In this document: in pieces, positions 1 to 64,000 of the stretch
Layout: each line of letters begins with the position of its first letter
Position numbering within the stretch: position 1 is the first letter of the stretch
DNA from: Limnobacter thiooxidans
GTDB lineage: Bacteria; Pseudomonadota; Gammaproteobacteria; Burkholderiales; Burkholderiaceae_B
DNA: 64,000 bases
NCBI RefSeq assembly: GCF_036323495.1
Contig: NZ_AP028947.1
Location: forward strand, 1,240,001-1,304,000
Direction: 5' to 3'
Position numbers and translations under genes: made by a program
Notes under the pieces: generated by a model
The model's database searches: none
Seen by the model: only the letters and a program-made list of their open reading frames with translations
Told to the model about the DNA's origin: nothing

Positions 1-1511
1 CTGGCACCGAACTGCCCGTAGACGAGAACCAGATTATTGCCGAACGCCGCAGCAAGCTGGCCAAATTGCGCGAGAAGGGTCAGCCTTTCCCCAACAGCTT
101 CAAGCCCGAGCACCGCGCTGCTGACCTGCATGCGCACTATGGTTTGTTGGACAAGGAAACACTGGACCCGCAAGGCATTGAGGTGTCGGTCTCCGGCCGC
201 ATGATGCTTAAACGCGTGATGGGCAAGGCCAGTTTTGCAACTGTGCAGGACGGCACAGGCCGCATCCAGTTCTACATCAACAACGAAGGTGTGGGCGAAG
301 ACGTTCACGGCGAATTCAAGCACTGGGATTTGGGCGACATCATTGCCGCCAAGGGCAAACTGTTCAAAACCAACAAGGGCGAATTGAGCGTGCATTGCAC
401 GGAAATTCATTTGTTGGCGAAAAGCCTGCGCCCATTGCCAGACAAGTTTCACGGCCTGGCCGATCAGGAAATCAAGTACCGCCAGCGCTACGTGGATTTG
501 ATCGTGACCGAGGAAACCCGCAACACCTTTGTTGCGCGTTCCAGGGCCATGTCCTCAATTCGCAATTTCATGAGCGACAACGGTTTTCTGGAAGTGGAAA
601 CCCCGATGCTGCACCCCATTCCCGGTGGCGCATCGGCCAAGCCTTTCATTACCCATCACAATGCGCTGGACATGGAAATGTACCTGCGAATTGCGCCTGA
701 ACTGTATTTGAAGCGCCTGATTGTGGGCGGCTTTGAGCGCGTGTTCGAGATCAACCGCAACTTCCGCAATGAAGGGGTCAGCCCGCGCCACAACCCTGAA
801 TTCACCATGATGGAATTCTATGCGGCATACTGGAACTACCGCGACCTGATGGACTTCACCGAGCAGGTGATTCAGCATGCAGCCGTGACCGCCACTGGTA
901 GCGCCAACCTGACTTACCAGGGCCGCGAGCTGGATTTGTCCAAGCCTTTTGCACGCCTGACCATTGTTGAAGCCATTCAGAAGTATTTCCCTGAATACGC
1001 CACGGACGATTTGAACAACATCGACTACCTGAAAAAGGCCTTGGCCAAGAAGGGTGTGCATGTGGACAAAGAGCCTGCCCTGAAAAATGCAGGCAAGGGC
1101 GCATTGCAATTGGCCCTGTTCGAGGAAACCTCTGAAAGCCTGTTGTGGGAACCTACTTTCATTGTGGACTATCCTGTTGAAGTGTCTCCCTTGGCTCGTG
1201 CGTCGGACGCTGATTCACAAATCACCGAACGTTTCGAGTTGTTTATTACCGGCCGCGAAATTGCCAACGGCTTTTCTGAATTGAACGATCCGGAAGACCA
1301 AGCCGACCGATTCAAGAAGCAGGTTGAAGCAAAAGAAGCGGGCGATGACGAAGCCATGTTCTTCGACGCCGACTTCATTCGTGCGTTGGAATATGGCATG
1401 CCACCCACCGGTGGTTGTGGTATCGGCATTGACCGTTTGATGATGCTGATCACTGACAGCCCTAATATTCGGGACGTCATTCTGTTTCCGCACTTGAGGC
1501 GCGAAGACTAA
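1..1511 (+). CDS. lysS: Lysyl-tRNA synthetase, class II (5' end missing)
   Basis: Charges tRNA-Lys with lysine in the cytoplasm. The reading frame is open from the first bases (frame starts at base 3) and runs through residues ending in [13 protein letters not shown], typical of the LysS N-terminal helix, so the true start lies upstream of the window. An OB-fold anticodon-binding domain comes first ([18 protein letters not shown]), then the class II catalytic core with motif 2 ([13 protein letters not shown]) and motif 3 ([12 protein letters not shown]). About 500 residues are visible, close to the usual family length, so only a few N-terminal residues are lost. No clear terminator follows; the next 300 bases are a repeat element. 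Confidence 0.97.
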
Positions 1512-1551
1512 GTCGCATCAAGGTTCAGACCTAGAGGCGTCTTCATACGTT

Positions 1552-1775
1552 CGCTGCGCTTCGCTTTAGAAGCCTCGTCATGTCACTTGTCTCGACAGCC
1601 CCGCCCAACGTGAAAGTTGTGGCGGTGGCCGTTCCTCTTTCACCTTGCAATGGATGCCGCAAACGCTAAAGCGTCTTGCGGAGCCGCTTCGCGTCTAATC
1701 CATTGCAGAGTTGGGGAACGGCGGGCGGGTCTAGAATGTCGAGACCAAGTGATATTGGCAAGGCTTCTCGCGCGA
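1552..1775. repeat. Nested palindromic repeat element, copy 1
   Basis: A ~220-bp intergenic element that recurs at 2946-3171. It is built as nested inverted repeats: outer arms (left GAAGCCTCGTCATGTCACTT..., right ending in AAGTGATATTGGCAAGGCTTC) are imperfect reverse complements; inside them GCAATGGAT at ~1648 pairs with ATCCATTGC at ~1698; at the centre CCGCAAACGCT pairs with AGCGTCTTGCGG. No convincing reading frame lies in it. It looks like a non-autonomous MITE-like or REP-like mobile palindrome; transposition itself is inferred. Confidence 0.75.
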
Positions 1776-1832
1776 CAGCAGCGGCGATGCCAATGCTGAA
1801 GCCTGAATTGATCTCACCTGGGTTTGTCAGGT

Positions 1833-2261
1833 TCACGAAGGAAGGTCTTTCGATGATGCTGAAATCAGTTTGATTGCACCATGTGTGTCAACCTCAAAAC
1901 TGTACTCACCTTCAGTCAAGTTAATCAGGTAAAAAAAGCGGCCAGACAGGCCATACCTTGTTTTCCTTAACTCATAAAAGCATTTGGATTGTTCTGCGCA
2001 GCCCTCTTGAAACAGGAAGCGACTGGTTTTCTCGTCAATCCACGTCATCTCGATTTTTTGATCCTCAAGCTGAATCAAAATTGGTTTCTGACGGATATTG
2101 CAAAAGTTTTCAACCACACTTGCATCGTCAGACTTGAATATCAATTCACATTCATTTTTTGAATGCAGGGTTAATTTCGTGGGCAGTGTTTCCACAGGTT
2201 GCGAGCATGCACTCGCAGTGACTATGAGCACAAAAAAGCAAATTGTTTTTAATTTTTGCAC
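1833..2261 (-). CDS. Small predicted lipoprotein, unknown function
   Basis: A 142-residue protein I do not recognise. The N-terminus has lysines, a hydrophobic stretch and a cysteine at residue 19 in the context TASACS, consistent with signal peptidase II cleavage, although the -3 residue is Ala instead of the usual Leu. The mature part has five further cysteines and is rich in Glu and Lys, with no motif I can name. Its start overlaps the end of the upstream M23 peptidase gene by 13 bases, so the two are probably translationally coupled; a periplasmic partner role is an inference from that. Confidence 0.7.
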   Translation of the reverse strand: MQKLKTICFFVLIVTASACSQPVETLPTKLTLHSKNECELIFKSDDASVVENFCNIRQKPILIQLEDQKIEMTWIDEKTSRFLFQEGCAEQSKCFYELRKTRYGLSGRFFYLINLTEGEYSFEVDTHGAIKLISASSKDLPS

Positions 2262-2707
2262 AATGCTTCCTCTTGGAGAAAGCGTGATGGATCAATTTGC
2301 TCGCCGTTTAATGTGATTTCGAAATGCACATGATTTGTAATGCTTGGGTACTTGATCGTCAAATCCTGGGCAGTACCAATCGTTTCGCCTTGTTTTACTG
2401 TTCTGCCAACTATTTCCTTGTGCGGGTCTACGTAGAAAAGTTTTATCTGGTATCCCTCATAGCGCCCCAACCCCTCTATTACAAGACCTTTGAATCGATC
2501 ATCCGATTTGTAAGGCGCAGCGATTCGAACTACTTTGCCAAACACCGGAGAATAAACATGAGAGTTCGCCTCAATATTGAAGTCCACCCCCTTGTGTAGT
2601 CGCACACCGCGTGGTGCGCCGAAATGTCCGCGACCGAACAGATCGCTTCCCCGGACATTGTTTGAACCCGTGGGAGAGCAAAACAAACTACTTTCAGATG
2701 GCGCCAT
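2249..2707 (-). CDS. M23-family metallopeptidase, LECT2-like
   Basis: A 152-residue single-domain zinc peptidase of the LytM/M23 type, a family that usually cuts peptidoglycan cross-bridges. Zinc-site motifs are intact: H38-x3-D42 (HKGVDF) and H126-x-H128 (HVHFE). Several blocks recall animal LECT2 as I remember it: NxxRxxDxxGxGxFGAxR, HKGVD, VYSPVFG, APY, KLFYVDP, VKQGETIG and YPSITNHVH. An in-frame stop lies just upstream of the ATG, so no signal peptide can be added in this frame, which is odd for a cell-wall enzyme; a separate hydrophobic frame (ATG near 2770) ends close by, so a 5' lesion or sequencing frameshift is possible. It overlaps the following lipoprotein gene by 13 bases. Confidence 0.8.
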   Translation of the reverse strand: MAPSESSLFCSPTGSNNVRGSDLFGRGHFGAPRGVRLHKGVDFNIEANSHVYSPVFGKVVRIAAPYKSDDRFKGLVIEGLGRYEGYQIKLFYVDPHKEIVGRTVKQGETIGTAQDLTIKYPSITNHVHFEITLNGEQIDPSRFLQEEALCKN

Positions 2708-2945
2708 TTTTGAGTCTCACTGAATAAAACAACAGTGTAGACAAGGGTGAAGAACGAACAAAATTCATACCTTGTTCAGCATCACTCTTGACTGTACCCT
2801 TGACGAACCTCGATGCGCTGTTTAGCTGGCTATTCGAAGGCTTGCCATCTCGTTGGCGTTCAGCACCTTCAAGCCCTCCTACCGTGTCACTTTTCCTGAC
2901 AGTGTCGCTTCGCGCTTCAAAGCCTCTTTATGTCACCAGTCCTGT

Positions 2946-3171
2946 CTGCGTCGCTTCGCGTTTCAAAGCCTTGCCATGCACTTGTCTCGACAGCCCCGCC
3001 CAACGTGAAAGTTGTGGCGGTGGCCGTTCCTCTTCCACCTTGCAATGGATACCGCAAACGCTAGCGCGTCTTGCGGAGCCGCTACGCGTCTAATCCATTG
3101 CTTCGGTTCAGGAACGGCGGGCGTGTCTTGAATATCGAGCCCAAGTGACATTGGCAAGGCTTCTCGCGCGA
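2946..3171. repeat. Nested palindromic repeat element, copy 2
   Basis: Near-identical over most of its length to 1552-1775, in the same orientation. The outer arm AAAGCCTTGCCATGCACTTG pairs with CAAGTGACATTGGCAAGGCTT on the right. The inner pair GCAATGGAT/ATCCATTGC and central pair CCGCAAACGCT/GCGTCTTGCGG are preserved. Most differences between the copies are single-base changes, and several fall in loops, so base-pairing seems to be maintained. The two copies bracket the M23/lipoprotein gene pair. Confidence 0.75.
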
Positions 3172-3251
3172 AGACGGCTGTGACGTGCCAGCATTGGTGC
3201 TTGTGGCTGCTGAGGGCTTGCACGCGTAACTGGCTGGGATCAAGCTGCCGC

Positions 3252-3287
3252 GGACTTGGCGGACTTGGCGGACTTGGCGGTCTTGCG
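3252..3287. repeat. 9-bp tandem repeat (GGACTTGGC x3 plus one degenerate)
   Basis: Three exact copies of GGACTTGGC at 3252, 3261 and 3270 are followed by a degenerate fourth copy (GGTCTTGCG). It lies in non-coding DNA and could vary in copy number between strains. Confidence 0.85.
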
Positions 3288-3384
3288 AACTTCGCTGCGG
3301 GCAACTCACCTGCAGCTTTGGCTCACTGTGCGGTGTTGCGATCATTCCGCCGATTCAGGTGGGCTTCCCGCTTGATGCGCAGTC

Positions 3385-3444
3385 GAGGGGCGATTCCGTC
3401 AGGAAGCGATGCGAACACGCCTTGGGCGTTTCGCATGCCCCGAG
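3385..3444. repeat. Nested hairpin
   Basis: ATGCGAACACGCC (3409-3421) pairs with GGCGTTTCGCAT (3425-3436) across a TTG loop with one bulged base; outside it GGGGC at 3387 pairs with GCCCC at 3437. The design resembles the centre of the nearby ~220-bp elements. It is not followed by a T-run on either strand, so it is not an obvious terminator. Confidence 0.55.
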
Positions 3445-3572
3445 CCAGCAATCAAGAAGGGATTAAAGCCCGCCAAGGCGGGATGACGCGACACGCACAT
3501 TGAGCATTAACAAGGCGGTATGTCGCGACAAGTACATTGAGTTATTAATAAGCTGCGTCAAGCTCGCCAGGC

Positions 3573-4490
3573 TCAAAAAACCGTCACCGCCACTTTCAGC
3601 GTGTGCTCTCCACCCCCATGCACCACCCCCCGCATCGGCGGTACATCCGCATAATCACGCCCAATCGCCACCGTCACATAACGCGTGTCCGGCAACTGGT
3701 TGTTGGTGGGGTCGAAATCAACCCAACCCACATCGGGGCCGCACCAAAGCGAAACCCAGGCGTGGCTGGCATCTGCACCCAGCAACTTCGGTTGCCCGGG
3801 TGGTGGTTCGGTCAGCATGTATCCGCTGACATAACGGGCTGAAAGGCCCAGCGATCGCAGAACCGCTAACATCACGTGTGCGAAGTCCTGGCAAACACCT
3901 TCGCGGCTTTGCATCACTTCTTCCACTGTGGTGTGGATGGTGGTTGAACCACTTTGGTAATTGAATTCACGAAAGATTCGCTGCATCAAGGCCTGGCCAG
4001 CATGGACAACTTGCCTGCCAGGCCAGAAATCGAGGCTGCCGTAATCGCGCAAAGAATCAAGCACCGGCACATGCTTGGATTCAAACCTGAACTGGTAGTC
4101 ATCGGAGATGGCTTGCCCGGCCTGATAGCGCAACTGATCCACCAGCTCGTTCCAGCTTGGGCTGATCAAGTCGTCAATCGGGCCAGTGTGCAAAAAGTTG
4201 CTGACCTCGACTTCACTTTCGCTGACCACTTCAAGATTGTCGTGGGGGTAATTCATCTCGAAATGGTGAACTACATTGCCAAATGCATCGGTGTTGCTTT
4301 GCACGGTTGACGGGTTCGGCCGGATTTTGAGCGTGTGGGAAACCAGCTTTTGGCCTTTGCGCAGCGGACCCGCCTGCATGCTCAAGCCTTCCTGCGGCTG
4401 GAGGATACAGATTTGCTGGGCACACTCTGCCGGCTGTTGATAGTCGTAATCGGTGACATGGGTCACCTTTCTTCTTTCCGAGAAGGTCAT
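3573..4490 (-). CDS. Transglutaminase-like cysteine protein
   Basis: A 305-residue protein with an N-terminal bacterial transglutaminase beta domain (starting KVTHVTDYDYQQPA) and a transglutaminase core. The catalytic triad is visible: C200 in REGVCQDFAH, H243 in DASHAWVSLW and D260 in WVDFDPTN. Such proteins hydrolyse or transfer peptide amide bonds; there is no signal peptide, so it should act in the cytoplasm. It is the last gene of a three-gene minus-strand operon, starting 3 bases after the stop of the ATP-grasp/alpha-E gene. In this conserved context it probably acts on a peptide made or tagged by the ATP-grasp partner; the substrate is unknown. Confidence 0.88.
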   Translation of the reverse strand: MTFSERRKVTHVTDYDYQQPAECAQQICILQPQEGLSMQAGPLRKGQKLVSHTLKIRPNPSTVQSNTDAFGNVVHHFEMNYPHDNLEVVSESEVEVSNFLHTGPIDDLISPSWNELVDQLRYQAGQAISDDYQFRFESKHVPVLDSLRDYGSLDFWPGRQVVHAGQALMQRIFREFNYQSGSTTIHTTVEEVMQSREGVCQDFAHVMLAVLRSLGLSARYVSGYMLTEPPPGQPKLLGADASHAWVSLWCGPDVGWVDFDPTNNQLPDTRYVTVAIGRDYADVPPMRGVVHGGGEHTLKVAVTVF

Positions 4491-4493
4491 TGA

Positions 4494-7058
4494 TTATCTT
4501 CCCTGAATGACTTGGTCTGGTAATTCGGCCAGTCTGAAATATTGGGCGCCCACCAGGTCAGAAACCTTGTAAGCGGTGTCGAGCAATTCTTGTAGCCATG
4601 CCCGCAATTTGCGGCCCGTTTCTGCCGGGAAAGGAGGCTGCAAACCTTCCAGACTCAGGCCCTCGGGCATCTCACCCGATTGATAAACACTGTCGAATAG
4701 CTGACGAATCTGGCTGGTGTCGCCAGGTAACCTGTCGATGACAATGTCCAGCTTGTACAAAATCCTTCGGATGGCATAAGGCGCATCTTCATCGAAAATC
4801 AGCAAATCCAGCGTGGGCAACCATTCAAACCGGTGCTGGTAACGCGACCGGTAAGTGATGGTACTGTCTGCCAAGGCAATCGCCAGGGCCAAGCCGTGTT
4901 CTCCAGCGCGACCGGGCATGCTGGTGAGTGACAACAAGCAATCGCAGGCACCGCAAAGGCGTTCAAGCTGACGACCCAGTTGTAAAAACCGCCAACCGTT
5001 GTCGCGGGTCATGTGATCACTTTGCTCACCATGCATGGCCAGCAAGTACAACTGTACCTGCTCAAGCGATGCAGTGGGCAAGATACGTTGAAAACGGGCA
5101 TGTTCAGGTTCGGTCAGCACCTTGGCGCAATCATTCAACAAGCGCCAATGGCCACTGCTCAAGCGCTCACGAAGTTGCCCAGCCACACTGGCCAGCCCGT
5201 TCAGTTGTCCAGCCAGGCCTTCAGCGGGGGGCGCATCAAAACCGGTTTTGTACCATAGCCTTTCCAGAATATTCGCTTCCAACTCGTCCTGGGTTTTGGG
5301 TTCAGCAGGATCGAACTCATCGCTAATGCCCTGTTTGCCGCACAATTCATGCAGCAGCCCTAAGGTTGTGTGGTCCAGGTATTCTTCTTCGTTCAGCAGT
5401 AGTTGGGTACGCATCAGCAAACGCAGGGAAAAACTGGCCCGTTCTGTGTAGCGGCCCAGCCAGAACAAGTGTTCGGCTGCACGGCTGGATACTGGCCTGC
5501 GCAAGGCTTGAAGGTCTTTGGCTTGCAGCTTTTCTTTCAGATTGGTGGTGCGTTCAACAGGCTCGCCACTGCGAACCCAGGTGTCCAGGCTGGTGCCACC
5601 TTTTTGCATGCTGACAATGCCATGCTGGTCGCCTGCCACACGGGTCAAACCACCGGGCATCACCGTGTAATTGCCCTGGCCATCGGTGACGGCAAACAGG
5701 CGCAGCATCATGGCGCGTTCTTCAATTCCGCCTGTGCCATTCCAGATCGGAACCCGCGACAGGGGAATCAATTCCTGCAGCGTGTACTGGGATGGGCGCT
5801 GGCTGATTTTCGACAGCCAGGCGCGTTTTTCAATTTCGTCCAGCTCGGACCCCATGATGGAGTCCATGGTTTTGCCTCGTCTGTTGGGCCCTGTCGACTT
5901 GATCACCAGGTTATTCAGGCGTTCGCTAGCCTGCGCCCATGCAGGCGACTCACCACACCACCAGCTTGGCACGCTGGGCAAGAGCAATTCTTCGTTCAGA
6001 TAATGTTTGCCCAGGCCTGGCATGAAGCCGTGAATGGCAGGGCTTTCCAGCCAGCCGGCACCCGGCATGTTGGCCATGACCACGCCCCCGGTGCGAATGG
6101 ACTGCATCAAACCCGGTACGCCCAATTGAGAGTCTTCACGAAGTTCAAGTGGATCAAGCCACTGGTCGTCAGTTCGGCGAATCAGGCCATCAATGGGTTC
6201 AAGACCATTGACTGTTTTTAGAAATACCTTGTTGTTTCGCACGGTCAGGTCATTGCCCTCGACCAGCGAAATACCCAAATAACGGGCCAAGTAGGTGTGT
6301 TCAAAGTAGGTTTCGTTGTAAGGGCCCGGTGTCAGCAGGGCAATGCGTGCGTTATCACCTTTTGGTGACAATCTTCGAATGGCGTCAATGTAGTCGCGAT
6401 AAAAACCAGCGAGATGCTGGATCTGCATGTCGCGGAAGTTGCGTGTGAAGCTGCGCGAAATACTCAAGCGGTTTTCGAGTGCATAACCCAGGCCAGAAGG
6501 GGCTTGAATGCGGTGGGTGATTACCCACCATTTGCCGTCGGGGCTTCGGCCCAGGTCAAACGCCACCATGTGCAGCCAAACCTTGTTGGGCGGTTGCATA
6601 CCTTGCATTTGCGGCAAGTACCCTGAATGCCCGTAAACCAGGTCGGCTGGCAACAGGCCTGTTGAAAGCAGTTCACGTGGGCCATACACATCGCCCATCA
6701 TGGCGTTCAACAGCTGCGCGCGCTGTGCCACACCGGCTTGCAACACAGCCCAGTCGGCCTGGTCGATGATGAAAGGAAGCAGGTCCAGCGACCAGGGGCG
6801 TGATGTGCCCTGGGCGTGGTCTGCATACACATTGTAGGTAATTCCATTGTCGCGAATCTGCTTGGCCAGCGCGGCTTTTTTGCCGTCCAGGTGTTCACCA
6901 AGCCCTGTTGCGGGCAGTCGGTTTACAAACTCTGCCCAGGCAGGGCGCAACACCCCAGCGCCTGCCAGTTCGCTGTAATAGGCGCTGGTGCCCTTCAGGA
7001 TGCTTTGTTGCCAGGGTATGTTGGCGTTCGCAAGGTTGGGATTCGGGTTTGCGCTCAA
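4494..7058 (-). CDS. Circularly permuted ATP-grasp / alpha-E fusion protein
   Basis: An 854-residue fusion. Roughly the first 480 residues match the circularly permuted type 2 ATP-grasp family (COG2308): GDNARIALLTPGPYNETYFEH, GLIRRTDDQWLDPLELRED, NMPGAGWLESPA and YTLQELIPLSRVPIW are recognisable. From about residue 510 an alpha-E helical domain (COG2307) begins at RAAEHLFWLGRYTERASF. ATP-grasp enzymes join a carboxylate to an amine or thiol through an acyl-phosphate. In many genomes the two domains are separate adjacent genes; here they are one chain. It is the middle gene of the operon, 41 bases after the DUF2126 gene and 3 before the second transglutaminase gene. Family-level comparative genomics predicts peptide synthesis or modification; the product is unknown. 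Confidence 0.9.
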   Translation of the reverse strand: MSANPNPNLANANIPWQQSILKGTSAYYSELAGAGVLRPAWAEFVNRLPATGLGEHLDGKKAALAKQIRDNGITYNVYADHAQGTSRPWSLDLLPFIIDQADWAVLQAGVAQRAQLLNAMMGDVYGPRELLSTGLLPADLVYGHSGYLPQMQGMQPPNKVWLHMVAFDLGRSPDGKWWVITHRIQAPSGLGYALENRLSISRSFTRNFRDMQIQHLAGFYRDYIDAIRRLSPKGDNARIALLTPGPYNETYFEHTYLARYLGISLVEGNDLTVRNNKVFLKTVNGLEPIDGLIRRTDDQWLDPLELREDSQLGVPGLMQSIRTGGVVMANMPGAGWLESPAIHGFMPGLGKHYLNEELLLPSVPSWWCGESPAWAQASERLNNLVIKSTGPNRRGKTMDSIMGSELDEIEKRAWLSKISQRPSQYTLQELIPLSRVPIWNGTGGIEERAMMLRLFAVTDGQGNYTVMPGGLTRVAGDQHGIVSMQKGGTSLDTWVRSGEPVERTTNLKEKLQAKDLQALRRPVSSRAAEHLFWLGRYTERASFSLRLLMRTQLLLNEEEYLDHTTLGLLHELCGKQGISDEFDPAEPKTQDELEANILERLWYKTGFDAPPAEGLAGQLNGLASVAGQLRERLSSGHWRLLNDCAKVLTEPEHARFQRILPTASLEQVQLYLLAMHGEQSDHMTRDNGWRFLQLGRQLERLCGACDCLLSLTSMPGRAGEHGLALAIALADSTITYRSRYQHRFEWLPTLDLLIFDEDAPYAIRRILYKLDIVIDRLPGDTSQIRQLFDSVYQSGEMPEGLSLEGLQPPFPAETGRKLRAWLQELLDTAYKVSDLVGAQYFRLAELPDQVIQGR

Positions 7059-7099
7059 AGCGATTCACTGCATGAAATACGGAGACCCATTGTAAATGC

Positions 7100-10000
7100 C
7101 TAACACCACCTTAGGTCGAGAGTAATCGGGAACTCGGGTCTTCCTGATGGGCTTTTTACACTAACCTTGCCGTGGGTATGGCCCATGCGGAAGAATCGAG
7201 TCAATCGGCGGCTTTCTGCTTCAAAGGCATTCACCGGGAAAAGGTCATAATTTCTGCCGCCCGGGTGAGCCACATGGTACTGGCATCCTCCCAGGCTGCG
7301 TCCATTCCACGTGTCAATCAAGTCGAAGGTCAACGGGGTGTGCACACCGATGGTGGGGTGCAGTGCATTGGGTGGCTGCCAAGCACGGTAGCGAACCCCA
7401 GCCACGTATTCACCTACTGTTCCTGTGCTGTGCAAGGGAACCTTCACGCCGTTGCAGGTTAAAACATATCGTTCGTCCACGAAGTTTTTGACCTTCACCT
7501 CTACACGTTCCAGCGACGAGTCCACATAGCGCACAGTGCCGCCAGGCGCACCTTCCTCACCCAGAACATGCCATGGCTCGAGCGCACTGAAAATTTCCAC
7601 TTCCACGCCCCGGCTTGAGAAGTCGCCCATTTTTGGGAAGCGGAAGGCAAAGTGGGGGTTGAACCAATCCAGCTTGAATGGAAACCCTGCATCGTTCAAA
7701 TCGGCCACCACATCGGTGATGTCGTTTTTGACAAAGGTGGACAGCATGTACTGGTCATGAAGCCGAGTGCCCCATTTCACAAGTCGTGCCGTGTAAGGTG
7801 TTTTCCAGAACTTGGCGATCAGCGTGCGCAGCAGCAATTGCTGGGCAAGGCTCATTTGCGCGTTGGGCGGCATTTCGAAAGCACGCAGCTCCAGCAGGCC
7901 CAGACGACCTGTCGAGGTGTCTGGGCTGTAAAGCTTGTCGATGCAGAATTCGCTTCGGTGGGTGTTTCCAGTGGCATCAATCAGGATGTTGCGCAACAGC
8001 CTGTCAATAATCCACGGTGGCGGGTTGCCCGAATACTTTTGCATCTGCCGATCCAGCTCGGTCAAGGCCAGTTCAAGTTCATGAACCTGGTCGGTACGGG
8101 CCTCGTCCACACGGGGTGCCTGGCTGGTCGGGCCTACGAACAGGCCAGAGAAGAGGTAAGACAAACCGGGGTGGTTGTGCCAGTAGCGCAGCAGGCTGCC
8201 CAGCAGGTCTGGGCGTCGCAGGAATGGGCTGTTTTCCGGTGTTTCACCACCCATCACGAAATGGTTGCCTCCACCCGTTCCGCTGTGGCGGCCATCCAGC
8301 ATGAACTTTTCGCTCGACAGGCCAATCTGCCGCGCCTCTTCGTACAGGTTGGTTGTCAGGTGCAGCAACTCTGCCCAGGTTTTGCTGGGCTGTACGTTCA
8401 CTTCAAGCACGCCCGGGTCGGGGGTGACCTGCAGCATGGTCATGCGTGCATCGCGCGGGGGCGTGTAACCTTCCATCACCACAGGCTGATTCATGGCCTG
8501 TGCCGTGTCTTCAATTCTGGCGATCAGTTCAAGGTAGTCATCCAGCGATTCAAGCGGTGGCATGAACACGTACAGTTGCCCGTTGCGAACCTGAACGCAC
8601 ATGGCGGTTCGCACAATGTGGGTGGCTGATTCTTTCATGACCGGTGCTGTGTCGTCCGCAACAGCAGTTTTGCCCGCAATGCCGCCTGGCTTTTGCACGG
8701 CCACGCGCGCAGCGGCAGGGGGGGCAAATGGGTCGGCAGGAATCGTGTACGGGTAATCCTTTTTAGCCACCCAAGGTTGCGAGTCCAAGGGCAAGCGATA
8801 ACCCATGGCCGAGTCGCCAGGTATCAGGTACATGCGTTCATCACGCAAGAACCAGCGGCCAGTTCTCCACTGGCCTTTGTGTGCCTGAATCGGTATGCAG
8901 TAGCCAACTTCTTCAGTCAAGCCTTGGGTGAACACTTTGTTCAGGCGTTTGCGTTCCAGCGGGTCGTCAAGCCTGGAGTCGAACGGGTCCACGTTAACAG
9001 GCAGCTTGCGTTCACGCCACATATAATACCAGGCGTCTTCAAAGCCAGGCATCACATACCGTGAATGAAGTCCAAGGCGGCTGCACAGGCCTTCCATGAA
9101 TTTTTTGGCCGTCGCGTTGGTGGCTTTTCCATCTTTCGGTTCACGGCTTAACAGCTTCGGGTTTTTCCAGATCGGTTCACCGCTTTTAAGCCAATACAGT
9201 GACAAGGCCCACCGTGGCAATTGCTCGCCGGGGTACCATTTGCCCTGGCCAAAATGATAGAAGCCACCCTTGCCATAGTAGTTACTCAGCTTGCCCAGCA
9301 TCTTGATGCCGTACTCACGCTTGGTTGGGCCCAATGCGTCGATGTTCCATTCCGCTGCGCCGCGGTCGGTGTTGGCTACAAAAGTGGGCTCTCCGCCCAT
9401 GGTCAGGCGCACATCCAATGCTTCCAGCGCCTTGTCCACTTCAAAGCCCAAGGCCTCAATTCCCTTCCATTGTTCTTCGGTATAGGGTTTGCTGGTGCGG
9501 GGTGATTCATACACCCGCTGCACGCTCATCTCGTGCTCGAACTCCACCTCGCATTCATCGAGTGCGCCTGTAATTGGGGCAGCGCTGCCCGGCTCTGGCG
9601 AGCACGCCAGTGGAATATGGCCTTCACCGGCCAACAGGCCGGAAGTGGGGTCAAAACCGATCCAGCCTGCGCCGGGCAAATACACTTCACACCAGGCATG
9701 CAGGTCGGTGAAGTCCTTTTCCGGGCCATCTGGCCCATCGATGGCCTTCACGTCACTGGTCAGTTGAATCAGGTAACCTGATGCAAAACGAGCAGCCAAG
9801 CCCAAGCGGCGCAAAATTTGCACCATCAGCCAAGCCGTGTCACGGCAGGAACCAGAACCGGTGTTCAGTGTTTCATCTGGTGTTTGTACGCCTGGCTCCA
9901 TGCGAATCAAATACTTGATCTTGTTCGCCAGATCTTGGTTCAAGCCCACCAGAAAATCGATGGTTTTTACCCGGCTCAGGTTCATGTCCGCCATGTAGGC

Positions 10001-10384
10001 GTTGAATGCTTTGCCTGTGTGACATGGCACCAGGTAAGGGGCCAGTTCCTGATCCAGCGATTCGTCGTATTTAAAGGGGAAAAACTCGGAAGCCTCTTCA
10101 AGGAAGAAATCGAACGGGTTCAACACCGACATTTCCGCGACCAGGTCCACCGCGATTTCCAGCATCTCCGTGGGTTCAGGGAAAATCAGGCGGCCCAGGT
10201 AATTGCTTTGAGGGTCTTGCTGCCAGTTAATGAAATGGGTTTGAGGCAGCACTTTCATGCTGTAACTCAAAATGCGCGTGCGGCAGTGCGGGGCAGGGCG
10301 CAAGCGCACCACTTGGGGGCCCAGATTGATCAGGCGGTCGTAGCGGTAGCGTGTAATATGGCGCAGGGCAACGTGAATAGACAC
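7100..10384 (-). CDS. Transglutaminase family protein with DUF2126 domain
   Basis: A 1094-residue two-part protein. The N-terminal ~290 residues carry a transglutaminase beta domain (SIHVALRHITRYRYDR) and core with C180 (GSGSCRDTAW), H229 (DLHAWCEVY) and D245 (GWIGFDPTSG). The remaining ~800 residues match DUF2126, with blocks such as LTMGGEPTFV, DGRHSGTGGGNHFVMGG and LLELRAFEMPPNAQMSL. I place the start at GTG 10384, preceded by GGGAA at a suitable distance and followed by the family's usual MSIHVALRH start; an upstream TTG at 10417 would add 11 atypical residues. It is the first gene of the operon and is divergent from the oxidase-like gene at 10444. Cytoplasmic; substrate unknown. Confidence 0.9.
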   Translation of the reverse strand: MSIHVALRHITRYRYDRLINLGPQVVRLRPAPHCRTRILSYSMKVLPQTHFINWQQDPQSNYLGRLIFPEPTEMLEIAVDLVAEMSVLNPFDFFLEEASEFFPFKYDESLDQELAPYLVPCHTGKAFNAYMADMNLSRVKTIDFLVGLNQDLANKIKYLIRMEPGVQTPDETLNTGSGSCRDTAWLMVQILRRLGLAARFASGYLIQLTSDVKAIDGPDGPEKDFTDLHAWCEVYLPGAGWIGFDPTSGLLAGEGHIPLACSPEPGSAAPITGALDECEVEFEHEMSVQRVYESPRTSKPYTEEQWKGIEALGFEVDKALEALDVRLTMGGEPTFVANTDRGAAEWNIDALGPTKREYGIKMLGKLSNYYGKGGFYHFGQGKWYPGEQLPRWALSLYWLKSGEPIWKNPKLLSREPKDGKATNATAKKFMEGLCSRLGLHSRYVMPGFEDAWYYMWRERKLPVNVDPFDSRLDDPLERKRLNKVFTQGLTEEVGYCIPIQAHKGQWRTGRWFLRDERMYLIPGDSAMGYRLPLDSQPWVAKKDYPYTIPADPFAPPAAARVAVQKPGGIAGKTAVADDTAPVMKESATHIVRTAMCVQVRNGQLYVFMPPLESLDDYLELIARIEDTAQAMNQPVVMEGYTPPRDARMTMLQVTPDPGVLEVNVQPSKTWAELLHLTTNLYEEARQIGLSSEKFMLDGRHSGTGGGNHFVMGGETPENSPFLRRPDLLGSLLRYWHNHPGLSYLFSGLFVGPTSQAPRVDEARTDQVHELELALTELDRQMQKYSGNPPPWIIDRLLRNILIDATGNTHRSEFCIDKLYSPDTSTGRLGLLELRAFEMPPNAQMSLAQQLLLRTLIAKFWKTPYTARLVKWGTRLHDQYMLSTFVKNDITDVVADLNDAGFPFKLDWFNPHFAFRFPKMGDFSSRGVEVEIFSALEPWHVLGEEGAPGGTVRYVDSSLERVEVKVKNFVDERYVLTCNGVKVPLHSTGTVGEYVAGVRYRAWQPPNALHPTIGVHTPLTFDLIDTWNGRSLGGCQYHVAHPGGRNYDLFPVNAFEAESRRLTRFFRMGHTHGKVSVKSPSGRPEFPITLDLRWC

Positions 10385-10443
10385 TGTGTATTCCCAAAAA
10401 TGAAGCTGAAAGAACAAAACCTTTGTATGGCACGGAGAGAAGC

Positions 10444-10989
10444 ATGAACCATGCCGAAGAAATCTGGAAAACTTTGGTGCGCGCCACCGTGGACAAAAAG
10501 CACCCTTGGCGTGTCGTGGGTTTCAGTACCTCGGGCCCCAATGGCCCGCAGGTGCGCTCGGTGATTCTCAGGGGCGTTAAACCAGCAGAACGCCAACTTC
10601 TGTTTTTCACCGATTTACGCAGCCAGAAAATGGCAGAAATTGCACACGATGCGCGCGTGGCACTGCTGTTCTGGAACCCCCGAAGCAACACGCAGTTGCG
10701 AGTATGTGGCAATGCAGCGCCAGAAGCCAGTGAATTGATTGTGAACGGTCATTGGGAGCGAATCCCGGACTATGCCCGCAAAGATTACGCTACCTTAAGT
10801 GCCCCCGGCACTGCACTCGATTCAGCAAATTCATGCCTGGACCTTTCCATGGCTCGAAGCAATTTTGTGGCGCTGAATGTAGTTGTTCAACAGATAGAAC
10901 TATTGCGGCTGGATCGTGATGGCCATGTTCGCCTTGCCTTTTCTCCTTCTGCCAGCGGTGACTGGACTGAAAAAGGACTTGTGCCATAG
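10444..10989 (+). CDS. Pyridoxamine-phosphate-oxidase-like FMN-binding protein
   Basis: A 181-residue split-barrel protein of the PNPOx superfamily. The N-terminal region (PWRVVGFSTSGPNGPQVRSVILRG) followed by LLFFTDLRSQKMAEI and ARVALLFWNPRSNTQLRV matches the FMN-binding fold; the C-terminal part (NFVALNVVVQQIELLRLD) completes the barrel. It is shorter than PdxH and lacks PdxH's recognisable C-terminal segment, so it is more likely a general flavin reductase/oxidase-like protein than the vitamin B6 enzyme. The ATG at 10444 is chosen because GGAGA lies 7 bases upstream; a TTG start 21 bases earlier has no such site. Confidence 0.75.
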   Translation: MNHAEEIWKTLVRATVDKKHPWRVVGFSTSGPNGPQVRSVILRGVKPAERQLLFFTDLRSQKMAEIAHDARVALLFWNPRSNTQLRVCGNAAPEASELIVNGHWERIPDYARKDYATLSAPGTALDSANSCLDLSMARSNFVALNVVVQQIELLRLDRDGHVRLAFSPSASGDWTEKGLVP

Positions 10990-11085
10990 TTTTATTGAAC
11001 CAACTGGATTGAATTCTCACAAAAATAGAAAACCGGGAAGTTTGCGGTGTCTTGATGTGCCCTGAAACCAATCCAAGGAGGTCAA

Positions 11086-11346
11086 ATGTCCATTGAACAC
11101 ATCACCGGGATGGGCGCAATTTCCGGTTACAACGATGAAAAAACCCGTCACGAACAACAGGACGATTCTGCATCTGAAGCGTATATTCTTGACCATCTTA
11201 CTCAGCGCTATAACTTGGGACGTAGCCAAGCCATGGCCGTTCTTAGCGCTGTGATGGGTTGTGGCTCCAGCATGACGCAGTTGGCGCAAGGCCTGCAAAA
11301 CAACGATGCCGCGGTTGTCGCACTCTTCGAGACTTACATTCTCTAG
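11086..11346 (+). CDS. Small conserved-looking protein of unknown function
   Basis: An 86-residue acidic protein I cannot assign. It is supported by a very strong ribosome binding site (AAGGAGGT six bases or so before the ATG). The first 30 residues look disordered and polar (NDEKTRHEQQDDSASE); the rest is predicted helical (AYILDHLTQRYNLGRSQAMAVL). No signal peptide or membrane segment. It stands alone between the oxidase-like gene and yghU. Confidence 0.6.
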   Translation: MSIEHITGMGAISGYNDEKTRHEQQDDSASEAYILDHLTQRYNLGRSQAMAVLSAVMGCGSSMTQLAQGLQNNDAAVVALFETYIL

Positions 11347-11436
11347 GGTTCCTGCGGCGTATCGTCAATTTTTCTCGCGGGTTTGTTATGCTTGAACTGT
11401 AGGTCATGTTGACCGCAGAACAAACAGGGGAACCAC

Positions 11437-12288
11437 GTGAGCGACAGTCAGTACATTCCGCCTAAGGTCTGGGTATGGGACAAGGAAAATGGCGGCAAGT
11501 TTGCCAGCATCAATCGCCCGATTGCGGGCTCAACCCATGACAAGAAATTGCCCGTCGGCAAACATCCCTTGCAGCTGTATTCACTGGCCACGCCGAATGG
11601 GGTGAAAGTGACCATCATGCTGGAAGAGTTGCTGGCCCTTGGCCACACTGGTGCTGAATACGATGCATGGCTGTGCAATATTCTCAGTGGCGACCAGTTC
11701 AGCAGCGGTTTTGTGGAAGTGAACCCGAACAGTAAAATTCCGGCTTTGATGGACCACAGCACCAACCCGCCCACCCGAGTGTTTGAATCGGCTTCTATCC
11801 TGCTGTATCTCGCTGAAAAATTCAAAGCCTTCTTGCCCACCGATTTGAGCAAACGAACCGAGGTCATGTCCTGGTTGTTCTGGCAAATGGGAAGTTCGCC
11901 AATTCTGGGCGGCGGCTTTGGCCATTTTTACGCCTATGCACCTGAAAAGTTTGAATACCCCATCAATCGCTACGCCATGGAAGTCAAGCGGCAGCTGGAT
12001 GTACTGGACCGTCAGTTGGCCAACAACCAGTTCATTGCTGGCGATGAATACACCATTGCCGACATGGCAATCTGGCCCTGGTATGGCGCATTGGTCACCA
12101 ACAAGGTGTACGAAGCCGCCGAATTTCTGGAAACCCACACCTACACCCATGTGTTGCGCTGGACCCATGAAATTGCGAACCGCCCGGCAGTGATACGCGG
12201 CAGGATGGTCAACCGTACTTGGGGTGAACCCGGTGAGCAGGTACCAGAAAGACACAGCGCCAGCGATTTTGACGGAAAAGCCGTTTAA
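11437..12288 (+). CDS. yghU: Glutathione S-transferase-like disulfide reductase YghU
   Basis: A 283-residue protein nearly collinear with E. coli YghU, a GST-fold enzyme that binds two glutathiones and reduces organic disulfides and hydroperoxides. Shared blocks include KVWVWDKENGGKFASINRP, LPVGKHPLQLYSLATPNGVK, SSGFVEVNPNSKIPAL, RVFESASILLYLAEKF and AGDEYTIADMAIWPWYG. The N-terminal thioredoxin-like and C-terminal helical domains are complete. Translation starts at GTG 11437 with AGGGG six bases upstream. Cytoplasmic. Confidence 0.93.
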   Translation: MSDSQYIPPKVWVWDKENGGKFASINRPIAGSTHDKKLPVGKHPLQLYSLATPNGVKVTIMLEELLALGHTGAEYDAWLCNILSGDQFSSGFVEVNPNSKIPALMDHSTNPPTRVFESASILLYLAEKFKAFLPTDLSKRTEVMSWLFWQMGSSPILGGGFGHFYAYAPEKFEYPINRYAMEVKRQLDVLDRQLANNQFIAGDEYTIADMAIWPWYGALVTNKVYEAAEFLETHTYTHVLRWTHEIANRPAVIRGRMVNRTWGEPGEQVPERHSASDFDGKAV

Positions 12289-12348
12289 CGCGCCCCGGGT
12301 TGGTGCACAATGTGCCCCTCACATTCACACCTGCCCGGGAGCAAGCGC

Positions 12349-12744
12349 GTGCACAAGTTTTTTTATCTCATTTTGTTGTCTGGTTTGTCCGCATGCGCTT
12401 CCAATCATGATTTGACCCAAGGCTCAAACATGCTGGGCGGTGGTTACAAGCAGGACGAACTGGGTCCAGGCTTGTTTCACCTGTATGCCCGTTCCAACCA
12501 TGCCCCCTGGGCCAATTACGACGCTGCCAGAACCACTTGGCGCAACGGCGCGGAAAGGGCCTGTGGTTCCGCGGAATACGATGAGTTGTCTGTTCGTGAA
12601 TCAGAACGGGACACGGGTCTGCAGAACAGCGGTGGTGTGCGTTATCTGGTGACCGAGAGAACCGGTTATGCCAAATGCGACTCCACCACGCTGAGCAACG
12701 AGGAAGTCAGCAAGGCAGTGGCCCGCCACACTTCGACCCGGTAA
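12349..12744 (+). CDS. Small predicted lipoprotein, unknown function
   Basis: A 131-residue protein starting at GTG 12349 (GGGAG upstream). The N-terminus HKFFYLILLSGLSAC is a short signal peptide with a good lipobox (L-S-A-C). The mature chain has aromatic and glycine residues (NMLGGGYKQDELGPGLFHLYA) and paired cysteines, but no family I recognise. It precedes the phospholipase D lipoprotein gene by 50 bases in the same direction. Confidence 0.65.
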   Translation: MHKFFYLILLSGLSACASNHDLTQGSNMLGGGYKQDELGPGLFHLYARSNHAPWANYDAARTTWRNGAERACGSAEYDELSVRESERDTGLQNSGGVRYLVTERTGYAKCDSTTLSNEEVSKAVARHTSTR

Positions 12745-12794
12745 TTTCAACGGAAATCTCGAACAACCAAGCCACGCTAAGGGATCAGGCAACC

Positions 12795-14342
12795 ATGATC
12801 AAACTACTTAAAAGTCTGTTTGTGGTTCCCACCTTGAGCCTGCTGTGCAGTTGCGCCCTTCCTCATCTGGAAGATCGCACATCGTCAAGTGCCTTGCCCG
12901 TACACAAGGCCAGCGAAACGCGCATGGCAAGTAGCCTTGCACCTCAACTTCAAGCCAAACCGGGACAAGTGGGAATTTACCCACTTCAAGACCCACGCGA
13001 AGCCTATGCAAGCCGCGTCGCGCTGGTGCGCAACGCTGAACGTACTGTCGATATACAGTCTTATTTGTGGCGGAACGACACCACAGGCAATCTCATCTTG
13101 AATGAGTTGCTGAATGCCGCTGACCGAGGCGTGCGGGTGCGGTTGTTGATTGATGACAACGGTGTGTCTGGCCTGGATGACAAACTGAACGCCGTGGACG
13201 CCCATCCCAATATCGAAGTTCGTCTGTTCAATCCCTTTGTGATTCGCAAACCCAAATGGCTGGGTTACCTCACCGATTTCAAGCGTGCAAACCGGCGTAT
13301 GCACAACAAGACATTCACGGTTGACAACCAGGTGACGATTGCGGGTGGTCGTAACATCGGTGATGAATACTTTGGCGCCACCGTGGACACCCTGTTTACC
13401 GACCTTGATGTGCTGTGCATTGGCGAGGTAGTCCGCGATGTATCTGCTGACTTTGATGCCTATTGGCAAAGTGATTCGGCTTACCCGGTGGTTAAGGTGC
13501 TGGTACCTACAGACCAGTCTGCAATTGATCTAATCAAACTTGATTGGTCACAACTTGAGCAGTCGGAACCGGCTGCCCGCTATGTCACGCAAGTTCGCGA
13601 GTCAGCTTTTTTTCAGAAACTGATGAACGGCAGTTTGCCCCTGCACTGGGCTACTGCGCGCATGGTCAGTGATGACCCGGCCAAGGGCCTGGATCAGGCC
13701 AATCAAGAAGATTTGCTCGTTGGCGAGTTGCGCGATTTCATCGGTCAACCCGAGCAGGTCTTGAACGTGGTATCGCCTTATTTCGTGCCCACTGAAAAGG
13801 GTGTGGCGTTTTTTTCCCAGTTGGCGCAACAGGGTGTGAAGGTTCAGATATTGACCAACTCCCTTGAAGCCACCGATGTGGCTGCTGTGCATTCCGGTTA
13901 TGCCAAAAGCAGGGTTGATTTGTTGAAAGCAGGCGTGAAGTTGTTCGAGATGCGCAAAACGCCACGGATTGAGAATGTCCGGCAAAACAAGCGCAACACG
14001 ATGCTGGGTAGCTCGGGCTCCAGCCTGCATACAAAAATGTTTTCTGTGGATGGCAACCGGGTGTTTGTGGGGTCATTCAATTTTGACCCCAGGTCGGTCA
14101 ACCTCAACACGGAAATGGGCTTTCTGATCAATAGCAAAAGTCTGGCTGTGCAGATCGATCGGGATTTCAAAACCTTGCCGACCACCGCGTACGAGGTGAT
14201 TCTGGACGAGCAAGATTCGCTGGTGTGGATAGAACGTGAAGGCGAAAAGCTCACAAAGCACGAGCTTGAACCCAAGGCCACTGTGTGGCGCAGGGTTGTG
14301 GTGTTCTTTTTCTCCCTGCTGCCCATCAACGATTTGTTGTGA
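12795..14342 (+). CDS. Phospholipase D-family lipoprotein, ClsC-like
   Basis: A 515-residue protein with two HKD motifs: HNKTFTVD followed by GGRNIGDEYF, and HTKMFSVD followed by GSFNFDPRS. This domain pair is typical of the ClsC/YmdC branch of cardiolipin synthases, which join phosphatidylglycerol and phosphatidylethanolamine. The N-terminus (KLLKSLFVVPTLSLLCSC) is a lipoprotein-like signal with cysteine near residue 20, so the enzyme is probably membrane-anchored. The ATG at 12795 is preferred over an upstream extension that overlaps the preceding gene and would bury the signal. It is convergent with iscX, separated by a 40-base gap containing a hairpin. Confidence 0.85.
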   Translation: MIKLLKSLFVVPTLSLLCSCALPHLEDRTSSSALPVHKASETRMASSLAPQLQAKPGQVGIYPLQDPREAYASRVALVRNAERTVDIQSYLWRNDTTGNLILNELLNAADRGVRVRLLIDDNGVSGLDDKLNAVDAHPNIEVRLFNPFVIRKPKWLGYLTDFKRANRRMHNKTFTVDNQVTIAGGRNIGDEYFGATVDTLFTDLDVLCIGEVVRDVSADFDAYWQSDSAYPVVKVLVPTDQSAIDLIKLDWSQLEQSEPAARYVTQVRESAFFQKLMNGSLPLHWATARMVSDDPAKGLDQANQEDLLVGELRDFIGQPEQVLNVVSPYFVPTEKGVAFFSQLAQQGVKVQILTNSLEATDVAAVHSGYAKSRVDLLKAGVKLFEMRKTPRIENVRQNKRNTMLGSSGSSLHTKMFSVDGNRVFVGSFNFDPRSVNLNTEMGFLINSKSLAVQIDRDFKTLPTTAYEVILDEQDSLVWIEREGEKLTKHELEPKATVWRRVVVFFFSLLPINDLL

Positions 14343-14356
14343 CAGGCATCAAGGCA

Positions 14357-14380
14357 GGGCAGGTGGGTTTGATCCTGCCC
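14357..14380. terminator. Hairpin between convergent clsC-like gene and iscX
   Basis: GGGCAGG (14357-14363) pairs with CCTGCCC (14374-14380) across a 10-base loop in the 40-base gap between two convergent genes. There is no long T-run, so termination activity is uncertain. Confidence 0.45.
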
Positions 14381-14382
14381 AA

Positions 14383-14577
14383 TCAGTCCTGTTCTTCAAT
14401 CCACATCATCTGGATCGCTTCCAGAATTTTTTCGTTGGATTTTTCCGGGTTGTCGTCAAATCCGGGCAAGGCGCATACCCACTTGTGCAAGTCGGTAAAG
14501 CGTATGTATTGGGGGTCAACATCTGGGTGGGCTTCAATCAAATCCAGCGCAATATCCAGCGTGTCTGTCCATTTCAT
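14383..14577 (-). CDS. iscX: Fe-S assembly protein IscX
   Basis: A 64-residue acidic protein (MKWTDTLDIALDLIEAHPDVDP, FTDLHKWV, PGFDDNPEKSNEKILEAIQMMW) matching IscX/YfhJ, a small partner of IscS that binds iron and modulates cluster assembly. It is the last gene of the isc operon, 15 bases after fdx. Length equals that of E. coli IscX (66). Confidence 0.95.
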   Translation of the reverse strand: MKWTDTLDIALDLIEAHPDVDPQYIRFTDLHKWVCALPGFDDNPEKSNEKILEAIQMMWIEEQD

Positions 14578-14592
14578 GGCGGGTGTCCTTGA

Positions 14593-14931
14593 TCAGTGGT
14601 TTTCGCGGGCGTGGTTGATGGTGTACTTGGGCAGTTCCACCACCAGGTCTTTCTGCGCAACTTTCACCTGGCAAGCCAGGCGGCTTTGCGGTGTCAGGCC
14701 CCAGGCCATGTCCAGCAAGTCATCCTCATCGTCATCACTCTCATTCAGGCTGTTGAAGCCTTCCTTGATCACCACGTGGCAAGTGGTGCAGGCACAGCTC
14801 ATTTCGCAGGCGTGTTCCAATGAAATGCCGTTGGCCAGAATGCTTTCGCACAGCTGGGCACCCGTGGCTGCTTCGAAAGTTTTGCCTTCCGGGCAAAGGC
14901 TTTCGTGGGGAAGAATCTTGATAATCGGCAT
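14593..14931 (-). CDS. fdx: ISC-type [2Fe-2S] ferredoxin
   Basis: A 112-residue adrenodoxin-type ferredoxin that passes electrons during Fe-S cluster assembly. The cluster ligands are visible as C-x5-C-x2-C in CEMSCACTTCHV (first three) and the fourth in SRLACQVKV. An acidic insert (NESDDDEDDLLDMAWGL) is typical of ISC ferredoxins. It follows hscA by 32 bases and precedes iscX. Confidence 0.96.
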   Translation of the reverse strand: MPIIKILPHESLCPEGKTFEAATGAQLCESILANGISLEHACEMSCACTTCHVVIKEGFNSLNESDDDEDDLLDMAWGLTPQSRLACQVKVAQKDLVVELPKYTINHARENH

Positions 14932-14963
14932 GTTGTAAATCTCTCGTGTTTGTTGTGTCGCTG

Positions 14964-16847
14964 TTACTTCGTGGCGCCGCCCAGGGTGGCGCTGACAGTG
15001 TCGATTGTTTTGCCGGTCAGGGCTTTGCGTATGCCGGCGTCCATGCGGCGGGCAGCGAAGTCCTCGGTCAGGTGGCCAAGCTCTTCAATGCCTTGTTCAA
15101 TGGCGCGCACATCGGTACTTTGGGCCAGCTCGCGCATTAACTCGATACTCGCCTGAATGGCTGTCAGTTCGTCGGCTTCAAGCAGGTCGCGGTCTTTGGC
15201 GATGGCAGCCTCAACCGACTCCACCAGGCGCAGGGCTTCCACCTGTTGCTCACGCAACTGGCGTGCTTCCATGTCAGCTTCTGCAAACTCAAAACTGTTT
15301 TTCAGCATGCCGGCAATTTGATCGTCGTCCAGGCCATAAGAGGGCTTCACGGTGATGTTTGCCGAAACGCCTGAGCCGGTTTCCATGGCATTCACAGCCA
15401 GCAGACCATCTGCATCCACCTGGAAGGTAACGCGAATGCGCGCAGCACCGGCTACCATGGGGGGAATACCCCGCAATTCAAAGCGGGCCAGTGAACGGTT
15501 TTCGGACACCAGTTCGCGCTCGCCTTGCACCACGTGAATGGCCATGGCGGTTTGCCCGTCTTTGAATGTGGTGAATTCCTGTGCTCGGGCCACCGGAATG
15601 GTGCTGTTGCGGTTGATCACGCGTTCAGTCAGGCCGCCCATGGTTTCAAGGCCGAGGCTGAGCGGAATCACGTCCAATAACAACAGGTCGTCTTCACTGC
15701 GGTTGCCGGCCAGTGTGTCCGCTTGAATGGCGGCGCCAATGGCAACGACTTCATCCGGGTTCAAATTCACCAGGGGGTCTTTGCCGAAAAACGCTTTCAC
15801 GGCTTTGCGAATAACTGGCATGCGGGTTGAACCGCCCACCATCACCACACCTTCAATGTCATCAATGCTCAAGCCTGCATCCCGCAATGTTTTGCGGGCA
15901 GCCTGAATTGTTCGCTTCACCAAGGGTTCAACGATGGCTTCAAATTGTTCAGCAGTCACGGTTTCAGCAATGGTCTCGCCGCTTTTGAATTCAACGCTGA
16001 GAAAGGCCGTGTGTTCATGCGAAATCTGTTCTTTCACACGGCGACACGCCATCACCAGGCGTGAACGCTGTTGCGGATTCAATTCTTCAAAGCCGTGTGT
16101 GGCAATGAAGTGGTCTGCCATCGCGCGGTCAAAGTCATCGCCACCCAGTGCAGAATCGCCACCCGTGGCCAGCACTTCAAACACGCCTGCCTGCAAACGC
16201 AGGATCGATACATCGAAGGTACCGCCACCCAGGTCGAACACCACGAACTGGCCCTGCACCTTCTGGTCCAGGCCATACGCCACAGCAGCGGCTGTGGGCT
16301 CGTTGATCAGGCGCAGTACATTCAGGCCTGCCAGTTGAGCAGCGTCTTTGGTGGCTTGACGTTGTGCATCGTCAAAATAGGCCGGCACGGTAATCACCGC
16401 ACCCACCAGTTCGCCACCCAAGGTTGCTTCGGCCCGCTTGCGCAAGGCGCGCAAAATATCGGCAGACACTTCAACCGGGCTTTTGACGCCAAAATCAGTT
16501 TCAACTTCCACCATGCCACCGGAATCTTTCACACGGTAGGGCAGGTTCAACCCTTGAACATCTTTGTAGCCACGACCCATCAGGCGCTTGACCGAGAACA
16601 CGGTGTTGAACGGGTCGGTGTCGGCACACGCCAAGGCATCCTCGCCCATATTTTTCACACCGGTTTCACCGTAACGCACCACGCTGGGCAGAATCACCCG
16701 GCCTGATGCATCAGGCAAACATTCCGCACTGCCACTTCGCACACTGGCCACCAAGGAATGCGTGGTGCCCAGGTCGATACCCACTGCGAGCCTGTGTTCA
16801 TGCGGCGCAGTGGACATGCCGGGTTCGGCAATTTGTAACAAGGCCAT
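14964..16847 (-). CDS. hscA: Hsp70-type chaperone HscA
   Basis: A 627-residue specialised Hsp70 that uses ATP to help IscU release its nascent cluster. Nucleotide-binding motifs are intact: [29 protein letters not shown] and [18 protein letters not shown]. The substrate-binding half follows ([18 protein letters not shown]). Its start shares one base with the hscB stop (TAATG), as in tightly coupled isc operons. Length is slightly above E. coli HscA (616). Confidence 0.97.
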
Positions 16848-17395
16848 TAGCTGGCGTCCTCCATCTGTTCCAGCTTCTTGTTGAGCTGGGACATGAATTT
16901 GTCGATAAAAAGAAGCGCTTGCGCCGTGTTGCAGGCGGCTTTCGCATCTTTGTCCTGATCGATCTGGTCCGCGATCACGCGCAGGCAGCGTTTCTTCTCG
17001 GCTGCCACCAAGTCAATCAGGTCTTCCAGTTCATGCGCTGATTCAATCTCTTCAAGCTGTTCACGCCAATCCATTTGCTGCGTCAACAGGGCTGGGGGCA
17101 AGTTGCTTTGTTGCCCGCGCGGATTTTCCCCGTTCAGTTCGCACCAGTAAATGGCACGCTCCATCGGCTTCTGAAGGCGCTTGTACGCCTCGTTGATTCG
17201 CGTGGCCCATTGCACAGCCAGCCGTTTTTCCTGTGAACTGGCGTTCGCAAAACGGTCTGGATGGGTTTGGCTTTGAAGGCGCAAATAAGATGCAGAAAGG
17301 GCTGCGCTGTCCAGTTCAAACTGGCAGGGCAACCCAAAAATGTCGAAATCGCTGTCGCTTAACTGAAATACTGAGTTGATCACTGGGTTGACCAT
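16847..17395 (-). CDS. hscB: J-domain co-chaperone HscB
   Basis: A 182-residue co-chaperone that delivers IscU to HscA and stimulates its ATPase. The J-domain HPD motif is present ([11 protein letters not shown]), after a start typical of HscB ([12 protein letters not shown]). The C-terminal three-helix IscU-binding part ([15 protein letters not shown]) follows. It overlaps iscA and hscA by one base on each side (TAATG junctions). Confidence 0.96.
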
Positions 17396-17718
17396 TAAAC
17401 GGTGAAGCTTTCACCACAGCCACAGCGTGCCTTCTCGTTGGGGTTGTTGAATTTGAAGCCTTCGTTCAGGCCCTCGCGAGCGAAGTCCAATTCAATGCCT
17501 TCAAGGTAGGGCATGCTTTTTGGGTCAACAAACAGCTTCACACCATGGGCCTCGAATACATTGTCTTCATCTGCAACAACGTCTACAAACTCGAGCTTGT
17601 ACGCCATGCCAGAACAACCGGTGGTGCGCACACCGATGCGCAAGCCTATTCCCTTGCCACGTTTGGTCAGGAACTTGCTGATGTGATCGGCGGCGCGCTC
17701 TGTCAATGTAATCGCCAT
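17395..17718 (-). CDS. iscA: A-type Fe-S carrier IscA
   Basis: A 107-residue A-type carrier with the three conserved cysteines: one in [13 protein letters not shown] and the C-terminal CGC in [11 protein letters not shown]. It receives clusters or iron for delivery to apo-proteins. I start at ATG 17718 ([10 protein letters not shown]), with AGGA about 10 bases upstream; a TTG three codons earlier is possible. It lies 44 bases after iscU. Confidence 0.96.
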
Positions 17719-17762
17719 GGTGTTCAATTCCTATTCAACAACTTGTCAACGAAACAGCCTGA

Positions 17763-18143
17763 TCAGGCATGCTTCTTTTTGTAATCTTCCACTGCGGCCT
17801 TGATGGCGTCTTCGGCCAAAATGGAACAGTGAATTTTCACGGGTGGCAAAGCCAGTTCTTCTGCAATGGCGGTGTTCTTGATTTCCAAAGCCTGGTCCAG
17901 GGTTTTGCCCTTGACCCACTCGGTCACCAGTGAAGACGACGCAATGGCCGAGCCGCAACCGTAGGTTTTGAACTTTGCATCGGTGATCAAGCCGTCTGAG
18001 CCCACCTTGATTTGCAACTTCATCACGTCGCCACAAGCGGGTGCACCCACCATGCCGGTACCTACTTCGTCGTCGCCTTTTTCAAAGGAGCCCACGTTGC
18101 GGGGGTTTTCATAATGGTCTAGAACTTTGTCGCTGTATGCCAT
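17763..18143 (-). CDS. iscU: Fe-S cluster scaffold IscU
   Basis: A 126-residue scaffold on which [2Fe-2S] clusters are built. Conserved cysteines lie in GAPACGDVMKL, TYGCGSAIASSS and KIHCSILAED, and the HscA recognition motif LPPVK is present just before the last. Starts 27 bases after iscS. Confidence 0.97.
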   Translation of the reverse strand: MAYSDKVLDHYENPRNVGSFEKGDDEVGTGMVGAPACGDVMKLQIKVGSDGLITDAKFKTYGCGSAIASSSLVTEWVKGKTLDQALEIKNTAIAEELALPPVKIHCSILAEDAIKAAVEDYKKKHA

Positions 18144-18170
18144 GGTACTTCTCCTGAATATTCAAATATT

Positions 18171-19385
18171 TTAGTGCTCTGCCCATTGAACGGTGCTGAG
18201 GTCAACGCCGTCCAGGTGCATTTCCCACAATGGGGACAATTCGCGCAGTTTTGCCACTTTGGCTTTCATCAGTTCAATGGTGAAATCCACGTCCGCTTCA
18301 GTCGTGAAACGACCAATCGAGAAACGGATTGAGCTGTGCGCCAATTCATCGCTGCGGCCCAAGGCGCGCAACACGTACGAGGGCTCGAGCGAGGCCGATG
18401 TACAGGCAGAACCTGAGGACACGGCAATGTCTTTCACAGCCATGATCAGGGATTCACCTTCCACAAAGTTGAAGCTGACGTTCAGGTTGTGCGGTACGCG
18501 CTGTTCCAGGTCACCGTTGACATAAATTTCGTCAATCGCTTTCAGGCCATTGAGCAGGCGGTCACGCAGGGCTTTCATGCGGGGCAACTCACTTGCCATT
18601 TCTTCCTTGGCGATGCGGAATGCTTCACCCATGCCCACAATTTGATGGGTTGCCAAAGTGCCTGAACGCATGCCGCGCTCGTGGCCGCCACCGTGCATTT
18701 GTGCGTCAATGCGAATGCGTGGCTTGCGGCGCACATACAAAGCACCAATGCCTTTGGGGCCGTAGGTTTTGTGGGCACAGAAACTCATCAAATCCACTTT
18801 CAGCTTTTGCAGGTCGATTTCAACCTTGCCAGTGGCTTGAGCTGCATCCACGTGAAAAATGATGCCTTTTTCGCGGCACAGCTCACCAATTGCTGGAATG
18901 TCTTGAATCACGCCAATTTCGTTGTTCACGTACATGATTGAAATCAGCACGGTGTCTGGGCGAATGGCGGCTTTCAATGCGTCCATGTTCACCAGGCCGT
19001 TTTCCTGTACGTCCAGGTAAGTGGCTTCAAAGCCATGGCGTTCCAGGTCGCGGAAGGTGTCCAGCACTGCCTTGTGTTCGGTTTTCACCGTAATAATGTG
19101 CTTGCCCTTGGTTTCACCGTAAAACAGTGCTGCGCCTTTGATGGCCAAGTTGTTTGACTCGGTTGCGCCAGAGGTCCAGACGATCTCGCGTGGGTCGGCA
19201 TTCACCAGTGCAGCCACGTCTTCACGGGCCTTCTCAACTGCCTCTTCCGCCGTCCAGCCATACGCGTGGCTGCGGGATGCCGGGTTGCCAAAGCTTTCGC
19301 GCAGGAAAGGGATCATGGCATCGGCTACACGCGGGTCCACCGGAGTGGTGGCGCTGTAATCGAGATAAATCGGCATCTTGTTCAT
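18171..19385 (-). CDS. iscS: Cysteine desulfurase IscS
   Basis: A 404-residue PLP enzyme that takes sulfur from cysteine for Fe-S clusters and thiolated tRNAs. The PLP lysine is in [16 protein letters not shown] and the persulfide cysteine in [17 protein letters not shown]. Group I IscS length matches E. coli (404). Starts 26 bases after iscR. Confidence 0.97.
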
Positions 19386-19411
19386 CTGTGTACTCCAATC
19401 AACTGCATTGT

Positions 19412-19894
19412 TTAATGTGTGTGCTGTGAGGCTGCGGTATTAAGAGCCGCTGGCCTTTCACGAAACTGAATTGTCTTTTCTGCGTCTTTTTTTCGATGCT
19501 TTTCAACCAGGCACTGAAGGCTGACTGAGCCCAGGTATTCCAGCATCTTGGTGTTCAGGCTGCTCCACAGGTCGTGCGTCATGCATTGGCCTTCATCGGT
19601 ACAGTTTTCTTTTCCACCGCACTGGGTTGCATCCAGGGGTTCGTCAACTGCCAAAATCACATCCGCAACACTCACCTCTTTGAGGGAGCGGACGATATGA
19701 TAACCGCCACCGGGGCCGCGAACACTTTCCACCAACTCGTGGCGGCGCAATTTGGAAAACAATTGTTCAAGATAGGACAGGGAAATATTTTGCCGCTGGC
19801 TGATACCGGCAAGCGACACAGGCCCCGTGTCTTGCTGCAAGGCAAGATCGATCATGGCTGTTACGGCAAATCTGCCTTTGGTGGTCAAACGCAT
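19412..19894 (-). CDS. iscR: Rrf2-family [2Fe-2S] regulator IscR
   Basis: A 160-residue repressor of the isc operon that senses cluster status. N-terminal winged helix ([33 protein letters not shown]) with the three cluster cysteines spaced C-x5-C-x5-C in [20 protein letters not shown] and the ligand histidine three residues later. First gene of the isc operon; two sites resembling type 1 IscR boxes cover its promoter, implying autorepression. Confidence 0.97.
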
Positions 19895-19907
19895 GGCACC
19901 CCTTTTT

Positions 19908-19960
19908 AATTCCTAGTATTTCAGTCAAGTATAGCAAAGTTGACTGTTTTACTCAAGTAT
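19908..19960 (-). promoter_or_regulatory. iscR promoter with two IscR type 1-like sites
   Basis: On the minus strand a sigma-70 promoter is visible: TTGAGT (19951-19956), 17-base spacer, TATACT (19928-19933). Two sites resembling the type 1 IscR consensus overlap it: 19936-19960 (ATACTTGAG...CAGTCAACTTT, spanning the -35 and spacer) and 19908-19932 (ATACTTGACTGAAATACTAG, spanning the -10 and start region). Binding is inferred from known E. coli autoregulation. Confidence 0.75.
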
Positions 19961-20023
19961 TCAAACTAATCGGGGCAATAGGGAAAACCTTGATGGAGCA
20001 GTGGTGAGAAGTGGGCTGCAAAC

Positions 20024-20053
20024 AAAAACCGCCAGCCAAGGCCAGCGGTTTTT
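20024..20053 (-). terminator. Rho-independent terminator after the phosphatase gene
   Basis: AAAAACCGC pairs with GCGGTTTTT around an inner GCC/GGC pair, giving T-runs on both strands. It lies downstream of the minus-strand phosphatase gene, between it and the iscR promoter, so it insulates the isc promoter. Confidence 0.8.
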
Positions 20054-20097
20054 GCAGTCCACACCCGCACAAGGCTGGCGCAAGCGATTTGAATTAG

Positions 20098-20589
20098 TTA
20101 TGCAGCAGCAAACTGAAACACGCGTTTGCGCAACACTTCCAACAAGCCGGTGCAGCTGTCTTCGATGTAGTTCAGCACGGTGTCAAAGCCATCTGGACCG
20201 CCGTAGTAAGGGTCGGGTACCGTGGCTTCGTCGTGTTCAGTGGCGTAGCGCATCATCAACTGGATTTTGTGCGCGTACTGGCGTGGGCACTGCTGTTGCA
20301 GCAGGCTCATGTTGTCCCAGTCCATCGCCAGAATCATGTCGCTGTCGCGGAAGTCTTCGGCGGTAACCTGACGTGAAATCAGCTCGGAAAGGTCATAACC
20401 ACGCTTGGCTGCCGCGGCTACAGCGCGGGGGTCCGGCGTTTTGTCGAGGTGGTAGGCGTGTGTACCAGCCGATTCCACGGAAATTTCATGGTCAAGACCC
20501 GCTTCGCTTACCATTTGCCTGAAAACGCCTTCCGCTGTTGGTGAGCGGCAGATGTTACCCATGCACACAAACAAAACTTTGCTTTTCAT
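20098..20589 (-). CDS. Low-molecular-weight protein-tyrosine phosphatase
   Basis: A 163-residue phosphatase. The P-loop C-x5-R is at the N-terminus (VLFVCMGNICRSPTAEG) and the general acid aspartate lies in VPDPYYGGPDGFD. No exopolysaccharide genes or tyrosine kinase are adjacent, so this is the housekeeping type rather than an obvious Wzb partner. Cytoplasmic; substrate unknown. Confidence 0.93.
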   Translation of the reverse strand: MKSKVLFVCMGNICRSPTAEGVFRQMVSEAGLDHEISVESAGTHAYHLDKTPDPRAVAAAAKRGYDLSELISRQVTAEDFRDSDMILAMDWDNMSLLQQQCPRQYAHKIQLMMRYATEHDEATVPDPYYGGPDGFDTVLNYIEDSCTGLLEVLRKRVFQFAAA

Positions 20590-20648
20590 ATTGGCTTCCT
20601 ATGTCCTGAACCCATTAAAATTAAACTCTTGAAACCTGTGCAGCCCGC

Positions 20649-22712
20649 TTATGCGCTGCGTTTGGCATCCAGCGAAGAAACATTCGAGTCGCCCTTGCTG
20701 CCAAACAACTGTTCTTTCAGCAAGCCCAGCTGATCGCGTGCTTGGGCTGCTTTTTCAAATTCAAGATTCTTCGCATGCTCCAGCATGAGCTTCTCAAGTC
20801 GCTTGATTTCCTTGGCCAACTGTTTTTCACCCAACGGTGCAACTTCCAAAGCCTTGTCAGCCTTGCGTTGCTTGGAAGCGTTTGGATCGAACACGCCATC
20901 AATAAGTTCCTTGATCTGCTTGTTCACGCCCCGCGGGGTAATTCCATTTTCCGTGTTGAATTCAATCTGCTTGTTGCGGCGGCGGCTTGTTTCACCTATC
21001 GCCAGTTCCATGGAATTGGTGACCCGGTCTGCGTACAAAATGGCCTTGCCGTTCAAATTTCGGGCGGCGCGGCCAATTGTTTGAATCAAACTGCGCTCGC
21101 TGCGCAAAAAGCCTTCCTTGTCGGCATCCAGAATAGCAACTAGGGACACTTCCGGAATATCCAAGCCCTCACGCAACAAATTAATACCAACCAGCACGTC
21201 AAATTCGCCCAAACGGAGGTCGCGAATGATTTCCACGCGTTCCACGGTGTCGATGTCAGAATGCAAATACCGCACGCGCACGCCATTGTCGCTGAGGTAA
21301 TCAGTGAGGTCTTCGGCCATGCGCTTGGTCAACGTTGTGACCAATACTCGATCGCCAGCGCGAGTTCGTTCGTGAATCTCGCTAAGCAGGTCATCGACCT
21401 GGGTGGTGGCAGGGCGCACCTCTATTACAGGGTCAATAAGCCCTGTAGGGCGCACCACTTGTTCAACCACTTGACCGGAGTGCTCTTTCTCGTAATTCGA
21501 GGGCGTGGCTGAAACAAACACTGTTTGCCGCATTTTGGACTCGAATTCCTCGAAACGCAAGGGGCGATTGTCCATGGCAGATGGCAGACGAAAGCCGAAG
21601 TTAACCAGAGTTTCCTTGCGGGACCTGTCTCCACGGTACATTCCGCTGAGTTGACCCAAGGTCACGTGGCTTTCATCAATGATCATCAAGCCGTCTTTGG
21701 GCAGGTAGTCAATCAGTGTGGGTGGCGGTTCACCAGGCGCAGCACCCGACATGTGGCGGCTGTAATTCTCGATTCCCTTGCAAAAACCGAGTTCCGCAAG
21801 CATTTCAAGGTCGAACCGAGTGCGCTGCTCAAGCCGCTGGGCTTCAACCAGTTTTCCGTCTTTGACAAAGAAGTCCAGCCGTTCGCGCAGTTCGTCCTTG
21901 ATGGTTTCAATGGCGCGCACCACTGTGCCGCGAGGTGTCACGTAGTGGCTGCTGGGGTAAATCGTGAAGCGTGGTAATTTTTGACGAATTTTGCCTGTGA
22001 GCGGGTCGAACAACTGGATGCCATCAATTTCGTCATCGAACAGGTCAATTCGAACGGCCAGTTCGGAGTGTTCAGCGGGGTACACGTCAATGGTGTCGCC
22101 CCTCACCCGAAAGGTACCACGAGTGAAGTCTAAGTCGTTGCGCTTGTACTGCATGGCAATCAGGCGCTTGAGGATGTCGCGCTGGCTGAGCTTGTCGCCA
22201 TGGCGAATGCTCAGAATCATGGCGTGGTAATCGGACGGGTTACCAATACCGTAGATGCAGCTGACCGTGCCTACAATAATGGTGTCGCGGCGCTCCAGCA
22301 GGCTCTTGGTGGCAGACAGCCGCATTTGCTCGATGTGCTCGTTGATCGAGCTGTCTTTTTCAATGAACAGGTCGCGGCTGGGTACATAGGCTTCAGGCTG
22401 GTAATAGTCGTAGTAGCTGACGAAGTATTCCACCGCATTTTTGGGGAAGAATTCGCGCATTTCAGCGTACAGCTGGGCTGCCAGCGTTTTGTTGGGCGCC
22501 AGTACAAGGGCAGGGCGCCCAGTTTGGGCGATCACGTTGGCCATTGTGAAGGTTTTACCCGACCCGGTTACCCCCAGCAGGGTTTGAAACACTTCGCCGT
22601 CGTTCACGCCTTCCACCAGTTTTTCAATGGCGGTGGGTTGGTCTCCAGCCGGGGGGTAGGGCTGGTACAACTCGAACGGACTGTCGGGGTAACTGATAAA
22701 TCCAGGGGTCAT
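20649..22712 (-). CDS. uvrB: Excinuclease ABC subunit B
   Basis: A 687-residue helicase-like damage-verification subunit of nucleotide excision repair. Walker A is [14 protein letters not shown], followed by [13 protein letters not shown], the beta-hairpin region with [29 protein letters not shown], helicase motif VI (QTIGRAARN) and a C-terminal UVR domain ([19 protein letters not shown]). I place the start at ATG 22712 ([19 protein letters not shown]); an in-frame GTG 11 codons upstream is possible but adds unconserved residues. Confidence 0.97.
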
Positions 22713-22948
22713 GTTAAACTGCAACGCATGATGTGAGGCAACCACAAACCACAGCTGTTTCGACCAATGATCACCCGAACGGGTTGAACCTTTTGGCCAA
22801 TGCCGTAGAATTGCGAGGTTGCATCATTAGGCTGTGTGCTGTGAAATATCAACAGCAATTTGTGATAAGCCAATCGTGCATTATGGTCGGAAACAGGAAT
22901 TATTTCCAGACTTGACTTTTTCTTTTTTCACTCCCAGACAACGGAATC

Positions 22949-24136
22949 ATGCTTTCAAATCGCGCACTTACGATCAAACCTTCCCCTACACTTGCCGTGA
23001 CAGCCAAGGCGGCCCAACTCAAAGCCGAGGGTAAAGACATTATCGGCCTGGGCGCTGGTGAGCCTGACTTCGACACGCCAGACCACATCAAGGAAGCTGC
23101 CAAGAAGGCAATTGACGCCGGCTTCACCAAGTACACCAACGTGGGCGGCACACCGGGCCTGAAAAACGCAGTGATCGCCAAACTGAAGCGCGACAACAAC
23201 CTGGACTACAAGGCCAATGAAGTAGTGGTGGGTGTAGGCGGCAAGCAGTGTATTTTCAACATGATCCTGGCCACCATCAATGATGGTGACGAAGTTGTCA
23301 TTCCTGCACCGTACTGGGTCAGCTACGCCGACATCGTTGAAATTGCCGGTGGTGTGCCCAAGCTGGTGTTGGCCGGTATTGAGCAAGGTTTCAAGATCAC
23401 GCCCGCCCAGCTGGAAGGCGCGATTACCCCCAAAACCAAGATGTTCATGATCAACAGCCCCAGCAACCCCACTGGCGCTGTGTACACGAAGGAAGAGTTG
23501 GCGGCTTTGGGTGAAGTGCTGTTGAAGCACCCCAACATCATCGTGGCCACTGACGACATGTACGAGCACATCAATTTGACTGGCGTGCCTTTCGTGAACA
23601 TTCTGAATGCCTGCCCAGCGCTGAAAGACCGCACCGTGGTGTTGAATGGCGTATCCAAGGCTTACAGCATGACCGGCTGGCGTATTGGTTTTGCCGCTGG
23701 CCCCGCCAAGTTGATCGACGTGATGACCAACCTGCAAAGCCAGTCCACTTCCAACCCCACTTCAATTTCCCAAGTGGCAGCCGAAGCGGCCTTGAATGGT
23801 GACCAGGATTGCTTGAAGCCCATGGTTGCTGCTTTCCGCGAGCGCAATGAGTTCGTGACCAAGGCTTTGAATGCAGTACCCACTATCCAGTGTCTGAAAG
23901 CAGAAGGTGCTTTCTACGCGTTTGTGGATGCACGCAAGGCCATTGAAAAGCTGGCAGCTGAAAGCAAGATTCGCGCTGCAAACGACCTGGAATTGACCGC
24001 ATACCTGCTGGAAGCAGGCGTGGCTGTGGTTCCCGGTTCTGCATTTGGTGCTGAAGGTTACTTCCGCATTTCATTTGCAACCAGCATGAGCAACCTTGAA
24101 AAGGCCTGCGATCGCATTGCAAAAGCGCTTGGTTGA
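22949..24136 (+). CDS. Class I PLP aminotransferase (aspartate aminotransferase type)
   Basis: A 395-residue enzyme of the AspAT Ib/gamma branch (MLSNRALTIKPSPTLAVTAKA, GLGAGEPDFDTPDHIK). The PLP lysine lies in LNGVSKAYSMTGWRIGFAAGP and the substrate-carboxylate arginine in EGYFRISFATS. It likely interconverts aspartate/glutamate and their oxo-acids; substrate range cannot be read from sequence alone. The gene stands alone between uvrB (divergent, 236-base gap) and tRNA-Asn. Confidence 0.92.
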   Translation: MLSNRALTIKPSPTLAVTAKAAQLKAEGKDIIGLGAGEPDFDTPDHIKEAAKKAIDAGFTKYTNVGGTPGLKNAVIAKLKRDNNLDYKANEVVVGVGGKQCIFNMILATINDGDEVVIPAPYWVSYADIVEIAGGVPKLVLAGIEQGFKITPAQLEGAITPKTKMFMINSPSNPTGAVYTKEELAALGEVLLKHPNIIVATDDMYEHINLTGVPFVNILNACPALKDRTVVLNGVSKAYSMTGWRIGFAAGPAKLIDVMTNLQSQSTSNPTSISQVAAEAALNGDQDCLKPMVAAFRERNEFVTKALNAVPTIQCLKAEGAFYAFVDARKAIEKLAAESKIRAANDLELTAYLLEAGVAVVPGSAFGAEGYFRISFATSMSNLEKACDRIAKALG

Positions 24137-24197
24137 TTAATGTTTAAGCAGTTCGAAGCCTTTTTGTGATTCATTTGGCCTATTTTTGTTTTTGGGC

Positions 24198-24225
24198 TTG
24201 CGCAAAAAAATTTCGCTGCTATAAT
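24198..24225 (+). promoter_or_regulatory. Sigma-70 promoter of tRNA-Asn
   Basis: TTGCGC (24198-24203), 16-base A/T-rich spacer, perfect TATAAT (24220-24225), then the tRNA begins 11 bases later. Confidence 0.75.
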
Positions 24226-24235
24226 CTCGGCTCTT

Positions 24236-24311
24236 TCCCCGATAGCTCAGTCGGTAGAGCGACGGACTGTTAATCCGCAGGTCCCTGGTTCGAGTCCAGG
24301 TCGGGGAGCCA
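24236..24311 (+). tRNA. tRNA-Asn (GTT anticodon)
   Basis: A 76-nt cloverleaf: acceptor stem TCCCCGA pairs with TCGGGGA, discriminator G and encoded CCA. D-arm AGCTCAGTCGGTAGAGC, anticodon loop CTGTTAA with GTT at 24269-24271, T-arm CCTGGTTCGAGTCCAGG. All stems pair. Confidence 0.98.
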
Positions 24312-24319
24312 AATACCAG

Positions 24320-24346
24320 AAGGCCCACAGCAATGTGGGCCTTTTG
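24320..24346 (+). terminator. Rho-independent terminator of tRNA-Asn
   Basis: A perfect 10-bp stem, AAGGCCCACA / TGTGGGCCTT, with loop GCAA followed by a T-run, nine bases after the tRNA. Confidence 0.9.
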
Positions 24347-24367
24347 CTTTTCTGGCACGAACAAGCC

Positions 24368-24916
24368 TCATGACTTCGTGGCTAATACCATCTGCTTGAT
24401 GTCCTTGAATACCTCGCTCCACACTTCATCTGAAACGTCAAACCCGATCAAGTAGCGCATGAAGAACGCGCCCTCAGTGGCGAGAAATGCAGCACGCAAT
24501 CGACGATCTTCCTCATTCACTACATTCAGATCACCAATTCGTGATGCATACCAGTCGATGGAGCGTTTGACCTGCTGGGTTGAGCCCATCATGGCGGCCA
24601 ACAAGGTTGCTACACGCCGCAATGATGTATCCGACTCCCCTTCGGTGGTTTGTATGTGCGCCAAAACGCGCCTTTGCTTGTCTGGGTCAAGGCCTGCACA
24701 TTCATCAAACCTTGTTTGTTCATCGGCGATCCAACGATCGAGCATTGATTCAATGAGATTTTCACGTGTGCCAAATGCGGACTGGATACTGGCTTTCGGA
24801 AGTTTGGCTTCTGCTGCGAGAGTGCCGAACGACAGACCATTGCCACCAGACTTGGCGAGTAACTCTTCAGCGACATCGAGCAGATGCTCACGGTCAATTG
24901 TGCGAGGACGTGGCAT
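24368..24916 (-). CDS. TetR-family transcriptional regulator
   Basis: A 182-residue repressor-type protein. The N-terminal TetR helix-turn-helix is clear (REHLLDVAEELLAKSGGNGLSFGTLAAEA then SIQSAFGTRENLIESML). The C-terminal ligand domain is unassigned. I start at ATG 24916 (MPRPRTIDREH); an upstream extension would run into the palindromic operator. Divergent from the SMR exporter gene, which it probably represses. Confidence 0.88.
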   Translation of the reverse strand: MPRPRTIDREHLLDVAEELLAKSGGNGLSFGTLAAEAKLPKASIQSAFGTRENLIESMLDRWIADEQTRFDECAGLDPDKQRRVLAHIQTTEGESDTSLRRVATLLAAMMGSTQQVKRSIDWYASRIGDLNVVNEEDRRLRAAFLATEGAFFMRYLIGFDVSDEVWSEVFKDIKQMVLATKS

Positions 24917-24934
24917 GACTTGACTCCATTGTGT

Positions 24935-24959
24935 GTTTAAAATACGATCGTATTTAAAC
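24935..24959. promoter_or_regulatory. Palindromic operator between tetR and SMR exporter gene
   Basis: A perfect 16-bp palindrome AAATACGATCGTATTT (24940-24955) with further TTTAA/TTAAA symmetry on both sides. It sits directly upstream of the TetR start, a usual position for autorepression. A candidate promoter for the exporter gene, TTGTCA-N17-TTATCT, follows at about 24974-25002. Confidence 0.75.
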
Positions 24960-25025
24960 ATCGTAGTGGCAATTTGTCACTGTGGCAACTAAATAGTTAT
25001 CTAATCTTGGTGAAGGGAAGCGGAA

Positions 25026-25343
25026 ATGAGCTGGATATATTTGGTCGTGGCGGGGTTATTGGAAATTGGTTGGCCAGTGGGCTTGAAAATGGCACAAGAA
25101 CCCCTTACCCGATGGATGGGTATCGCAACTGCCGTAAGCTTCATGGCGGGCAGTGGTTTTTTTCTGTGGCTTGCGCAGCGCCACATACCCATGGGTACAG
25201 CCTATGCCATCTGGACAGGTATCGGCGCAGCGGGTACTTTCCTGGTGGGCGTGATGTTTTATGGCGATCCTTCCACACTGATGAGGTACATCGGTGTACT
25301 GCTGATTGTGGCGGGCGTGGTTACGCTGAAACTGGCCCACTAA
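25026..25343 (+). CDS. gdx: SMR-family exporter, Gdx (SugE) type
   Basis: A 105-residue four-helix small multidrug resistance protein. The membrane-embedded glutamate is in GLLEIGWPVGLK, and GTAYAIWTGIGAAGTF is the signature of the Gdx/SugE guanidinium branch rather than EmrE. Family knowledge suggests guanidinium export as a dual-topology dimer. No guanidine riboswitch is visible upstream; instead a TetR operator is present, so control appears protein-based. It is followed by the hydrolase gene after 48 bases. Confidence 0.88.
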   Translation: MSWIYLVVAGLLEIGWPVGLKMAQEPLTRWMGIATAVSFMAGSGFFLWLAQRHIPMGTAYAIWTGIGAAGTFLVGVMFYGDPSTLMRYIGVLLIVAGVVTLKLAH

Positions 25344-25391
25344 TTTCAAAAAATTTTTAACCTTCAAAGGTAAATATCTCAAAGGGTAAAC

Positions 25392-26219
25392 ATGACTCGC
25401 AGCTTTAAGAAGTTTGAAGTGAACGGCACCGTATTGAATGTGCTGATTGCAGGGCAGGGCGAACCTGTTTTGCTGATTCACGGATTTCCGGATGACCACA
25501 GCGTGTGGCGTTATCAGATCGACGCGCTGGTGCAAGCGGGCTTTCAGGTTATTGCCCCTGATATGCGGGGGTACGGAGAATCTGCGCTGTCAAAACGCGT
25601 GCGCGATTACCATGTCAGCAATTTGGTGAAAGATCTTCTCGCGCTGCTCGATGCTTTGAAGATCAAGCAGATTGCAGTGGCCGGTCACGACTGGGGCGCA
25701 GGCATTGGCTGGATGCTCGCCATCCATCATCCGGAACGGGTATCGCGTTACGCCGCCTTGTCAGTCGGACATCCTTGTGCGTTTGTCAGCGCGCCCATGT
25801 CGCAGAAATTGCGCAGCTGGTACATGCTGTTTTTCCAGTTACGTGGCCTGGCCGAGTTCTTGATCAAGGCCAATAACTGGAGTTTGTTTCGCAAGGTATT
25901 TGGCCTGCCCAATTATGAAGAGGAAGTGATTCAGCGTTTGTCGAGACCAGGCCGCCTGACAGCAGGTTTGAATTATTACCGGGCCAATGTGGACATGTTG
26001 TTTGTCAAAAATCTTCCATCTGTGAAGATGCCCGTGTTGGGACTTTTCAGTACAGGAGACAAATATCTGATTGAGCAGCAGATGCAGGATTCTGCACAAT
26101 ATGTGCAAGCCGAATGGCGCTATGAGTGTATCGAGGGTGTGTCGCATTGGTTGCAACTGGATGCGCCTGAACGCGTGAGCGCGCTGCTGATCGAGTTTTT
26201 TGGCAACGCCAAGCTTTGA
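25392..26219 (+). CDS. Alpha/beta hydrolase, epoxide hydrolase-like
   Basis: A 275-residue alpha/beta hydrolase. The oxyanion-hole motif HGFP (LLIHGFPDDHSVW) and an aspartate nucleophile (AVAGHDWGAGIGW) point to the epoxide hydrolase/haloalkane dehalogenase branch instead of serine esterases. The catalytic histidine is in GVSHWLQLDAPERV. RMRGYGES-like strand (PDMRGYGESAL) is present. Substrate unknown. It may be co-transcribed with the SMR exporter gene. Confidence 0.85.
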   Translation: MTRSFKKFEVNGTVLNVLIAGQGEPVLLIHGFPDDHSVWRYQIDALVQAGFQVIAPDMRGYGESALSKRVRDYHVSNLVKDLLALLDALKIKQIAVAGHDWGAGIGWMLAIHHPERVSRYAALSVGHPCAFVSAPMSQKLRSWYMLFFQLRGLAEFLIKANNWSLFRKVFGLPNYEEEVIQRLSRPGRLTAGLNYYRANVDMLFVKNLPSVKMPVLGLFSTGDKYLIEQQMQDSAQYVQAEWRYECIEGVSHWLQLDAPERVSALLIEFFGNAKL

Positions 26220-26336
26220 CAGGCCGCATTGCGCAGGTATATTGGATCCATAAAATGGCTTGAAGCCAAAAATTATTCCCTGTGTACACACCACCTCATT
26301 GACGCCGGCTCATGTCTTTTTATAAGGGTCAAGAAA

Positions 26337-26810
26337 ATGAGTACAGAAATTAAGCCACCCCTGCCACCGTTTGATCTTGACTCCGCAGTCAAGAAGGCAA
26401 GGGCTGCGGAGAACGCCTGGAACACGAAAGATCCTGTGGCGGTATCCCTGGCGTACACCGAAGATTCCAAGTGGCGCAATCGCAGTGAGATATTTCAGGG
26501 AAGGCCTGCGATTGTGGATTTTCTGACCCGGAAATGGGCGCATGAAAACGGCTACAGGTTGATCAAGGAAGTTTGGGCCTACACCGACAATCGCATTGCT
26601 GCACGATTCGCTTACGAGTGGCACGACACCGATGGAAAGTGGTTTCGAAGCTACGGCAATGAAAACTGGGAGTTTGATTCCCGGGGCTTGATGAGAGTTC
26701 GCCATGCCAGCATCAATGACATCCCGATTGCTGAAGCGGACCGGTTGTTTCATTGGCCACAAGGCCCCCGACCGCTGGACCATCCTGGGTTAAGTGACTT
26801 GGGCCTCTGA
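26337..26810 (+). CDS. DUF1348 / NTF2-like protein
   Basis: A 157-residue protein of the DUF1348 family, which adopts an NTF2-like cone fold. Typical blocks: [43 protein letters not shown] and [21 protein letters not shown]. No catalytic function is established for the family. I use ATG 26337, with AAGGG upstream; its reading frame extends further 5' without a supported start. Its stop abuts the convergent MocR gene. Confidence 0.88.
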
Positions 26811-26811
26811 T

Positions 26812-28215
26812 CTACTTTTGTTTCTGGGCGCTTGCTGGCGGAAAGCTGTGGAGGGTTTCAGAAATGATTCTCAGGGTGTGTTCAATGCGCTCGTCATTCA
26901 GGTTGCCGCCCAGAGAAAGTCGCACGGCATTGGGCGTGTTTCCTTCCAGGCAAAACATGTCTGCGCTGGCAATCGCGATGCCACGGTTGAGCAAGCGGCC
27001 ACAAAACGCGGACTGATTCCAGGTGGAAGGAAGATTGAGCCACAGGTGAAACCCTTCGGGATTCGTCTCGTAGTTGAAATCACCCAATATGCGCTTGGCG
27101 ATCATTTGCCGCTTTTGGCTCAGCAGTCGAATACTGTCCAGGCACATTTGGGCAGTGCCGTCGAGAATCCATTGGGTCGCAAGTGCTGAACACACCGGGC
27201 TTGCCATAATTTGTGTGGCGCGAAGTGATGAGGCAATTCGTTTGGATTCAAGTTCATTCGGGCAAACCAGAAATGCAATTCGAAGCCCGGCACTGACGGT
27301 TTTGGACAAGCCGCTGACGTAGTACGTCAATTCTGGTGCCAAGCTTGCAAACGAAGGTGGGGGCGTTCGCATCAATTTGCTGTAAGGATCGTCCTCAATA
27401 ATTTTCAGGCCGAAGTGCCTGGCTACTCCAACAATTTCGCGCCGCCGTGGTTCGCCAATGGTTCGGGTTGTCGGGTTCTGAATGGTCGGGTTCAAGTACA
27501 GTGCACGTACATCATTGATGCGGCAGTGTGCTTCAAGTGCGTCAGGAAGAATTCCTTCGCTGTCGGTGGGTATGCCCAGTGTTCGAATGCCGAGTTGGCC
27601 AGCCATGGCTTTGACGCCCGGATAGGTAACGGCCTCTGCGCACAGGATGTTGTCTGCACCAACCAATGCCGTCATGAGGCCCGCCAAGGTGCCTTGAATG
27701 CCGGGTGTGACTAGCGTAGTGCGCCCTTCGTGGTGCGGGCTTACACCACTTAACCAGGTGGCTGCTGCCTGCTGGTCGTTGTCGCTTCCACCGAAGTCCT
27801 GGTAACGGGTCAGTCTGTGAAAATTGCCTTGTTCAATCACATGGCGTGTACCCTGCCGCATGCGTGCAAGAAGTTCGGGCTCTTGCGGTTCGGGTGCCAT
27901 GTTCATGGTCATTTCAATCAGGGTGGGTTCTGTTCCACGCGGACTTGAACTCTGGATTCTGACGTAACTGCCCACGCCTGCCTTGGAGGTGATCAAGCCG
28001 CGGTGTTGCGCTTCCTGATAGGCGCGGGCCACCGTGGTGTAGTCCAGGCTCAGACCCTTTGCCAATTCACGAATGGGCGGAAGGCGGTCATCCAGACTCA
28101 ATATGCCCTGCCGTATTTCCAGTTCAATCGCTTCAGCAATGGCCAGGTAGGCCGGTTTGTTGCGGTCTGCAAGTGCCTTGTTCCAGTCGTTCAAAAGATC
28201 TGCTCTGTTTCGCAT
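26812..28215 (-). CDS. MocR-type (GntR/aminotransferase) transcriptional regulator
   Basis: A 467-residue fusion: N-terminal GntR winged helix (AIAEAIELEIRQGILSLDDRLPPIRELAKGL, TVARAYQEAQHRGLI) joined to a class I aminotransferase-fold domain with the PLP lysine in YYVSGLSKTVSAGLRIAF. MocR regulators sense a PLP adduct and usually control a divergent gene. Here the divergent unit is the Nit1C cluster, so it is a good candidate for its local regulator. A pair of 15-bp direct repeats lies in the shared intergenic region. Confidence 0.92.
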   Translation of the reverse strand: MRNRADLLNDWNKALADRNKPAYLAIAEAIELEIRQGILSLDDRLPPIRELAKGLSLDYTTVARAYQEAQHRGLITSKAGVGSYVRIQSSSPRGTEPTLIEMTMNMAPEPQEPELLARMRQGTRHVIEQGNFHRLTRYQDFGGSDNDQQAAATWLSGVSPHHEGRTTLVTPGIQGTLAGLMTALVGADNILCAEAVTYPGVKAMAGQLGIRTLGIPTDSEGILPDALEAHCRINDVRALYLNPTIQNPTTRTIGEPRRREIVGVARHFGLKIIEDDPYSKLMRTPPPSFASLAPELTYYVSGLSKTVSAGLRIAFLVCPNELESKRIASSLRATQIMASPVCSALATQWILDGTAQMCLDSIRLLSQKRQMIAKRILGDFNYETNPEGFHLWLNLPSTWNQSAFCGRLLNRGIAIASADMFCLEGNTPNAVRLSLGGNLNDERIEHTLRIISETLHSFPPASAQKQK

Positions 28216-28245
28216 GCGTAATCGTTGTGCTTGTTTGAATCAATA

Positions 28246-28310
28246 CCTGTGCAAGCAACTTGCGCGCCCGATGTTTTGCATTTTTTTGCACTCTACCGGT
28301 GCAGGCAATA
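28246..28310. promoter_or_regulatory. Direct repeats between mocR-type gene and nitB
   Basis: TACCTGTGCAAGCAA (28246-28260) and TACCGGTGCAGGCAA (28296-28310) match at 13 of 15 positions and start 50 bases apart. MocR proteins often bind direct repeats, so these are candidate sites. The second copy overlaps an NtrC-like dyad. Confidence 0.55.
28289..28305. promoter_or_regulatory. NtrC-like enhancer dyad
   Basis: TGCACTCTACCGGTGCA is a 17-bp dyad with the outer TGCAC/GTGCA halves of the NtrC consensus (TGCACCA-N3-TGGTGCA). It lies about 110 bases upstream of the sigma-54 promoter, a normal enhancer distance. Confidence 0.5.
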
Positions 28311-28415
28311 ACCGTTGTGGCGGGCACGTTTTTCAGGAAGATGAGTGCTTGGATGGGTGAAGAGCCGCATCAAATCGATTTGATCGGATCTTGATTGGAT
28401 TGACCTGGCATGAAT

Positions 28416-28431
28416 TGGTACAGGCATTGCA
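28416..28431 (+). promoter_or_regulatory. Sigma-54 promoter of the Nit1C cluster
   Basis: TGGTACAGGCATTGCA matches the -24/-12 consensus TGGCACRN4TTGCW with a single change, and keeps GG-N10-GC spacing. It is 77 bases upstream of the nitB ATG. Sigma-54 with NtrC would tie expression to nitrogen limitation. Confidence 0.7.
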
Positions 28432-28507
28432 GATCAATCAACGTGCGCCGACACAGTGCAAATTACTTTCACGGTGCCAATTTGTTGATGACTCTGGAGA
28501 TCATGAA

Positions 28508-28990
28508 ATGCCTAAAGTAAATCACCCCGCTCACGTTGATGGCGATTATTTTGTTGATTACGAAGAAAAAGTATTTGAGGACGTGAAAGCTGAACCGGGT
28601 CAGAAAGCGCTGGTGACTTTTCACACAGTTGCTTTTGAAGGTTCGATTGGTTTTGTGAACCTGTTGCAGGCCACGCGTTTGCAGAGAAAGGGCTTCGAGA
28701 CATCGGTGCTTCTATATGGCCCAGGCGTGACATTGGGTGTTCAGCGCGGTTTCCCCACCTTGGGAAATGAAGCATTTCCCGGTCATTTGAATTTCAACAA
28801 CCAGATCAAGAAATTCATGGGCGAAGGCGGCAAGGTCTACGCCTGCCGCTTTGCCTTGCAGGCTTTGTATGGCCACGGCGAGCCTTCCCTGATCGAAGGC
28901 ATTCGTCCAATCAATCCCCTGGATGTGATGGACCTGGTGCTGATTCACAAGCGTGACAGCGCTGTGATTATTGACACCTGGACTTTGTAA
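28508..28990 (+). CDS. nitB: MSMEG_0572/Sll0783-family nitrogen-starvation protein
   Basis: A 160-residue protein, first gene of the Nit1C cluster. The start [48 protein letters not shown] and [25 protein letters not shown] are characteristic of the MSMEG_0572 family. Biochemical function is not known. I start at ATG 28508, with GGAG upstream; an upstream in-frame start would overlap the sigma-54 promoter. Confidence 0.9.
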
Positions 28991-29051
28991 GAGCACGGCG
29001 GCGGTCGCCCTGTGGCGACCCGCCTGATTGATGTAGAAGTGGAGATTGTTC

Positions 29052-30008
29052 ATGACTCAAGCCAGGACAATTCGTGCCGCGGCAGCGCAGATCGCTCCGG
29101 ATTTGCAGGTGCCCAGCCGAACAACCGAAAAGGTTTGCCGCACCATTGAAGAGGCCGCTGCCAAGGGGGTGCAAATCATCGTGTTCCCCGAAACCTTGGT
29201 GCCCTATTACCCGTACTTCTCGTATGTGTTGCCGCCTGTCCAGCAGGGCAAGGAACATTTGAGGCTGTATGAACATGCGGTGCTTGTGCCCGGCGCTGAA
29301 ACCGATGCGATTTCTGCCATGGCCGCCCAGCACAACATGGTGGTTGTTTTGGGTGTGAATGAGCGTGACCACGGGACGCTTTACAACGCACAGATTATTT
29401 TCAACAGCGATGGAAAAATCCTGTTGAAGCGCCGAAAGATTACGCCGACCTACCACGAGCGAATGATCTGGGGGCAGGGCGATGCATCGGGTTTGAAGGT
29501 GGTTGATTCCGCAGTGGGCCGCGTGGGTGCACTTGCGTGTTGGGAACATTACAACCCCTTGGCCCGTTATTGCCTGATGGCGCAGCACGAGGAAATTCAT
29601 TGCGCGCAGTTTCCCGGCTCACTGGTGGGGCAGATATTTGCCGATCAAATGGAAGTGACCATTCGCCACCATGCGCTGGAGTCGGGTTGCTTTGTGATCA
29701 ACAGCACGGCATGGCTATCGGAAGAGCAAGTTCAAAGTATTTCGCAAGACAGTGTTTTGCAGAAAGGCCTGCGGGGTGGCTGCTTCACCGCCATTGTCAG
29801 CCCGGAAGGAAAGTTGCTGGGCGAGCCAATTACCCAAGGTGAAGGTATGGTCGTTGCCGACCTGGACATGGGATTGGTGACCAAGCGCAAACGCATGATG
29901 GACTCGGTAGGTCATTACGCAAGGCCCGAGTTGTTGAGTTTGCTGGTACGGGATGAGGCGTCAAGCACCATGAAAACAGTTCGGGGAGAGCACCATGCTG
30001 AGTACTGA
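29052..30008 (+). CDS. nitC: Nitrilase (Nit1C-type, Nit6803-like)
   Basis: A 318-residue nitrilase-superfamily enzyme that hydrolyses a nitrile to acid and ammonia. The catalytic triad is E47 ([15 protein letters not shown]), K129 ([14 protein letters not shown]) and C163 ([15 protein letters not shown]); the CWEHYNPL context marks branch 1 true nitrilases. In cyanotrophic bacteria this gene cluster has been linked to growth on cyanide as nitrogen source. The ATG at 29052 has GGAG upstream. It overlaps the radical SAM gene by 14 bases. Confidence 0.95.
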
Positions 30009-31071
30009 TCTTCAAACTTTTGGTTTAAGGCTGGAAGACCCCACTGCCGGGCTGCAGAGCAGACGCGGCGGGGCTGGGCCTTCAGACCACAAGGCTGTGC
30101 TGGTGGATGGGCAAACCGTGATGGTTCCGGTGCACACCCACACGGCTTGGGATTCTCCCTACATGGCGAGCAAACCCGATGCAAACGGGAAAAGCGAGCT
30201 GCGTAAAAACGGCATTCCGATTGCCGTGATTGATTTTCCGAAGCAGCCCAAATTCTATGGTTTGAAAACCGCAGAGGGCATTCCTTACGAGCAAATTGCC
30301 ACGCTGCACAGCAGTGATGTGCTGGCCACCACTGTGCTTCAAACCTGCATTCGCTATGAAAGCAGAAACAAGACTTGCAAGTTCTGTTCGATTGGCCAGT
30401 CTTTGGCCGCCGGGCGAACCATTGAAAGAAAAACCCCGCAGCAATTGGCTGAAGTGGCCAAGGCCGCAGTCGAGCTCGATGGGGTGAAGCAGATGGTAAT
30501 GACCACAGGCACCCCTGCAACGCCTGATCGTGGCGCGGCAATCATGGTTGAAAGTGTAGTGGCCGTAAAGGCAGCGGTGAACCTGCCCATCCAGGTGCAG
30601 ATCGAGCCGCCAGATCGGTTCGAGTGGTTTGAGGAATTGAAGCGAAGTGGCGCAGACACGCTGGGTATGCATTTGGAAGTGGTGTCAGAACGGGTTAGGC
30701 AGGAAATCATGCCTGGTAAAGCAAAGGTGCCTGTGAGTTATTACATGGAGGCATTTGATGCGGCGGTCAAGGTGTTTGGTCGCGGACAGGTCAGTACCTA
30801 CATCATTGCAGGGCTTGGCGACACGCAGGATGAAATTGTGAATATGAGCCGGCAGTTAATTCAGCGCGGGGTTTATCCCTTCATTGTTCCCTTCGTGCCC
30901 ATCAGTGGTACGCCCCTGGAAAGCCACCCAGTGCCCAGTTCGCAGTTCATGCTCGAGGTGTTGAAGCCTGTGGGGCAAATGCTTCGAGAGGAAGGAATGC
31001 TGTCCAATGACATGAAGGCAGGTTGCGGCAAGTGCGGTGCTTGCTCGACGTTGAAATCTTTTGAGTCGTGA
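29995..31071 (+). CDS. nitD: MSMEG_0568-family radical SAM protein
   Basis: A 358-residue radical SAM enzyme of the Nit1C cluster. The likely [4Fe-4S]-SAM cysteines are C118, C128 and C131 ([17 protein letters not shown]), spaced C-x9-C-x2-C instead of the canonical C-x3-C-x2-C. A second cysteine group, CGKCGAC, lies close to the C-terminus and may bind another cluster. The rest reads as a partial TIM barrel ([43 protein letters not shown]). The reaction is unknown. Confidence 0.92.
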
Positions 31072-31092
31072 AGCAATTTGCGAGGTGATGAC

Positions 31093-31683
31093 ATGTTTGT
31101 TGATGAAATGAATCTTGTTCAAATGGATATTAGTCAATTCAGCTACAGCGAATGCCGCATCAAGCTTGCTGTGGATGACTGGGAATTGCAGCAAGCCCAG
31201 GCCTTGCGAAAAAAAGTGTTTGTGGTGGAGCAGGGCATTTTTCAGCACAGTGACCATGATCTGTTTGACAGCAGTGCGGACACCCTGGTGGCCACCACCG
31301 GAATGCTGGGCATTCCTGATGCAGTAGTGGGCACAGTACGAATTCACCAGCAAGAGCCCGGTGTGTGGATGGGTTCACGCCTGGCTGTGGATCATTCATT
31401 TCGGGCCGACAAAGGTTTGGGAAAAGCCTTGATTCGCATGGCAATTGGCAGCGCACGCGCTCGGGGCTGCAAAGCGTTTTATGCGAATGTTCAAGTACAG
31501 AACGTGGCCTTGTTTCAAAAGCTGGGATGGCAGGCTGTGGGTGAGGTGACTGTGCACGGTGTGGTGCACATGTTCATGCAGGCCGATTTGGGTTTGTATC
31601 CGGTGGAGCAAGATCCATGTTGCGGTTTTGTTCATCTTCTCAAGCAGTCGGGGCGTACTGCATTGATCAGGGAGCGGGCATGA
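31093..31683 (+). CDS. nitE: MSMEG_0567/Sll0786-family N-acetyltransferase
   Basis: A 196-residue GNAT protein: ALRKKVFVVEQGIF, VVGTVRIHQQEPGVWMGSRLAV and the acetyl-CoA loop KGLGKALIRMAIGSARARGCKAF are evident. Substrate unknown. ATG 31093 is preferred (GAGGT upstream). Its TGA overlaps the ATG of the next gene (ATGA), showing translational coupling. Confidence 0.9.
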   Translation: MFVDEMNLVQMDISQFSYSECRIKLAVDDWELQQAQALRKKVFVVEQGIFQHSDHDLFDSSADTLVATTGMLGIPDAVVGTVRIHQQEPGVWMGSRLAVDHSFRADKGLGKALIRMAIGSARARGCKAFYANVQVQNVALFQKLGWQAVGEVTVHGVVHMFMQADLGLYPVEQDPCCGFVHLLKQSGRTALIRERA

Positions 31684-32696
31684 GTTCGCTTCACGAGTTG
31701 GTGCAAGCCGTTCGCGACAGCAAAGGCGTTGCGCACAAAAAGGACATTGCGATTGGCATGAATGCCTTGGCTAGTGTGCAGCCGTGTCAATCATCAACCC
31801 TGGTGGGAGATGACTGCGCGGTGTTGAAGTCGGCGGATGGATCTTACCTGTTGTTTGCCATTGAAGGTTTCATGAATGAGTTTGTTCAGGACGATCCCTG
31901 GTTTGCCGGTTATTGCGGCGTGATGGTGAATGTGAGTGACATTGCCGCCATGGGTGGAAGTGCCACGGCTGTTGTCGACGCGGTGTGGACATCTGATTCA
32001 GTGCAGTTGAAGCAGATTCTGCAAGGCATGGCCGTTGCCTCTGCGCGTTACGGCGTGCCCATTGTGGGTGGACACACCAATGCGAGAAATGACCGCAGTC
32101 AACTTGCAGTGTCAATCATTGGCACAGCCACCTCGGTGTTGAGCAGCTTTGAAGCCAAACCCGGTGATGTGTTGATGAGCGTGATTGATTTGCGGGGCCA
32201 ATATCGCGGGGCCGGCAATAACTGGAACGCGAGCACCGAAGCGCCGGCAGAACGTTTGCGCGGTGACCTAGAGTTGCTTGCCCTAGTGGCCGAAAGTGGT
32301 CTTTCTGTGGCCTGCAAGGACATCAGCATGGCGGGCCCCTTGGGCACTCTGCTGATGATGCTGGAATGTTCTGGCTACGGTGCAGAAATTGTTCCCGAGG
32401 CCTTTCCGCGTCCCGAGGATGTATCACTGGAACGCTGGATGCAAACCTTCCCCAGCTTTGGTTTCGTGTTCAGTGTAGCGCCTGCTCAAGTTGAAAAGAT
32501 GAAACAACTTTTTAACAGCCGCGATTTGCTTTGCAAGGAAGTTGGGCAAGTTGTTGAGGGTTCAAAGGTTTGGTTGAAAGATGACGCCGAACGCGAGTTG
32601 TTGTGGGACTTTTCTGAAACACCACTACTGGGTTGTGAACAGTTGAATAAAGCCAATGATGTTGAAGGAGAAGCGTATGCCTGTGGTTCGGTTTGA
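31680..32696 (+). CDS. nitF: Sll0787-family AIR synthase-like protein
   Basis: A 338-residue PurM/SelD/ThiL-like protein. The nucleotide-binding motif LVGDDCAVLKS and the strand-loop VVGGHTNARNDRSQLAVSIIGTA match the AIR synthase fold, in which ATP phosphorylates a substrate. Start is the ATG of the ATGA overlap with nitE. It overlaps the next gene by 20 bases. Function in the cluster is unknown. Confidence 0.9.
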   Translation: MSSLHELVQAVRDSKGVAHKKDIAIGMNALASVQPCQSSTLVGDDCAVLKSADGSYLLFAIEGFMNEFVQDDPWFAGYCGVMVNVSDIAAMGGSATAVVDAVWTSDSVQLKQILQGMAVASARYGVPIVGGHTNARNDRSQLAVSIIGTATSVLSSFEAKPGDVLMSVIDLRGQYRGAGNNWNASTEAPAERLRGDLELLALVAESGLSVACKDISMAGPLGTLLMMLECSGYGAEIVPEAFPRPEDVSLERWMQTFPSFGFVFSVAPAQVEKMKQLFNSRDLLCKEVGQVVEGSKVWLKDDAERELLWDFSETPLLGCEQLNKANDVEGEAYACGSV

Positions 32697-32961
32697 TGTG
32701 TTGTGGCCAGATTCTTCAGTGATGAAGTGCCTGTCGCCCTCAACTGTGATTCGAAATTTCATCCAGGAGGGCGAGGTTTATTCATTGTTGGAATTTGTGA
32801 CGATGGCAGAGCTTGGTTTGAACCAGGCCAGTGATCGGGTACGGGAAGTGTACGGCTATGCCTGTTCTGCGGCAGCGGACCAACTGGAAATCATTCAGAC
32901 CAAGGCAGACACTTTTCGGGGGCAGCCCGCCGCCTCTGTGCAAGTGCTTCGAGTGGATTAA
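32677..32961 (+). CDS. nitG: MSMEG_0570-family nitrogen-starvation protein
   Basis: A 94-residue protein (MPVVRFDVLWPDSSVMKCLSPS, FIQEGEVYSLLEFV, ASDRVREVYGYACSAAADQL) matching the MSMEG_0570 family. Start at ATG 32677 with a strong GAAGGAG site six bases upstream. Function unknown; always found in this cluster context. Confidence 0.88.
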   Translation: MPVVRFDVLWPDSSVMKCLSPSTVIRNFIQEGEVYSLLEFVTMAELGLNQASDRVREVYGYACSAAADQLEIIQTKADTFRGQPAASVQVLRVD

Positions 32962-32991
32962 AAGGGATAAAGGGAAAAAGGGGAAAAGAGG

Positions 32992-34263
32992 ATGAATGTG
33001 GATGCGCGCAATTTGAAGGATCACTATTCGGTGGCAGTGATTGGTGGGGGGCAAGCCGGCCTTTCAATGAGTTATCACCTGACCAGCAAGGAGATTGACC
33101 ATGTTGTGCTGGAGCGAAACCAGATTGGCCACAGCTGGCGGCAGCAACGCTGGGACACCTTTTGCCTTGTCACGCCCAACTGGCAGTGCAAATTGCCAGG
33201 CTTTCCTTATGCCGGGCCTGAGCCGCATGGCTTCATGAAAAAAGACGACATCGTTGCTTACCTGGAGGCATTCGCTGCCTCATTCAATCCGCCTGTGTTT
33301 GAAGGTGTTGCCGTCAAACAGTTGCGAAAATTGAGCGATGGCCTTTTCGAAATTCAATGTACGAAGGGCACATTCACCGTCAACCAGGTTGTGGTGGCCG
33401 TGGGTGGTTACCACAAGCCCAGAATCCCACGCATTGCAGAAAAAGTGCCTTCGCATATTCAGCAGATCCATTCTTCGGAATACAGAAATCCATCACAGCT
33501 TCCGCAAGGAAATATTCTGGTGATTGGTTCGGGTCAAAGCGGCTGCCAGATCGCCGAAGACCTTCACTTGGCAGGCCGGGGCGTTCACTTGGCGGTGGGC
33601 AGTGCACCCCGCGTGGCGCGTCGCTACCGTGGCAGGGATGTGGTGGATTGGTTGGCTGACATGGGGCACTACGACATGCCCGTGGAGCTTCATCCGCAAA
33701 AGGAGGCCGTGCGTGGCAAGGCCAACCATTATGTGACAGGGCGTGATGGTGGACGAGACATTGATCTGCGGATACGCGCCAAAGAAGGCATGCAATTGCA
33801 CGGCCGCGTTGCAGATTGCGTGGATGGTGTGATGCATTTTGCGGATGATTTAGTGAAGAACCTGGACAACGCAGACCAAAGCAGCGAGAACATCAAGAAC
33901 ATGATTGATGGGTTTATTGCCGAGAAAGGAATTTCCGCTCCGCAAGAAGCGCGTTATGTACCGGTGTGGCAACCCAAGGGGGGCGAATCATTAATTGACC
34001 TGGTGGCAGAAAACGTGACCGGGATTGTTTGGTCGGTGGGGTTTGAAAGCTCGTTTGACTGGATTGATTTACCGATTTTCAATGGCAAGGGTTATCCCAA
34101 TCATTACCGGGGAGTTAGTCGGGAACCCGGCGTGTATTTCCTTGGGCTTCCGTGGTTGCACACCTGGGGATCAGGCCGCTTCTCGGGGGTTGCGCGCGAT
34201 TCTGCTTTCTTGCTTGAGAAAATAGAACAGCAACTTTGTGCCAGTCTTGAAGTGACCTCATGA
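32992..34263 (+). CDS. nitH: MSMEG_0569-family flavin-dependent oxidoreductase
   Basis: A 423-residue flavoprotein monooxygenase-like enzyme with two dinucleotide-binding motifs: FAD site AVIGGGQAGLSMSYHL near the N-terminus and NADPH-type site ILVIGSGQSGCQIAEDL near residue 175. The HSWRQQRWDTFCLVTPNWQ stretch is typical of the group. Last gene of the Nit1C cluster, 30 bases after nitG. In the cyanide context it could oxidise the substrate or an adduct; this is inference. Confidence 0.92.
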   Translation: MNVDARNLKDHYSVAVIGGGQAGLSMSYHLTSKEIDHVVLERNQIGHSWRQQRWDTFCLVTPNWQCKLPGFPYAGPEPHGFMKKDDIVAYLEAFAASFNPPVFEGVAVKQLRKLSDGLFEIQCTKGTFTVNQVVVAVGGYHKPRIPRIAEKVPSHIQQIHSSEYRNPSQLPQGNILVIGSGQSGCQIAEDLHLAGRGVHLAVGSAPRVARRYRGRDVVDWLADMGHYDMPVELHPQKEAVRGKANHYVTGRDGGRDIDLRIRAKEGMQLHGRVADCVDGVMHFADDLVKNLDNADQSSENIKNMIDGFIAEKGISAPQEARYVPVWQPKGGESLIDLVAENVTGIVWSVGFESSFDWIDLPIFNGKGYPNHYRGVSREPGVYFLGLPWLHTWGSGRFSGVARDSAFLLEKIEQQLCASLEVTS

Positions 34264-34625
34264 GCCAATTGCATGCATTGAGTTGCATGCATTGAGCTGA
34301 ATTCAGTTATGTAAAACCTCCCAGTTTTACGCTGCAAGATTTGATTGAGCTTTGTCTTGCAGCATCAAATTGTGATCGACATGGCAGATCATGACAGTAA
34401 ATACGTTTTTCCGTTGAATAAATTTTCTTTGTTCAAATCAAGAATATCGAAAACATCGTTCTTTAGGCCAGATATGCGCAAACAGCAAAGGTGGGATGGT
34501 TTGACCTAATCGTTAAGCAACGGCTACACATCGTGTATTTGATAGACAAAATTCTACAGCCCCAAGGTATGGTACCTACTGAAAGGTATGGTTTAATTTC
34601 ATTCAATTCAAATATAGAGTGGCAT
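34264..34625. other. Intergenic region after the Nit1C cluster
   Basis: Directly after the nitH stop there is a perfect tandem duplication of TTGCATGCATTGAG (34269-34296). A 9-bp stem GCTGCAAGA/TCTTGCAGC follows at 34331-34363. The remainder is AT-rich leader of the methyltransferase gene; no other gene is visible. Confidence 0.6.
34331..34363. terminator. Hairpin downstream of nitH, possible transcription end
   Basis: GCTGCAAGA (34331-34339) pairs perfectly with TCTTGCAGC (34355-34363), loop 15 bases. No T-run follows, so it may stabilise a 3' end rather than terminate. Confidence 0.4.
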
Positions 34626-36161
34626 ATGGACTGGAAACGCGGCTATTTTGCAGAGGCGGGTTATACCTACGGTTATTACGAGGAGACTATGCCCAGTCGT
34701 TTGTATCTGGCTGCCCTATTGCAGGGATACCTCGCACCACGTGAGAGTTTTCGCTATCTGGATGCTGGTTGCGGGCAGGGTTTCAACCTTATTGTCGCGG
34801 CCATCAATCACCCGGACAGTGAATTTGTCGGCATTGATTTCATGCCCGAACACATTGCCCATGGTCGAGCTCTGGCTGCGCGTTTGAAGTTAAACAATAT
34901 CAGCTTTATTGAGGCAGATTTCACCGAATTGGCACAGCACCCGAATGCTTTGGGTGAGTTTGACTATGCGGTGTGCCACGGCATAAGCACCTGGATTTCG
35001 CCTGGGGTGCGGGCAGAGTTGTTCAAATTAATAGGCGCTGTACTGAAGCCAGCGGGTATTTTCTACAACAGTTACAACACTTTTCCAGGCTGGTTGGGTG
35101 TATCGCCGTTTCAGCATTTGGTGTCGCTACACCAGCATCAAATGAGTGGCCAAGACGCCTTGAACACCGCAATTGAAGCCATAAAGCAATTGCATCAGCA
35201 TTCACCCCGCATGACGAAGGCATTGCCTGCACTGATGGGCCGGGTAGAAGGCATGGCCAAGCATGAGCCAGCATATTTGGTTCAGGAATACAACAACAAG
35301 TTTTGGCAGCCTGTCTACGTGTCACAAATGATGCAGGAATTGGCTCAGGTCAAGCTCAGCTACATGGGTACGGCCAGCATTCCGGAAATGAATGAGGCAA
35401 GTTGGTCGCAGCCTTTAAGGGATTTGATTTCAAAGCAGAATGATCCAGTTGTGCGCGAGCAGTTGATCGACTATGCGACCAACCAAAGTTTCAGACGCGA
35501 TTTGTATGTCAAGGGAAGGGTCAAGCCTTGGGCAGGGCAATTGCAAGCAGGGCGAGCCAATCTGCGCTTTGTAGTCAACCCACTCGCAGAGGTAGTAGCC
35601 GATGATCAGCCTTTTGTGTTCAAAGGTGGATCAGCGGAAGTGTCGCACCAAAGCACGGTTTACAACAAGTTGATCAAACAGGTGGCAGGTTCGTCGGCAG
35701 GCCTTACTTTTCAAGAAATTCAAAACAATTGGCCGGACATTCAACAGGCTCATAGATTGATGGCCTCGCTGGGCTTGTTGGTGCATAGCCGTCATTTGTT
35801 TGTTGAAAATACCTGTAGCGGCTTGGATAACAAGGCGACGCAAACTGTTTTTGGAGTGTTGTGCGATGCTGCGCTAGAAGGCGCACCCTACAAGTTCATC
35901 CCTTTGCCGCATGTAGGACAAGCCCTTGCCATGTCAGAGAGCAAATGGGCCATGTTGCGTTGCCATTTGCTCGATCTGCCGCATGCGCAATGGGCAGATC
36001 AAGTGGCCTCCGATATTCGCGGTTTGGGCTTGAGCTTCATGAAGGATGGCAAAGTAACTGAGAACGCCGAGGACATCAGGATGTTGATCAATGCTGCGAT
36101 TGAGGAGTTCAGACGCGTACAGTTGAAAATGTTGGTAAAGAGCTGTCTCATTGACGAGTGA
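34626..36161 (+). CDS. SAM-dependent methyltransferase with regulatory domain
   Basis: A 511-residue protein. The class I methyltransferase domain shows motif I YLDAGCGQGFNLIVAA, then FVGIDFMPEHIAHGR and YAVCHGISTWISP. The central part (KALPALMGRVEGMAKHEPAYLVQEYNN, FWQPVYVSQM) matches the predicted methyltransferase regulatory domain family. The ATG at 34626 (MDWKRGYFAEAGYTYGYYEE) fits the family start; earlier in-frame starts add an unconserved leader. Ribosome binding site is weak. It is convergent with the histidine kinase gene, overlapping by 14 bases. Confidence 0.82.
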   Translation: MDWKRGYFAEAGYTYGYYEETMPSRLYLAALLQGYLAPRESFRYLDAGCGQGFNLIVAAINHPDSEFVGIDFMPEHIAHGRALAARLKLNNISFIEADFTELAQHPNALGEFDYAVCHGISTWISPGVRAELFKLIGAVLKPAGIFYNSYNTFPGWLGVSPFQHLVSLHQHQMSGQDALNTAIEAIKQLHQHSPRMTKALPALMGRVEGMAKHEPAYLVQEYNNKFWQPVYVSQMMQELAQVKLSYMGTASIPEMNEASWSQPLRDLISKQNDPVVREQLIDYATNQSFRRDLYVKGRVKPWAGQLQAGRANLRFVVNPLAEVVADDQPFVFKGGSAEVSHQSTVYNKLIKQVAGSSAGLTFQEIQNNWPDIQQAHRLMASLGLLVHSRHLFVENTCSGLDNKATQTVFGVLCDAALEGAPYKFIPLPHVGQALAMSESKWAMLRCHLLDLPHAQWADQVASDIRGLGLSFMKDGKVTENAEDIRMLINAAIEEFRRVQLKMLVKSCLIDE

Positions 36162-37503
36162 TCCGGTGTCTTTCATCCCGCATGAATTCGCAAAACCGGT
36201 CGAAAGACAAAGGCTTTTCAAGAAAGTTGTTCATGCCTTCGGCCAGGCATTTTTCCCGATCTGTTTTAAACGCGTTGGCGCTTAGCCCGCAGATATAGGG
36301 CTGGGCAATCGGCAATTGGCGAATGTGGCGCGTGGCTTCAAGTCCATCCATACAGGGCATTACCAGGTCCATGAATACAATGTGGAAAGGACTATGGGCT
36401 GTGACGGCCTGAATTGCCTCAGGGCCGTCGCAGGCCATGTCGGCATTGATTTCAAGGCGTTTCAGGAACGAAGCCAGCAAGGTTCGGTTGACCAGGTTGT
36501 CGTCCACCACCAAGGCCCGCAGGCCGACCAATGAAGCCATGTCCCGTGTGGGGTCGAAGGCCGCACCGTGACTACCTATATCTTGTCTGCTTTGCAACGA
36601 TTCGGCCAGGCTCAGTTGAACCTCAAATTGACTGCCGTATCCCGTCTCACTGCGTGCTGTCAGGCTGCCGCCCATAAGTTCCACCAGCTTGCGCGAAATG
36701 GAAAGGCCAAGGCCGGTGCCGCCGAATTCCTTGTGAATGTTGAAACTGGCTTGAGTAAAGTCATTGAACAGGTTGGGAAGGGCTGTGGCCTCAATGCCAA
36801 TGCCAGTGTCCTTGACTGTGAATTGAATGCGCCAGCGCCCATCTTCTTCAGCCAGTGCCCGGGATACCAGCGTGACGGTTCCCTGGTGGGTGAACTTGAT
36901 GGCGTTGGACAACAAGTTCGACAGGATTTGTCGAATGCGGGATTCGTCGCCCAGCAGGGCGGTAGGGAGCTCTGGTCCGGAGTCCCATAACAGTTGAAGC
37001 TTTTTTGCATGGGCTAGCGGCCGGTAAAGCTGCATGACATTGTTCAGTAAACTATTCAGATCTAGTGGTTCAATTTCAATGTCAAATGCGCCCGAATCAA
37101 TTCGGGACAACTCCAGGACATCATTCAGGATGCGGAGCAGTGAGCGGCCACTGGACCGAATAATCCGGGTGTGTTCAGCCTGCTCGGCATTCAGCGGTGA
37201 AAGCATTAGCAGGTCAATCAATCCGAGCATGCCATGGAGCGGGGTGCGAATTTCATGGCTCATCATGGCCAGAAACTGTTGCCGCGCGAGCATGCCGGCT
37301 TCTGACCGCTGCAAGGCTTGGGTCAATTCATCCGTGCGTTTTTTGACCAGGGCTTCCAGGTCGTCGGTGAGGGCTTCCAGGTGGGTGTTGCTTTCATAGA
37401 GGCTCAGGCTTTTTTGTTCCAGCAAACGCTCCGCCTCTTGCCGGGCGAGGGTTTCCCGGGCAAGTCTTTTTTTCAGTCGGGTGATCTCATCCGGTTCGGT
37501 CAT
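36148..37503 (-). CDS. Hybrid histidine kinase, H-NOX-associated
   Basis: A 451-residue soluble hybrid kinase: N-terminal coiled coil (about residues 1-70), HisKA with H83 (AMMSHEIRTPLHG), HATPase_c (N-box NLLSNAIKF, DTGIGIE, GGTGLGLSIS) and a C-terminal receiver with D379 (IVFMDLVMPCMDG). There is no membrane or PAS sensor domain. The start overlaps the upstream H-NOX gene by 4 bases, so the H-NOX protein is the probable sensor partner, as in known H-NOX/HnoK pairs. No separate Hpt or output regulator is adjacent. Confidence 0.92.
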   Translation of the reverse strand: MTEPDEITRLKKRLARETLARQEAERLLEQKSLSLYESNTHLEALTDDLEALVKKRTDELTQALQRSEAGMLARQQFLAMMSHEIRTPLHGMLGLIDLLMLSPLNAEQAEHTRIIRSSGRSLLRILNDVLELSRIDSGAFDIEIEPLDLNSLLNNVMQLYRPLAHAKKLQLLWDSGPELPTALLGDESRIRQILSNLLSNAIKFTHQGTVTLVSRALAEEDGRWRIQFTVKDTGIGIEATALPNLFNDFTQASFNIHKEFGGTGLGLSISRKLVELMGGSLTARSETGYGSQFEVQLSLAESLQSRQDIGSHGAAFDPTRDMASLVGLRALVVDDNLVNRTLLASFLKRLEINADMACDGPEAIQAVTAHSPFHIVFMDLVMPCMDGLEATRHIRQLPIAQPYICGLSANAFKTDREKCLAEGMNNFLEKPLSFDRFCEFMRDERHRITRQ

Positions 37504-38042
37504 GAATTCAGCTGAATTGTAAAAACAGCCTTGTTGAAACCGGCTGGGTCTGCCTCCATATTGACTGTGCCCAGGGTATCGAAATGCAGCAGGCAGCCGC
37601 GGATAAGTCCAAGCGCCAAGGGCGCCAGGCCTCGGCGGGATTCATACAGCAAGGTGAGTGAATTCGGGGTGTGGTCCAGGGTGGTGAAACTGGGCAACTC
37701 CGCCTCGGGGTAAAGCTTCAGAACCTCTTTGTGAATCACCACCTCGACCTCCATTAGAAACCGCAATGGGCAGTCATGGCCTGCAAAAAGGTTGGGGTAC
37801 AGCGCGTGGAAACGTTTGAACAGGTGCTGGCCAAAGTGTTCCAGCAGTGCCGCAGCCGGTATGTGGGTTCGCTTGCTAAGCTCGGCGACCAGTGTTTGCA
37901 TTTCAGCAAAGTCGTAAGTGCCCACCGAAGTGTACGCGCCGCAAGAGGGCAGATCGCATGCGTCGATCAGGTCGTCCAGAAAGTTGGCACCCTGTGACTG
38001 TTCCACGACATTAAAAAGTTCTGTGAAAATGACGCCCTTCAT
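37500..38042 (-). CDS. H-NOX heme nitric oxide sensor
   Basis: A 180-residue H-NOX domain protein. The start MKGVIFTELFNVVEQ is typical; the proximal heme ligand is H104 (EVVIHKEVLKLYP), the conserved proline is in ELPSF, and the heme-propionate motif Y-x-S-x-R is Y133-E-S-R-R137. The distal pocket shows no obvious tyrosine for oxygen binding, consistent with an NO sensor. ATG 38042 is preferred over a longer frame with an unlikely leader. Coupled to the kinase gene (4-base overlap). Confidence 0.92.
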   Translation of the reverse strand: MKGVIFTELFNVVEQSQGANFLDDLIDACDLPSCGAYTSVGTYDFAEMQTLVAELSKRTHIPAAALLEHFGQHLFKRFHALYPNLFAGHDCPLRFLMEVEVVIHKEVLKLYPEAELPSFTTLDHTPNSLTLLYESRRGLAPLALGLIRGCLLHFDTLGTVNMEADPAGFNKAVFTIQLNS

Positions 38043-38206
38043 GTCAGTGACCCGCCTTGTTACTTCATCAAAACAGCAGCGTAGCAATTTTTTTGTTAAG
38101 TAAAGGCGGGAACAGAAGTCACAATGCGGGCTATTCTTGGGCGTGCTAACGTAAGGCACAAAAAAACATTCATGCAGAATGACCTGTATGGCCAGCCCGC
38201 TGAACC

Positions 38207-38358
38207 CTGAACTGTTCCATTGCATGCCTGGCCACAGGCGATAGGGTGCGGTTGCTCAAGCTGACAATTTCCTCTTTCGGCAGTAGCGAAAGCCGGCTGG
38301 TGTGGTTTTCGCTTTCTGTGCGAATAGACACTTAAGGATCGCGTTCCCGAATGGCCTG
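38207..38358 (-). pseudogene. Decayed LysR-family gene fragment
   Basis: This 150-bp stretch is strongly similar to two separated parts of the intact LysR gene at 41155-42066: 38207-38269 matches 41189-41251 (C-terminal end) and 38265-38358 matches 41643-41736 (middle). They join at a shared CAATT, so an internal 396-bp (in-frame) deletion between CAATT microhomologies is implied. The minus-strand translation reads QAIRERDP, stop, VSIRTESENHTSRLSLL, against QAIREHYPEVSIRTETGNQTSLLSLL in the intact copy; the stop and loss of the HTH show it is dead. Confidence 0.85.
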
Positions 38359-38367
38359 TTCACTTGA

Positions 38368-39429
38368 TTGAGTCACAAGTCAGTACAATCAATTTGCCTG
38401 CTGCCCACCGGTGAGTTCAAATTGCACGACCTTGTTTCCAGTAACAGTATCTACTTGGCCTACGTGGATGAGTACCTGCGTGAACTGGGTGAGGACAGCG
38501 AGTTTGTGTTCAAGGCGGCTGGTGTCGACAACATTGAGCAATTGCGCCAAGTGCCACGAGTGCCCACGGAGGTCATGGCCAAGGTCTACGAGCGCGTGTA
38601 CAGGAACCCGCGTTTGGGTGGGTTTTTCATCAAGTTGGGTGAACGAATTCCGCTGACGGCCCATGGCAATCTGGGTGTTGCTTTTCTGGTCAGTCCGAAT
38701 ATTCGTACTATTCTTCAAATGCTCCAGCGCTTCACGGCGATTGCCATCCCTTGGGTGAACATTCAGCTGGATGAGAGTCCTCACCAGGCCACAATCAATA
38801 TCCAGATTTCTGCAGGCAGTGCAGATTTTAAAGCCGCGTTGGTCGAATCCATTGTGATTCATATCGCGCATCACCTTTGCAACTTGTTGCCATCAGGTCA
38901 TCTTCCTTGTGCCCTTGAGTTTCAGCATTCTCAGCCTGAATACGTTGAAGATTTTTACCACCATGTTGCCGGTGAAGTGCGATTCAATGCGGCACGCAAT
39001 TGTGTCGTTTATCCCATGGCGGTTTTGTCTGTTCCCGTAAAAACTGCAGACAGGCTGAATCAAGGTGTTCTGGAGCAACAGTGCGCCGAAGAGCTCCGGC
39101 TGTTGCAGAAACAGACAAGTCAGGCTCAACTGGTGCGTGGCTTGATTGTGCAAAATCTGTCTGCGAGCCCCACTATTCAATGGGTGGCCAGGCAGATGTC
39201 CACGTCGGAGCGCAGTTTGCGCAGGCGTTTGCAAGAGGAAGGCGAAAGCTTTCGGAACCTGCTTGCACAGGTTCGCCATGAAGAGGCCTGTCGTCATTTG
39301 AGAGAAACCGATTGGCGAATTGAAAGAATTGCAAAGCAGTTGGGCTATTCGGAAACGGCAAGCTTCAGCCTGGCCTTTCGGGAAGTTGCCGGAGTTTCGC
39401 CCCGGCAATGGCGCGAACAGTCAAGTTGA
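38368..39429 (+). CDS. AraC-family transcriptional regulator
   Basis: A 353-residue regulator with an N-terminal arabinose-binding-like domain of the OruR/ArgR type (YVDEYLRELGEDSEFVFKAAGV, PRLGGFFIKLGERIPLTAHGNLG) and a C-terminal AraC double HTH (SPTIQWVARQMSTSERSLRRRLQEEG, RIERIAKQLGYSETASFSLAFREV, GVSPRQWRE). The only good start seems to be TTG 38368; no ATG is in place. It begins 10 bases after a LysR fragment, so the 5' end may have been remodelled. Convergent with the GMC gene, overlapping by 9 bases. Confidence 0.85.
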   Translation: MSHKSVQSICLLPTGEFKLHDLVSSNSIYLAYVDEYLRELGEDSEFVFKAAGVDNIEQLRQVPRVPTEVMAKVYERVYRNPRLGGFFIKLGERIPLTAHGNLGVAFLVSPNIRTILQMLQRFTAIAIPWVNIQLDESPHQATINIQISAGSADFKAALVESIVIHIAHHLCNLLPSGHLPCALEFQHSQPEYVEDFYHHVAGEVRFNAARNCVVYPMAVLSVPVKTADRLNQGVLEQQCAEELRLLQKQTSQAQLVRGLIVQNLSASPTIQWVARQMSTSERSLRRRLQEEGESFRNLLAQVRHEEACRHLRETDWRIERIAKQLGYSETASFSLAFREVAGVSPRQWREQSS

Positions 39430-41070
39430 TTTGATCTCTGCCTCCTTGAGTATCATCGCCGCGGCCTTCTCGCCAATCATGGTTGCGGCGGCGTTTGTAT
39501 TGCCCCCGACAATGGTGGGCATGATCGAACAATCCACCACCCGCAAGCCATGAATGCCATGCACCCTCAACGCCATGTCCACCACCGCGTGTTCATCCAT
39601 GCCCATTTTGCAGGTGCCCACCGGGTGGTAGGCTGTTTCAGCAGTTTCCCTGACCCATTGCTCAAGTTCAGTATCAGACTGCAATTCGGCTCCCGGTGAA
39701 ATTTCTTCCCGGTTCATCTCTGCGAGCGCTTTTTGGGCAACAACTTGTCGGGCAATCCGTATGCCTTTCACAAGGCGGCTGATGTCACGTTGGTGGGCGC
39801 CATAGTTGGGGTCGATCCAAGGTGCGTCTTCCGGGTTCGAGCTTCGCAGGCTGACCGTACCCCTGGATAGCGGGCGCAAGTCGTAAACCATGATTGAATA
39901 GGCATATTCCCTGACCAGTGGCCACAGGTTCAAGCCGTGCTTTGTGGCTGCAAGGGGAACGAAGTGCAGTTGCAGGTCGGGTATTTTTTCATCGGGACTG
40001 GAATGCACGAAGCCACCTGCCTCGGCCAGGTTGCTGGTTAATTCACCTTGCCGAAATGCAAAGTATTTCAGCAACTGCACAAGCCACCGAAACCAGGACA
40101 GCGGGTGAAGGGAAATTGGCCAGCGTTTGCGTGTCCGCATCACCAAAAAAACATCAAGGTGATCCTGAAGGTTTTTGCCTACTCCCTTGAGCTCATGAAC
40201 AAGGGGTATGCCGTGCTGAGTGAGTTCTTCTGCCGGGCCAATTCCGGAAAGAAGCAGCAGTTGTGGCGAGTTGAACGCGCCCCCGCTGAGCAATACTTCC
40301 CTTCGGGCGGTGGCCTTACAACTTTGGCCTTCCCAGCCATATTCCACACCCACAGCCTGGCCGTTTTGAATAATGACCCGGTGTACCAGTGAGCCTGTTT
40401 TGATGGTCAGGTTGGGCCTTGACTGCACTGGCCACAAATAGGCCCTTGCATTACTACAGCGTTGCCCGCCTTTCTGGTAAGCACGGTAGTGGCCAACCCC
40501 CTCCTGTTGCGCACCGTTGAAATCACTGTTGTGGTGAAAACCCGCCTGAACGCCGGCCTGTACAAATGCATTCGTAAGCGGGTTTCGATGTGATGGACTA
40601 ACGATGTTCAGCGGGCCACTCAAGCCATGAAATTTTTCCAGATTTACTTGGCCTTCGATGGCGGTCGAGTTTTCTACAGCCCAGGTTTCAGACTTTTTAA
40701 AATACGGCAATACATCGTTGTAAGCCCAACCTTCACAACCCAGACTCGCCCAATGGTCGAAATCCCATGCATGGCCGCGAATGGCAACGCAGGCATTGAT
40801 TGAGCTGGAACCACCGAGGGCTTTTCCCCTGGGTTGAAACATTTCCCGATTGTTCAAATGGGTTTGCGGTGCAGTCCAGAAACGCCAGTTGTACTTGTTG
40901 CTGTGCATCAGTGCAGCAACACCGGCCGGCATGTGGATGAAGGGGTTGCCCTTGTCGGACGGCCCGGCTTCCAGCAACAGTACTGTGTACTTGCCACACT
41001 CGGTCAGGCGGTTTGCCAATACGCTGCCCGCTGAGCCGCCGCCCACCACCACAAAATCGTAATTGTTCAT
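39421..41070 (-). CDS. GMC-family FAD oxidoreductase
   Basis: A 549-residue choline-dehydrogenase/alcohol-oxidase-like flavoprotein. FAD motif DFVVVGGGSAGSVLANRL at the N-terminus, GMC signatures around GKALGGSSSINACVAIRGH and SGGAFNSPQLLLLSGIGP, and the catalytic histidine region TAYHPVGTCKMG near the C-terminus. No signal peptide. Substrate (primary alcohol or similar) unknown. It follows the LysR gene on the same strand after 84 bases and is convergent with the AraC gene. Confidence 0.92.
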   Translation of the reverse strand: MNNYDFVVVGGGSAGSVLANRLTECGKYTVLLLEAGPSDKGNPFIHMPAGVAALMHSNKYNWRFWTAPQTHLNNREMFQPRGKALGGSSSINACVAIRGHAWDFDHWASLGCEGWAYNDVLPYFKKSETWAVENSTAIEGQVNLEKFHGLSGPLNIVSPSHRNPLTNAFVQAGVQAGFHHNSDFNGAQQEGVGHYRAYQKGGQRCSNARAYLWPVQSRPNLTIKTGSLVHRVIIQNGQAVGVEYGWEGQSCKATARREVLLSGGAFNSPQLLLLSGIGPAEELTQHGIPLVHELKGVGKNLQDHLDVFLVMRTRKRWPISLHPLSWFRWLVQLLKYFAFRQGELTSNLAEAGGFVHSSPDEKIPDLQLHFVPLAATKHGLNLWPLVREYAYSIMVYDLRPLSRGTVSLRSSNPEDAPWIDPNYGAHQRDISRLVKGIRIARQVVAQKALAEMNREEISPGAELQSDTELEQWVRETAETAYHPVGTCKMGMDEHAVVDMALRVHGIHGLRVVDCSIMPTIVGGNTNAAATMIGEKAAAMILKEAEIKST

Positions 41071-41154
41071 TCAGCCCACACTCGATTTGTTTTTATCTGT
41101 TTTTAATCTTAGGTTGAGGCAAGTTGGTGTGGAAGAGGGCACATCGGCCAATAT

Positions 41155-42066
41155 TTAATAATTTCGGCCAATCTGGATTTGTTGATCTCTGAACTGTTCC
41201 ATTGCATGCCTCGCTACAGGGGACAGTGTGCGGTTGCTCAAGCTGACAATTGATACATTCGCGAACAGTTTTGGAAAGTCTGTAACATTCAGCGTCACCA
41301 ATTCCCCAGACTCAAGCCAGGGCTGTGCTGCCAGGTCGGTGGATGCAACCAGGGTGTCGGTTTGCAGGGCCACTTTGTGCAACAGGTTTGCATCGTCACA
41401 TTCCAGTGCAAACCGGGGCAGCTTTCTGTCGTCGTGGCCCAGCAGTTTGCCGAGCTGTATTTTCAATGCATCTGGCAGTTTGACAGTGGCAATGCCGTAG
41501 CTCCAAGCGGCTTCCAGCCGGTGGGCGCCTCTGGCCAAAGGGTGGCCCTGACGGGCATACAGGTGGCCGTATTGGCGCATCAGTGTCTCGATGGTCAGGT
41601 AGGGTGCTTCGGTAATCTCTCGGGTGTCAGCCACAAAGAATTCAATTTCCTCTTTCAGCAGCAGTGAAAGCAGGCTGGTCTGGTTTCCGGTTTCCGTGCG
41701 AATTGACACTTCAGGATAGTGTTCCCGAATGGCCTGAATGGCATTGCCGGCCAGTGTGGCACAAGGAAATGGACCCACACCAAAAGCCAGATCACCCACC
41801 TCACCACGTTGAAACAGGTGAAGGTCACGTTCAAGGGAACGCGATTCGAGTAACAGGGCGCGTGCGCGTTCAATCAGGAACTGCCCCGCAGGGCTTGGGC
41901 GAATTTCTCCGCCTTTGCGTTCAAACAATACAAGGCCAGTCTGTTTTTCCAGCGCCTGGATACTGCGGCTGAATGCAGGTTGGCTTAAATGCACCTTGTT
42001 TGCGGCCTTGGCAAAGTGCCGGGTTTCGTCCAGTGCGAGCAGGTGCTCCAGTTGATTCAAATTCAT
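41155..42066 (-). CDS. LysR-family transcriptional regulator
   Basis: A 303-residue regulator: N-terminal winged HTH (NLNQLEHLLALDETRHFAKAANK, LSQPAFSRSIQALEKQTGLVLFER) and a periplasmic-binding-like effector domain. ATG 42066 gives the canonical LysR length; the longer open frame upstream overlaps the divergent gene. Divergent from the fatty acid hydroxylase gene, with four TGCAT repeats between them. A dead partial copy of this gene lies at 38207-38358. Confidence 0.92.
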   Translation of the reverse strand: MNLNQLEHLLALDETRHFAKAANKVHLSQPAFSRSIQALEKQTGLVLFERKGGEIRPSPAGQFLIERARALLLESRSLERDLHLFQRGEVGDLAFGVGPFPCATLAGNAIQAIREHYPEVSIRTETGNQTSLLSLLLKEEIEFFVADTREITEAPYLTIETLMRQYGHLYARQGHPLARGAHRLEAAWSYGIATVKLPDALKIQLGKLLGHDDRKLPRFALECDDANLLHKVALQTDTLVASTDLAAQPWLESGELVTLNVTDFPKLFANVSIVSLSNRTLSPVARHAMEQFRDQQIQIGRNY

Positions 42067-42074
42067 GATCGTTA

Positions 42075-42112
42075 ATGCATCCAGTGCATTGAAAGTGCAT
42101 TGATTATGCATT
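42075..42112. promoter_or_regulatory. Phased TGCAT repeats between lysR and hydroxylase genes
   Basis: TGCAT occurs at 42076, 42085, 42096 and 42107, i.e. 9, 11 and 11 bases apart, the last three as TGCATTG. This near-helical phasing in a 111-bp divergent intergenic region is consistent with cooperative regulator binding. Confidence 0.55.
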
Positions 42113-42177
42113 GGACGAAAAGCATGGGCAAGGCTACATTTGAATCGATAAGCATAAAAAAACCGGAGACAGATCAC

Positions 42178-43086
42178 ATGGAACCCACGCAGTTTCAGAA
42201 CGTGTTGATACTTGTTGCCATTGCAGGCTTTGCCTTGATGGAATTTGCAAGCCGACGCTACCAAGCCACGGTGCACGCCACAGCCAACGACACCAAGCTG
42301 GAGCTGTTCATGTTTGTCAGCCTGGTGGCCTTGACCCAGCCTCTGGTTATTCTGGCCACGCAAGGCATTGGTGCAACATGGTTTGCACAGTGGCAAGGGA
42401 TGTGGGCCGACTGGCCGTGGTGGGCCATGTTCGGCGTGTTGCTGCTGGGCGATGATTTGACGCAGTATCTGTGGCACCGTGCATCCCATTCACCCTTGTT
42501 GTGGCCTTTGCACCGGGCGCACCATTCCGCCCAGTACATGAGCGTGCGCATGACCTTTCGCAACAACTTTTTCTATTACCTGATGATGCCCGGCTTGTGG
42601 ATTGCAGGCGCTTTGCTGTTTTTGGGTTTTGGCGGCTGGGTGTATGCCATTTATCTGGGTTTGAAGTTGACCATCATTCTGGGTGCACACTGCTCGTGGC
42701 GCTGGGATGAACCGCTATACAAAATCCGCGCCTTGCGGCCTGTGATGTGGGTAGTGGAGCGCACCATTTCCACACCCGCCACCCATTGGGCGCACCATGC
42801 CTTGACCAACAAGGACGGCATTGGCCACTACACAGGCAACTTCGGCAACATGCTGTTTTTGTGGGATGTGCTGTTTGGCACGGCGCACATTACGCGAAAG
42901 TACCCCAGTGAAATTGGTTTGATGGACGACCGCATTCATGGGCAGGAACACTGGGCGCACCAGATGTTTTTTCCGGTGGTGCAGTCTCGCCGGGCAGACT
43001 CCGCGTTGAAGTTTGGCGGCACCATTTACGATGAAAACAAACCGCAATTGTCAGGCGTTCAGGTAGCTGATCACCATCTCGATTAA
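42178..43086 (+). CDS. Sterol desaturase / fatty acid hydroxylase family protein
   Basis: A 302-residue integral membrane di-iron enzyme. Histidine boxes: H100-x3-H104 (LWHRASH), HRAHH at 112-116, and THWAHHALTNKDGIGHY later. Hydrophobic segments near residues 8-25, 43-65, 80-92 and 135-170. The family hydroxylates or desaturates lipids. ATG 42178 has GGAGA upstream. Divergent from LysR and convergent with tetR, overlapping it by 36 bases. Confidence 0.9.
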   Translation: MEPTQFQNVLILVAIAGFALMEFASRRYQATVHATANDTKLELFMFVSLVALTQPLVILATQGIGATWFAQWQGMWADWPWWAMFGVLLLGDDLTQYLWHRASHSPLLWPLHRAHHSAQYMSVRMTFRNNFFYYLMMPGLWIAGALLFLGFGGWVYAIYLGLKLTIILGAHCSWRWDEPLYKIRALRPVMWVVERTISTPATHWAHHALTNKDGIGHYTGNFGNMLFLWDVLFGTAHITRKYPSEIGLMDDRIHGQEHWAHQMFFPVVQSRRADSALKFGGTIYDENKPQLSGVQVADHHLD

Positions 43087-43641
43087 TTCCAGGGCGAGTT
43101 CTTCGTCAGTGATGAACGGGCTGGGTTCGCTGATCGCGCGGATCATCGTGAATACGATTGAATTGGCAATCACGAAACTGCGAATTTGTAGTCGCTGAGG
43201 GTTATTGCCCAACGGGTTCTTGAGCAGGTACATGCGCATGAAATCCAGCAGCGTGTCTTGCAGAAGCCTTGCCACATTCTGCGTGGGAAGGCGATACCAG
43301 TTGCGCACCAGTTCCACGGCGAGGCCGTCATCAGCCCGTAAAAATGCCATGCCGTAGCGCACTGACCTTTCAACCATGTCGCGCAGTTCGGTTGTTTTTT
43401 CCAGCACCAGGGTGTTCAAACCCTGCCGCAGGCTGTCCGTGACATCCTGCAGCAGGGCCTCAACAAGGTCTTCCCTTGAATCAAAGTACTGGTAAAGCGA
43501 ACCCACACTGACACCCGCAAGTTCAGCAACATGGTGCGTGGTGAACTTGTCCATGCCGTGTTCGCGAATGGCCTGGGCCGTTGCCTCAACCAGGCGCGAC
43601 ACCAGTGCTTTGGAGCGCTGCTGTTGCGGTATCTTTCGCAT
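43051..43641 (-). CDS. TetR-family transcriptional regulator
   Basis: A 196-residue protein with an N-terminal TetR HTH (LVEATAQAIREHGMDKFTTHHVAELAGVSVGSLYQYFDSREDLVEALL). The C-terminal domain resembles those of TetR proteins linked to lipid metabolism genes. It follows the SDR gene by 12 bases on the same strand, probably one operon, and overlaps the convergent hydroxylase gene. Confidence 0.9.
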   Translation of the reverse strand: MRKIPQQQRSKALVSRLVEATAQAIREHGMDKFTTHHVAELAGVSVGSLYQYFDSREDLVEALLQDVTDSLRQGLNTLVLEKTTELRDMVERSVRYGMAFLRADDGLAVELVRNWYRLPTQNVARLLQDTLLDFMRMYLLKNPLGNNPQRLQIRSFVIANSIVFTMIRAISEPSPFITDEELALELIEMVISYLNA

Positions 43642-43653
43642 GTCCGACTGGCT

Positions 43654-44484
43654 TTAAAACTTGCCGATGTAGAAGTCACGCTGAATGTCGGCAACACGTT
43701 CCGGGTTGTTCGCATAGCAGGCGAAATCGGTGACGCCTGTTTCGCGCAGTACCTCTTCATCCAGCCACGATACTTTGGATGCAAAACGTTCGCGGTCGCT
43801 GACCAGCGCCAGCGCAGCATCGGCCATGATTTCAGCTTTGCGGGATACGCTCAGGCCTTCATCTCCGCTGAACATGCCAACCGCAGCGGTTGCGATCAGC
43901 GTGGCGGGCCACAGGGTTTTGACATCAATGCCCTTGGCTTTTACTTCTTGTTGAAAACCCATGCTGAGCAAGGTCATTGAATACTTGGTGGACGTGTAGG
44001 GAATGAATGCGCCCAGCCAGCCTTCGTCCATGTTCAAGGGCGGGCACAGGTTGAGCACGCTGCCCTTGCTTTTTTGCAGGTGGGGCAGGCATTCGCGCAT
44101 GGTGATCAGCGGTGCGCGGGTGTTCAGTGCATGCATCAGGTCAAACTTTTTGGTGTCTGTCAAAGCCAATGGCGTGACCCCTAAAAAGCCGGCGTTGTTG
44201 ACCAGCAGGTCGATGCCGCCGAATCTGTCTACTGTTGCTTCAATGGCCCGTTTCAATTGCGTTTCGTCGCGAGCATCGGTGGCCACCGGCAGGGCCTGAC
44301 CACCGGCATCCACCACTTCCTGCGCCACGGAGTGAATGGTGCCAGGCAATTTTGGGTTGGGCGTATCCGACTTGGCGGCAATCGTGATGTTGGCGCCAAG
44401 TTGTGCCAGCTTCAAAATGATTTCCCGCCCAATGCCCCGGCTGCCGCCGGTGATGAACACTGTTTTACCTGACCAGCTTCCCAT
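43654..44484 (-). CDS. Short-chain dehydrogenase/reductase (HSDL2-like)
   Basis: A 276-residue classical SDR: cofactor motif TGGSRGIG (VFITGGSRGIGREI), NNAG (LLVNNAGFLG) and active-site Y-x3-K in YTSTKYSM. The longer-than-usual loop AAKSDTPNPKLPGTIHSVAQEV after the cofactor strand is typical of HSDL2-like SDRs. ATG 44484 has GGAG upstream. Probably co-transcribed with the downstream tetR gene. Substrate unknown, likely a fatty or steroid-like compound by family analogy. Confidence 0.9.
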   Translation of the reverse strand: MGSWSGKTVFITGGSRGIGREIILKLAQLGANITIAAKSDTPNPKLPGTIHSVAQEVVDAGGQALPVATDARDETQLKRAIEATVDRFGGIDLLVNNAGFLGVTPLALTDTKKFDLMHALNTRAPLITMRECLPHLQKSKGSVLNLCPPLNMDEGWLGAFIPYTSTKYSMTLLSMGFQQEVKAKGIDVKTLWPATLIATAAVGMFSGDEGLSVSRKAEIMADAALALVSDRERFASKVSWLDEEVLRETGVTDFACYANNPERVADIQRDFYIGKF

Positions 44485-44507
44485 GGTGTCTCCGCGAATC
44501 AATTCAA

Positions 44508-44537
44508 TCGAACGTTCAGTTTAATATGACATATTGT
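44508..44537. promoter_or_regulatory. Two palindromes upstream of the SDR gene
   Basis: GAACGTTC (44510-44517) and AATATG-A-CATATT (44523-44535) lie side by side in the 59-base gap before the SDR-tetR pair. Either could be the operator of the TetR protein. Confidence 0.45.
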
Positions 44538-44543
44538 TCGTGT

Positions 44544-45830
44544 TCAATTCGCATTGGTGGAAATTGTTGGTTTTCTTTCTGGAAATGTTTTTTGTTGAAG
44601 CTCTGCCACGGCAAGTTCTTGTGCTTGCCGACCCCAGCGAATTTGAAGCTGTGCCGATGGCCCGGTGCTGCGCAGTGCAAGGTGAACTACCGCTTGAGCT
44701 GGCACGTAAAGTAAGGCAAGCAAAGGACCCGTGGGTGAATGCAGACCAAGTTTTCTGAACAAGCCGGGCCCGAGCAGGTACCACGACGAGCTGAGGTGTT
44801 TCAGGTAAGCGAACCGCTGGCGAATGGTTTCAAGGCGAGGATAGGTTCGACTTAATGGTTCACCAGCCAGTGCAGCGGCCAGCCTGTGGGTGGATTCATC
44901 GGGTGGAGAATGCGTAAACAGGAACTGCCGAAGCCTGACCAGTGCCTGTTGTTCTGTGTCAACCAACCATTCTTCCTTGACCCCCATCTGCCAGCCAATC
45001 AGTTTCCACAATTGCATCACGGCCAGCGAATTGCGCGGGGTGACCACAATGCCGCATTTTCTTAAACCCAACAGCATGACTGCGCTGAAGCCCAGGTAAG
45101 TGGCGGCCATGTCAACCTGGTTGATCGGCAAGCCCCACTGTTGTGAATCCCACTGCTCATTGTTTTTCAATTGATGACGCACCAGCGCGTGTACCCAACG
45201 CACCCGCAATGTGGCGTGAAGGCCCGGATTGCCCGGCAGGTTGGCCTGGTGGCTGACCACCTTGAGCCACCACTGCGCGGTACCTGCCAGCCTGGGTGCT
45301 GCACCTTTTTCCAGTTCGCCGGTCAGGATCAAGGTTTTGTTGAAGGCCACCATGAGGTAGCCGCCCATCAGGGCCATGTCGCGCAGTACATCCGTGGCTG
45401 TGCGGCCGGTGCTGTGGATGAAATCCACCCCTTCGTTAATCAAGGTGGTGTCGACCCAGGCTGGAAGCGCTGTAGCCTGTCGCAACAGGTGGTGCAAGGC
45501 ATCGCTGCCTTCAAGGGTCTGTGGATCGGGGGCGTTAAAAGCTTGGTGAAATTCCCGCCAGTCAGATTTGCCCGGTGATTCGGCCAGGCGGGCCTGCACA
45601 TATGCGTCCATAACCGGGTCGCCTTCAAACAAACCCGATTGCAGTTGGCTGTATTCGGCCGCGGTGGGTGCGAAGGCGCGCCCCAATAATTTTTGTACCC
45701 ACCAGGGCGTGTTGATTTGAGTGTGCGCGAATACACGAAGCCTGGATGGGGAGGTGAGTTCGCCTGGGGTCATGGTCGCACATTGTTGAGCTGTAGAAGT
45801 ACCCAGACTAAAGCGAATTTTCAGTCGCAT
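44544..45830 (-). CDS. MpaB-type oxygenase family protein (DUF2236)
   Basis: A 428-residue protein of the DUF2236 family, heme-containing oxygenase-like proteins that include latex-clearing protein. The heme/acid region is visible as RVRWVHALVRHQL and WGLPINQVDMAATYLGFS. A hydrophobic stretch occurs near VMLLGLRKCGIVV. The start is uncertain: ATG 45830 is used, but ATG 45773 (MTPGELTSPSRL) is also plausible. It is upstream of the SDR and tetR genes on the same strand. Confidence 0.78.
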   Translation of the reverse strand: MRLKIRFSLGTSTAQQCATMTPGELTSPSRLRVFAHTQINTPWWVQKLLGRAFAPTAAEYSQLQSGLFEGDPVMDAYVQARLAESPGKSDWREFHQAFNAPDPQTLEGSDALHHLLRQATALPAWVDTTLINEGVDFIHSTGRTATDVLRDMALMGGYLMVAFNKTLILTGELEKGAAPRLAGTAQWWLKVVSHQANLPGNPGLHATLRVRWVHALVRHQLKNNEQWDSQQWGLPINQVDMAATYLGFSAVMLLGLRKCGIVVTPRNSLAVMQLWKLIGWQMGVKEEWLVDTEQQALVRLRQFLFTHSPPDESTHRLAAALAGEPLSRTYPRLETIRQRFAYLKHLSSSWYLLGPGLFRKLGLHSPTGPLLALLYVPAQAVVHLALRSTGPSAQLQIRWGRQAQELAVAELQQKTFPERKPTISTNAN

Positions 45831-45925
45831 TCAAGTCGCATTTCGAGGGTTTAAATAGCCGCGGGTTTCGTTGTGTATTTCATACTGAGGCGAAATATTG
45901 CCTTTCATTTTCAACAACTTGTTCC

Positions 45926-45931
45926 TATAAT
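45926..45931 (+). promoter_or_regulatory. -10 element of the small basic protein gene
   Basis: A perfect TATAAT at 45926-45931, with a weak -35 (TTTCAT, 17 bases upstream), lies 33 bases before the ATG of the small gene. Confidence 0.55.
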
Positions 45932-45963
45932 TCGCTTCCCCTGTGTTTCAATCGGAGCATGCC

Positions 45964-46137
45964 ATGAAACCTAGAAACCACGTGGCCATTCAGGCCAAGG
46001 TGCGGGGTGGCGCAGGTGCCCACCGCAAAACCACCAAGCAAAGCCGCTGTGCACAAAAGGCGGCAGTTCAAAAAGAACTGATTGCAATCAAAAAGGCCAG
46101 TCCGAAAGATTGGCCTTTTTCTTGGGTACTGCACTAA
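45964..46137 (+). CDS. Small basic protein with in-frame terminator-like hairpin
   Basis: A 57-residue, lysine/arginine-rich protein (MKPRNHVAIQAKVRGG, AHRKTTKQSRCAQKAAVQKEL). GGAG precedes the ATG by 6 bases and a good -10 lies upstream. Unusually, the frame continues through a perfect 10-bp hairpin with a T5 run (46090-46120) and stops only at 46135-46137. A transcript ending there would lack a stop codon and encode about 52 residues. This is the layout of arfA ribosome-rescue genes, though I do not recognise the ArfA sequence motif. The stop codon shares bases with the next ATG (TAATG). Confidence 0.7.
   Translation: MKPRNHVAIQAKVRGGAGAHRKTTKQSRCAQKAAVQKELIAIKKASPKDWPFSWVLH
46090..46120 (+). 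terminator. Rho-independent terminator-like hairpin inside a coding frame
   Basis: AAAAAGGCCA (46090-46099) pairs with TGGCCTTTTT (46111-46120) across an 11-base loop; the T-run makes a standard terminator. It lies upstream of the stop codon of the small basic protein and upstream of the RNase H-like gene, so it could yield non-stop mRNA and attenuate the downstream gene. Confidence 0.75.
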
Positions 46138-46592
46138 TGCCGTTTCGTGTGGCGTTGGAAAATCGCAGCCCAGCTGTTTTTAACACGGGCCGGCATGTGT
46201 TGGTGGACGCTTCCGGTGCAGGGCAGGGGCGGTATTGCATGGCGGCGGTGTGCATGGAAAACGGTTCGGTCATGCAAATGCACAGCAAACCTTCTGAGGC
46301 CTTTACTTCGGTGCTCGCTGAACAGGAATGCATTGAATGGGCGTCTGATATCTGGCCCAATGCGCTTGTGTGGAATGACTGTATTCCGGCCATTGAACAG
46401 GTGTTGCTGGAAAAGCCCGCTTTGCAGGGGTGGGTGTATTGGCCCACACCCCGCATGCGAAAACCTTTTCATGACTTGGTGCATCAGTTGTCGGTGAAAG
46501 CGAGAGAAATTGCAGAGCCAACCCAGTGGATTCTCTCTGAAGGTTTTTCATTCAGTGAGTGCAACTTGGTTTCTACAAACGCTACAAACTAA
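46137..46592 (+). CDS. RNase H-like fold protein, unknown function
   Basis: A 151-residue protein. Acidic residues D24 (HVLVDASGAGQG), E62 (LAEQECIEWA), D81 (LVWNDCIPAIEQ) and D113 (PFHDLVHQL) occur in the order and spacing of the RNase H superfamily active site, and the intervening pattern of strands and helix fits. This is inference from pattern, not a firm family match. ATG 46137 overlaps the stop of the small basic protein gene (TAATG), so expression should depend on read-through of the hairpin and on coupling. Confidence 0.6.
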   Translation: MPFRVALENRSPAVFNTGRHVLVDASGAGQGRYCMAAVCMENGSVMQMHSKPSEAFTSVLAEQECIEWASDIWPNALVWNDCIPAIEQVLLEKPALQGWVYWPTPRMRKPFHDLVHQLSVKAREIAEPTQWILSEGFSFSECNLVSTNATN

Positions 46593-46614
46593 CGTTGAAA
46601 AAACAGCAAGGCAC

Positions 46615-48357
46615 TTACATTTTTTCAATTCCGGGGTCTGCCCGCTCAATAATCGTTTTCACAGCCATGCCTTTGGGCAAGGCGCCATAGTTGTGTATGC
46701 CTTGTGTTGCAAGGCGACTGGAGCAAAATGCCTCGCTGACCTCTGAAGGGGCATGACGCACCAGCAGAGAAGCCTCAAACGCCAATGCCATTTGATCGAC
46801 CATGGTGCGTGCGCTGTACTGCAGGCCATGCATGTCGGTTGGGTTCAATTGCATGAATTGTTTGTTCAGTGCATCTAGGTATGTATCAAGAATCGAATTG
46901 CCGCCCCGCGCCTTGTTCAGTTCCGCATTGAAAGCCATGAGCACGGCGGGCGTTTTGCCAATCGCGCGCAGCACATCGAGGCACTGCACATTGCCACTGC
47001 CTTCCCAAATCGGGTTGATGACGCTTTCACGGAACAGGCGCGGGTAAATCGAGTTCTCCATGACGCCACTGCCACCAATACATTCCATGATTTCATAGCT
47101 GTGTTGGGGCGCACGCTTGCAGATCCAGTACTTGCCCACTGCTGTGGCTAGTCGCGCCAGGTTGGCTTCGTGTTCATCCGTGTCTTTCAGATCAAGTGCA
47201 CGGGCCATACGCATGGAAAAGGCCATGGCGCCTTCATATTCCAGTTGCAGGTCGGCCAATACATTCTGCATCAGCGGTTGATCAATCAGCTTGGCACCGA
47301 AAGCACCCCGCTGTTTGCAATGGTGAATGGCATTTGCAAGGCCCGCGCGCATCAGGCCTGCTGACGCACCCATGCAATCGAAGCGTGTCAAGCTGACCAT
47401 TTCAATGATGGTGGGCACGCCACGGCCTTCCTCGCCAATCAGCCAGCCCTGCGCGCCGCGAAATTCCACTTCGCTCGATGCATTGGATTTGTTGCCCATC
47501 TTGTCTTTCAGGCGAATCACGTTCAATGCATTCTTGGTGCCATCGGGTAACCAGCGGGGTACAGCAAAGCACGACACGCCAGCATCTGTCTGGGCCAGAA
47601 TCAAAAACACATCGCACATTGGGGCAGAAAGAAACCACTTGTGACCCACCAGTGAATACATTTGTCCCGCGCCGGGTTGGTTCACCGGGGTGGCCTGCGT
47701 GCTGTTGGCGCGCACGTCAGACCCACCCTGTTTTTCCGTCATGCCCATGCCCACGGTCAATGACAGTTTTTCATCAAAGGGTACATTGCGCGGGTCGTAA
47801 CCGCGATTCAGGATTTTCGATTCAAAAATTGCAGCCACTTCGGGCTGCAAGCGGAAACTGGGGATGGACGCAAAGGTCATGGTCACCGGGCAACCGTGGC
47901 CTGCTTCCACCTGGCTTTGAATGAAAGCCTTGGCGCCACGCACCACATGGGCACCTTCCCGCGGGTTGGTCCAGGGCTGGCTGTGCAAACCTTCTTCCAG
48001 GGCCGATTTCATCAGTTCATGGTAGGCACCGTGATAGCGCACTGCATCCACCCGGTTGCCGAACCGATCGTGTGTGTCCAGTTCCGGTGTGTATTTGTTG
48101 GCCAAAAAGCCAAGCTCGAGGTATTCGGGTTTGCCGCATTTGTCGCCAAATGCAGAAATTTCACCCAAGCCCCACTCGCCACCCTCGCGTTTCACCCCTT
48201 CAAGCAGTGCCGCGTCGGTTGTGAACAGGTTGTAGCTGTGCAGTTCGCTGGCCACATTGTGCACGCGGTGTGTTTCGCCAATGCTGGCCGTGGTGTGAAG
48301 TTCTTTGGCGGTTTTCAAAGCGTTTGCTCCTGACTGATCTGCGAATTGTGGAAACAT
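46615..48357 (-). CDS. AidB-like acyl-CoA dehydrogenase
   Basis: A 580-residue flavoprotein of the AidB branch. The FAD-binding region MTEKQGGSDVRANST, RLKDKMGNKSNASSEVEF and the C-terminal IWEGSGNVQCLDVLRA, which carries the catalytic-position glutamate, are typical. E. coli AidB binds DNA and has isovaleryl-CoA dehydrogenase activity; it is part of the alkylation response there, but no ada-like genes are adjacent here. Longer than E. coli AidB (541). Single gene. Confidence 0.9.
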   Translation of the reverse strand: MFPQFADQSGANALKTAKELHTTASIGETHRVHNVASELHSYNLFTTDAALLEGVKREGGEWGLGEISAFGDKCGKPEYLELGFLANKYTPELDTHDRFGNRVDAVRYHGAYHELMKSALEEGLHSQPWTNPREGAHVVRGAKAFIQSQVEAGHGCPVTMTFASIPSFRLQPEVAAIFESKILNRGYDPRNVPFDEKLSLTVGMGMTEKQGGSDVRANSTQATPVNQPGAGQMYSLVGHKWFLSAPMCDVFLILAQTDAGVSCFAVPRWLPDGTKNALNVIRLKDKMGNKSNASSEVEFRGAQGWLIGEEGRGVPTIIEMVSLTRFDCMGASAGLMRAGLANAIHHCKQRGAFGAKLIDQPLMQNVLADLQLEYEGAMAFSMRMARALDLKDTDEHEANLARLATAVGKYWICKRAPQHSYEIMECIGGSGVMENSIYPRLFRESVINPIWEGSGNVQCLDVLRAIGKTPAVLMAFNAELNKARGGNSILDTYLDALNKQFMQLNPTDMHGLQYSARTMVDQMALAFEASLLVRHAPSEVSEAFCSSRLATQGIHNYGALPKGMAVKTIIERADPGIEKM

Positions 48358-48482
48358 AATTACTCAAAATAGTAAAAAACGCAAATAGTTGTAATTTTAT
48401 GCTTCAGTCCCACCTGTTGCAGTGCTGGTTTGTCAGGCCATACCGTGGTAGAACGAAGGTGTGTAACTCACGGAGAAACACC

Positions 48483-48806
48483 ATGGCAACAACGCATCAA
48501 ATTGAAATTGATTTGAACACCCTTGTGATGTTGGTCAATGAAGTTGCCAAGGAGGATCCGCTGGATTACGGCGACCTGCCGGTAGATGAAATGGCCTTGC
48601 GCCATTCCTGTTGTCTTGGCGCGCTGACCATTCTTCAAAATGCGGCAATATTCAAGGCCGAAGACCTGCTTTACGTACTACTCAGTTCAATGGCCAAGCT
48701 GATTGAAGAAAATGTGCTGCTGCATGCTCAAAGCGTGGAAAAGGGGGAGCAGATTCGCAGCGAGCTGGTCGTACAGATTTTGAACAGGGCCAAAAAAGGT
48801 CGCTGA
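48483..48806 (+). CDS. Small helical protein of unknown function
   Basis: A 107-residue protein I do not recognise. It has a good ribosome binding site (GGAGA six bases before ATG 48483). Mostly predicted helix (TLVMLVNEVAKEDPL, LGALTILQNAAIF, DLLYVLLSSMAKLIEENVLLHA), basic C-terminus (NRAKKGR). No signal peptide. Located upstream of a YjfB-like gene in the same direction. Confidence 0.6.
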   Translation: MATTHQIEIDLNTLVMLVNEVAKEDPLDYGDLPVDEMALRHSCCLGALTILQNAAIFKAEDLLYVLLSSMAKLIEENVLLHAQSVEKGEQIRSELVVQILNRAKKGR

Positions 48807-48929
48807 CAGGGTTTCCGAGGAAATAAAGGAAATTTTCTGGCCAGCTTCAGTTCGGGGTAACTTGAATTCCGGAGACTCAAGTTTCTCATTTTGCTGCCGT
48901 TAAGGTTTGTATCGACACGGAGCGCCAAA

Positions 48930-49133
48930 ATGGACATTTCCCCAGCCGCCATGGTCAATGCCACGGTACAAATGAAGCAGGCCCAAACGCTGCAACAGGG
49001 TCAAATTGCTGTGTTCAAGAAGTCAATGGACATTGCTGAATCTTCGATCGCCCAGTTGATTCAATCGGTTCCCCAGCCGCCACCACTGGCAAGCAGCGGT
49101 AACCTAGGCACCAAGCTGAATGTTTATGCCTGA
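48930..49133 (+). CDS. YjfB-like putative motility protein
   Basis: A 67-residue protein (MDISPAAMVNATVQMKQAQTLQQGQIAVFKKSMD is its helical core by region; 20-residue pieces such as VNATVQMKQAQTLQQGQ are diagnostic) matching the small YjfB family annotated as putative motility proteins. GGAG lies before ATG 48930. No flagellar genes are nearby. Function not established. Confidence 0.65.
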   Translation: MDISPAAMVNATVQMKQAQTLQQGQIAVFKKSMDIAESSIAQLIQSVPQPPPLASSGNLGTKLNVYA

Positions 49134-49214
49134 CCTGATCACCCTTTGAGTCTGTGTTTCGAGCTGCTGCAGCGTAACTTTGGTTTTTAGGCTTTGGTTT
49201 TCAGGTCTTAGTTT

Positions 49215-49820
49215 TCAGGCCTTCGTGGCCAACATCATGAAACTTTGCCGCGCGGCTTGTTCCAGTTGTTTGCGGCTAAGACTTGGATCATTGTCTTGCG
49301 CCAGCTGCGAAACCAGCCCGTGAATTTGCACCACGATCATGGCAGCCCGCAGTTTGTATTCTACTTTGCTGATTTTTGGCTCCAGCCCGTAAATCAGCTT
49401 GAAAATTTCCTTTCTTTCCCGCGCATACACTTCTTCCACTAGTCGGGCCGCAAATGGCAGACGGTTTGACAGGGCATAAATCTCGGCCAGTACACCGAAA
49501 GTGTCAGGCCGACGAATCTCGATCAGTATCAAATCAACAATGGTTTTAAATCGTTCAAGCTGACTTTTGTCGCTCATGGCGTTCATGACCTGCGCCACGG
49601 CGGTTTGGTAGTTGTCCATCACATAGGTCAACAGCGCTTCAACCAGTGCTTCCTTGTTGGTGTAGTAGTGCTGAACGGTACTCAGTGAGATTCCCAACTG
49701 GGAAGCTACCCCACGCATGCTCAGACCCGCATAGCCTTCGCTGGCCAATATGGCTTGTGCTGTCCCCAGAATTTCCTGTGAACGAATTTGTCCCTTGTCG
49801 GTGGTGGCGTGTGTGTTCAT
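49215..49820 (-). CDS. TetR-family regulator of the adjacent acyl-CoA dehydrogenase
   Basis: A 201-residue TetR protein: HTH in SQEILGTAQAILASEGYAGL, RGVASQLGISLSTVQHYYTNKEALVEAL. The C-terminal ligand domain includes RRPDTFGVLAEIYALSNRLP. ATG 49820 is chosen; the longer frame upstream overlaps the operators and next gene. Divergent from the acyl-CoA dehydrogenase gene, whose promoter carries two matching operator copies. Confidence 0.9.
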   Translation of the reverse strand: MNTHATTDKGQIRSQEILGTAQAILASEGYAGLSMRGVASQLGISLSTVQHYYTNKEALVEALLTYVMDNYQTAVAQVMNAMSDKSQLERFKTIVDLILIEIRRPDTFGVLAEIYALSNRLPFAARLVEEVYARERKEIFKLIYGLEPKISKVEYKLRAAMIVVQIHGLVSQLAQDNDPSLSRKQLEQAARQSFMMLATKA

Positions 49821-49854
49821 GGGCGTTACTTTAACCTGATTATTGATCTCATTG

Positions 49855-49914
49855 TTGACAAACCGGTCATGTGACCTATAATCAATGCACTGCAACCGGT
49901 CGGTTGACCTATAA
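49855..49914 (+). promoter_or_regulatory. Acyl-CoA dehydrogenase promoter with twin operators
   Basis: A strong sigma-70 promoter TTGACA (49855-49860), 16-base spacer, TATAAT (49877-49882). Two copies of ACCGGTC-N3-TGACCTATAA occur at 49862-49881 and 49895-49914, start points 33 bases apart (three helical turns); each has a GGTC...TGACC dyad. The first overlaps the spacer and -10, so bound repressor would block RNA polymerase. Confidence 0.8.
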
Positions 49915-49935
49915 CTTTGAGAGTGTGAAGAGACA

Positions 49936-51078
49936 ATGAGATACCCCAAGCCAAGCTGGATGAATTCCGACCTTGAACTGTACCGTTCAAATATTCGCCG
50001 TTTCGTGGAAACCGAGATCAAGCCAAACCAACACAAGTGGGCCAAACAGCAGCACGTGGATCGCGAGTTGTGGAACAAGGCTGGCGAGATGGGTTTGCTG
50101 TCTGCTGACATTCCTGAAGAATACGGTGGCGCGGGTGGCGATTTCACCCACATGGCTGTGCTGTTTGAAGAACTGGCTTACAGTGGCGATCGTTCCTTCG
50201 GTGTGCATGTGCACGCGATTGCGGCCCAGTACATTCTGAACCACGGTACAGAAGAGCAAAAACAGTACTTCTTGCCAAAAATGGCCAGCGGCGAAATGAT
50301 TGGTGCTATCGCCATGAGCGAGCCAGGCGCCGGTTCAGACCTGCAAGGTATTCGCACCAGCGCTGTGAAAGACGGCAACCACTACGTAGTCAACGGTTCG
50401 AAGATTTTTATCTCCAACGGTTACTTGGCCGATGTCATCATCCTGGTTACCAAAACTGACCCTGCAGCTGGCGCCAAAGGCACTACCTTGCTGTTGCTGG
50501 AAACCAAGAAGGCTGAAGGTTTCAAGGTTGGCCGCATTCTGGAAAAGCTCGGTCAGAAAGGGCAAGACACCTGCGAATTGTTCTTCGACAATGTGCGCAT
50601 TCCAACCCAGAATGTACTGGGCGCGGAAGGCATGGGCTTCATGCAGTTGATGGTTGAATTGCCTTACGAGCGTTTAATGCTGGGTGTTGGCGCAATGGCC
50701 GCCATTGAAATGGCTATTGAAATCACGCTGGAATACACAAAAGAGCGCAAGGCCTTCGGCAAAACGATTTTTGATTTCCAGAATACCCGTTTCAAGATGG
50801 CTGAGTTGAAGTCACAGGCTGTTGTAGCCCGTGCATTTATCGACAATTCGATTGAAAAACTGGTGGCAGGCAAGCTGGATGCAGCCACGGCTTCCATTGC
50901 AAAACTGCACTTGAGCGAACTGGAATGCAAGGTGATCGACGAGTGCTTGCAGTTCTTCGGTGGTTATGGCTACATGATGGAATACCCGATTGCACAAATG
51001 TATGCAGATGCGCGCGTACAGCGCATTTACGGCGGTTCCAGTGAAATCATGAAAGAGATTATTGCCCGGTCGCTGTAA
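49936..51078 (+). CDS. Acyl-CoA dehydrogenase
   Basis: A 380-residue flavoprotein that introduces a trans-2 double bond into acyl-CoA. FAD and substrate motifs: AMSEPGAGSDLQGIRT, KIFISNGYLAD, ERKAFGKTIFDFQ and FFGGYGYMMEYP. The usual YEG glutamate near the C-terminus is glycine (IYGGSSEIMKEII); the base is instead probably E245 in PYERLMLG, the position used by isovaleryl-CoA and long-chain enzymes. Repressed, by inference, by the divergent TetR protein. A strong terminator follows. Confidence 0.93.
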   Translation: MRYPKPSWMNSDLELYRSNIRRFVETEIKPNQHKWAKQQHVDRELWNKAGEMGLLSADIPEEYGGAGGDFTHMAVLFEELAYSGDRSFGVHVHAIAAQYILNHGTEEQKQYFLPKMASGEMIGAIAMSEPGAGSDLQGIRTSAVKDGNHYVVNGSKIFISNGYLADVIILVTKTDPAAGAKGTTLLLLETKKAEGFKVGRILEKLGQKGQDTCELFFDNVRIPTQNVLGAEGMGFMQLMVELPYERLMLGVGAMAAIEMAIEITLEYTKERKAFGKTIFDFQNTRFKMAELKSQAVVARAFIDNSIEKLVAGKLDAATASIAKLHLSELECKVIDECLQFFGGYGYMMEYPIAQMYADARVQRIYGGSSEIMKEIIARSL

Positions 51079-51120
51079 ACTGGTTGTTGCGTTACTACAC
51101 GACTGGTCGCAGTGAACAAG

Positions 51121-51152
51121 GCCCTCGATTCAACACAATCGAGGGCTTTTTT
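51121..51152 (+). terminator. Rho-independent terminator after acyl-CoA dehydrogenase
   Basis: GCCCTCGATT pairs perfectly with AATCGAGGGC (10 bp), loop CAACAC, followed by six T. Confidence 0.93.
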
Positions 51153-51173
51153 GTATCTGCAGTTTTAGACTGA

Positions 51174-52016
51174 CTACAGATTTTTGATGACCATCAACAC
51201 GGCAACCACCAGGCACATCAAGCCAAATGCTTTTTTCAGGTGGGCGCCCGGCAACCTGTTTGAAATCAACCGGCCGCCCAGCATGCCGATCGCAGCTGCA
51301 GCTGCAAATGTGATACCGATCTCAGCATTGAATTCGCCTGCTCCTGCACTGTTCAGCACGCCTGCGGCTGAAACAATCGCGATGACGGCAAGAGAGGTAA
51401 CCGTAACCGATTGAATGGTTAGATTGGTGAAGCGCTGCAAGGCTGGCACCAGTACAAAGCCGCCTCCCACACCCAGCAATCCCGACAGAAACCCGGCAAT
51501 TGCACCTGATACGATCAATGCCCGCGCACAAGGCCATGTCCAGATGAAACGCCCTGTGGATGGGTTACGAACGCAGGGGCAATTGCTGATTGCGCCTTCC
51601 GGAGGGGCATCAATGGCGTTTAGTGCTGAATTGTTGCTGCCGCGGAATGCATTGAACGCAACCCAGACCAGAACCGTTGCAAATACAAGGCCGAGAATTC
51701 GGGTATCCACTTGCCGGGCTATCCAAAACCCCAAGGGCGAAAAAAGCAGACCCACAAAACCCATCAACATGGCAGCCTTGTAACGCACTTCCCCTGCACG
51801 TAAACCCAAGGCAGCGCCCAGGGTTGCGGCCAAACCAACCGCCAGCAAACCAATGGGCGCAACTTCCTGCACAGCCAGGCCGGTGGAGAACACAAGCAAT
51901 GGAACCGCCAATACACCCCCACCTGCGCCGGTGAGCGCCATAATCAGACCGATCAGTAAACCCAGAGCAAGAATTCCGAGCATTAGGACATACCAGAAAT
52001 ATTCAAAGGGGAGCAA
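51174..52016 (-). CDS. TauE/SafE-family sulfite exporter-like membrane protein
   Basis: A 280-residue polytopic membrane protein with about eight hydrophobic segments in two repeats. The family glycine-rich motifs are present in both halves: LIMALTGAGGGVLAVPLLV near residue 25 and FLSGLLGVGGGFVLVPAL near residue 175. Predicted to export sulfite or organosulfonates; no sulfur-oxidation gene is adjacent. Convergent with the acyl-CoA dehydrogenase gene. Confidence 0.88.
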   Translation of the reverse strand: MLPFEYFWYVLMLGILALGLLIGLIMALTGAGGGVLAVPLLVFSTGLAVQEVAPIGLLAVGLAATLGAALGLRAGEVRYKAAMLMGFVGLLFSPLGFWIARQVDTRILGLVFATVLVWVAFNAFRGSNNSALNAIDAPPEGAISNCPCVRNPSTGRFIWTWPCARALIVSGAIAGFLSGLLGVGGGFVLVPALQRFTNLTIQSVTVTSLAVIAIVSAAGVLNSAGAGEFNAEIGITFAAAAAIGMLGGRLISNRLPGAHLKKAFGLMCLVVAVLMVIKNL

Positions 52017-52480
52017 ATCGATGGGGTCTGAATGCGAGTGTTTCTGTACAAGAAAGTCATCGTCCGAAGTAGTCTGGTGTTTTGTACATTGTACACATGC
52101 AGAACGTTTGTTGATTCAGCCCTTCATTCTGAATGTGGTCATAATGTCCAATTGACTTTTGTTAAAAATTGTTTTGGAAAATTATTAACGTTTTATGTGG
52201 TCTTGGATTCCTCAAATAATCTAACCTTTTCGGGGGATAAGGATCGCTTGTTTTGAGTGTAATTTTTATTTTTTTATCTTTTAAAATAGTTGATTTTTTA
52301 CTATTAATAACTCATTTGCCAATCATTCCCCAGGTTTGCAGAGGTAATCGCAATAAGTTGGGGAAGACTGGAACGTTCATATCGTGTTAATTCAATCTTG
52401 GCTGCTGTTGGTTGGCAGGCTGTGCCATCCGTGGGAATTACCGAGTATGCTTCAGCTTTCAACCTGAGCTTTGTGAACAC
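52017..52480. other. AT-rich intergenic region
   Basis: No gene visible. Markedly more AT-rich than its surroundings between about 52140 and 52320, with long T/A runs. Contains the dyad TGTAC-ATT-GTACA near 52085 and AATAGT/ACTATT near 52287. The start of the isochorismatase-like gene follows without a strong ribosome binding site. Confidence 0.6.
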
Positions 52481-53074
52481 ATGTTATTGAATCAAGAATC
52501 CAGCCAACTCGTCCTGGTCGATTACCAGCAGAAATTGATGCCAGCCATTCATCAAGCTGATGAGGTTTATCGAAATGCATTGATACTGGCGACTTTGGCC
52601 AAGAAAATGCGCGTCCCTTCCTACGCCACAGAACATGTACCCGAGAAGATTGGTTCCTTTATTCCTGAATTGGCTGCCTTGTGCAAAGGCACCATGCGTA
52701 AAACCCAGTTTAGCGCCTGCCCAGAAGGTTTGGTGGATCTGCTGACCAGTAAAGCACCGGCTGGTAATGCACGAAGCCTGCCTAAGCACCTTCAAAAGAA
52801 TAATCAGGACTCCGAAAGACCCAGTATTGTTATTGCAGGTGTCGAGGCCCATGTGTGTTTACTTCAAACAGCATTGGATTTGCTGAATGATGAAATGGAA
52901 GTTTGGGTTGTAACCGATGCATGCGGTTCAAGAACGGAAAGGAATCGCGATGCCGCATTTGATCGATTGGCCGGTAATGGTGCCGAATTGGTCACTACTG
53001 AAATGGTTGTTTTTGAGTGGCTTGAGGGTGCAGAAAATGAGCATTTCAAATTTGCACTTGACCTGATTAAGTAA
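52481..53074 (+). CDS. Isochorismatase-family cysteine hydrolase
   Basis: A 197-residue hydrolase with the family triad D14 (LVLVDYQQKLMP), K74 (TMRKTQFSAC) and C126 (GVEAHVCLLQTALDLL). The cis-peptide-containing stretch before the cysteine (VIAGVEAHVC) is intact. Substrate unknown; members cleave isochorismate, nicotinamide or similar amides. An internal stretch around residues 93-112 (PAGNARSLPKHLQKNNQDSE) is longer and more polar than usual. Confidence 0.85.
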   Translation: MLLNQESSQLVLVDYQQKLMPAIHQADEVYRNALILATLAKKMRVPSYATEHVPEKIGSFIPELAALCKGTMRKTQFSACPEGLVDLLTSKAPAGNARSLPKHLQKNNQDSERPSIVIAGVEAHVCLLQTALDLLNDEMEVWVVTDACGSRTERNRDAAFDRLAGNGAELVTTEMVVFEWLEGAENEHFKFALDLIK

Positions 53075-53153
53075 ACGATTTATTTTAAAAGCACGATTGG
53101 TTTTAAAACCAACACTTCAAGGGTTTGTTAATAATATTTTTTAGAAAGATAAT

Positions 53154-53483
53154 ATGAAAAAATTGAATTTGTCTGCTTTAAGTGCTTCTGAACTTCAACA
53201 ATTGAAGTCAGAGATTGAGAAAGAACTGACTGATCGCAGTTCAAAGTTGCAAGCCATTGAAGAAGTCAAGAAACTGGCGGCTTCCAAAGGTTTGAAGCTT
53301 GAAGAACTGTTTGCCGAAATGGGCGCCAGCAAAGTCAAAGGCAAACGTGAGTTGGGCCCAGCCCCGGTTCGTTTCCGTCATCCTCAGGATTCTTCTTTGA
53401 CCTGGTCTGGCCGTGGCAAACGCCCAAACTGGATGAAAGATGCATTGTCCAAGGGTTTGACTGAAGACCAGATGCGCATCTAA
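53154..53483 (+). CDS. H-NS-family nucleoid protein
   Basis: A 109-residue H-NS-type protein: N-terminal coiled-coil oligomerisation region (ELQQLKSEIEKELTDRSSKL) and C-terminal DNA-binding domain with the core TWSGRGKRPNWMKD. It silences or compacts AT-rich DNA. Located next to the AT-rich gap at 52140-52320. A terminator follows. Confidence 0.92.
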   Translation: MKKLNLSALSASELQQLKSEIEKELTDRSSKLQAIEEVKKLAASKGLKLEELFAEMGASKVKGKRELGPAPVRFRHPQDSSLTWSGRGKRPNWMKDALSKGLTEDQMRI

Positions 53484-53502
53484 CCCTTCGGTACGCCACA
53501 CG

Positions 53503-53541
53503 AAAAACCGTTGCTTGTGCATACAAGCAGCGGTTTTTTTT
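53503..53541 (+). terminator. Rho-independent terminator after the H-NS gene
   Basis: AAAACCGTTGCTTGT pairs with ACAAGCAGCGGTTTT (one mismatch) across GCAT, followed by eight T in all. Confidence 0.88.
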
Positions 53542-53542
53542 C

Positions 53543-53760
53543 GCAGGCTTTGGGGTCGGCGTTCGTTGCTGCTCATCACGGCTTTCGTATCGCAGGCCTT
53601 TGGGTCGGTTCGTTACTGCTCATCTCGCCTTGGCCAAGGCTGATTTCCCGTCTAGTTGATTCTGGCTTGGGGCATGCGAGGACGCTTAAGCGCCTCCGCA
53701 TCGATTGCTGGCGCAATCGCCCCGCGCTGCGAATCAGCCGGGAAGCCTTGCCCTGAATCG
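53543..53760. repeat. Structured repeat region downstream of the H-NS gene
   Basis: An imperfect direct repeat, GCAGGCTTTGGGGTCGGC... (53543-53577) and GCAGGCCTTTGGGTCGG... (53592-53624), precedes a nested inverted element: left arm 53631-53662 and right arm 53731-53753 are imperfect reverse complements. Between them lie GAGGACGC-TTAA-GCGCCTC and CGATTG-CTGGCG-CAATCG hairpins. It shares the GGCAAGGCTT arm core with the elements at 1552 and 2946. No gene. Confidence 0.6.
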
Positions 53761-53835
53761 GCAAGATGATGCAGCAAACGAACACCTCGAAGGCTGCGAA
53801 CTTGCGCGGTGAAGGGCTGATGCCTCAATGAACGC

Positions 53836-53856
53836 CGCAGGTCGCAGGTCGCAGGT
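53836..53856. repeat. 7-bp tandem repeat (CGCAGGT x3)
   Basis: Three exact copies of CGCAGGT, in non-coding DNA. Confidence 0.8.
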
Positions 53857-53970
53857 CGTGAGCTTCAGGCATAGCTCATTCGAGTTTGCATAGGCTGCAT
53901 TGCCCTCGCACCGCCATTCAAGAAAGTCTGCCCGTTTTGAATTCACACGCAACGTTCGGCGTTCAGCCGA

Positions 53971-54008
53971 CACCGGGGTTCGGCCGTCCTTTTTGCCGAA
54001 CCCCGGTG
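53971..54008. repeat. Perfect 14-bp hairpin
   Basis: CACCGGGGTTCGGC (53971-53984) pairs perfectly with GCCGAACCCCGGTG (53995-54008) across a 10-base loop; outer TTCACAC/GTGTGAA arms extend it, with a small side hairpin on the left arm. On the plus strand the loop, not the 3' flank, has the T-run, so it is not a standard terminator. Confidence 0.75.
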
Positions 54009-54060
54009 AGTCAGTGTGAACTTCAAAAAGGGGGTATTCAGGCTTTCTGGCGGAAGAGGG

Positions 54061-54256
54061 CATGCGCCTTGCAAACGAAGAAGAGTCATGCGCCTTGCAA
54101 ACGAAGAAGAGTCATGCGCCTTGCAAACGAAGAAGAGTCATGCGCCTTGCAAACGAAGAAGAGTCATGCGCCTTGCAAACGAAGAAGAGTCATGCGCCTT
54201 GCAAACGAAGAAGAGTCATGCGCCTTGCAAACAAAGAAGGCATCTGCCTTGCAACC
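54061..54256. repeat. 26-bp minisatellite
   Basis: Six exact tandem copies of a 26-bp unit (CATGCGCCTTGCAAACGAAG plus AAGAGT) at 54061-54216, a seventh changed near its end (54217-54240) and a partial eighth (CATCTGCCTTGCAACC). It ends two bases before the metZ stop. The period of 26 leaves all three plus-strand frames open, which explains spurious reading frames through it. Copy number is likely variable. Confidence 0.95.
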
Positions 54257-54258
54257 AA

Positions 54259-55470
54259 TCACCCCAATCCGCGTACCAGGTCTTTCTTCAAGTCACCCAC
54301 ATCTTCCAGCCCAATCGCCAACCGAATCAGGCCCTGCTTGATACCTGCCGCTTCACGCGCTTCAGGACTCAAGCGCCCGTGCGTGGTGGTACCAGGGTGG
54401 GTAATGGTGGTGCGCGTGTCACCCAGGTTGGCCGTAATGGACATCAATTGGCTGCTGTCAATCACTTGCCAGGCTTTGGCGCGGGCTTCGTCTTCACTGC
54501 CAGCTTTCACTTCAAACGACACAATGGCACCACCAGTTTTTTGCTGCTTCATGGCCAATTCGTGTTGTGGGTGGCTTTTCAAGCCGGGGTAGTACACCTT
54601 GCTAACTGCTGGGTGGGCTTCCAGCCAGGTGGCAATTTCAAGCGCTGCTGCAGACTGCGCCAGCATGCGAATGTTCAGTGTTTCCAAACCTTTGAACAGC
54701 ACCCAGGCATTGAATGCCGACAGGGTAGGGCCTGCAGTGCGCAGCACCGGCAGAATCTTGTCTTTCAGCAGGTCTTTGGGGCCGCAAATGGCGCCACCCA
54801 GCACACGGCCTTGCCCGTCCAGGTACTTGGTCGCGGAATGAATAATGATTTCCGTACCGAATTCCACCGGCTTTTGCAGCGCGGGTGTGCAGAAGCAGTT
54901 GTCGACCACGTTATAAATGCCGTGCTTCTTGGCTAGATCGCTGAGTGCGCGCATGTCCAGAATTTCGGTCAGCGGGTTCGACGGTGTTTCGCTGTAAAAC
55001 AGCTTGGTGTTGGGCTTGATTGCCTTTTCCCAAGCGTCCATGCTGGTACCGTCCACGAAGGTGGTTTCAATGCCAAAACGCGAAAGGATATTCACGAACA
55101 ACTGAACGGTTGCACCAAACAGGGCCTTCGACGCAATGATGTGGTCGCCAGCATTCAGCAGGCCCATGCAGGCCGTGGTAATGGCCGCCATGCCGCTTGA
55201 TGTGGCCAAACAGTATTCGGTGTCTTCAAGCACAGAGAGCCGCTGCTCGAACATCTGCACGCTGGGGTTGGTGAAGCGCGCATACACATTGCCTTCTTCC
55301 GTGCCTGCAAAGCGTGCGGCCGCCTGCGCAGCGCTGTCAAACACGAAGCTGGATGTCAGAAACATTGCTTCAGAATGTTCGCCAAATTCAGTGCGGTGGC
55401 TGCCGGCGCGAATGGCCTGTGTTGCTGTGGCCCATTCCGCGGGGTTTGCTTTGGGTTTCTTGTTGCTCAT
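54259..55470 (-). CDS. metZ: O-succinylhomoserine sulfhydrylase
   Basis: A 403-residue Cys/Met-metabolism PLP enzyme that makes homocysteine from O-succinylhomoserine and sulfide. The start ([28 protein letters not shown]) and [18 protein letters not shown] are typical of MetZ, with the PLP lysine in [18 protein letters not shown] and the SGMAAI motif. Its ATG overlaps the gltX stop by 4 bases. The 3' end abuts a minisatellite. Confidence 0.94.
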
Positions 55471-56888
55471 GATTGCAGTCCTTGCGCAATGCGAGTTTGT
55501 ACAGTGTGCTTGCCCAATAGGTTCATCACCTTGTCAATGGAAGGCGTTTGCGTAATGCCGGTCAACATCAATCGCAAAGGCATGGCCAGTTTGGGCATTT
55601 TCAGGCCGTGGTTCTTGATGGTGGCTTTCACCAAACCATTCAGGGCTTCCACATTCCATTCCACGCTGTTCAAGCCCTCGTTGAATTCTGCCAAGGCTGC
55701 ACGTACACCCGCTTCTTCAAGCATCGGGGCCAATTCTTCGCCATTCACCTGTGGCACACGGTAGAACAGGGCGGCTTCATCACGCAGTTGAACCAGTGTG
55801 GAAGCACGTTCCAGTACCACATCAAGTACATCGCCCAATTCAGGGCCTTCTGCAGAATCTACACCCGCCTTGTTCAGGCGGCTTTGCAAATCAGAAAGCA
55901 GCAATTCCTTTGGCGCCTGCTTCATGTAGTGCGCATTCACCCACTTCAATTTTTCAGGGTCGAACTGCGCAGCTGATTTCGACAGGTTGGTGGAATCAAA
56001 CCATTGAATCAGTTGTTCACGGCTGAACAGCTCGTCATCACCGTGGCTCCAGCCAAGGCGGGCCAGGTAATTGATCATCGCATCGGGTAAAAAGCCTTCT
56101 TCGTGATACTGAACCACGCTGACCGCACCATGGCGCTTGGACAGTTTTTCGCCATCTGGCCCCAAAATCATTGGAATGTGGCCGTAGATGGGTTGTTCAC
56201 CACCCAATGCCTTCAAGATGTTGATTTGGCGTGGCGTGTTGTTGATGTGGTCGTCACCACGAATCACATGCGTGATCTCCATTTCCCAATCGTCCACCAC
56301 CACGCAGAAGTTGTATGTGGGGGTGCCGTCTTGCCGGGCAATGATCAAGTCATCCATTTCTTCGTTGTTGATTGAAATGGGGCCCTTGACCAGGTCATCC
56401 CAGGTCACCACGCCTGTTGACGGGTTTTTGAAGCGCACAACCGGGGCAACACCTGCGGGTGGTGTGGGCAATACCTTGCCAGGTTCTGGCCGCCAGGTGC
56501 CGTCATAACGAATGCGCTGGCCACTTTCCCGTTGCTTTTCGCGCATTTGATTCACTTCTTCCTGGCTACAGTAGCAAAGGTAGGCTTCGCCTTTTTCCAG
56601 AAGCTTGTCGATCATGGCCCTGTAGCGGTCCATGCGCTGCATCTGGAAATAAGGACCTTCGTCGTATTCCAGGTTCAACCAGGCCATGCCGTCCATGATG
56701 GCTTGAACTGCTTCTGGGGTGGAGCGTTCAACATCCGTGTCTTCAACCCGCAAAATGAATTGCCCCTTGTTGTGGCGGGCAAATGCCCAGCTGTACAGGG
56801 CAGTTCGGGCGCCTCCCAGATGCAGGTAGCCAGTGGGGCTGGGTGCAAAACGGGTACGTACTGTTCGGATTTTAGGATCTGTAGACAT
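55467..56888 (-). CDS. gltX: Glutamyl-tRNA synthetase
   Basis: A 473-residue class I synthetase. HIGH-type motif in [20 protein letters not shown] and KMSKS-type motif in [13 protein letters not shown]. Length is normal. It is translationally coupled to metZ (ATGA) and divergent from the M15 peptidase gene. Confidence 0.97.
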
Positions 56889-56946
56889 GGATTAGTGACT
56901 TTTTTTCAAAGAACTCTTATTATAAGTTCGAGTAAATTCTTAAGTG

Positions 56947-57588
56947 ATGGAAATGCACAACTTCGACCGGCGATCATTCATCAAGGCAGTAAGCACTTTG
57001 GCCGTTATTGGCTCAGTGGATACATTCCTGAACCGTGGCGTGCTGGCCGCAGGGTCTGAACTGGTTCCACCCCCAGATTTGTTTGATCCGGGGCTGGTTG
57101 ACCTGACCTTCTGGCTGCAGCCGCGCACCCTGGAAATGGTTCGTCCGCAATCGGGCGAGCGCTTGAGCATTACCTACTGGAAAGACGGACATCTTAACCC
57201 AATCGCGTATGAACAGATTTGTGGTTTGCTTCGAGACGTGCAAGCAAATCAGGTTTTCCGCATGGACACCCAGATTATCGACACCCTGTGGGCAGCCCAA
57301 GCCTTTGTACGCCGCTACGGGTTCTCTGCGCCTGTTGAAATCACATCGGGTTACCGCAGCCCGAAAACCAATGCACGCCTGATCGAGGCCGGTTTGCCCG
57401 CCGCGCGCAATTCCCTGCACCTGAAGGGCCAAGCGGTTGATTTCCGTTTGCCCGGCTTGCACCCCAAAGTGTTGGGTGAGTTGGTTGAAGGTTTCCGCAC
57501 GGGTGGGGTAGGCTTCTATTTCCGCGTGGGTGCAAAAGGTGGCTGGATTCACGCAGACACTGGCCCGGAACGCAAATGGCGTGGTTAA
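56947..57588 (+). CDS. M15-family peptidoglycan endopeptidase, MepK-like
   Basis: A 213-residue DUF882/YcbK-type protein. A twin-arginine signal (DRRSFIKAVSTLAVIG) targets it to the periplasm. Zinc and catalytic residues are in SGYRSPKTNARL, SLHLKGQAVDFRLPG (H-x6-D) and GWIHADTGPERKW. E. coli MepK cleaves meso-DAP cross-links in murein. Start is uncertain among GTG 56944, ATG 56947 and ATG 56953. Confidence 0.88.
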   Translation: MEMHNFDRRSFIKAVSTLAVIGSVDTFLNRGVLAAGSELVPPPDLFDPGLVDLTFWLQPRTLEMVRPQSGERLSITYWKDGHLNPIAYEQICGLLRDVQANQVFRMDTQIIDTLWAAQAFVRRYGFSAPVEITSGYRSPKTNARLIEAGLPAARNSLHLKGQAVDFRLPGLHPKVLGELVEGFRTGGVGFYFRVGAKGGWIHADTGPERKWRG

Positions 57589-57628
57589 ATAAAGCCATCT
57601 AAAAAAGCAACAGTGCGAGGGTGGTTTT

Positions 57629-59929
57629 TTGGCAGTTTTCCAGCGTTTCGCAAAATCGGCAGGGTTGGCTTACAAGGCGGGTAAATTCACCATCGCAACA
57701 GCGTTGTGCCTGTCACTTGCTGCGTGTGGCAAGGCGCCCAACAACCCCTATGTTGAAACTGCGGCTGACCAGCAGACCAAGACCCTCTACACCGCTTTTA
57801 CTGCGCGCCCGAAACACCTGGACCCCGCACAGTCCTACACCTCTGATGAAGCCGAGTTCACCTATCAGGTGTACGAACCGCTTTTTCAATACCACTACCT
57901 GAAACGCCCTTACCAGCTTGAGCCCTTGGCTGCCGCAGAAATGCCAGTGCCAGTGTATCTGGATGCCCAGGGCAACGCCTTGCCCGAGGACGCCCCGATT
58001 GATTCGGTCAAAACCAGCGTTTACACCATCAAACTCAAGCCCGGAATCAGGTACCAGCCGCACCCGGCTTTTGCGAAAGACGGGCAGGGCAGTTTTCTTT
58101 ACCACCAGCTGGGTGATGACGAGGCGCGCAAGTTCAACAGCCCCATGCAGTTTGAGGTTCAAGCCACCCGTGAACTGACCGCGCACGATTACGTGTACGA
58201 AATCAAGCGACTGGCCAGCTCACGCATTGTGTCGCCAATTCTCGGCCACATGGGTGATTACGTGGTGGGCTTGGGCGAACTGTCCAAAACCCTGCAAGAA
58301 CACGACAAAGCTTTGAAGGCGCAGATTCAGAAAGACACAGGCAGTGCATTCCCGCCCGCCACATCTGACTTGCCATGGCTTGATTTGCGCCAGTTCGATT
58401 TGCCGGGCGCAAAAGCAATTGATGACCACACACTGGAAATTCGAGTCAACGGCAAATACCCCCAGTTTGTCTATTGGTTGGCCATGCCATTTTTTGCCCC
58501 GATTCCCTGGGAAGCAGATGCGTTTTACAGCCAGAAAGGCTTTGTGGAAAACAACCTGGTACTCGACTGGTGGCCCGTGGGCACCGGCGCTTACATGCTG
58601 ACCGAGAATGATCCGAATTCCCGCATGGTGCTGTCACGTAACCCGAATCACCGGGGTGAACCTTATCCCTCTGAGGGCGAGCCCGAGGATGTGGCCCGCG
58701 GTCTGTTGGCTGATGCGGGCAAAACCATGCCATTCATAGACCGGGTGGTGTTCACCCGCGAGAAAGAGGGCATTCCCTACTGGAACAAGTTTCTGCAGGG
58801 CTATTACGACACTTCGGGCGTTAGCGCCGACACGTTTGACCAGGCCATTCGCGCCAGTACCGACGGTGACGCCGCCCTGACCCCGGAAATGGAAGAAAAG
58901 GGAATTCGCCTGGAAACTTCACTGGCCACCAGCCTGTTTTACCTGGGGTTCAACTGGCTTGACCCGGTGGTTGGGCCCGGAAATACGCCGGAGGAAGCGC
59001 GCCGCGCCAAGTTGCTTCGGCAGGCCATTGCCATTGCCGTGGATTGGGAAGAATTCTCGCAAATTTTCACCAATGGACGCGCCATGCCCGCGCATGGCCC
59101 GGTGCCGCCCGGCCTGTTCGGTTTCGAAGAAGGCGAGGCCGGTTACAACACGCAGGTGTACAACATTGTGGATGGCAAGCCTGTTCGCAAACCGATTGAA
59201 GAGGCGCTGACCTTGCTGAAACAGGCGGGCTATGAAAACGGCATGGACCCGAAAACCCGTCAGCCCTTGACCTTGGCACTGGACACCACTGGCGGCGGCC
59301 CCGGCGACAAGGCCCGGTTTGACTGGTATCGAAAACAGTTTGCCAAGCTGAACATGCAGCTGGACATTCGCGCCACTGACTGGAACCGCTTTCAGGAAAA
59401 AATTCGCAAGGGCAACGCGCAACTGTTCTTCTTGGGCTGGAATGCCGATTACCCCGATCCGGAAAACTTCTTGTTCCTGCTGTATGGGCCGAACAGCCGC
59501 GCCAAAACTGCGGGTGAAAATGCCTCGAACTATTCCAATGCGCAATACGACGCCCTGTTTGAACGCATGAAAACCATGCCCAACAACGACGAGCGTGCGG
59601 AGATCATTTCAACCATGACTGACCTGGTGCAAGACGACGTACCGTGGTTGTTTGCTTTCGTGCCCAAGCAGTTCGGTTTGATTCACGACTGGCATGGCAA
59701 CGTGAAGCCCAACGATTTGGCCCGCAACAGCATCAAGTACAAAACCATTGACACCACCAAGCGAGACGCTGCGCGAAATGAATGGAACAAGCCGGACTGG
59801 TGGCCCATCCCCGTGTTGCTGCTGGCCCTGGCCTTGTTCATCTGGCCTGCATGGGCTGCGTGGAAACGCCGTGAACAGGCGATTGGAATTCGTGAAGAAC
59901 TGGCTGACGTCGCAGGGGGGCACCGCTGA
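57629..59929 (+). CDS. Oligopeptide-type ABC transporter substrate-binding lipoprotein
   Basis: A 766-residue family 5 solute-binding protein, larger than typical OppA/DppA (about 540). The N-terminus carries a lipobox L-A-A-C with C33. The core shows LYTAFTARPKHLDPAQSY, ADYPDPENFLFLLYGPNS-type signatures. Unusually a C-terminal transmembrane helix (WWPIPVLLLALALFIWPAW) followed by basic residues is present, so it may be anchored at both ends. TTG start at 57629 with GAGGGTGG upstream. First gene of a transporter operon; overlaps the permease gene by one base (TGATG). Confidence 0.87.
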   Translation: MAVFQRFAKSAGLAYKAGKFTIATALCLSLAACGKAPNNPYVETAADQQTKTLYTAFTARPKHLDPAQSYTSDEAEFTYQVYEPLFQYHYLKRPYQLEPLAAAEMPVPVYLDAQGNALPEDAPIDSVKTSVYTIKLKPGIRYQPHPAFAKDGQGSFLYHQLGDDEARKFNSPMQFEVQATRELTAHDYVYEIKRLASSRIVSPILGHMGDYVVGLGELSKTLQEHDKALKAQIQKDTGSAFPPATSDLPWLDLRQFDLPGAKAIDDHTLEIRVNGKYPQFVYWLAMPFFAPIPWEADAFYSQKGFVENNLVLDWWPVGTGAYMLTENDPNSRMVLSRNPNHRGEPYPSEGEPEDVARGLLADAGKTMPFIDRVVFTREKEGIPYWNKFLQGYYDTSGVSADTFDQAIRASTDGDAALTPEMEEKGIRLETSLATSLFYLGFNWLDPVVGPGNTPEEARRAKLLRQAIAIAVDWEEFSQIFTNGRAMPAHGPVPPGLFGFEEGEAGYNTQVYNIVDGKPVRKPIEEALTLLKQAGYENGMDPKTRQPLTLALDTTGGGPGDKARFDWYRKQFAKLNMQLDIRATDWNRFQEKIRKGNAQLFFLGWNADYPDPENFLFLLYGPNSRAKTAGENASNYSNAQYDALFERMKTMPNNDERAEIISTMTDLVQDDVPWLFAFVPKQFGLIHDWHGNVKPNDLARNSIKYKTIDTTKRDAARNEWNKPDWWPIPVLLLALALFIWPAWAAWKRREQAIGIREELADVAGGHR

Positions 59930-60906
59930 TGAGCAGTTATTTGGTGCGCCGTGTGTTGTACGGTTTGTTGGTGTTGCTGGGTGTCAACCTGATTACCTTT
60001 GTGCTGTTTTTTCAGGTCAACAGCCCTGACGACATGGCGCGCATGGCCTTGGGTGGCAAACGTGTGGCACAGGAATCAGTTGATCAATGGAAGCGCGAAC
60101 GCGGTTACGATTTGCCATTGCTCTACAACAGCCAGGCAGAAGGTGTTGGCAAGTTAGGCGAAACTATTTTCTTTCAAAAATCCGTGCCCATGTTTGTGGG
60201 TGAATTTGGCAGTTCAGACGACGGTCGAAACATTGCTGGTGAAATCGCCAAGCGTGCAGGCCCCAGTTTGGCGCTCGCCGTGCCTGTGTTCATACTCGGC
60301 CTGTTTTTGAACATTGTGTTGTCGCTGTTGCTGACCTTTTTCCGGGGCACTTACCTTGATTTGACTGGCGTGGTGTTGTGCGTGTTGGCCATGTCAATTT
60401 CAGGTTTGTTTTACATCATTGGCGGACAATACCTGTTTTCCAAAACACTGGCACTGGTTCCAATTTCCGGATATGACGCCAGTGTTGAAGCCTGGCGCTT
60501 TTTGATACTGCCGGTCATCATCGGCGTGGTGAGTGGTTTGGGTGGTGGCACGCGTTGGTATCGCACCATTTTCCTCGAAGAAATCAACAAGGATTATGTT
60601 CGCACTGCGCGCGCCAAGGGCTTGTCGGAAGTACAGGTGTTGGGTCGGCATGTGTTGCGCAACGGCTTGATTCCTATCTTGACTGGCTCGGTCACCGTCA
60701 TCCCGCTTCTGTTCATGGGTTCACTGATTTCAGAATCCTTCTTTGGCATTCCCGGCCTTGGCAGTTACACCATCGAGGCCATTCAGTCGCAGGACTTTGG
60801 TGTGGTGCGTGCCATGGTGTTCATTGGCTCTGCACTTTACCTCGTCGGGCTGATTTTGACTGACATTGCTTACACCATTGCGGACCCCCGGGTCCGTTTG
60901 GCCTGA
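59929..60906 (+). CDS. ABC transporter permease, DppB/OppB type
   Basis: A 325-residue inner-membrane permease with six predicted helices. N-terminal SSYLVRRVLYGLLVLLGVNLITF is the DppB hallmark; the EAA loop lies in VRTARAKGLSEVQVLGRHVLRNG. Partner of the following permease. Confidence 0.93.
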   Translation: MSSYLVRRVLYGLLVLLGVNLITFVLFFQVNSPDDMARMALGGKRVAQESVDQWKRERGYDLPLLYNSQAEGVGKLGETIFFQKSVPMFVGEFGSSDDGRNIAGEIAKRAGPSLALAVPVFILGLFLNIVLSLLLTFFRGTYLDLTGVVLCVLAMSISGLFYIIGGQYLFSKTLALVPISGYDASVEAWRFLILPVIIGVVSGLGGGTRWYRTIFLEEINKDYVRTARAKGLSEVQVLGRHVLRNGLIPILTGSVTVIPLLFMGSLISESFFGIPGLGSYTIEAIQSQDFGVVRAMVFIGSALYLVGLILTDIAYTIADPRVRLA

Positions 60907-60921
60907 GGAGCGCCAGCCAGC

Positions 60922-62319
60922 ATGATGCCTACACTTTTACTGACTGACGCATTGATCTGGTTGCTGGTGTTCGGCCTGTTGGCCTATGCCCGTTCCGTCA
61001 TCAAAAACCCCTTGTCCCGTGCCTCGTGGGGCTTGGTGTTTCAATCAAAAATTGCCAGCGCCAGCTTGGTGGTGCTGCTGTTGGCTGTGGTCATCACTTT
61101 GCTCGACAGTGTGCACTTGCGTTTGAATTCCGAGCAACAAAGCCGTTATGCCAGCCCCATTATTTCAGTGCTGGATGTGGCACTGGGTCCCTTGGCCTAT
61201 GAGCGTGAAAAATCGTATTCAGCGCCCTTGGCGACCCGTGCCCTGAGCAAGGAATCCATGGAAGTGGATGGCAAACCGGTTCGCGATTACCCCCGTTTGA
61301 AGTTCGGGGGCGTGCATTTGAGCGATGAAAGCAACAAGGCTCAAGACCTGCTTCTGCGTGCCTATCAGGGCACTTTGGGTGGGGCTGTGTTGTGGGCGTT
61401 TTTTCTGGCTGCACTGTGGGTAATTCGCCGTGCCATGGCACCGGCAGTTGCGCAAAACAGCATTGGTGTTTTCACGGGTAGCGGTGCCTACCAAGCGGTG
61501 GTGTGGACTCTGTTCGTGCTGTGCATTCTTGGCGGTGTGGTGTCGAAATGGGCTGAGGCTTATCACGTGCTGGGTACCGACAAGGTGGGTGTAGATGTGT
61601 TCTACATTGCCTTGAAAGGTTTGCGCACAGCCATGTTGATTGGCCTGTTGACCACCTTGTTGACCCTGCCGGTGGGCATTGCGATGGGTTTGGCGGCGGG
61701 CTATTTCCGTGGGTGGGTTGATGATGTCATTCAGTACATTTACACCACGCTGAATTCCATTCCTTCTGTGTTGCTGATTGCCGCCACAGTGCTGATGTTG
61801 CAGGTGGCACTGGATGCCAACCCGGACGCATTTGCCTCATCGGTTGAAAAGGCTGACTTGCGGCTCTTTTTCCTGTGCGCCATTCTGGGCTTGACCAGCT
61901 GGACAGGCTTGGCCCGTTTGATTCGCGGAGAAGTGCTGAAGATGCGCGAACAGGATTACATTCTGGCTGCGCGTGCCAGTGGCGTGTCGAGTGTGAAAAT
62001 TCTGTTCTCGCATTTGTTGCCCAACCTGATGCACCTGATCCTGATTGCCATGGTCATGGATTTTTCAGGGTTGGTACTGGCTGAAGCTGTGCTCAGTTAC
62101 GTGGGCGTGGGTGTTGACCCCAGCACCTTCAGCTACGGCACCATGATCAATGCCGCACGGCTTGAGCTAAGTCGCGACCCCGTGGTGTGGTGGAGCCTTG
62201 TGGCCGCTTTCGTGTTCATGCTCTTGCTGGTGTTGTCGGCCAACCTGTTTGCCGATGCCGTGCGTGATGCATTCGATCCCCGGGCACGCCAGTTGAAACA
62301 ATCGTTGGTGAGGGTGTAA
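60922..62319 (+). CDS. ABC transporter permease, DppC/OppC type
   Basis: A 465-residue permease, longer than usual DppC (about 300) owing to an N-terminal extension with an additional hydrophobic segment and a periplasmic-looking insert (residues about 60-150). The core has GIAMGLAAGYFRGWVDDV and the EAA loop LAARASGVSSVKILFSHLLPN. Starts 15 bases after the preceding gene. Confidence 0.92.
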   Translation: MMPTLLLTDALIWLLVFGLLAYARSVIKNPLSRASWGLVFQSKIASASLVVLLLAVVITLLDSVHLRLNSEQQSRYASPIISVLDVALGPLAYEREKSYSAPLATRALSKESMEVDGKPVRDYPRLKFGGVHLSDESNKAQDLLLRAYQGTLGGAVLWAFFLAALWVIRRAMAPAVAQNSIGVFTGSGAYQAVVWTLFVLCILGGVVSKWAEAYHVLGTDKVGVDVFYIALKGLRTAMLIGLLTTLLTLPVGIAMGLAAGYFRGWVDDVIQYIYTTLNSIPSVLLIAATVLMLQVALDANPDAFASSVEKADLRLFFLCAILGLTSWTGLARLIRGEVLKMREQDYILAARASGVSSVKILFSHLLPNLMHLILIAMVMDFSGLVLAEAVLSYVGVGVDPSTFSYGTMINAARLELSRDPVVWWSLVAAFVFMLLLVLSANLFADAVRDAFDPRARQLKQSLVRV

Positions 62320-62323
62320 GCGT

Positions 62324-64000
62324 ATGAGTCTGCTCGACATCCATGGATTAAGCACGCGTTTGGCCAGTGAGGCTGGCTGGGTGCATGCGCTGGATGATTT
62401 GTCCCTGGCCATTGAAAAAGGTCAGACCTTTGCCTTGGTGGGTGAATCGGGTTGTGGCAAGTCCATGACTGCACTCAGTATTGCCCGCCTGTTGCCTGAC
62501 AGCGGTGCGATTGTCGCCGGAAGGGTCTGTTTAGGCGAAGGCTCAAGCTCAACAAGCACGACAAGCACCGATGTGTTGCGCATCAGCGAAACCGCCATGC
62601 GCACCTTGCGCGGCAAGCGCATTGCCATGATTTTTCAAGAACCGGGTACCAGTTTGAACCCGGTGATGACAGTGGGTGATCAGCTGACTGAGGTGATTTG
62701 CCTGCACACCGGCGCAAGCAAGCAGCAGGCCTTGCAGGAAGCCGCACAGTGGCTTGAACGGGTTGGTATTCCTGAACCAGCCAAGCGTTTGCAGCAGTAT
62801 CCGTTTGAAATGTCGGGCGGCCAAAAACAGCGGGTGATGATTGCCATGGCCTTGAGCGTCAAGCCAGACCTGCTGATTGCCGATGAACCCACCACCGCGC
62901 TGGATGTGTCCATTCAGGCGCAGGTTCTGGATTTGCTCAAAACCCTGCAGCGTGAGCAGGGCATGGCCATGTTGTTGATCACACACGACCTTGCGATTGT
63001 GAAACAAATGGCCGACACCGTGGGTTTGATGTACGCGGGTCAACTGGTTGAAAAAGCCAGCGTGGCCGAGTTTTTTGCACGCCCCCGGCACCCTTATGCG
63101 CACGCCTTGGTGAAGTCGCTGCCCAGCCAGGCCCAGCGCGGTCATGCACTGTATGCGCTTGAGGGGCGGGTGCCTTCGCTGGTGAATCCCAAGCCGGGTT
63201 GCCGGTTCGAAGCCCGCTGCATTCACGCACAAGAGAACTGCAGCGTCACCACCCCTGAATTGTTGCAAGCCAGCGAAACCCACACCGTGCGGTGCTTTTA
63301 CCACGCTGATTTGTCGTTTAAAAAGCCAGGCGCAGATGCTGTGCCCACTGTCGATTCAATCTCTTCAGCTGCCGCAGCCAAAGTGGTATTGCAAACTGTC
63401 TCGCTTTCGGTTGCTTACCCTGAGAAAAAGGGCGTGTTTCAGAAATCATTCAAGCCGGTGTTGAACAAACTCGATTTGACCCTGTTGCAAGGCCGCACGG
63501 TGGCGCTTGTTGGCGAATCAGGTTCCGGAAAAACCACTGCGGCGCGCGCCTTGTTGGGTTTGTTGGGCAGCAATGCCAAGGTAGGCGGTGATGTGCTGAT
63601 GGAAAGCAGGCCGCTTCGCCAATGGGCGGAACGTGGGCCACACGGGTGGCGTTCCCGCATTCAGTTTGTGTTTCAGGATCCCTTTGCCTCGTTGAACCCA
63701 CGCCACCGCATTGCGGAAATTCTTGAAGAGCCATTGATCAGTTTGCGGCCTGACCTGGATGCGCCAGCGCGCCAGGCGCGCATTGCAAAAGTGATTGAAC
63801 AGGTCAGCATGCCCGTTGAAGCCTTGGCTCGCTTTCCGCACGAGTTTTCAGGTGGGCAGCGCCAACGCATTGCCATTGCGCGGGCCCTCGTGTCTGAGCC
63901 AAAAATCCTGATTTGTGATGAGCCTACGTCTGCACTGGATGTGTCTGTTCAGGCTCAAATTCTGAATTTGCTCAAGCGTTTGCAAAATGAAACCGGTGTG
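62324..64000 (+). CDS. Dual ABC transporter ATPase (DppD-DppF fusion), 3' end missing
   Basis: The frame is open from ATG 62324 to the window end (559 codons). It holds two ATPase domains: Walker A GESGCGKS, signature MSGGQKQR and Walker [13 protein letters not shown] in the first; [16 protein letters not shown] and [12 protein letters not shown] in the second. The oligopeptide-type linker with cysteines ([15 protein letters not shown]) follows the first domain. This YejF/GsiA-like fusion powers the upstream permeases. Four bases after the permease stop. Confidence 0.95.

Follow-up and report, generated by a model that had tools for sequence, protein, structure and literature searches.

We identified a family of small basic proteins whose genes often carry an intrinsic-terminator hairpin inside the reading frame, ahead of the stop codon. 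Comparison of related sequences supports the family itself, the in-frame hairpin, its recurrence with differing sequences, and a tail beyond the hairpin that appears to be unselected. Non-stop synthesis of family members is very likely and, given such synthesis, ribosome rescue is a likely function by analogy with known systems. Modest confidence attaches to the two together, namely that the family is often made from non-stop mRNA and may act as a tmRNA-backup rescue factor.

One member is encoded in the window, the whole 64-kb stretch of DNA that was analysed, among the following features.

45917..45935, plus strand: ACTTGTTCCTATAATTCGC, a probable -10 promoter region for the small gene, judged from a visible TATAAT.
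45964..46137, plus strand: gene for a small basic protein of 57 codons, of an unnamed family (KPRN...GGAGAHRK... followed by a helix), recognised from its ORF and homologues.
45964..46119, plus strand: predicted non-stop coding part of about 52 codons, ending ...KDWPF, inferred from the position of the hairpin and T-tract and, in relatives, from a conserved part set against a decaying tail.
46090..46120, plus strand: in-frame intrinsic-terminator hairpin with a perfect 10-bp stem, an 11-nt loop and a 3' arm ending in TTTTT.
46135..46139, plus strand: TAATG, in which the last base of the small ORF's stop, 46137, is also the first base of the next start.
46137..46592, plus strand: downstream gene with a 151-aa product of no assigned family, called RNase H-like in the earlier note.

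The small ORF is bounded by an ATG at 45964 and a TAA at 46135-46137, and residues 1-52 of its product contain 13 lysines and arginines and two acidic residues. The arms of the hairpin are AAAAAGGCCA (46090-46099) and TGGCCTTTTT (46111-46120), and the predicted fold of 46070-46140 has an energy of -20.3 kcal/mol (z -2.74), with 3 of 200 shuffled sequences reaching an equally low energy. A simple terminator scan did not report the hairpin, probably owing to its loop limit of 8. A purpose-made scan, at its own thresholds, marks 18 sites in the 64-kb window as terminator-like, and this hairpin accounts for one count on each strand. A T-run is also present on the minus strand at the hairpin (46093-46117), and given the T-run and count on both strands the hairpin could act as a bidirectional terminator. 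Coordinates, fold and scan thus bear out the claim of the earlier note that a perfect 10-bp hairpin with a T-run lies inside the frame of a 57-residue basic protein. The same note had placed the hairpin 15 bases before the stop codon; its position ahead of the stop holds, but the gap is 14 nt. A sequence similar to the -10 region is found in the related genomes G009, G003 and G012, the last of which no longer has the small gene, and a consensus promoter scan of the window did not pick up the region at 45917..45935. A predicted structure of the small protein contains helices at residues 6-14 and 24-44 (mean pLDDT 74, pTM 0.41).

The family has the consensus KPRNPxAxA...RKGGAHxKSxxAxR...K..L. 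Within the genus, clear homologues occur in two of the 15 other genomes (G003 and G009), and entry to the wider family was by way of a weak match, KPRNPVAVALRARRGGEHKKSNKALRR, in another genus of the order. Sequences gathered from 200 genomes of the order gave an 18-sequence profile, which was followed by a broader profile of 46 rows. In the order, the 18-sequence profile matches 71 of 399 genomes at E≤5.2e-4 and 82 of 399 at E≤0.01, where the weakest rows are chance-like; in the class, it matches 24 of 369 genomes at E≤0.001. The 46-row profile matches 27 of the 369 class genomes and 4 of 218 in a sample of the phylum, a number that includes the window's own genome and one genome outside the class. 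One group of loci, L097-L160, mostly from Oxalobacteraceae, encodes proteins with an N-terminal extension of the MANKALATRQKxxxRVEPSQ type and an ordinary stop, without an in-frame terminator. A member of this Oxalobacteraceae type (L098) lies on a contig titled Mycobacteriaceae, which is perhaps mis-binned.

Searches of existing collections give the family no name. The window protein matches nothing in Pfam or NCBIfam at E≤1, and the RF-1 domain of Pfam is not found in it. Other members give weak Pfam matches only, the best being Ntox33 (E 0.0085, below cut-off) for one full-length member, and among the 46 cores DUF6243 matches one core weakly (E 0.01). Searching nine members against NCBIfam yields one chance match, to TrpC (E 0.066, far below cut-off). 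Matches of the 46 members to PHROGs are scattered and weak (best E 0.0065), with at most two of the 46 members matching any one PHROGs family. A PDB profile search with the small protein returns a lone match at E 1.8, which is not credible, Rfam gives no match at E≤1 over 44000-49000, and one gammaproteobacterial member used as query has no match at E≤0.1 in a plasmid collection.

Whether a terminator lies within the frame was scored in 98 family loci, which are 101 loci less three without a usable GxH motif (L231, L207 and L265). These loci draw on 70 of the 71 order matches at E≤5.2e-4; G415 (E 2.7e-4) was left out, as were the weaker matches except G170. A plain measure of best hairpin energy proved too loose, with 99 of 170 loci at or below -10 kcal/mol, and was replaced by the combination of a hairpin and a T-run and, separately, by a comparison of hairpin energy with shuffled sequences. 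By the first of these measures an in-frame terminator is present in 38 of the 98 loci; dinucleotide shuffling of their coding tails would lead one to expect 1.25. The 38 loci are spread over 22 of 65 genera and 15 of 40 GTDB families; 31 come from the 71 loci of the order (the window's genus included) and seven from the 27 loci of the remaining class. Nine of the 98 loci have a terminator after the stop, one of them having both positions. The other 60 loci have no strict in-frame terminator, and there are subgroups with an ordinary stop, such as family f7 (0 of 11). As a control we used 372 long flanking ORFs, called mechanically, of which 12 carry an in-frame terminator within their final 150 nt and 33 a terminator after the stop. 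Fisher's test of family against control ORFs gives p 3e-19 for in-frame terminators and 2.6e-7 for in-frame versus after-stop positions, values that are too small because the rows are related.

The hairpin sequences vary by lineage, and differing hairpins with T-runs stand in frame, for example, in four Chitinimonas loci (L089-L092) and in Chitinilyticum aquatile (L093). The end of the hairpin falls 28-35 codons past the GxH motif in 26 of the 38 loci that carry it in frame. On a tree of the protein core with the hairpin columns omitted, the presence of the terminator requires 13 state changes, compared with 30 in shuffles; well-supported branches demand only two of these changes, and 50 of the 93 inner branches are unresolved. 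In a separate set of 72 named loci, many of which are of the extended Oxalobacteraceae type, the terminator is in frame in five and lies beyond or across the stop in 12, which leaves 55 with no terminator in either position. Judged by their identical proteins, several of these 72 come from the same genomes as loci among the 98.

Some members without a strict terminator have in-frame hairpins that lack a T-run. In a shuffle test of hairpin energy that disregards the T-run, 9 of 20 such gammaproteobacterial loci and 3 of 40 such order loci reach p≤0.05, a level that just 25 of the 38 strict-terminator loci reach in the same test. The longest of the nine gammaproteobacterial hairpins (L210, genome G764) has 17 pairs and -34.7 kcal/mol and lies near the end of the ORF with no T-run. 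By analogy with arfA, the T-run-free hairpins of the gammaproteobacterial members could be RNase III sites. A long hairpin with a weak T-run only was seen at L226 (G510).

The sequence beyond the hairpin is poorly conserved. Protein identity before and after the hairpin is 0.68 and 0.23 among seven genomes of one genus, 0.77 and 0.16 in a group of four, 0.74 and 0.32 in a group of three, and 0.79 and 0.36 in another group of four. The corresponding values for the window's genus are 0.92 and 0.73, from three genomes and a tail of five residues; a sixth group has no usable tail pair. Among relatives the distance from hairpin to stop ranges from 0 to 41 codons. A similar spacing between GxH and the hairpin in most cases, together with a variable tail, is what would be expected if most transcripts end at the hairpin, so that the distal stop does not matter. 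By eye, several of the tails look hydrophobic; in E. coli ArfA the hydrophobic read-through tail is described, in the available text of the source, as a further degradation signal (PMC3989581). Within the genus, synonymous and non-synonymous codon changes in the small gene number 9 and 2 between G000 and G003, 8 and 8 between G000 and G009, and 10 and 7 between G003 and G009, so that a clear synonymous excess is absent in two of the three pairs. With this and a tail that is 73% identical, the case for non-stop synthesis within the window's genus leans on the other lineages.

These observations suggest the following scheme. RNA polymerase would stop at the hairpin within the reading frame, and the ribosome would then meet the end of the mRNA after about 52 codons. 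While trans-translation is working, the small protein would be tagged and destroyed. When tmRNA and SmpB are overloaded it would accumulate and act on stalled ribosomes. Its most likely role would be that of a rescue factor that depends on a release factor, by analogy with ArfA and BrfA, and its basic part would occupy the empty mRNA channel. We infer the termination of the transcript in the cell, the tagging by tmRNA, the rescue activity and the release-factor partner. The genome carries tmRNA, and three of its proteins match the RF-1 domain, two of them of RF1/RF2 size and one in a frame of 138 residues that is probably ArfB.

A different function for the protein is the alternative that survives best, and we regard it as rather unlikely. 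The layout would then be non-stop and tmRNA-controlled as proposed, with the protein engaged in another job such as RNA binding, ribosome hibernation or the regulation of another factor. Neither a motif nor a fold ties the small protein to a rescue factor, and the 60 of 98 loci without an in-frame terminator would not be expected of a strict backup factor. However, the size, charge and hairpin position of the protein resemble those of ArfA and BrfA, and both of these proteins, which share the layout, are rescue factors according to the available text of their reports.

The gene downstream in the window offers another account of the hairpin. The 151-aa gene is found in 12 of 16 genomes of the genus at E≤1e-56, and it is convergent with an AidB-type acyl-CoA dehydrogenase gene on the minus strand (46615-48357), 22 nt away. 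On the other side of the pair, the product of 44544-45830 on the minus strand matches the MpaB/rubber-oxygenase catalytic domain (PF09995, E 2e-16). The overlap of the small gene's stop with the downstream start, as described in the earlier note, is confirmed at base 46137, and the same TAATG occurs in G003, with TGATG in G009. The RNase H-like label given there to the downstream gene is not confirmed. Its protein has no PDB profile match to RNase H at E≤10 and no match to RNase H in Pfam, hhalign gives a probability of 0.1 percent against E. coli RnhA, and its model (pLDDT 35.5) has no structure match at E≤0.001. We take the order of its motifs to be suggestive of RNase H, no more.

The small gene is intact in three of the 16 genomes of the genus and absent from 13, and several of the latter contain traces of it. 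In G012 (L286) the promoter sequence, identical at 17 of 18 positions, is joined without a gap to the hairpin's right arm and the start of the downstream gene, and the last 34 nt match the intact loci better than all of 2000 shuffles. Judged by this sequence, the junction upstream of the 151-aa gene in G012 is a deletion scar. The right arm of the hairpin is also kept in G006 and G011 (0 of 2000 shuffles as similar), and G001 is borderline (20 of 2000). By eye, G007 (L281) has a probable 15-codon remnant of the small gene, MKSRHSVSMQIKALN, whose stop overlaps the next start. The shuffle test found no significant trace in G005, G008, G013 or G015. The simplest history for the genus would be an ancestral gene pair from which the small gene was lost repeatedly, and such repeated loss would fit a dispensable backup function.

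In the genus, a hairpin between the small gene and the downstream gene would lower downstream transcription, and attenuation of the downstream gene there is plausible. It is improbable that the main role of the hairpin is to attenuate the 151-aa gene or to control it in the manner of a leader, with the small ORF as a leader peptide. Several features of the layout speak for such control: the TAATG overlap, the hairpin between promoter and downstream gene, the promoter of G012 that abuts the right arm and downstream start although the small gene is gone, and a same-strand next ORF within 150 nt in 10 in-frame loci, three of them from the window's genus. However, the small protein occurs beyond the genus, and tblastn at E<0.01 finds the 151-aa neighbour beside family members only in same-genus loci, among the loci examined. 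In addition, the next ORF is on the opposite strand in 21 of the 37 in-frame loci for which one was called, and on the same strand in 16. Because the neighbour is confined to the genus among the loci examined and most next ORFs face the other way, attenuation probably does not account for the layout in general. The attenuation proposed in the earlier note is plausible within the genus and improbable as the reason why the layout exists. The pairing of the two genes, which that note had thought new, is present in the genus and not elsewhere among the loci examined at this threshold. As to whether layout and neighbour recur in relatives, a check that the note had raised, the layout does, in the 38 loci, and the neighbour does not outside the genus among the loci examined.

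In several in-frame loci the hairpin could serve as the terminator of a convergent ORF. It is nevertheless highly improbable that the in-frame hairpins are ordinary terminators overlapping by chance the ends of short, poorly constrained ORFs: certain cases are weak or lie beside convergent ORFs and the layout occurs in 12 of 372 control ORFs, but 38 of 98 were observed against 1.25 expected, differing hairpins occupy a similar place in many genera, and the tree needs 13 state changes, at least two on well-supported branches, with most forks unresolved.

Among the matches listed in a literature search of titles and the starts of abstracts, we found no description naming the family, and searches with its motif strings returned an unrelated match only. 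The regulatory layout is already known, and the protein family appears to be new, unless it belongs to the broad family to which ArfT has been assigned (PMC6514570). According to the available text of one survey, just 37 of 1,000 genomes of Betaproteobacteria were reported to have ArfA (PMC11633108), and a review, in its available part, states that more RF-dependent factors may exist and that similarity searches could have difficulty finding them (PMC8012679). The family is a concrete and testable rescue candidate for betaproteobacterial genomes without ArfA. It also suggests a principle for further searches: small conserved ORFs with a hairpin before the stop and sequence decay right past the hairpin. 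Should the proposed reading prove true, non-stop genes under tmRNA control would seem to have arisen on repeated occasions, and the difference between species that can and cannot live without tmRNA would become easier to understand.

Homology to ArfA was considered and rejected. PF03889 does not match the window protein at E≤1, nor seven members searched, nor the 46 members at E≤10, and hhalign against a thin six-row ArfA alignment gives probabilities of 0.2 and 0.5 percent. A search of the genome with PF03889 finds no match over the cut-off, the best being E 6.7 elsewhere. The KGKGS motif of ArfA is absent from the family, whose alignments show G-x-H-x-K instead. The profile search against the ArfA family that the earlier note had called for has thus been run, and by PF03889, genome search and hhalign the small protein is not an ArfA. 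The arfA-like reading of that note stands as regards the layout, which recurs in many lineages with differing hairpins and with tail decay in four groups, and falls as regards homology. As positive controls, the same detector scores E. coli arfA as in-frame and finds an in-frame terminator in four of the six ArfA loci over the Pfam cut-off in the class sample. Mutual exclusion with ArfA was also considered and set aside: there is no overlap across 369 genomes, but chance suffices (P=0.58).

Several known systems perform the function that we propose. The tmRNA/SmpB system and ArfB rescue non-stop ribosomes, but these molecules are unrelated to the small protein. ArfT of Francisella tularensis, a protein of 40 residues, has a C-terminal KKGGSTNKK (PMC6299226) that by eye resembles the family's KKGGxHxK, although the likeness concerns a nine-residue fragment only. 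ArfT differs from the present family in that, as reported in the available text, neither a terminator nor an RNase III site precedes the stop codon of its gene (PMC6299226); in 2019 it was proposed to be one member of a broad family, as far as the accessible portion of that report goes (PMC6514570). It is nearly as likely as not that these proteins form an unrecognised RF-recruiting rescue family, widespread in gamma- and betaproteobacteria, distinct from ArfA in sequence and possibly including ArfT. Non-stop self-regulation by tmRNA would have been kept or regained in many lineages, through terminators or RNase III-type hairpins, and lost in sister groups with constitutive synthesis.

The closest likenesses in layout are BrfA and ArfA. 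BrfA of Bacillus subtilis is likewise a small protein with an intrinsic terminator within its coding region, and the available text of its report describes it as coming from a subset of Bacillaceae, with internal termination and tmRNA control demonstrated (PMC6881298). The same source reports that factors of this kind are poorly compatible between species. ArfA (YhdL) of E. coli is short and basic like the window protein and has a hairpin in frame before the stop. The available text on ArfA describes this hairpin as both an RNase III site and a terminator, the distal part as dispensable and the read-through tail as hydrophobic (PMC3989581). The new family differs from ArfA in its conserved core, KPRN...GxH followed by a predicted long helix, with no sequence or profile similarity. 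Both ArfA (PMC3989581) and BrfA (PMC6881298) have a hairpin before the stop and, according to the available text of these reports, are RF2-dependent rescue factors, and it is because these published precedents with the same layout are rescue factors that we read the small protein as a putative rescue factor as well.
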